DNA from: Candidatus Zixiibacteriota bacterium
Lineage (GTDB): Bacteria > Zixibacteria > MSB-5A5 > SM1-73
Assembly (NCBI GenBank): GCA_023129805.1
Contig: JAGMBK010000030.1
Span: 1 to 15,524, forward strand
Length of the DNA stretch: 15,524 nucleotides
Direction of reading: 5' to 3'
This document shows, in pieces, positions 1 to 15,524 of this stretch; positions within the stretch are counted from its first letter, which is position 1; each line of letters starts with the position of its first letter. The notes under the pieces were generated by a model. That model had not been told where the DNA came from, made no database searches, and was given only the letters and a program-made list of their open reading frames with translations. A program made the position numbers and the translations under genes.

Positions 1-82
1 CAATCTGCCAATCCTGATTTTCATTTCCCAAAACCGGTGAGGCGAACAAGAGTGTGAAAAAGAGAAAAAATAAACTATAAAT
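1..82 (-). CDS. Partial N-terminus of an exported protein, cut by the window edge
   Basis: On the minus strand one frame reads SLFFLFFTLLFASPVLG followed by NENQDWQI and then leaves the window. This is a typical Sec signal peptide: a long Leu/Phe core, a likely cleavage near Ala-Ser-Pro-Val-Leu-Gly, then an acidic polar mature start. There is no ATG, GTG or TTG in frame before the hydrophobic core; the nearest possibility is an ATT at 82-80. The palindromic repeat at 82-175 begins exactly there, so the repeat may have replaced or supplied the start. The mature beginning faintly resembles outer-membrane proteins that start with an acidic Q-D-x-Q-x-W pattern, but too little is visible to name it. 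It could also be a broken gene. Confidence 0.4.
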   Translation of the reverse strand, partial: MYSLFFLFFTLLFASPVLGNENQDWQI

Positions 83-175
83 CGTAGGGACAGCCCTGGT
101 GGCTGTCCTGATTAGGGTTAGGACAGGGACACCTCGTGCTGAGCGCTCGGTGCGAAGCAAGCCCTGTCCCTACGA
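82..175. repeat. Palindromic intergenic repeat with 12-bp terminal inverted arms
   Basis: The arms TCGTAGGGACAG (82-93) and CTGTCCCTACGA (164-175) are perfect reverse complements. Inside lie a hairpin GGACAGCC/GGCTGTCC (88-95 with 101-108) and an alternative pairing GGACAGGG/CCCTGTCC (121-128 with 162-169). No coding sequence is visible in it. It looks like a small non-autonomous dispersed repeat. It lies between the citrate synthase and the next minus-strand gene, so a role as a transcript-end structure is also possible. Confidence 0.7.
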
Positions 176-228
176 AAAAACTTCGCTAAAAAACCGCTTT
201 TTCAACAAGCCCTTAACGGTAAGAGCCT

Positions 229-260
229 AACCATGAACCATGAACTACGAACCATCAACC
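229..260. repeat. Short 7-bp tandem repeat, about 4.5 copies
   Basis: Units read AACCATG, AACCATG, AACTACG, AACCATC and a partial AACC. It sits just past the stop codon of the citrate synthase gene and has no visible coding role. Such degenerate 7-mers are common intergenic filler. Confidence 0.7.
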
Positions 261-264
261 GCTT

Positions 265-1569
265 TTACGTCTCCGCTACCATCTTTTTTATCGTCTCAGT
301 GGTCACGGATTTTGGTCGTTCGATGGCCAGACCTAAGGCTCTGTCCCAGATCAGTTGTGCCAGAACGCCCATGGCACGGGAAACACCGAACAGAACAGTG
401 TAAAAATCATATTCTCTGACCCCGTAATACCACTGCAAAACTCCCGAATGTGCATCCACGTTGGGCCAGGGGTTTTTGGCTTTGCCGTGTTGTTTAAGGA
501 TATCAGGTGCGGTCTCATAAATCAGGCTGACCAGTTTGAAAAGATCATCATCCGGCATGTGTTTTAGTGCGAATTCCCGCTGAGCCGTATATCTCGGATC
601 GGTCTGTCTTAAGACCGCGTGCCCGTATCCGGGAATAACCTGTCCGCCCTTCAAGGTATCCCACAAGGCTTTGGATAATTCTTCCTTGGAGGGAACTCTT
701 CCACCTAATTTTTCCATCAGGTTCTGAATCCAGCGCAGAACCTCCTGGTTTGCCAGACCATGCAAGGGACCAGCCAGTCCGTCCATACCCGCAGAGAGGG
801 AATAAAAGGCATTGGATAAGGCGGAGCCGACCAAATGAGTGGTGTGAGCACTGACGTTTCCGCCCTCATGGTCGCAATGCAGAACCAGATACAATCTCAT
901 CAACTCGCAGTATTCAGGATTGTCGATGCCCATCATATGGGCGAAGTTTGCGCCCCAATCCAACCTCTTGATGCCTCGAATCCTTTTTCCATCTTTATAA
1001 GTTCGGCGATAGATATAGGCGGCAATGGCAGGAAGTTTTGCCAAAAGATTCATCACGTCTTCATACATGGGATCCCAGTATTCGGTCTTGGGGATGCCTT
1101 CGTTATACTTCTTTACAAACTCTGAGGTAGACTGAAGAGAGAGAATCCCAATGGCGAATTGAGTCATGGGATGCATGTCAGTGGGAAGAGCCTTCAAGGT
1201 TTTCCAGGTGTTTTGGGGGACTTCTCCCCTACTCTGCCACTCTTTTGTAATCTCTTTGACATCGCTTTTTGTCGGAAGTTCGCCGGTTAAAAGCAACCAG
1301 AAGATCCCTTCAGGAAGCGGCTCCTCTCCACCGCGCGCCTTAGGGAGCTTTTCTCGAAGCTCCGGGATATTATATCCTCGGAACCTTATTCCTTCCATGG
1401 GATCTAAAAGCGAGGTCTCCCAAACCATGCATTTTATGCCCCTCATACCACCGTAGGCTTGCTGGACAGTTGCTTGAGAGATAACTTTGTCACCATGTTC
1501 TTTCACCAGAGATTTAATTTCATCTCTTAGCTCTGGAATCTTGTTGGACAGTTTTTCTTTTAGAGACAT
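265..1569 (-). CDS. gltA: Citrate synthase, eukaryote-like type
   Basis: Condenses oxaloacetate and acetyl-CoA to citrate in the cytoplasm, the entry step of the TCA cycle. At 434 residues it has the length of the mitochondrial-like family found in some bacteria rather than the shorter hexameric bacterial form. Catalytic residues fit: His270 in PLHGLAN, His317 in PGYGHAVLR and Asp372 in NVDAHSG. The [13 protein letters not shown] stretch near 231-243 and the [19 protein letters not shown] segment near 383-401 are also typical of this group. The ATG is preceded by a perfect AGGAGG (complement of 1577-1582) with 7-nt spacing. It follows ndk by 48 nt on the same strand and is probably co-transcribed. 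Its proximity to ferredoxin-dependent 2-oxoacid oxidoreductase genes suggests a TCA gene cluster; citrate synthase can run in reverse in some anaerobes, but nothing in the sequence decides direction. Confidence 0.96.
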
Positions 1570-1617
1570 AGCGGTTCCTCCTGTTTAAGTGTTGTGAATT
1601 ATTTTACAAATTTAGAC

Positions 1618-2013
1618 TCAAAAAAAGAATTTCGATTCGTATCTGAAGCTTTGGGCAGAATCCGAAGCATGCACTGCATTTTTTGTTACACCTGTGGCTA
1701 AATCATGCCGGATGGTTCCTCTCTTCGCCTCTTTCGGATCGGTGGCGCCCACAATCTCCCTCAGTTTTTTTACCGCATTTTTTCTGGTCAACAAAACTGC
1801 CACCACTTTGCCCGAGGAGACGAACTTTACCAACTTCTCAAAAAACGGTTTCCCTTTATGAACCTGATAGAACCCTCTGGCCTGAAGGGTTGAGAGCTTG
1901 GCCATCTTCAAATCCACTATCTTGAATCCGGCATCCTCCGTCCTTTTTAAGACTTCCCCTATCAGGTTTCTTTTCACCGCATCCGGCTTGATCATAAGGA
2001 AGGTCTTTTCCAA
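1618..2013 (-). CDS. ndk: Nucleoside diphosphate kinase
   Basis: Transfers the gamma-phosphate of ATP to nucleoside diphosphates through a phospho-histidine. The 131 residues show the family N-terminus (TFLMIKPDAV), the RGFYQVHKGKPFFEKLV region, GATDPKEAKRGTIR, and the active site NAVHASDS with His115. The usual Gly after the His is Ala, as in a minority of homologues. The protein is slightly shorter than the common 135-145 residues. The start is TTG at 2013: a stop codon lies two codons upstream, and the family alignment requires these first residues. A GGAGG lies 13 nt upstream (complement of 2027-2031), a longer spacing than ideal. It may pair with citrate synthase because succinyl-CoA synthetase yields nucleoside triphosphate, but that link is inference. 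Confidence 0.95.
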   Translation of the reverse strand: MEKTFLMIKPDAVKRNLIGEVLKRTEDAGFKIVDLKMAKLSTLQARGFYQVHKGKPFFEKLVKFVSSGKVVAVLLTRKNAVKKLREIVGATDPKEAKRGTIRHDLATGVTKNAVHASDSAQSFRYESKFFF

Positions 2014-2041
2014 TTTTTACTTTTGACCTCCACCAAAAAGT

Positions 2042-2066
2042 AAGTGAAAAAGTTTAAACTTCACTT
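2042..2066. promoter_or_regulatory. Inverted repeat in the ndk upstream region
   Basis: AAGTGAA (2042-2048) and TTCACTT (2060-2066) flank the palindrome AGTTTAAACT (2051-2060). Allowing a 3-nt bulge, the arms form an 11-bp hairpin just upstream of the ndk ribosome binding site. It could be an operator, an mRNA 5' structure, or chance in AT-rich sequence. Confidence 0.35.
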
Positions 2067-2102
2067 TATTTCATATAGAACATCGAGCCTGCTTCAAACG
2101 GC

Positions 2103-2263
2103 TGAGCCTGTCGAAAAATGTCATTCTGAGGCGTTAGCCGAAGAATCTCAAATCTGCAACATATTGAGTTTATTAGATTCTTCACTTCGCCCTGCACTAT
2201 ATAGTGCAGGGCTTCGTTCAGAATGACAGAAGGGACATTTCATGGTTTTTCGACAGACTCGGC
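2103..2263. repeat. Branched inverted-repeat (MITE-like) element between korC and ndk
   Basis: Outer arms CTGTCGAAAAA (2108-2118) and TTTTTCGACAG (2246-2256) extend imperfectly outwards. Next inside are TGTCATTCTGA (2119-2129) and its partner ending in TCAGAATGACA (2218-2228). The centre holds two further hairpins: AAGAATCT/AGATTCTT (2141-2148 with 2175-2182) and a perfect 24-bp palindrome at 2189-2212 whose half is GCCCTGCACTAT. The whole would fold as a cloverleaf-like RNA or cruciform. The CATTCTGAG...AAGAATCT core resembles a dispersed repeat style seen in many bacterial genomes; no transposase is encoded. Its right end stops about 12 nt from the korC stop codon. Confidence 0.8.
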
Positions 2264-2274
2264 TGAGGATTGCT

Positions 2275-2895
2275 TCATCTTTTTCTTCTTGCACGCTTTT
2301 TTCTTCGAGCCAATTCAAACCCTGTCTCTGCCGCCTTCAAGTTTTTCTCCTCGGTTCCTTTGGGGGCTCTTCTTTTAACCGCCTCTAAGAATCCTTTTTT
2401 TGAAACTATCTTGGTTAAAGCGGCGATAGCTCCTAAGGCGATTATGTTAGCCACCATAGGGGTGCCGATCTTATCCCGGGCGATCTGGGTGAAGGGAAAA
2501 CCATGCACTTTGTGATCCGGAAGCTGATCCACCAATCCGGAATCAACGATTAAAACCCCTTCCTCCTTTAACGCCGGAAAATAGGTATCACACGATTCCT
2601 GGGTTAAAGCTAAAAGCAGATCCAGCTTGAGCGGCTTGGGATAATAGATTTCACCGGAGCTAACCACTAAGTCTGATCTGCTGGCACCGCCACGTGCCTC
2701 CGGACCATAGCTCTGGGTCTGGCACACATTCTTGCCATCCTCCACCCCAATGGCTTCAGCTAACACGGTTCCGGCGAAGATCATCCCCTGCCCTCCGGAA
2801 CCGGAGAGCCTGATCTCGTATCTATCTTCGTATTCTGTGGAGACTCTTTTTATGTGGTGCATCTTCTTATGAGTATGGGTGGGGTTGTCTGTCAT
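2275..2895 (-). CDS. korC: 2-oxoglutarate:ferredoxin oxidoreductase, gamma subunit
   Basis: This is the gamma (KorC/PorG-type) subunit of the thiamine-dependent 2-oxoacid:ferredoxin oxidoreductase, which helps bind CoA. Visible signatures are RLSGSGGQGMIFAGTVLAEA (about 30-49) and QSYGPEARGGASRSDLVVS (about 61-79), followed by the IGTPMVANIIALGA region. The length of 206 residues fits the family; an N-terminal extension rich in His and Lys precedes the domain. The ATG follows the korB stop codon with no gap, so the two are translationally coupled. Oddly, the C-terminus ends in a strongly basic tail, ARRKKRARRKR, right where the inverted-repeat element begins. Substrate preference (2-oxoglutarate rather than pyruvate or branched 2-oxoacids) is inferred from subunit order and the citrate synthase neighbour. 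Confidence 0.92.
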   Translation of the reverse strand: MTDNPTHTHKKMHHIKRVSTEYEDRYEIRLSGSGGQGMIFAGTVLAEAIGVEDGKNVCQTQSYGPEARGGASRSDLVVSSGEIYYPKPLKLDLLLALTQESCDTYFPALKEEGVLIVDSGLVDQLPDHKVHGFPFTQIARDKIGTPMVANIIALGAIAALTKIVSKKGFLEAVKRRAPKGTEEKNLKAAETGFELARRKKRARRKR

Positions 2896-3726
2896 CTATA
2901 TCTTACCTTGAGCCTGAGCAATCACTTTATCGTATTCCTCACAATATTCAGGAAAATCTATGTCCCACAAAACTCCGGTGAGGAACTTACCTCTCAATTT
3001 CTCTGGAGGAACCTTTCCGGCGGCGCTGATGGGGATGGCATGTTCCTTTTGCCATTTCAACATCTCTATGGCTCCCCCCTCCTTGTTCAGCCTTCCATAT
3101 AAGGTGTGACAATGGCTGATCACCTCCACCAGGGAGAATCCCTTTTTAAGGATGGCCTCTTCGACCAGCTTTCGCAGTTGCACCATGTGATAAACTGTTC
3201 CCCGCGCCACGAAGGGCGCCCCCGCGGCAATAGCCAGCTTGGCTATGTCGAAGCTTCTCTCCCGGTTTCCATAAGGAGCGGTGGTGCCGATCTTCATGAA
3301 AGGGGTGGTAGGAGCCACCTGACCTCCGGTCATACCATAGGTGGAGTTGTTAATCAAAATTGTGGTCAGGTCGATGTTACGCCGGCAGGCATGGATGAAA
3401 TGATTTCCCCCGATGGCCAAAGCATCTCCGTCGCCGGTGATTATGATTACCTTCAAACTTGGCTTGGCTAATTTTACTCCAGTGGCAAAAGCTATTGGTC
3501 GTCCATGAGTGGCATGAAGGGTGTTGAAGTCCACATATACCGGCATTCGGCTGGAACAGCCGATGCCTGATACCATCACCACATCATCCTGGGGGAGCTT
3601 TAAGTTATCTATCGCCCGGATGATGGCGCCCATGACAGTACCAATACCACATCCCGCACACCATACATTGGGAAACTGCTTTTTGGTTCTCAGATATTGG
3701 TGAGTTACCTTGGATAGCAAAGCCAC
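2896..3726 (-). CDS. korB: 2-oxoglutarate:ferredoxin oxidoreductase, beta (thiamine pyrophosphate) subunit
   Basis: The catalytic subunit that binds thiamine pyrophosphate and decarboxylates the 2-oxoacid (or carboxylates succinyl-CoA in reverse). It shows WCAGCGIGTV (22-31), GIGCSSR (54-60), the Mg-TPP motif starting GDGDALAIGG (98-107) and ending INNSTYGMTGGQ (about 125-136). Cys23, Cys26 and Cys57 are consistent with cluster ligands in this family. The length of 276 residues is usual. The start is GTG, with GGAGG (complement of 3736-3740) 9 nt upstream and only 1 nt between it and the korA stop. It is the third gene of the korDABC operon. Confidence 0.95.
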   Translation of the reverse strand: MALLSKVTHQYLRTKKQFPNVWCAGCGIGTVMGAIIRAIDNLKLPQDDVVMVSGIGCSSRMPVYVDFNTLHATHGRPIAFATGVKLAKPSLKVIIITGDGDALAIGGNHFIHACRRNIDLTTILINNSTYGMTGGQVAPTTPFMKIGTTAPYGNRERSFDIAKLAIAAGAPFVARGTVYHMVQLRKLVEEAILKKGFSLVEVISHCHTLYGRLNKEGGAIEMLKWQKEHAIPISAAGKVPPEKLRGKFLTGVLWDIDFPEYCEEYDKVIAQAQGKI

Positions 3727-3727
3727 G

Positions 3728-4876
3728 TTATTTTTCCTCCCTTATCTTTCGGAATATCTGATCCGGGGTGATCAATTCTGAGTCATAGCGATTGAGACCG
3801 CGCACCCGGGTCTTCCCTCGGTTAACTCTCATCACCTCCCTGATCAGCTGTCCCTGATTAAGCTCGGCTACGATGACTAAATCCAACTGTTCTAAAATGT
3901 GCTCCATATAAATGTCCGGGAAGGGCCACACAGTTAAAGGCTGTATCAGTCCCGCTTTGATTCGTCTCTCTCGCGCCATGTGGATAGCCTGTCTGGCGGC
4001 ACGCGCTACAATTCCATAGGCGAAGACCGCTATATGGGCGTCCTCCATGAATTCTTCTCTCACCTCAACAATGTCATTTATGTTATGGGTGATTTTATTT
4101 TTCAATTTGTCCAGCTTCTCCCTGATAACCACCGGTCTGGCGGTAGGGAACCCGTCCGGGTTGTGAGTCAGTCCGGTGATGTTGTATCTGTATCCCTCTC
4201 CGAAGCTTGCCATGGGGGAGACAAAATGAGGATTTACCTCAAAATGCTGGTACCATCCCGGGTGAACCGTGGGCTTCATCCGGTTTATTATCCTTATCTT
4301 TTCCGGATCGGGCAGTTCGACCTTTTCCCGCATATGCCCCACCACCTCGTCCATCAGAACCACCACCGGGGTACGATATTTTTCTGAGAGGTTAAAGGCC
4401 CGGATGGTAAAATGGAAGCATTCTGCCACCGAGGAGGGAGCTAAGGCTATTGCATGATAATCTCCGTGAGTTCCCCAGCGGGCCTGCATGGTATCGGCCT
4501 GGGCGACCTTGGTGGGCAGACCGGTGGATGGTCCACCTCTCTGTACGTCTACGATTACACACGGCACCTCCGCCATGTAGGCGTAGCCAATATGTTCCTG
4601 CATCAGTGAGAATCCGGGTCCACTGGTGGCGGTCATGGATTTCACCCCGGTCACCGATGCTCCAATCACCGCTGCTAAGCTGGCAATTTCATCTTCCATC
4701 TGAATGAATTTCCCCCCCACCCTGGGCAACTCCCGAGCTAAGACCTCGGCTATCTCTGTAGAGGGAGTGATGGGATACCCGCCAAAGAAACGACAACCAG
4801 CCGCTATAGCACCTTCCGCGCAAGCACGGTTTCCCAGGATCAATCTCTCTTTCTTTGGGGTGGTTCCCTTGTTCAT
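3728..4876 (-). CDS. korA: 2-oxoglutarate:ferredoxin oxidoreductase, alpha subunit
   Basis: This subunit supplies the pyrimidine-binding side of the TPP site and the 2-oxoacid-binding residues. Key motifs are GGYPITPSTEIAE (32-44), EDEIASLAAVIGAS (61-74), SMTATSGPGFSLM (80-92) and VQRGGPSTGLPTK (111-123). The second half (about 250-382) fits the C-terminal transketolase-like domain, with VAELNQGQL and VNRGKT. The length of 382 residues matches KorA-type alpha subunits that lack a fused gamma domain. Its ATG overlaps the korD TGA by 4 nt (ATGA), a coupling typical of an operon. The YPITPSTE form is widespread among 2-oxoglutarate and 2-oxoisovalerate enzymes, so the substrate assignment is likely but not proven. 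Confidence 0.94.
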   Translation of the reverse strand: MNKGTTPKKERLILGNRACAEGAIAAGCRFFGGYPITPSTEIAEVLARELPRVGGKFIQMEDEIASLAAVIGASVTGVKSMTATSGPGFSLMQEHIGYAYMAEVPCVIVDVQRGGPSTGLPTKVAQADTMQARWGTHGDYHAIALAPSSVAECFHFTIRAFNLSEKYRTPVVVLMDEVVGHMREKVELPDPEKIRIINRMKPTVHPGWYQHFEVNPHFVSPMASFGEGYRYNITGLTHNPDGFPTARPVVIREKLDKLKNKITHNINDIVEVREEFMEDAHIAVFAYGIVARAARQAIHMARERRIKAGLIQPLTVWPFPDIYMEHILEQLDLVIVAELNQGQLIREVMRVNRGKTRVRGLNRYDSELITPDQIFRKIREEK

Positions 4877-5154
4877 TCAGGCTCCTTCAAATTGTCTTTC
4901 TTTGACTCCTTTTTTTCCCGCGGTCTAACCGCGATGGCAAAATCCGGACACCTGAGCTCACACATGCCACACTGGGTACATTTTTCCGGATAGGTTAATA
5001 TGGGGAAGCCATCTTTGTCCGAGGTCAAAGCCCCGGTGGGACAGAAAGCCACACAGATGCCGCATCTTTTACACCAGGCTTCGAATACGTGAACTTTCTC
5101 TTCTTCTGTTTCCTGCTTGGTGTTCACTTGAGTTTTAGCCGCTTGATCTGCCAA
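4873..5154 (-). CDS. korD: 2-oxoglutarate:ferredoxin oxidoreductase, delta (2x[4Fe-4S]) subunit
   Basis: A small ferredoxin-like subunit that passes electrons from the TPP site towards soluble ferredoxin. Its 93 residues hold two full CxxCxxCxxxCP cluster motifs: CKRCGICVAFCPTGAL and CTQCGMCELRCPDFAI. The N-terminus is charged (ETEEEKVHVFEAWC) and the C-terminus is Lys/Glu rich. The start is TTG at 5154; no ATG or GTG lies between the first residues and the clusters, and a weak purine-rich GAAGGGAT stands just upstream. It is the first gene of the minus-strand kor operon and lies back to back with hdrC, 117 nt away. Confidence 0.93.
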   Translation of the reverse strand: MADQAAKTQVNTKQETEEEKVHVFEAWCKRCGICVAFCPTGALTSDKDGFPILTYPEKCTQCGMCELRCPDFAIAVRPREKKESKKDNLKEPE

Positions 5155-5183
5155 TTTAATCCCTTCACCCTGTCAAATTAGGG

Positions 5184-5231
5184 CTTGACTTTACGAGTAT
5201 ATATAATAAGTTTAATACGAGGAAAGTCAAG
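5184..5231. promoter_or_regulatory. Divergent kor/hdr control region with inverted TTGACT-containing arms
   Basis: CTTGACTTT (5184-5192) and its exact reverse complement AAAGTCAAG (5223-5231) flank an AT-rich core that includes TATATATAATAAG. Read on the minus strand, TTGACT (5230-5225) is followed after 17-19 nt by ATTATA or TATATA (within 5207-5200), a plausible sigma-70-type promoter for korD. Read on the plus strand the matching TTGACT has TATAAT only 11 nt away, too close, so a plus promoter here is not supported in that form. The symmetry also suits an operator controlling both operons. Confidence 0.5.
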
Positions 5232-5271
5232 TTTTTTGGCAAAACTTTGTGATTTTTTTCACTAACAACAG

Positions 5272-5739
5272 ATGCCCACAAAATCAATAAATTACAAGTT
5301 CAAGCAGAAACTTAACTCCACTTTGGGGGGGGAGGCGCATAACTTTTGTTACCAATGCGGTGCCTGCGTGGGAGATTGCCCGGCCGCCATGTATTCTTCA
5401 GATTTTAACCCTCGAGAGATACTTTTGCAGGCGCTCTTAGGGGATGAAGAGGCTCTGACCGGAGAGAATTCCCCCATCTGGAATTGCACCAATTGTTATA
5501 CCTGCTACGAGAGATGCCCCCAGGCGGTAAGACCGGTGGAGGTGATCATCGCCTTGAAGAACATCTGCTACCAGAAGATGACTGCTGCACCTGAGGTTAA
5601 TCAGATTGTGAAAAGCGTTAAGACCACCGGTCGGACAGTGAAGATCACTTCCCTGTCTGACAGAAGGAGAAAAGAGCTGGGCTTGCCGGAGATAAAAGCC
5701 GTCCCCATGGATGAGTTGAAGGAACTTTTTGAACCGTAG
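5272..5739 (+). CDS. hdrC: Heterodisulfide reductase subunit C-like iron-sulfur protein
   Basis: A 155-residue electron carrier with two [4Fe-4S] clusters that normally docks with HdrB. The ligands are visible as CYQCGACVGDCP (Cys26, 29, 32, 36) and CTNCYTCYERCP (Cys72, 75, 78, 82); the spacing between them and the following PVEVIIALKN segment are HdrC hallmarks. There is no membrane segment, so it is a soluble form. The start ATG has no clear Shine-Dalgarno sequence. Its natural partner hdrB lies 951 nt downstream, beyond an inserted MNT-HEPN pair. No hdrA is nearby, so the electron donor may be ferredoxin (for example from KorDABC) or an SdhA/FrdA-type flavoprotein elsewhere; HdrBC-like pairs serve several such complexes. 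Confidence 0.9.
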   Translation: MPTKSINYKFKQKLNSTLGGEAHNFCYQCGACVGDCPAAMYSSDFNPREILLQALLGDEEALTGENSPIWNCTNCYTCYERCPQAVRPVEVIIALKNICYQKMTAAPEVNQIVKSVKTTGRTVKITSLSDRRRKELGLPEIKAVPMDELKELFEP

Positions 5740-5789
5740 AGAGATGTTACCCCCTCCATGTCCCACGTTTAGTTTTAGGATATATGTGC

Positions 5790-6134
5790 ATGAAAAAGAG
5801 TTTAGGATATTTGAGCAAAAAGGAGAGGAAGGTTATTGAATCCTTTGTAAAGGACCTAAGAACCCAATTAGGTGATCAAATAGTTTCTATTACCCTTTTT
5901 GGGTCCAAGATAAGAGGTGATTCTGGCAAAGAATCAGATATAGATGTATTGGTCTTAATAAAAAAGAAGAACCAAAGGATTCGCAAAAAGGTGGCAGAAA
6001 TATTGACGGATTATTTGATAGAATACGATTTGCCCCTTTCTCCTGTATTATATGACCTCTATGAATATGAAAAGAACAAAGAAATCGGCTCTTTTTTCTT
6101 TAAAGAGGTAGAAAAAGAGGGAATTCCTTTGTGA
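5790..6134 (+). CDS. Minimal nucleotidyltransferase (MNT) antitoxin-like protein
   Basis: A small polymerase-beta-fold nucleotidyltransferase. The motif GSKIRGDSGKESDID fits GS-x10-D-x-D, with two carboxylates for metal binding. Proteins of this family (MntA type) act as antitoxins by AMPylating a partner HEPN toxin. I place the start at the ATG at 5790 because AGGA (5777-5780) is 9 nt upstream; another in-frame ATG at 5784 would leave only 3 nt. The 3' end overlaps the next gene by 4 nt, so the pair is coupled. The DNA is AT-rich compared with hdrC and hdrB: positions 5941-6000 hold 20 G or C in 60, against 33 in 60 at 7081-7140 in hdrB. This suggests separate acquisition. No DNA-binding domain is present, unlike the second MNT in the window. 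Confidence 0.88.
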   Translation: MKKSLGYLSKKERKVIESFVKDLRTQLGDQIVSITLFGSKIRGDSGKESDIDVLVLIKKKNQRIRKKVAEILTDYLIEYDLPLSPVLYDLYEYEKNKEIGSFFFKEVEKEGIPL

Positions 6135-6538
6135 AAGAAGGAACCAAAGAAGACCTAGCCAGGCATCGGATACAGAAAGCAAAAGAGCGGTTAAAGATTT
6201 CCAAAGAACTGTTGGATTTAGGTCATTCTGCAGATTCGTTAAGCAAAAGCTATTATGCAATGTTTTCAGCAGCCAAAGCCCTTTTAGCTCTAAAGGAATT
6301 GGATAGTAGTAAACATTCAGGGGTTATTTCTCTTTTTAATAGATATATTGTTAAGGAGGGACTTTTTTCAAAGGAATCCAGCCGATTGCTTTCTGAAGCT
6401 AAGCTCGAAAGGGAAGAAGCAGACTATGAAGATTTCGTTACTGTTACTCAAGCGGATGCCAAACTTCAACTTAAAAATGCGAAAAAGTTTGTCAAAGAAG
6501 CCCAGAAAGTATTGAGTAAAATTATTAAAGAAAGATAA
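6131..6538 (+). CDS. HEPN-domain protein, toxin-like partner of the MNT
   Basis: A 135-residue all-helical HEPN protein of the UPF0332 style, with the signature SYYAMFSAAKALLALK (40-55), SKHSGVISLFNRYIVK (60-75) and REEADYEDF (94-102). HEPN toxins are commonly RNases that use an R-x4-6-H motif; here the equivalent stretch is Arg94-Glu-Glu-Ala-Asp-Tyr99, with Tyr where His would stand. The partner MNT could modify a Tyr in this region. The start is GTG at 6131 inside the MNT stop codon (GTGA), coupling the pair. It sits between hdrC and hdrB with AT-rich codon use, indicating insertion. Whether it is an active RNase, a scaffold or a target of AMPylation cannot be told from sequence. Confidence 0.87.
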   Translation: MKEGTKEDLARHRIQKAKERLKISKELLDLGHSADSLSKSYYAMFSAAKALLALKELDSSKHSGVISLFNRYIVKEGLFSKESSRLLSEAKLEREEADYEDFVTVTQADAKLQLKNAKKFVKEAQKVLSKIIKER

Positions 6539-6556
6539 CCTATTTTCTCTGCTCTG

Positions 6557-6656
6557 TGTGGATGTTATCCATGGCTGGCAAGCATCCACAAGAAATAAGA
6601 TTAGCGAGGATGACGGAGACCCCCACCCGTACGGGCGGGCGTATGGGATAACATCC
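6557..6656. repeat. Nested inverted repeats between the HEPN gene and hdrB
   Basis: GGATGTTATCC (6560-6570) and GGATAACATCC (6646-6656) are perfect reverse complements. TGTGGATG (6557-6564) can instead pair with CATCCACA (6583-6590). A perfect palindrome CCCGTACGGG lies at 6626-6635, extended by CCC/GGG on either side. The GATGTTA core also appears at 5743-5749, just after hdrC. The structure could be a remnant of the event that inserted the MNT-HEPN pair, a dispersed repeat, or a processing hairpin in the hdr transcript. Confidence 0.6.
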
Positions 6657-6690
6657 TTAATGAAGAAAGAACTTATTTTCGGACTCTAAA

Positions 6691-7569
6691 ATGAAATACG
6701 CTCCCTTTTTCGGTTGCATGATCGAAGTGAAATATCCGCAGATGGAGGCGGCGGTGCGAAAGACCGCAAAGAATCTGGGGATGGAATTGGTGGATTTAGA
6801 TGGATTCTCCTGCTGTCCGGATCCCATTTATTTTAAAGCCACGGATAAGCTCACCTGGCTCACCATTGCGGCAAGAAACATCTGTATCGCCGAGGAAGCA
6901 GGACTGGATCTGGTGACCATGTGCTCTGGCTGTACCGCCACACTCTCTGAAGCTAACTATCATCTCTCTAATGAACCGGAGCTGAAGGAAAAGGTGAATC
7001 AACGCTTGAAAAGAATCGGAAGGGAGTATAAGGGCACCATCTCCGTTCGCCACATCGTGACCGTTCTGCGAGACGATCTGGGGATCGAGAGGGTAAGAGA
7101 GTCGGTCAAAAGACCTCTGGGTGGCATCAAGGTGGGGATTCATTACGGCTGTCATCTGCTCAAGCCTTCGGAGATAATGCGGGTGGATGATCCGGACTAT
7201 CCCACCATACTGGAAAAACTTTTCTCCGCCATCGGCGCCCAGATAGTTCATCATGACAAACAAGCCCTCTGCTGTGGGAAAGCCTGCATGAGCGAGGACA
7301 TACCTGAAAAAATGACCTATGACGTCTTAACTTCTCTCAAGAAATCCGGCGCCGACTTAATGGGCTTGATCTGTCCCACCTGTTTTGATGAATTCGATCT
7401 GGGGCAGATAAAGCTTTCCAGAAAACTTGATGAAGATTTGACCATTCCAATTCTGTACTATTTCCAACTGTTAGGCTTAGCTCAGGGGCTTTCCCCTCAA
7501 GAGGTGGGGCTTCATATGCACAAAACCAAGCCCGACCAGATAATAAAGAAGTTAGGTGGTTCTAACTAA
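6691..7569 (+). CDS. hdrB: Heterodisulfide reductase subunit B-like protein
   Basis: A 292-residue protein with two complete cysteine-rich CCG domains. The first uses Cys9, Cys41-Cys42, Cys78 and Cys81; the second Cys154, Cys194-Cys195, Cys228 and Cys231. In characterised HdrB these bind two noncubane [4Fe-4S] clusters that split disulfides; related SdhE/TfrB-type subunits use the same domains for electron transfer. The C-terminal IPILYYFQLLGLAQGL segment is typical. The start ATG has only a weak GGA 7 nt upstream. It completes the hdrC-hdrB pair interrupted by the MNT-HEPN genes. The substrate is unknown: CoM-S-S-CoB is unlikely in a bacterium, so a different thiol/disulfide or a quinone- or ferredoxin-linked role is more probable. 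Confidence 0.92.
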   Translation: MKYAPFFGCMIEVKYPQMEAAVRKTAKNLGMELVDLDGFSCCPDPIYFKATDKLTWLTIAARNICIAEEAGLDLVTMCSGCTATLSEANYHLSNEPELKEKVNQRLKRIGREYKGTISVRHIVTVLRDDLGIERVRESVKRPLGGIKVGIHYGCHLLKPSEIMRVDDPDYPTILEKLFSAIGAQIVHHDKQALCCGKACMSEDIPEKMTYDVLTSLKKSGADLMGLICPTCFDEFDLGQIKLSRKLDEDLTIPILYYFQLLGLAQGLSPQEVGLHMHKTKPDQIIKKLGGSN

Positions 7570-7719
7570 TTCCACGTATCCCCAAAGAGATTTACTGGAA
7601 AGGGGATGTTAAGGGAAACTCTGTAATAATTGGCTATGGAGACCAAGTGTATTCTAAAAAATATTTGACAATATTTTCTTAAGGTCAGAAAGGTCTAATT
7701 TCAGTGGAGTGACAAAACC

Positions 7720-9132
7720 ATGATAAAGATTTTAAGAACAACATGCATTCTGTTCATCGTAAGCTTAACTTTTCTTTTCGCATGCAGTAAGAAGAAGCCC
7801 CCAGAGCCTGAACCCCCGGAATTCAAGTGGACCATCCTGGGTTATTTTGATGGCAACCATTCCCAGGACCGAGCGCCTGACGGAGGGTCTTATGTGATAA
7901 AGGACCTGCAGGAGCTGGAGCAGATTGGCTCCACCGAGGAGGTGCAGGTTCTGGTGATGCTGGGTTCGGCTAAAACCGATGGGAATTGCAAATACTATCA
8001 TATTAAGAAAGACAGTTCAGAGGTATTGTTCGATGTGGGCAAGCCGGATATGTCTAATCCTGCGACCTTAAGAAACTTCATCAGCTACGGTGTGCAGAAC
8101 TACCCGGCAGAGCATTACATGTTAATCATAAACGATCATGGGGGAGGCTGGAAAGGGATTTGCTCTGACACCATCAACGGTGATGGTAACTGGATGAGCT
8201 TGCCCGAGCTTTCCTCTGCTCTTGCCGGGTTCGGATTTGACATAATCTGGTTTTACACTCCTTCCATGGCTACGGCTGAGGTGGCATATCAGATAAAGGA
8301 CCGGGCGGAATATATGATTGCCTCTCAGTTCAAGTGGTATCCGGATAATATCATGGGCTCAGCCGAATGGCTTCCTTATTTGACTGACAACCCCGACAGA
8401 GAGGTCAGACTTTTCGCCAAAAAAGTTACCGAGGAAATCTACGACGCTGCTCAGAATATATCGCTACAAAAGTATGTTCACTCGGTTCTGATTCATCTTC
8501 CCAAGATATCGAAAGTAGCCACAGATGTTTCGAATCTGGGCAGAAATCTTATAGATAGCACGGGTTCTTATTGGACCGAGGTTTGGGATGCGTGGGAGGC
8601 TTCACACATTTATTATCAATGTGACTCAGCATTTGTCGATCTTCGAGAGTTTGCCCGACAAATTCAAACCAAACCCAATTTGAACTCAGCCACACAAAAT
8701 GCTGCTCAAGCTTTAGAAATTTCCGTTAACGCCGCTGTCCTTGCGGAATATAAGTTCCCCAACTTTAGCAAACTCAGCGGCATTTCCATCTATCTTCCCT
8801 GGAATCAGGATCTTTTTGATTCCCCCACCTATACCCAGCTTGATTTTCTCGCCACCGACTGGCATAGTTTTATCTCCGCCTTCATTCAATCTTTCTCAGA
8901 TAGTTATGCCGGCACCTTACATATTACCAGCACACCCACCGAAGCAAAAGTGTTCCTCAATGGGGCGGACACTGGTTTTGAGACAAATGCAATCATTGGA
9001 GGACTTCTGCCGGGAGATTACGCACTCAAGTTAGTTAAAACAGGTTATTATCAACAGGTGGATCCGATGAATATAACCATCTCTGCTCAAAAAACCATGT
9101 CCCTACATATCGACCTTATTGAAATTCCTTAG
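7720..9132 (+). CDS. Clostripain-like (C11 family) lipoprotein with PEGA domain, probably catalytically inactive
   Basis: A lipoprotein signal ends in FLFAC with Cys22 as the lipidation site, followed by a Lys/Pro/Glu linker. Residues about 36-390 follow the clostripain (C11) fold: WTILGYFDGN, the His motif NDHGGGWKG with His140, and MATAEVAYQIKDRAEYMIASQ. In active members the stretch before that last motif is FDACLMA; here it reads FYTPSMA, so Pro181 replaces the nucleophilic Cys and Tyr179 replaces the Asp. It is therefore probably a pseudo-peptidase or binding protein. Residues about 398-467 form a PEGA domain (GTLHITSTPTEAKVFLNG ... LLPGDYALKLVKTGY), often a carbohydrate or cell-surface module. 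GGAG at 7706-7709 supports the ATG. A TTGACA at 7665-7670 has no well-spaced -10 box. Confidence 0.85.
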   Translation: MIKILRTTCILFIVSLTFLFACSKKKPPEPEPPEFKWTILGYFDGNHSQDRAPDGGSYVIKDLQELEQIGSTEEVQVLVMLGSAKTDGNCKYYHIKKDSSEVLFDVGKPDMSNPATLRNFISYGVQNYPAEHYMLIINDHGGGWKGICSDTINGDGNWMSLPELSSALAGFGFDIIWFYTPSMATAEVAYQIKDRAEYMIASQFKWYPDNIMGSAEWLPYLTDNPDREVRLFAKKVTEEIYDAAQNISLQKYVHSVLIHLPKISKVATDVSNLGRNLIDSTGSYWTEVWDAWEASHIYYQCDSAFVDLREFARQIQTKPNLNSATQNAAQALEISVNAAVLAEYKFPNFSKLSGISIYLPWNQDLFDSPTYTQLDFLATDWHSFISAFIQSFSDSYAGTLHITSTPTEAKVFLNGADTGFETNAIIGGLLPGDYALKLVKTGYYQQVDPMNITISAQKTMSLHIDLIEIP

Positions 9133-9150
9133 CCCAATAAGGTTTTGGGT

Positions 9151-9198
9151 CAACATTCCCCGGCTCATTTGAGTCAAGTGAGCTAGTGAGTTATGTTG
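9151..9198. other. Nested stem-loop after the clostripain-like gene
   Basis: CAACAT (9151-9156) pairs with ATGTTG (9193-9198), enclosing GCTCA (9163-9167) with TGAGC (9179-9183). Just before it CCCAA (9133-9137) can pair with TTGGG (9145-9149). The stems are short and no clean T-run follows, so termination is uncertain. Confidence 0.3.
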
Positions 9199-9282
9199 AT
9201 TTCGTCGGATCAAGGGAACAAAACTGCGATTTTTCAATCTCACCACTTTTTGTTTCGTTCAGGCTAAACCCTTCGGTATGAT

Positions 9283-9310
9283 CCTCTCTCTTCATGAGGG
9301 GAGAGGTTTT
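9283..9310 (+). terminator. Probable rho-independent terminator
   Basis: CCTCTCTCT (9283-9291) pairs with GGGGAGAGG (9298-9306), allowing G-T pairs, around a 6-nt loop, and is followed directly by TTTT. It fits the end of the transcript of the clostripain-like gene, about 150 nt after its stop. Confidence 0.55.
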
Positions 9311-9397
9311 CTGGCTATCAACTTTGCCAGGTCCCTAAGGTTTTTATGAATAATTTTAACCACTGAAGTAAAAAATAGCTATATTTATTGAGTTCAG

Positions 9398-10639
9398 ATG
9401 GAAGACAAAACTTTCCAAAGCACCAAAGGCAACTCTCATCAGAGTCAGAGGGTGGTTGCACTTTACTCTGATATCGGCAGAGGACATTCCAGTTACTTAG
9501 ACAGCTTGCTTTATCTCCTAAAAGAAAAATATCCGCGTCTGGTTTGTCGAACAGTTTTTTCCGAATCTGGACCCTGCGGGCAGGAAAGCAAAGGTCTCTC
9601 GCTTCTTTGTTGGAAGTTTTTGTCCTGGCTTTATAACATCAGCGGAAAAGGTGGGCTTCAAACAAAATTTTATATCTTAATCCGCCAAAGATCACAAAAA
9701 GGCTCAAAGGATTCACTGGGGATAAAAATTTTAGGACGCGACTTAAAACGGGCATACGAAAACTTCCCCGGCATTTGTCTGGTGGATCATCCCATTGTAG
9801 CCAGATCTCTTGCAGACATCTGTCGGGTGTGGTACGTGCATGGGGAGATCGCCGCGCCGGCGGAGTGTGCCATCCAAGGAGTGGAGAGGATACTGGCTCC
9901 TCTAAATGAGACTAAGGAGATGCTGATCGCCTGTGGAGCAGAAAAAGAAGCGGTGGTAGTGTGCGGATTGATGATTGAGCCACCTTTGGTGGAGGGTGCC
10001 GAAAGAGCTTACCAAGAAAGAGTGAAAAGAATCAATAAATCAAACCTGCCCTTAACGGTGGGGTTTTTCACCTCCGGTGCTTATCCCAAAGAGCATATGG
10101 AAAAGATCATACTGGGTGCTTTCTCGGTTATTCAAAAGAAGATGAAAGCGATTATCTTCTGCGGGACCAATCCACATAAGTTTGAATGGGTGAAAAATAA
10201 AGTAAGTGACTGGGGAGCAAAAATAGTTGAAGACAAAGAAGAAACATCCCACCATAATGAGGAATTCGATCTTAAGCTGGTCGGCAGGCCTACAAGACAA
10301 GAAGATACTCAATGTGCTGTTCAGGCTATCCCCGATCTAGATGTCTTTGTGGCGGCTTCTCACGAAAGAACCAACTGGGCAGTGGGTCTGGGCTTGCCCA
10401 TGTTCGTTCTTTTTCCTTTAATCGGAACTTACGCCTCCCAGAATTTCGAATTTGCCCAGGCACAGAAAGTGATTTATCCTTTAGACTCACCAGAGGAAGC
10501 CAAGAATCTGGGAGAGATTTTGTCCAACTTAAGGCAAAGTGGTCAATTGCTCCAGATGGCACAAAATGGCTTCGGAGTGCATAGCATAACCGGCATAGAG
10601 ACCGCGGTGGCTTATTTTATCAAAGACTCTAAATGTTAG
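9398..10639 (+). CDS. GT-B glycosyltransferase-like protein (MurG/MGDG-synthase style)
   Basis: I do not recognise a specific product. The 413 residues show a two-domain GT-B layout. The N-terminal part has a Gly-rich loop, YSDIGRGHSSYLDSLLYLL (23-41), like the G-x-G-H loop of MurG and MGDG synthases, and VDHPIVARSLADICRVWYVHG in the middle. The C-terminal part has VGFFTSGAYPKEHMEKII and a nucleotide-sugar style segment, ASHERTNWAVGLGLPMFVLF with Glu323, followed by GTYASQNFEFAQA. There is no signal peptide or membrane helix, so it is cytosolic or membrane-peripheral. It would transfer a sugar from a nucleotide sugar to a lipid or surface acceptor, but donor and acceptor are unknown. It stands alone between terminator-like structures. 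The ATG has only a weak GAG upstream. Confidence 0.6.
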   Translation: MEDKTFQSTKGNSHQSQRVVALYSDIGRGHSSYLDSLLYLLKEKYPRLVCRTVFSESGPCGQESKGLSLLCWKFLSWLYNISGKGGLQTKFYILIRQRSQKGSKDSLGIKILGRDLKRAYENFPGICLVDHPIVARSLADICRVWYVHGEIAAPAECAIQGVERILAPLNETKEMLIACGAEKEAVVVCGLMIEPPLVEGAERAYQERVKRINKSNLPLTVGFFTSGAYPKEHMEKIILGAFSVIQKKMKAIIFCGTNPHKFEWVKNKVSDWGAKIVEDKEETSHHNEEFDLKLVGRPTRQEDTQCAVQAIPDLDVFVAASHERTNWAVGLGLPMFVLFPLIGTYASQNFEFAQAQKVIYPLDSPEEAKNLGEILSNLRQSGQLLQMAQNGFGVHSITGIETAVAYFIKDSKC

Positions 10640-10670
10640 TCGGGTATCCCGCCTTCGGCGGGAAACCCGA
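10640..10670. repeat. Two-step GC-rich hairpin after the glycosyltransferase-like gene
   Basis: TCGGGT (10640-10645) pairs with ACCCGA (10665-10670), enclosing CCCGCC (10648-10653) with GGCGGG (10657-10662). There is no T-run, so it looks more like a palindromic intergenic repeat than a standard terminator, although it could still slow or end transcription. Confidence 0.6.
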
Positions 10671-10680
10671 TCTACAGATG

Positions 10681-10705
10681 CGTATGCATTCATACGAATC
10701 TTTCT
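10681..10705. repeat. Dispersed repeat, copy 1 (CGTATG hairpin plus shared tail)
   Basis: CGTATG (10681-10686) pairs with CATACG (10691-10696) around CATT. The segment CATTCATACGAATCTTTCT (10687-10705) recurs at 15421-15439 with one mismatch in 19. Both copies are intergenic. Confidence 0.6.
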
Positions 10706-10727
10706 ATGGACAAATTTGAGTTTTCTC

Positions 10728-10756
10728 TTGACTTGCCCATTGTTGCTCTATATAAT
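10728..10756 (+). promoter_or_regulatory. Near-consensus sigma-70 promoter of the second MNT-HEPN pair
   Basis: TTGACT (10728-10733) and TATAAT (10751-10756) are separated by exactly 17 nt. This is the best promoter in the window. Transcription would start near 10763, inside the operator palindromes, and 57 nt before the MNT start codon. Confidence 0.8.
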
Positions 10757-10788
10757 GAGCAGGTGCTCCAAAAAGTGAGCAATTGCTC
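10744..10788. promoter_or_regulatory. Tandem palindromic operator with 20-bp period
   Basis: GAGCA-GG-TGCTC (10757-10768) and GAGCA-AT-TGCTC (10777-10788) are two palindromes whose equivalent bases lie exactly 20 bp apart. A further TGCTC half-site at 10744-10748 keeps the same phase (10744, 10764, 10784). The array covers the -10 box, the predicted start point and the early leader. Two helical turns put the sites on one face of the DNA. The obvious candidate repressor is the winged-helix MNT protein encoded next. Confidence 0.75.
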
Positions 10789-10819
10789 TAAAGATAGTTA
10801 AGACCTTAAGCGAAAAACC

Positions 10820-11371
10820 ATGTTTAAAGACTTCTTTATTAAAACAACTCATCAAAAGATGTTGTCTTTCTTGGCGACTCATGCCAGCAAAATCTTCCAT
10901 GAAAGAGAATTGGTCAGAAAAACTGGTATTGGCGCTGGATCAGCTAACCGGGTTCTCAACGAGCTTTTTATGGCTGGCGTTCTCAAAAGAGAGCGCCGGG
11001 GTAAGATGTATTTCTATTCTTTAGACGAAAGCGATCCCATTGTTCGACAATTTAAAGTCCTCAATATCATTTTAAGTCTTGATCCTTTAGTAAAAAAGTT
11101 GAAGCCTTGGACTAACACCTTAATCTTATATGGCAGTTCTTCACAAGGAACCGACGATTACCAAAGCGACGTTGATCTTTTAGTAGTAACTTCAGTTGAA
11201 GAAAAAGTCCGCAAGATAGTGGATAAATACAAATTCCCAAGAGAAATAAGAATGGTTCTTAAGAGTCTGTCTGAATGGCTGGAATTAGAGTCCCAGGACC
11301 AAGTTTTTTATAATGAAGTCTCAAGAGGGATAATCCTATGGGAAAAACCTATCAATGAATCCCGACTTTAA
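10820..11371 (+). CDS. Winged-helix/MNT nucleotidyltransferase fusion, antitoxin-like autoregulator
   Basis: A 183-residue two-domain protein. Residues about 10-70 form a winged helix-turn-helix (HERELVRKTGIGAGSANRVL, then the wing KRERRGKMYFYSLD). Residues about 95-180 are a minimal nucleotidyltransferase with GSSSQGTDDYQSDVD, fitting GS-x10-D-x-D (Gly105, Ser106, Asp117, Asp119). In MNT-HEPN systems the MNT protein neutralises the HEPN toxin, in known cases by AMPylation. The DNA-binding domain suggests it also represses its own operon through the palindromes at 10744-10788. The start ATG lacks a strong Shine-Dalgarno sequence. Its 3' end overlaps the HEPN gene by 17 nt. AT-rich composition relative to the metabolic genes suggests mobility. 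Confidence 0.88.
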   Translation: MFKDFFIKTTHQKMLSFLATHASKIFHERELVRKTGIGAGSANRVLNELFMAGVLKRERRGKMYFYSLDESDPIVRQFKVLNIILSLDPLVKKLKPWTNTLILYGSSSQGTDDYQSDVDLLVVTSVEEKVRKIVDKYKFPREIRMVLKSLSEWLELESQDQVFYNEVSRGIILWEKPINESRL

Positions 11372-11813
11372 AAAGTGTCTTGAGAACAAAAAGATTGTTT
11401 CGAGCAGTAACGTCAAGAGGCTGATCTCTAAGGAATTGGAAGCGGCTAATGAAGACTTCAGAGAAGCTTGTGATAGTTTAAAGAAAGGAGCCCACAAATG
11501 GAGCACTATCCAGAGCTATTATTCCATGTTTCATTCAGCCAGAGCTTTGCTTTACAATAAAGGCTATAAAGAGAGAAGTCATTTCTGTTTAGCGATTGCT
11601 TTAGATGCGCTTTATGTTGAGTCCAAGCTTCTGTCGGCAAAATATTCAAATGCTTTCAGAAAAGCTATGTCTCTGCGGGAAGACGCTGATTATTCCTTAT
11701 CGTTTTCCAAAGAGGGAGCAAAAGCTATTACCCAGAGCGCTGAAGAATTCCTTAAAGAGGCAGAAAAGCTTTTGAAACAATATATTAAAGAGAATCAAAA
11801 TAGGTTACTCTGA
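11355..11813 (+). CDS. HEPN-domain protein, toxin-like partner of the winged-helix MNT
   Basis: A 152-residue helical protein of the UPF0332-type HEPN group. It shows QSYYSMFHSARALLYNKGY (53-71), RSHFCLAIALDALYV (74-88) and LREDADYSLSF (107-117). The expected R-x4-6-H RNase motif is absent; the matching position is Arg108-Glu-Asp-Ala-Asp-Tyr113, the same R-x4-Y form as in the first HEPN protein of this window. It overlaps the MNT gene by 17 nt and shares its promoter and operator. The presumed role is the toxin of a type VII-like toxin-antitoxin pair, or an effector in stress or phage response; neither is shown by the sequence itself. Confidence 0.87.
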   Translation: MNPDFKKCLENKKIVSSSNVKRLISKELEAANEDFREACDSLKKGAHKWSTIQSYYSMFHSARALLYNKGYKERSHFCLAIALDALYVESKLLSAKYSNAFRKAMSLREDADYSLSFSKEGAKAITQSAEEFLKEAEKLLKQYIKENQNRLL

Positions 11814-12033
11814 AGTGGATTTTCCTTTTAAAAGTTGCGTCAGGAGCTTACTCCTGAGGCATTAAAAGCTGATATCAATAATTCTTATCTGTTTAATAGA
11901 TTCGCTACGCTTCTGCCATAGGCAGATCCGCCTCTGGCGGACACTACAAGTCTATTCCATCAACTGTGAAGTATTTTCCCCTCCGAATTCGTCATCCGAT
12001 ATTCGTCATTCATCATTTTCAAAAATATTTCCC
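11814..12033. other. Intergenic region with small palindromic repeats
   Basis: No gene is visible here. It holds TCAGGAG-CTTA-CTCCTGA (11840-11857), TCTGCC-ATA-GGCAGA (11912-11926) and, adjacent to that, TCCGCC-TCT-GGCGGA (11927-11941), then a degenerate ATTCGTCAT-type direct repeat at about 11987-12018. The back-to-back hairpins look like dispersed intergenic repeats. The first could also trim or stabilise the MNT-HEPN transcript end. Confidence 0.55.
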
Positions 12034-12061
12034 TTGATTTTTCCCATTTTTGAGTTATAAT
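12034..12061 (+). promoter_or_regulatory. Sigma-70-type promoter for the propeller protein gene
   Basis: TTGATT (12034-12039) and TATAAT (12056-12061) are 16 nt apart. A strong Shine-Dalgarno AAGGAG (12117-12122) stands 6 nt before the ATG at 12129, so this gene appears well equipped for independent expression. Confidence 0.65.
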
Positions 12062-12128
12062 TATATTGATTTACTGCATACTAAAAAATAGAACTCCGTG
12101 ACCCCCTAACCTTAAAAAGGAGACAAAA

Positions 12129-15100
12129 ATGACTAAGTCGAAGATCCCACTAAAAGCGGGGAAGCTATTGATTTTAGTGATTTTGCTTTTGGTTAGTATA
12201 CCTGTCTTTGCCCAGGTTGACACCGCCTGGGTGAGAAGATACAACGGACCGGGAAACTCAGGCGATTACGCTCGTGCCATAGCGGTAGATGGTTCTGGCA
12301 ATGTCTATGTGACCGGAGGGAGTAGGGGCAGTGGGACATACGACGCGGACTACGCCACCATAAAGTATTATCCCGATGGAGATACAGCTTGGGTAAGAGG
12401 ATACAACGGACCCGGAAACGGCGATGATCAGGCTTATGCCATAGCAGCAGATGGTTCTGGCAATGTTTATGTGACCGGACATAGTGACGGCAGTGGGACA
12501 TACGATGACTATGCCACCATAAAGTATTATCCCAACGGAGATACTGCCTGGGTGAGAAGATACAACGGACCGGGAAACTACTATGATAGGGCTGAAGCCA
12601 TAGCTGTAGATGGTTCTGGCAATGTCTATGTGACCGGATGTAGTAACGGCAGTGGGACAGCCGATGACTATGCCACCATAAAGTATTATCCCGATGGAGA
12701 TACTGCCTGGGTGAGAAGATACAACGGACCGGGAAACTACTATGATGATGATGCTTATGCCATAGCTGTAGATGGTTCTGGCAATGTCTATGTGACCGGA
12801 TGTAGTAACGGCAGTGGGACAGCCTATGCCACTGCCACTATAAAGTATCATCCCAATGGAGATACAGCCTGGGTGAGAAGATACAACGAACCGGGAAACG
12901 GCGATGCTGGGGCTTATGCCATAGCGGTGGATGGTTCTGGCAATGTCTATGTGACCGGATGGAGTAGGGACAGTGGGACATACGACGCGGACTACGCCAC
13001 CATAAAGTATTATCCCGATGGAGATACAGCCTGGGTGAGAAGATACAACGGACCGGGAAACGGCACGGATTGGGTTCGTGCCATAGCGGTGGATGGTTCG
13101 GGCAATGTCTACGTGACCGGAATAAGTGTGGGCAGTGGGACATACGAGGACTACGCCACTGTGAAGTATGACTCAAATGGAAACCAGCTCTGGGTGAGTC
13201 GATACAACGGACCGGGAAACTCAGAAGATTATGCTGGTGCGATAGCCATAGATGTTTCCGGCAACGTCTATGTGACGGGATATAGCTGGGAGAGTGGGAC
13301 AGACTACGACTACGCCACCATAAAGTATGTGCAAACAGGTCCTTCATTCGACGTCGCTGTTGAGATTAAAGAAGATAAGCTAGCGATGTGGAATGCCATA
13401 CCCACAACACACTGGTTTGTGCTTCCTTTATCCGTGATGAACAACGGTCTAGTAACGCTTGGCGATCTTGAAGTAACCCTAAACATTGCGGGAAACATCT
13501 TTACTCATATGATTCCATCTCTGAATCCCGGGCAAGAAAAAGTAATACGAGATAGCGTAGATATTCCTCGTATTTGGGAAAACAAGAATATTGTTGGTTC
13601 GGTTACCTCAGTTGAAGGATATCCTGTTGACATTCACGACTCCAAGCAGGTTTCCGTTTATTACTGCACAGGTGGAGACGATGCTCATCCATTCACGATC
13701 TTCCGTGACTTTTACAACTTCCAGAATCCAGATTTTGATTGGGGTGAATTCCGAGAAGCTTTTGAGTTTCTCTTTGAGTTCTTGAACTTCGACTTTATTA
13801 TTAACTGCTTGTTGCCAGAACTCGTCTTCCTCTGGACCGGACATTGTGTTGGCATGAGTGCGTCAGCTGACGCATACTTCTTGGATCCCTCCCAAAAACC
13901 TCCGCCTTTCAAAGAGACGCGTGAGATGAATCTATCAGATGAGGGGGTTTTCCGCAATATCATTTGGTATCACTTTTCTCAATTTACAACGGATCAACTT
14001 TACGAATCTTTTGATGGAATGGAAGCAAATGATGCGGAGGAGTCCGCTAAGACGCTTATTGTAGACAATTTTCCTCCGCTCGTCTACCTGAGGAATGGCG
14101 CTAGCTCACATGCAGTTTTAGGGTATAAGCTACTGCGTGATAACACCATCGGAAAGAGCATACTCTACCTTTACGATAATGAATATCAAGATGAAGTTCT
14201 CAAAGCTGATTTCAATTTAAACAACAACACCTTCAATTATCAAGGTTGGGGCGGGATCAGAATCTTCCAACCTATCATTGATCCTTTGAACGGAGACGAA
14301 TGGCTCAGCGGATTGTCGGATTGGTTGAAGCATCAGATACATAACCTGTGGGATGCGGGACTTGCTCGATTTGGTCTCGCATGTCCTGTCAAGATGTTGT
14401 TAACTGACGAATATGGACGCAGGGTCGGATTTGTAGATGGGATTTCCTTCGTGAATGAAATACCCGGGGCCGAGGTTATCTTTCTCGATGGGGGGAATGG
14501 AGACACGTTGGCTTTCTATGACGCACCTAAAGATTTGAATTACACGGTAAATTATTTCGGCGACGACATAGGTCTTATGAATGCAGAAGTATTGAAACCA
14601 AAATCTGAAGAAACCGCAATCACACTCTCTTACGTCGGCGTGGAGGTCAGTCCAGACATGGTTGCGACTTTGTTGGTCGACAGCACAGAAGACTACAACC
14701 TTAATATCGATGAAGATGGAGATGGCACAATAGACACGGTCATAAATCCCACAGTTGATAACTTACCACCAACTCCTTTCGATCTCCTTTCTCCGCTCGA
14801 CCAAGAAACTGTTTTGCTTTATCCCTTCGGTTTTGATTGGTCATCCTCGTCGGATCTCAATGGAGATACTATTTTCTATCGGGTTTACATAGACACTGAC
14901 TCAAGCTTTTCCTCCGCAGATTCCTCTGAGTCAGTTACAGACATCAGTTGGGTCTGCACTATTCCATTACAAGATTCAACTACTTATTTCTGGAAAGTTA
15001 AAGCCTTTGATAACAAGGGTGGCGGGACTTTTAGCGAACAGATGTGGAGTTTCTTTTTGGTATTACCTTTTATTAGTGGCGACGCCAACGGAGACGGAGT

Positions 15101-15269
15101 CATAGACTTGGGGGATGTGGTTTACTTAATAAACTATCTATATAGAAACGGCACTGCTCCTGATCCCTTACCTGCTGGAGATTGCAATTGCGATGGAATC
15201 GTTGACCTTGGAGATGTGGTCTATCTGATCAACTATCTATACAGGGGTGGACCGCCACCATGTAGATAA
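12129..15269 (+). CDS. Secreted SBBP seven-repeat propeller protein with internal papain-like domain and dockerin-like C-terminus
   Basis: A Sec signal peptide (about 1-28, LLVSIPVFA) leads into seven SBBP repeats of 53-54 residues, each starting near AWVRRYNGPGN (Trp34, 88, 141, 194, 248, 302, 355) with AIAVDGSGNVYVTG and DYATIKY; seven units suit a closed seven-blade beta-propeller. Residues about 407-510 resemble a CARDB-type beta-sandwich. Residues about 520-740 carry GHCVGMSASA (Cys573), SSHAVLGYKLL (His661) and YLYDNEY (Asp683/Asn684), the order and context of a papain-like cysteine peptidase. An Fn3-like domain (about 877-980) is followed by two dockerin/EF-hand-like repeats from 984, beginning GDANGDGVIDLGDVV, the second with Cys1019 and Cys1021 and a final Cys1045. 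It is probably extracellular or surface-bound. The peptidase reading is inference; substrate unknown. Confidence 0.85.
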   Translation: MTKSKIPLKAGKLLILVILLLVSIPVFAQVDTAWVRRYNGPGNSGDYARAIAVDGSGNVYVTGGSRGSGTYDADYATIKYYPDGDTAWVRGYNGPGNGDDQAYAIAADGSGNVYVTGHSDGSGTYDDYATIKYYPNGDTAWVRRYNGPGNYYDRAEAIAVDGSGNVYVTGCSNGSGTADDYATIKYYPDGDTAWVRRYNGPGNYYDDDAYAIAVDGSGNVYVTGCSNGSGTAYATATIKYHPNGDTAWVRRYNEPGNGDAGAYAIAVDGSGNVYVTGWSRDSGTYDADYATIKYYPDGDTAWVRRYNGPGNGTDWVRAIAVDGSGNVYVTGISVGSGTYEDYATVKYDSNGNQLWVSRYNGPGNSEDYAGAIAIDVSGNVYVTGYSWESGTDYDYATIKYVQTGPSFDVAVEIKEDKLAMWNAIPTTHWFVLPLSVMNNGLVTLGDLEVTLNIAGNIFTHMIPSLNPGQEKVIRDSVDIPRIWENKNIVGSVTSVEGYPVDIHDSKQVSVYYCTGGDDAHPFTIFRDFYNFQNPDFDWGEFREAFEFLFEFLNFDFIINCLLPELVFLWTGHCVGMSASADAYFLDPSQKPPPFKETREMNLSDEGVFRNIIWYHFSQFTTDQLYESFDGMEANDAEESAKTLIVDNFPPLVYLRNGASSHAVLGYKLLRDNTIGKSILYLYDNEYQDEVLKADFNLNNNTFNYQGWGGIRIFQPIIDPLNGDEWLSGLSDWLKHQIHNLWDAGLARFGLACPVKMLLTDEYGRRVGFVDGISFVNEIPGAEVIFLDGGNGDTLAFYDAPKDLNYTVNYFGDDIGLMNAEVLKPKSEETAITLSYVGVEVSPDMVATLLVDSTEDYNLNIDEDGDGTIDTVINPTVDNLPPTPFDLLSPLDQETVLLYPFGFDWSSSSDLNGDTIFYRVYIDTDSSFSSADSSESVTDISWVCTIPLQDSTTYFWKVKAFDNKGGGTFSEQMWSFFLVLPFISGDANGDGVIDLGDVVYLINYLYRNGTAPDPLPAGDCNCDGIVDLGDVVYLINYLYRGGPPPCR
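12225..13330 (+). repeat. Seven near-identical 159/162-bp tandem coding repeats
   Basis: The TGG of each unit falls at 12228, 12390, 12549, 12708, 12870, 13032 and 13191, giving periods of 162, 159, 159, 162, 162 and 159 nt. Long stretches are nearly identical at DNA level between units 1-6, while unit 7 is more diverged. Variation is concentrated in the two loop segments after GPGN and after VTG. Confidence 0.9.
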
Positions 15270-15283
15270 TCAAAAACCGAATC

Positions 15284-15303
15284 GGGTCGCATGAATGCGA
15301 CCC
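15284..15303. terminator. Hairpin after the propeller gene
   Basis: GGGTCGCAT (15284-15292) is the reverse complement of ATGCGACCC (15295-15303). It starts 14 nt after the stop codon but is not followed by a T-run. It is part of a double-hairpin ending with the next element. Confidence 0.5.
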
Positions 15304-15326
15304 CTACAAAAGATCAGGGAAGTCAT

Positions 15327-15357
15327 AGGGGCGGGATAAATTCCCGCCCCTCTTTTT
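15327..15357 (+). terminator. Rho-independent terminator of the propeller gene
   Basis: AGGGGCGGGA (15327-15336) pairs perfectly with TCCCGCCCCT (15342-15351) over a 5-nt loop, followed by CTTTTTC. The strong GC stem and T-run make this the most convincing terminator in the window. Confidence 0.8.
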
Positions 15358-15374
15358 CAATACAAACGCATTTG

Positions 15375-15439
15375 CGTATGCTCGTATGCTCGTATGAGTG
15401 CATAAGCAAGTGCATACACACATTCATACGAATATTTCT
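15375..15439. repeat. CGTATG-rich repeat, copy 2 of the dispersed element
   Basis: Three 8-bp units CGTATGCT, CGTATGCT and CGTATGAG run from 15375 to 15398. CATTCATACGAATATTTCT (15421-15439) matches 10687-10705 in 18 of 19 positions. The CGTATG and CATACG ends can pair as in the first copy but with a longer loop. Confidence 0.6.
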
Positions 15440-15441
15440 GA

Positions 15442-15497
15442 TACGAAGCTACCCCCTCTCCCTAGCCCTCTCCCACAAGGGGAGAGGGGACTTCGTA
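15442..15497. repeat. Long inverted repeat at the right edge
   Basis: TACGAAG (15442-15448) pairs with CTTCGTA (15491-15497), and inside it CCCCTCTCCC (15453-15462) pairs with GGGAGAGGGG (15480-15489). The loop is 17 nt. It resembles widespread CCCTCTCC...GGAGAGGG intergenic palindromes. The remaining bases to the end of the window hold nothing I can identify. Confidence 0.65.
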
Positions 15498-15524
15498 AAT
15501 TTCCCCCTCCCTTGATAGGTTCGA

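Follow-up and report, generated by a model that had tools for sequence, protein, structure and literature searches.

The genes considered here raise the question of whether the antitoxin of a HEPN-MNT pair can be, at the same time, the repressor of its own operon. They lie in a 15,524-nucleotide stretch of a Candidatus Zixiibacteriota contig (JAGMBK010000030.1), the whole of which we call the window. A sigma-70-type promoter, a two-palindrome operator, a gene joining a winged helix (wHTH) to an MNT domain and an overlapping HEPN gene can all be read from its sequence, and our essential contention, based on sequence comparison, is that this is very probably a HEPN-MNT pair whose antitoxin also represses its own operon via the paired palindrome in the promoter. 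The features concerned, in window coordinates, are as follows.

10728..10733, + strand: -35 box TTGACT, with a 17-bp spacer to the -10 box
10745..10760, no strand: operator palindrome 1, GCTC-N8-GAGC, wrapping the -10 box
10751..10756, + strand: -10 box TATAAT, inside operator palindrome 1
10765..10780, no strand: operator palindrome 2, GCTC-N8-GAGC, 20 bp after palindrome 1
10785..10788, no strand: fifth half-site GCTC, not common to the relatives read
10820..11371, + strand: predicted wHTH-MNT antitoxin gene, 183 aa, PDC-M05A type (domain and profile matches, model)
10847..11023, + strand: winged-helix domain, about residues 10-68 (structure model, wHTH matches)
11111..11347, + strand: MNT domain, residues 98-176, with GS-x10-DVD intact (sequence and domain match)
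11355..11813, + strand: predicted HEPN toxin gene, 152 aa (PF05168, 8e-13), with a 17-nt overlap with the antitoxin gene

Promoter and operator letters in the window

The original prediction had read this region as a promoter carrying two GAGCA-N2-TGCTC palindromes and an in-phase TGCTC, all with a 20-bp period, and every one of these letters is present, at a level above chance. The promoter, TTGACT-N17-TATAAT, spans 10728-10756; GAGCAGGTGCTC occupies 10757-10768, GAGCAATTGCTC occupies 10777-10788 and the additional TGCTC lies at 10744-10748. The period is correct, since TGCTC begins at 10744, 10764 and 10784. Taken as GCTC and GAGC, the half-sites begin at 10745, 10757, 10765, 10777 and 10785, that is, at 0, 12, 20, 32 and 40 bp, and the composite of the first four scores 16/16 in the window; among 400 first-order Markov shuffles the highest score was 12. 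Exact matches to GAGCANNTGCTC occur only twice in the window, both at this promoter; when up to two mismatches are allowed there are seven matches against 5.8 expected, and hence single degraded matches carry no meaning.

Conservation among relatives

A protein search yielded 84 homologues, many of them on contigs of a few kb. The loci compared here come from a profile scan of genome contigs, which gave 23, and a scan of viral contigs, which gave one more (a single-protein search of the viral contigs found no relative). These 24 loci, from Chloroflexi/Dehalococcoidia (16), Omnitrophota (5), Aminicenantes (1), another bacterium (1) and a viral contig (1), encode proteins 37-48% identical to the window protein in the best segment; the comparison leaves out its closest relatives, P0001-P0008 (67-92% identical), which are absent from the contig-scan loci. 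The viral-collection contig, L024, carries the antitoxin gene and operator with an adjoining HEPN-like frame and differs little in sequence from L013, a locus of a Chloroflexi genome, so that these two loci are not independent.

The arrangement GCTC-N8-GAGC-N4-GCTC-N8-GAGC, or a recognisable variant of it, is found in all 24 relatives, either overlapping the -10 box or immediately past it, and shortly before the start codon. None of 400 shuffles matched the observed score in 19 of 25 sequences, the window included, and between one and three did so in the other six (L003, L011, L012, L016, L023 and L024). Half-sites with at least three of four letters occur in 24 relatives at position 0, 24 at position 12, 18 at position 20 and 23 at position 32, against one at position 40 and none at position -8. 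The single relative at position 40 has three of four letters, and the fifth half-site is exact in 0/24. Given that four half-sites are kept and the fifth is not, the conserved element is GCTC-N8-GAGC twice, 20 bp apart, and GAGCA-N2-TGCTC must be rejected in that role. Read in the latter phase, the window offers one widely kept site and a second (10777-10788) that exists only because of the window's own fifth half-site. The expectation that GAGCA-N2-TGCTC pairs spaced by 20 bp would recur upstream of homologues thus fails in its literal form, while the operator as such does recur throughout; the letters were real, but the unit they belong to is the tandem GCTC-N8-GAGC.

Five or six of six letters match TTGACA at the -35 place in 14/24 relatives, and five or six of six match TATAAT at the -10 place in 24/24. 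In the 19 relatives outside the Omnitrophota, TATAAT, or a sequence one letter removed, lies inside palindrome 1, 6 bp past its start, as it does in the window; one of them, L003, has an additional base between the palindromes. In the five Omnitrophota (L018-L022) the operator is found 12 bp further downstream, directly after TATATT or TATCAT, with TTGACA 17 bp ahead of the -10 box; the third half-site, the left half of palindrome 2, is degenerate, and the spacing 0/12/32 is retained. This displacement without loss of spacing indicates that the operator shifts as a whole with respect to the promoter.

These positions bear on two other explanations of the repeats. Inverted repeats can form hairpins, and might act in RNA as leader hairpins or an attenuator rather than as a DNA operator; however, a palindrome that wraps the -10 box, as in the window and the 19 relatives outside the Omnitrophota, should lie outside the transcript, and both the tandem register of 20-22 bp and the uniqueness of the site within genomes (see below) fit DNA binding, so we consider a role in RNA highly improbable. 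Nor is it credible, in our estimation, that the palindromes are accidents or functionless relics of shared descent. Single matches resembling GAGCANNTGCTC are indeed common by chance, but the operator as a whole is kept amid an unconserved surround in proteins of 37-48% identity, and distant clades have double palindromes composed of other letters. The mean share of the commonest letter is 0.84 over the 36-bp operator and 0.38 at -100 to -60, in a set of 18 of the 25 sequences that omits the Omnitrophota, L003 and L013. A conserved operator overlapping the promoter of its own genes, as sequence comparison finds here, is a feature expected of an autoregulated toxin-antitoxin operon.

Uniqueness of the site within genomes

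Palindromic operators alone do not identify the protein that binds them, and the site might be that of an unlinked regulator (a stress repressor of the host, say) acting on this operon and possibly on further ones. Such a regulator would be expected to have more sites. We searched genomes with a strict pattern, RCTC-N8-GAGY-N4-RCTC-N8-GAGY, using the reversed pattern as a control. The strict pattern occurs once in 17/23 genomes, always at this operon and identical to the operators read, and the reversed control gave no match; the six genomes without it, those of L003 and the five Omnitrophota, have deviating operators. One site per genome, wherever the strict pattern is found, implies a site reserved for its own operon. 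Among 301 genomes sampled from one phylum there were 11 strict matches, five at a family gene and six elsewhere, and since the reversed control gave eight, the remainder is at chance level. Seven genomes of this sample have a wHTH-MNT gene at E < 1e-50, two of them without the strict pattern: G003, which has an extra base, and G025, which has other letters (L048).

One locus recalls the unlinked regulator: in L113 a four-half-site RCTC/GAGY palindrome (1501-1536) lies about 50 bp from a frame that is TetR-like by eye, and no wHTH-MNT gene was found in this 3-kb locus. Against it, besides the genome counts, stand the differing half-sites of modules within one genome, their divergence along with the protein, and the association of the double palindrome with the fused wHTH, which are described below; we judge an unlinked regulator improbable, and a repressor encoded by the operon itself the better account. 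The notion that the operator marks a regulon or serves as a phage decoy was also considered and is rejected, given the six matches outside the family in 301 genomes and eight for the reversed control. In viral contigs the exact-letter form of the operator occurs in 11 stretches, with no family protein in the DNA examined around them; eight are inside open frames of at least 150 codons and the other three resemble tRNA genes by eye.

The wHTH-MNT protein

The original prediction of a gene that fuses a winged helix to an MNT domain is borne out, domain matches and structure model being in agreement. The 183-residue protein matches NTP_transf_2 above the cut-off and a TrmB-type wHTH below it; its model (mean pLDDT 92.4) places helices at residues 10-20, 28-35 and 39-51 and strands at 55-60 and 63-68, followed by the MNT domain, and residues 39-51 are the presumed recognition helix. 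It is from the sub-threshold domain match, matches of sequence and fold, and this model that the antitoxin is seen to carry a DNA-binding domain. The nucleotidyltransferase motif GS-x10-DxD, characteristic of the MNT in type VII HEPN-MNT pairs, is present, and G105, S106, D117 and D119 are invariant across 32 aligned sequences; against the NCBI MntA equivalog model the protein scores 26.3 bits, below the cut-off of 60.

Structures of the Legionella HEPN-MNT pair (8xeh, 8xeo) and of MntA (5yep, 7bxo, 7ae9) align with the MNT half by sequence or fold, and these matched chains, of about 100-150 residues, cover that half only. Among 28 sequence matches, and among the 50 fold matches listed out of 1615, structures cover one half or the other and none spans wHTH and MNT together. 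TrmBL2 fold matches align end to end, but with an rmsd of 19-30 Å and a TM of about 0.3.

Double palindromes in the wider family

Two phylum-wide searches provided loci with wHTH-MNT genes at E 1e-59 to 1e-12. Many of these distant genes are preceded by tandem double palindromes that repeat every 20-22 bp but are built from other half-sites; by eye, these include TACCC/GGGTA, GTAAC/GTTAC, TTACGC/GCGTAA, GCAGT/ACTGC, TTCTC/GAGAA and GGTC/GACC. We scored them as four agreeing 6-mers with a period of 19-22 bp (maximum 24, 28 spacing pairs tried), a blunt statistic for which the shuffle mean is already about 18 of 24. A score of at least 21 was reached by 35/58 wHTH-MNT genes, a set that includes the window and its close relatives, and by 20/30 in the distant subset, against 2/201 other genes from the same loci, a control cleaned of the family's own second copies but in which many genes may sit inside operons and hence be promoterless. 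Among the 58 genes, 27 beat all 100 of their own shuffles and 44 had at most five shuffles that reached them. The 23 that scored below 21 include cases missed by the statistic, for four of the five genes with the Omnitrophota variant score 19.

The same statistic, unchanged, was applied to a later set of genes, which numbered 40 once four duplicates and the too-short locus L144 had been dropped; the phylum sample of G018 (Omnitrophota) contributed 28, and second copies in genomes already under comparison the other 12. At least 21 was reached by 28/40 (12 falling below) and by 3/38 control stretches taken 330-450 bp upstream, and at least 22 by 21/40 and 0/38 respectively. For relatives on plasmids, read in 5 of 10 plasmid records, one of five reached 21 and three of five reached 20, and repeats are visible by eye in most. 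In the G018 phylum sample itself, 103/193 genomes have at least one wHTH-MNT profile match at E 1e-15 or better, with up to six in one genome.

The double palindrome accompanies the fused wHTH. MNT genes without a wHTH reached 21 in 0/17 cases, a small control with start codons picked by rule, which leaves out four further MNT genes with long N-terminal frames. The window has a second MNT/HEPN pair, at 5784-6538 (116 and 135 aa), whose MNT belongs to this control, matches PADLOC PDC-S09, has neither wHTH nor double palindrome, and scores 17.

Co-divergence of operator and protein

To describe how operators vary among these genes, we used 31 proteins less than 70% identical to one another, drawn from 50 genes that either had an operator score of at least 20 or were among five named close relatives; as genes were picked for operator or close kinship, the test asks how operators vary and not whether they are present. 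Operator similarity is correlated with wHTH identity (Mantel r 0.75, 0/999 permutations; 0.45 after MNT identity) and with MNT identity (r 0.69; 0.25 after wHTH identity). The DNA 60 bp upstream gives r 0.08 with wHTH (50/999 as high) and 0.07 with MNT (71/999). For the 406 pairs with a wHTH identity below 50%, the correlation with MNT (r 0.40) is slightly higher than that with wHTH (0.35). Operator and protein therefore diverge together, and for distant pairs the wHTH is not singled out; that the wHTH is the part concerned is suggested by the overall partial correlation, by domain knowledge and by the MNT-only control.

Where a genome carries both a window-type copy and a second wHTH-MNT copy, the second has a different operator in four of the five genomes read (G005, G006, G009 and G080), and in the fifth, G002, the second copy has no clear operator (score 19). 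Since operator letters and protein diverge together in relatives, modules of one genome can be kept apart. L009 has two adjoining and convergent wHTH-MNT/HEPN-like modules, at 4001-4982 (+) and 5074-6079 (-), with operators of the GCTC and TACCC types respectively, and offers a natural test of such insulation.

The presumed toxin gene

The order of the genes in the window, MNT first and HEPN next to it and overlapping, is that of type VII HEPN-MNT pairs. By eye, the HEPN motif Rx4-6H is incomplete in the window protein, which reads R108-EDA-D112-Y113 with no H at 4-6 residues past R108. This does not exclude it from type VII, because D takes the place of H in several PF05168 (HEPN-T) proteins, according to a table in the available part of a review of the HEPN superfamily (PMC3710099). 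The window HEPN matches Pfam but neither a PDC-M05B model nor, at 1e-3, any other PADLOC model.

For the 58 loci, 51 downstream open frames were recovered, of which 45 were scanned after inspection by eye had removed six that looked spurious or were self (L049, L063, L076, L081, L086 and L087). A Pfam HEPN family is matched by 28/45 at 0.01, and a single PADLOC PDC-M05B model, PDLC04374, by 36/45 at 0.001. Seven loci gave no downstream frame, among them L004, which is cut by the contig end, and L011 and L020, which hold HEPN pieces. In the remaining four, L001, L014, L074 and L083, the four HEPN queries used found no match. On the other side of the HEPN gene in the window, at 12129-15269, lies a 1046-residue protein that, by eye, has repeated units of DTAWVRRYNGPGN type and a dockerin-like C-terminus.

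In several relatives the antitoxin and operator are kept while the HEPN gene is damaged, by an internal stop in L002, by an internal deletion in L011, or is partial, as in L020, and in L001 and L014 they are kept where no HEPN gene was found. Loss of the toxin before the antitoxin is the order of decay expected of a toxin-antitoxin pair, and these loci show that the repressor gene can be maintained in the absence of its toxin. These loci also touch on a refinement of our model, in which the repressing species is a wHTH-MNT/HEPN complex and the ratio of the two proteins decides repression. Conditional cooperativity, as this is termed, comes from type II systems. Two tandem sites and a 17-nt gene overlap would suit it, whereas the persistence of operator and antitoxin at these five loci speaks against it, though all that it shows is that the gene can be retained without a toxin; we regard the refinement as possible but rather unlikely.

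Proposed mechanism and known systems

In proposing how the operon is regulated, we return to the antitoxin itself as the repressor. The comparison suggests that the wHTH binds the operator and, from what is known of such families, an antitoxin dimer would bind each palindrome through its N-terminal wHTH; two dimers, about two helical turns apart, would then occupy the -10 region and keep RNA polymerase out. Cooperative binding on one face of the DNA, as originally proposed, is plausible from the spacing. By analogy with the HEPN-MNT pairs that have been studied, the MNT domain would nucleotidylate the HEPN RNase, with the conserved Tyr113 as presumed target, and so silence it, and a drop in the level of antitoxin would derepress the operon. 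It is our guess that HEPN binding, or the modification state, may tune repression. The claim that the antitoxin is its own repressor is thus very probably right, with an operator in every one of the relatives read, a unique site in most of their genomes and none, by score, at the 17 MNT-only genes, even though it was first attached to the wrong palindromic unit.

Promoter binding by an MNT protein has a reported precedent, and the accompanying statement that most described MNT antitoxins are catalytic only was too strong. In the Shewanella oneidensis type VII system (SO_3165/SO_3166; MntA/HepT), in which the MNT gene also precedes an overlapping HEPN gene, the available part of the report describes SO_3165, an MNT protein with no predicted DNA-binding domain, as binding its own promoter, where two palindromes unlike each other lie near -10 and -35; deletion of the pair raised promoter activity 1.6-fold (PMC4621449). 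The window differs in having a fused wHTH and two like palindromes in tandem, where the Shewanella MNT has no predicted DNA-binding domain and the reported effect was small. The nearest functional parallel is with the type IV systems AbiEi/AbiEii and Rv2827c, in which, in the part of the source available, the nucleotidyltransferase is the toxin and a separate DNA-binding protein the antitoxin (PMC7319586); in the window one protein holds both nucleotidyltransferase and DNA-binding domain, and it is the HEPN protein that is presumed to be the toxin.

PADLOC's PDC-M05A models match residues 3-170 of the window antitoxin (E 6.6e-24), and also 10/10 relatives scanned, an assignment that rests on E-value and not on PADLOC's own system cut-offs. 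PDC-M05, a PADLOC phage-defence candidate composed of M05A and M05B, is described in a 2026 survey as a nucleotidyltransferase with a HEPN protein, enriched in Archaea and with an unconfirmed antiviral role, and the available text mentions neither winged helix nor operator (PMC12988326). Elsewhere, the accessible portion of a 2009 survey considered that a DNA-binding component might act in trans (PMC2701414), and that of the 2013 HEPN review mentions wHTH fusions to other HEPN proteins and none to MNT (PMC3710099). No description of a wHTH-MNT operator was found in the literature searched, the scope of which excluded bioRxiv and most subscription papers. A self-regulated toxin-antitoxin operon is of a known kind; such regulation was not found described in that literature for this HEPN-MNT branch.

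Implications

A bolder and doubtful extension is that wHTH-MNT proteins may be operator-bound nucleotidyltransferases, that occupancy of the promoter may report the state of the HEPN protein (bound, modified or free), and that operators and recognition helices may diversify together across phyla. If this were true, the operon would read the neutralisation of its toxin directly, and a single toxin-antitoxin family would contain a large number of repressor-operator pairs, each insulated from the rest. In the wHTH-MNT branch the antitoxin carries its own fused DNA-binding part, whose predicted site is readable from sequence, so that the double palindrome provides a regulatory signature by which wHTH-MNT modules may be spotted and points to a putative binding site in many of them; the naturally occurring pairs of wHTH and operator lend themselves to the study of how recognition changes. 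Self-repression of this kind would place the candidate PDC-M05 among the self-regulated toxin-antitoxin systems.
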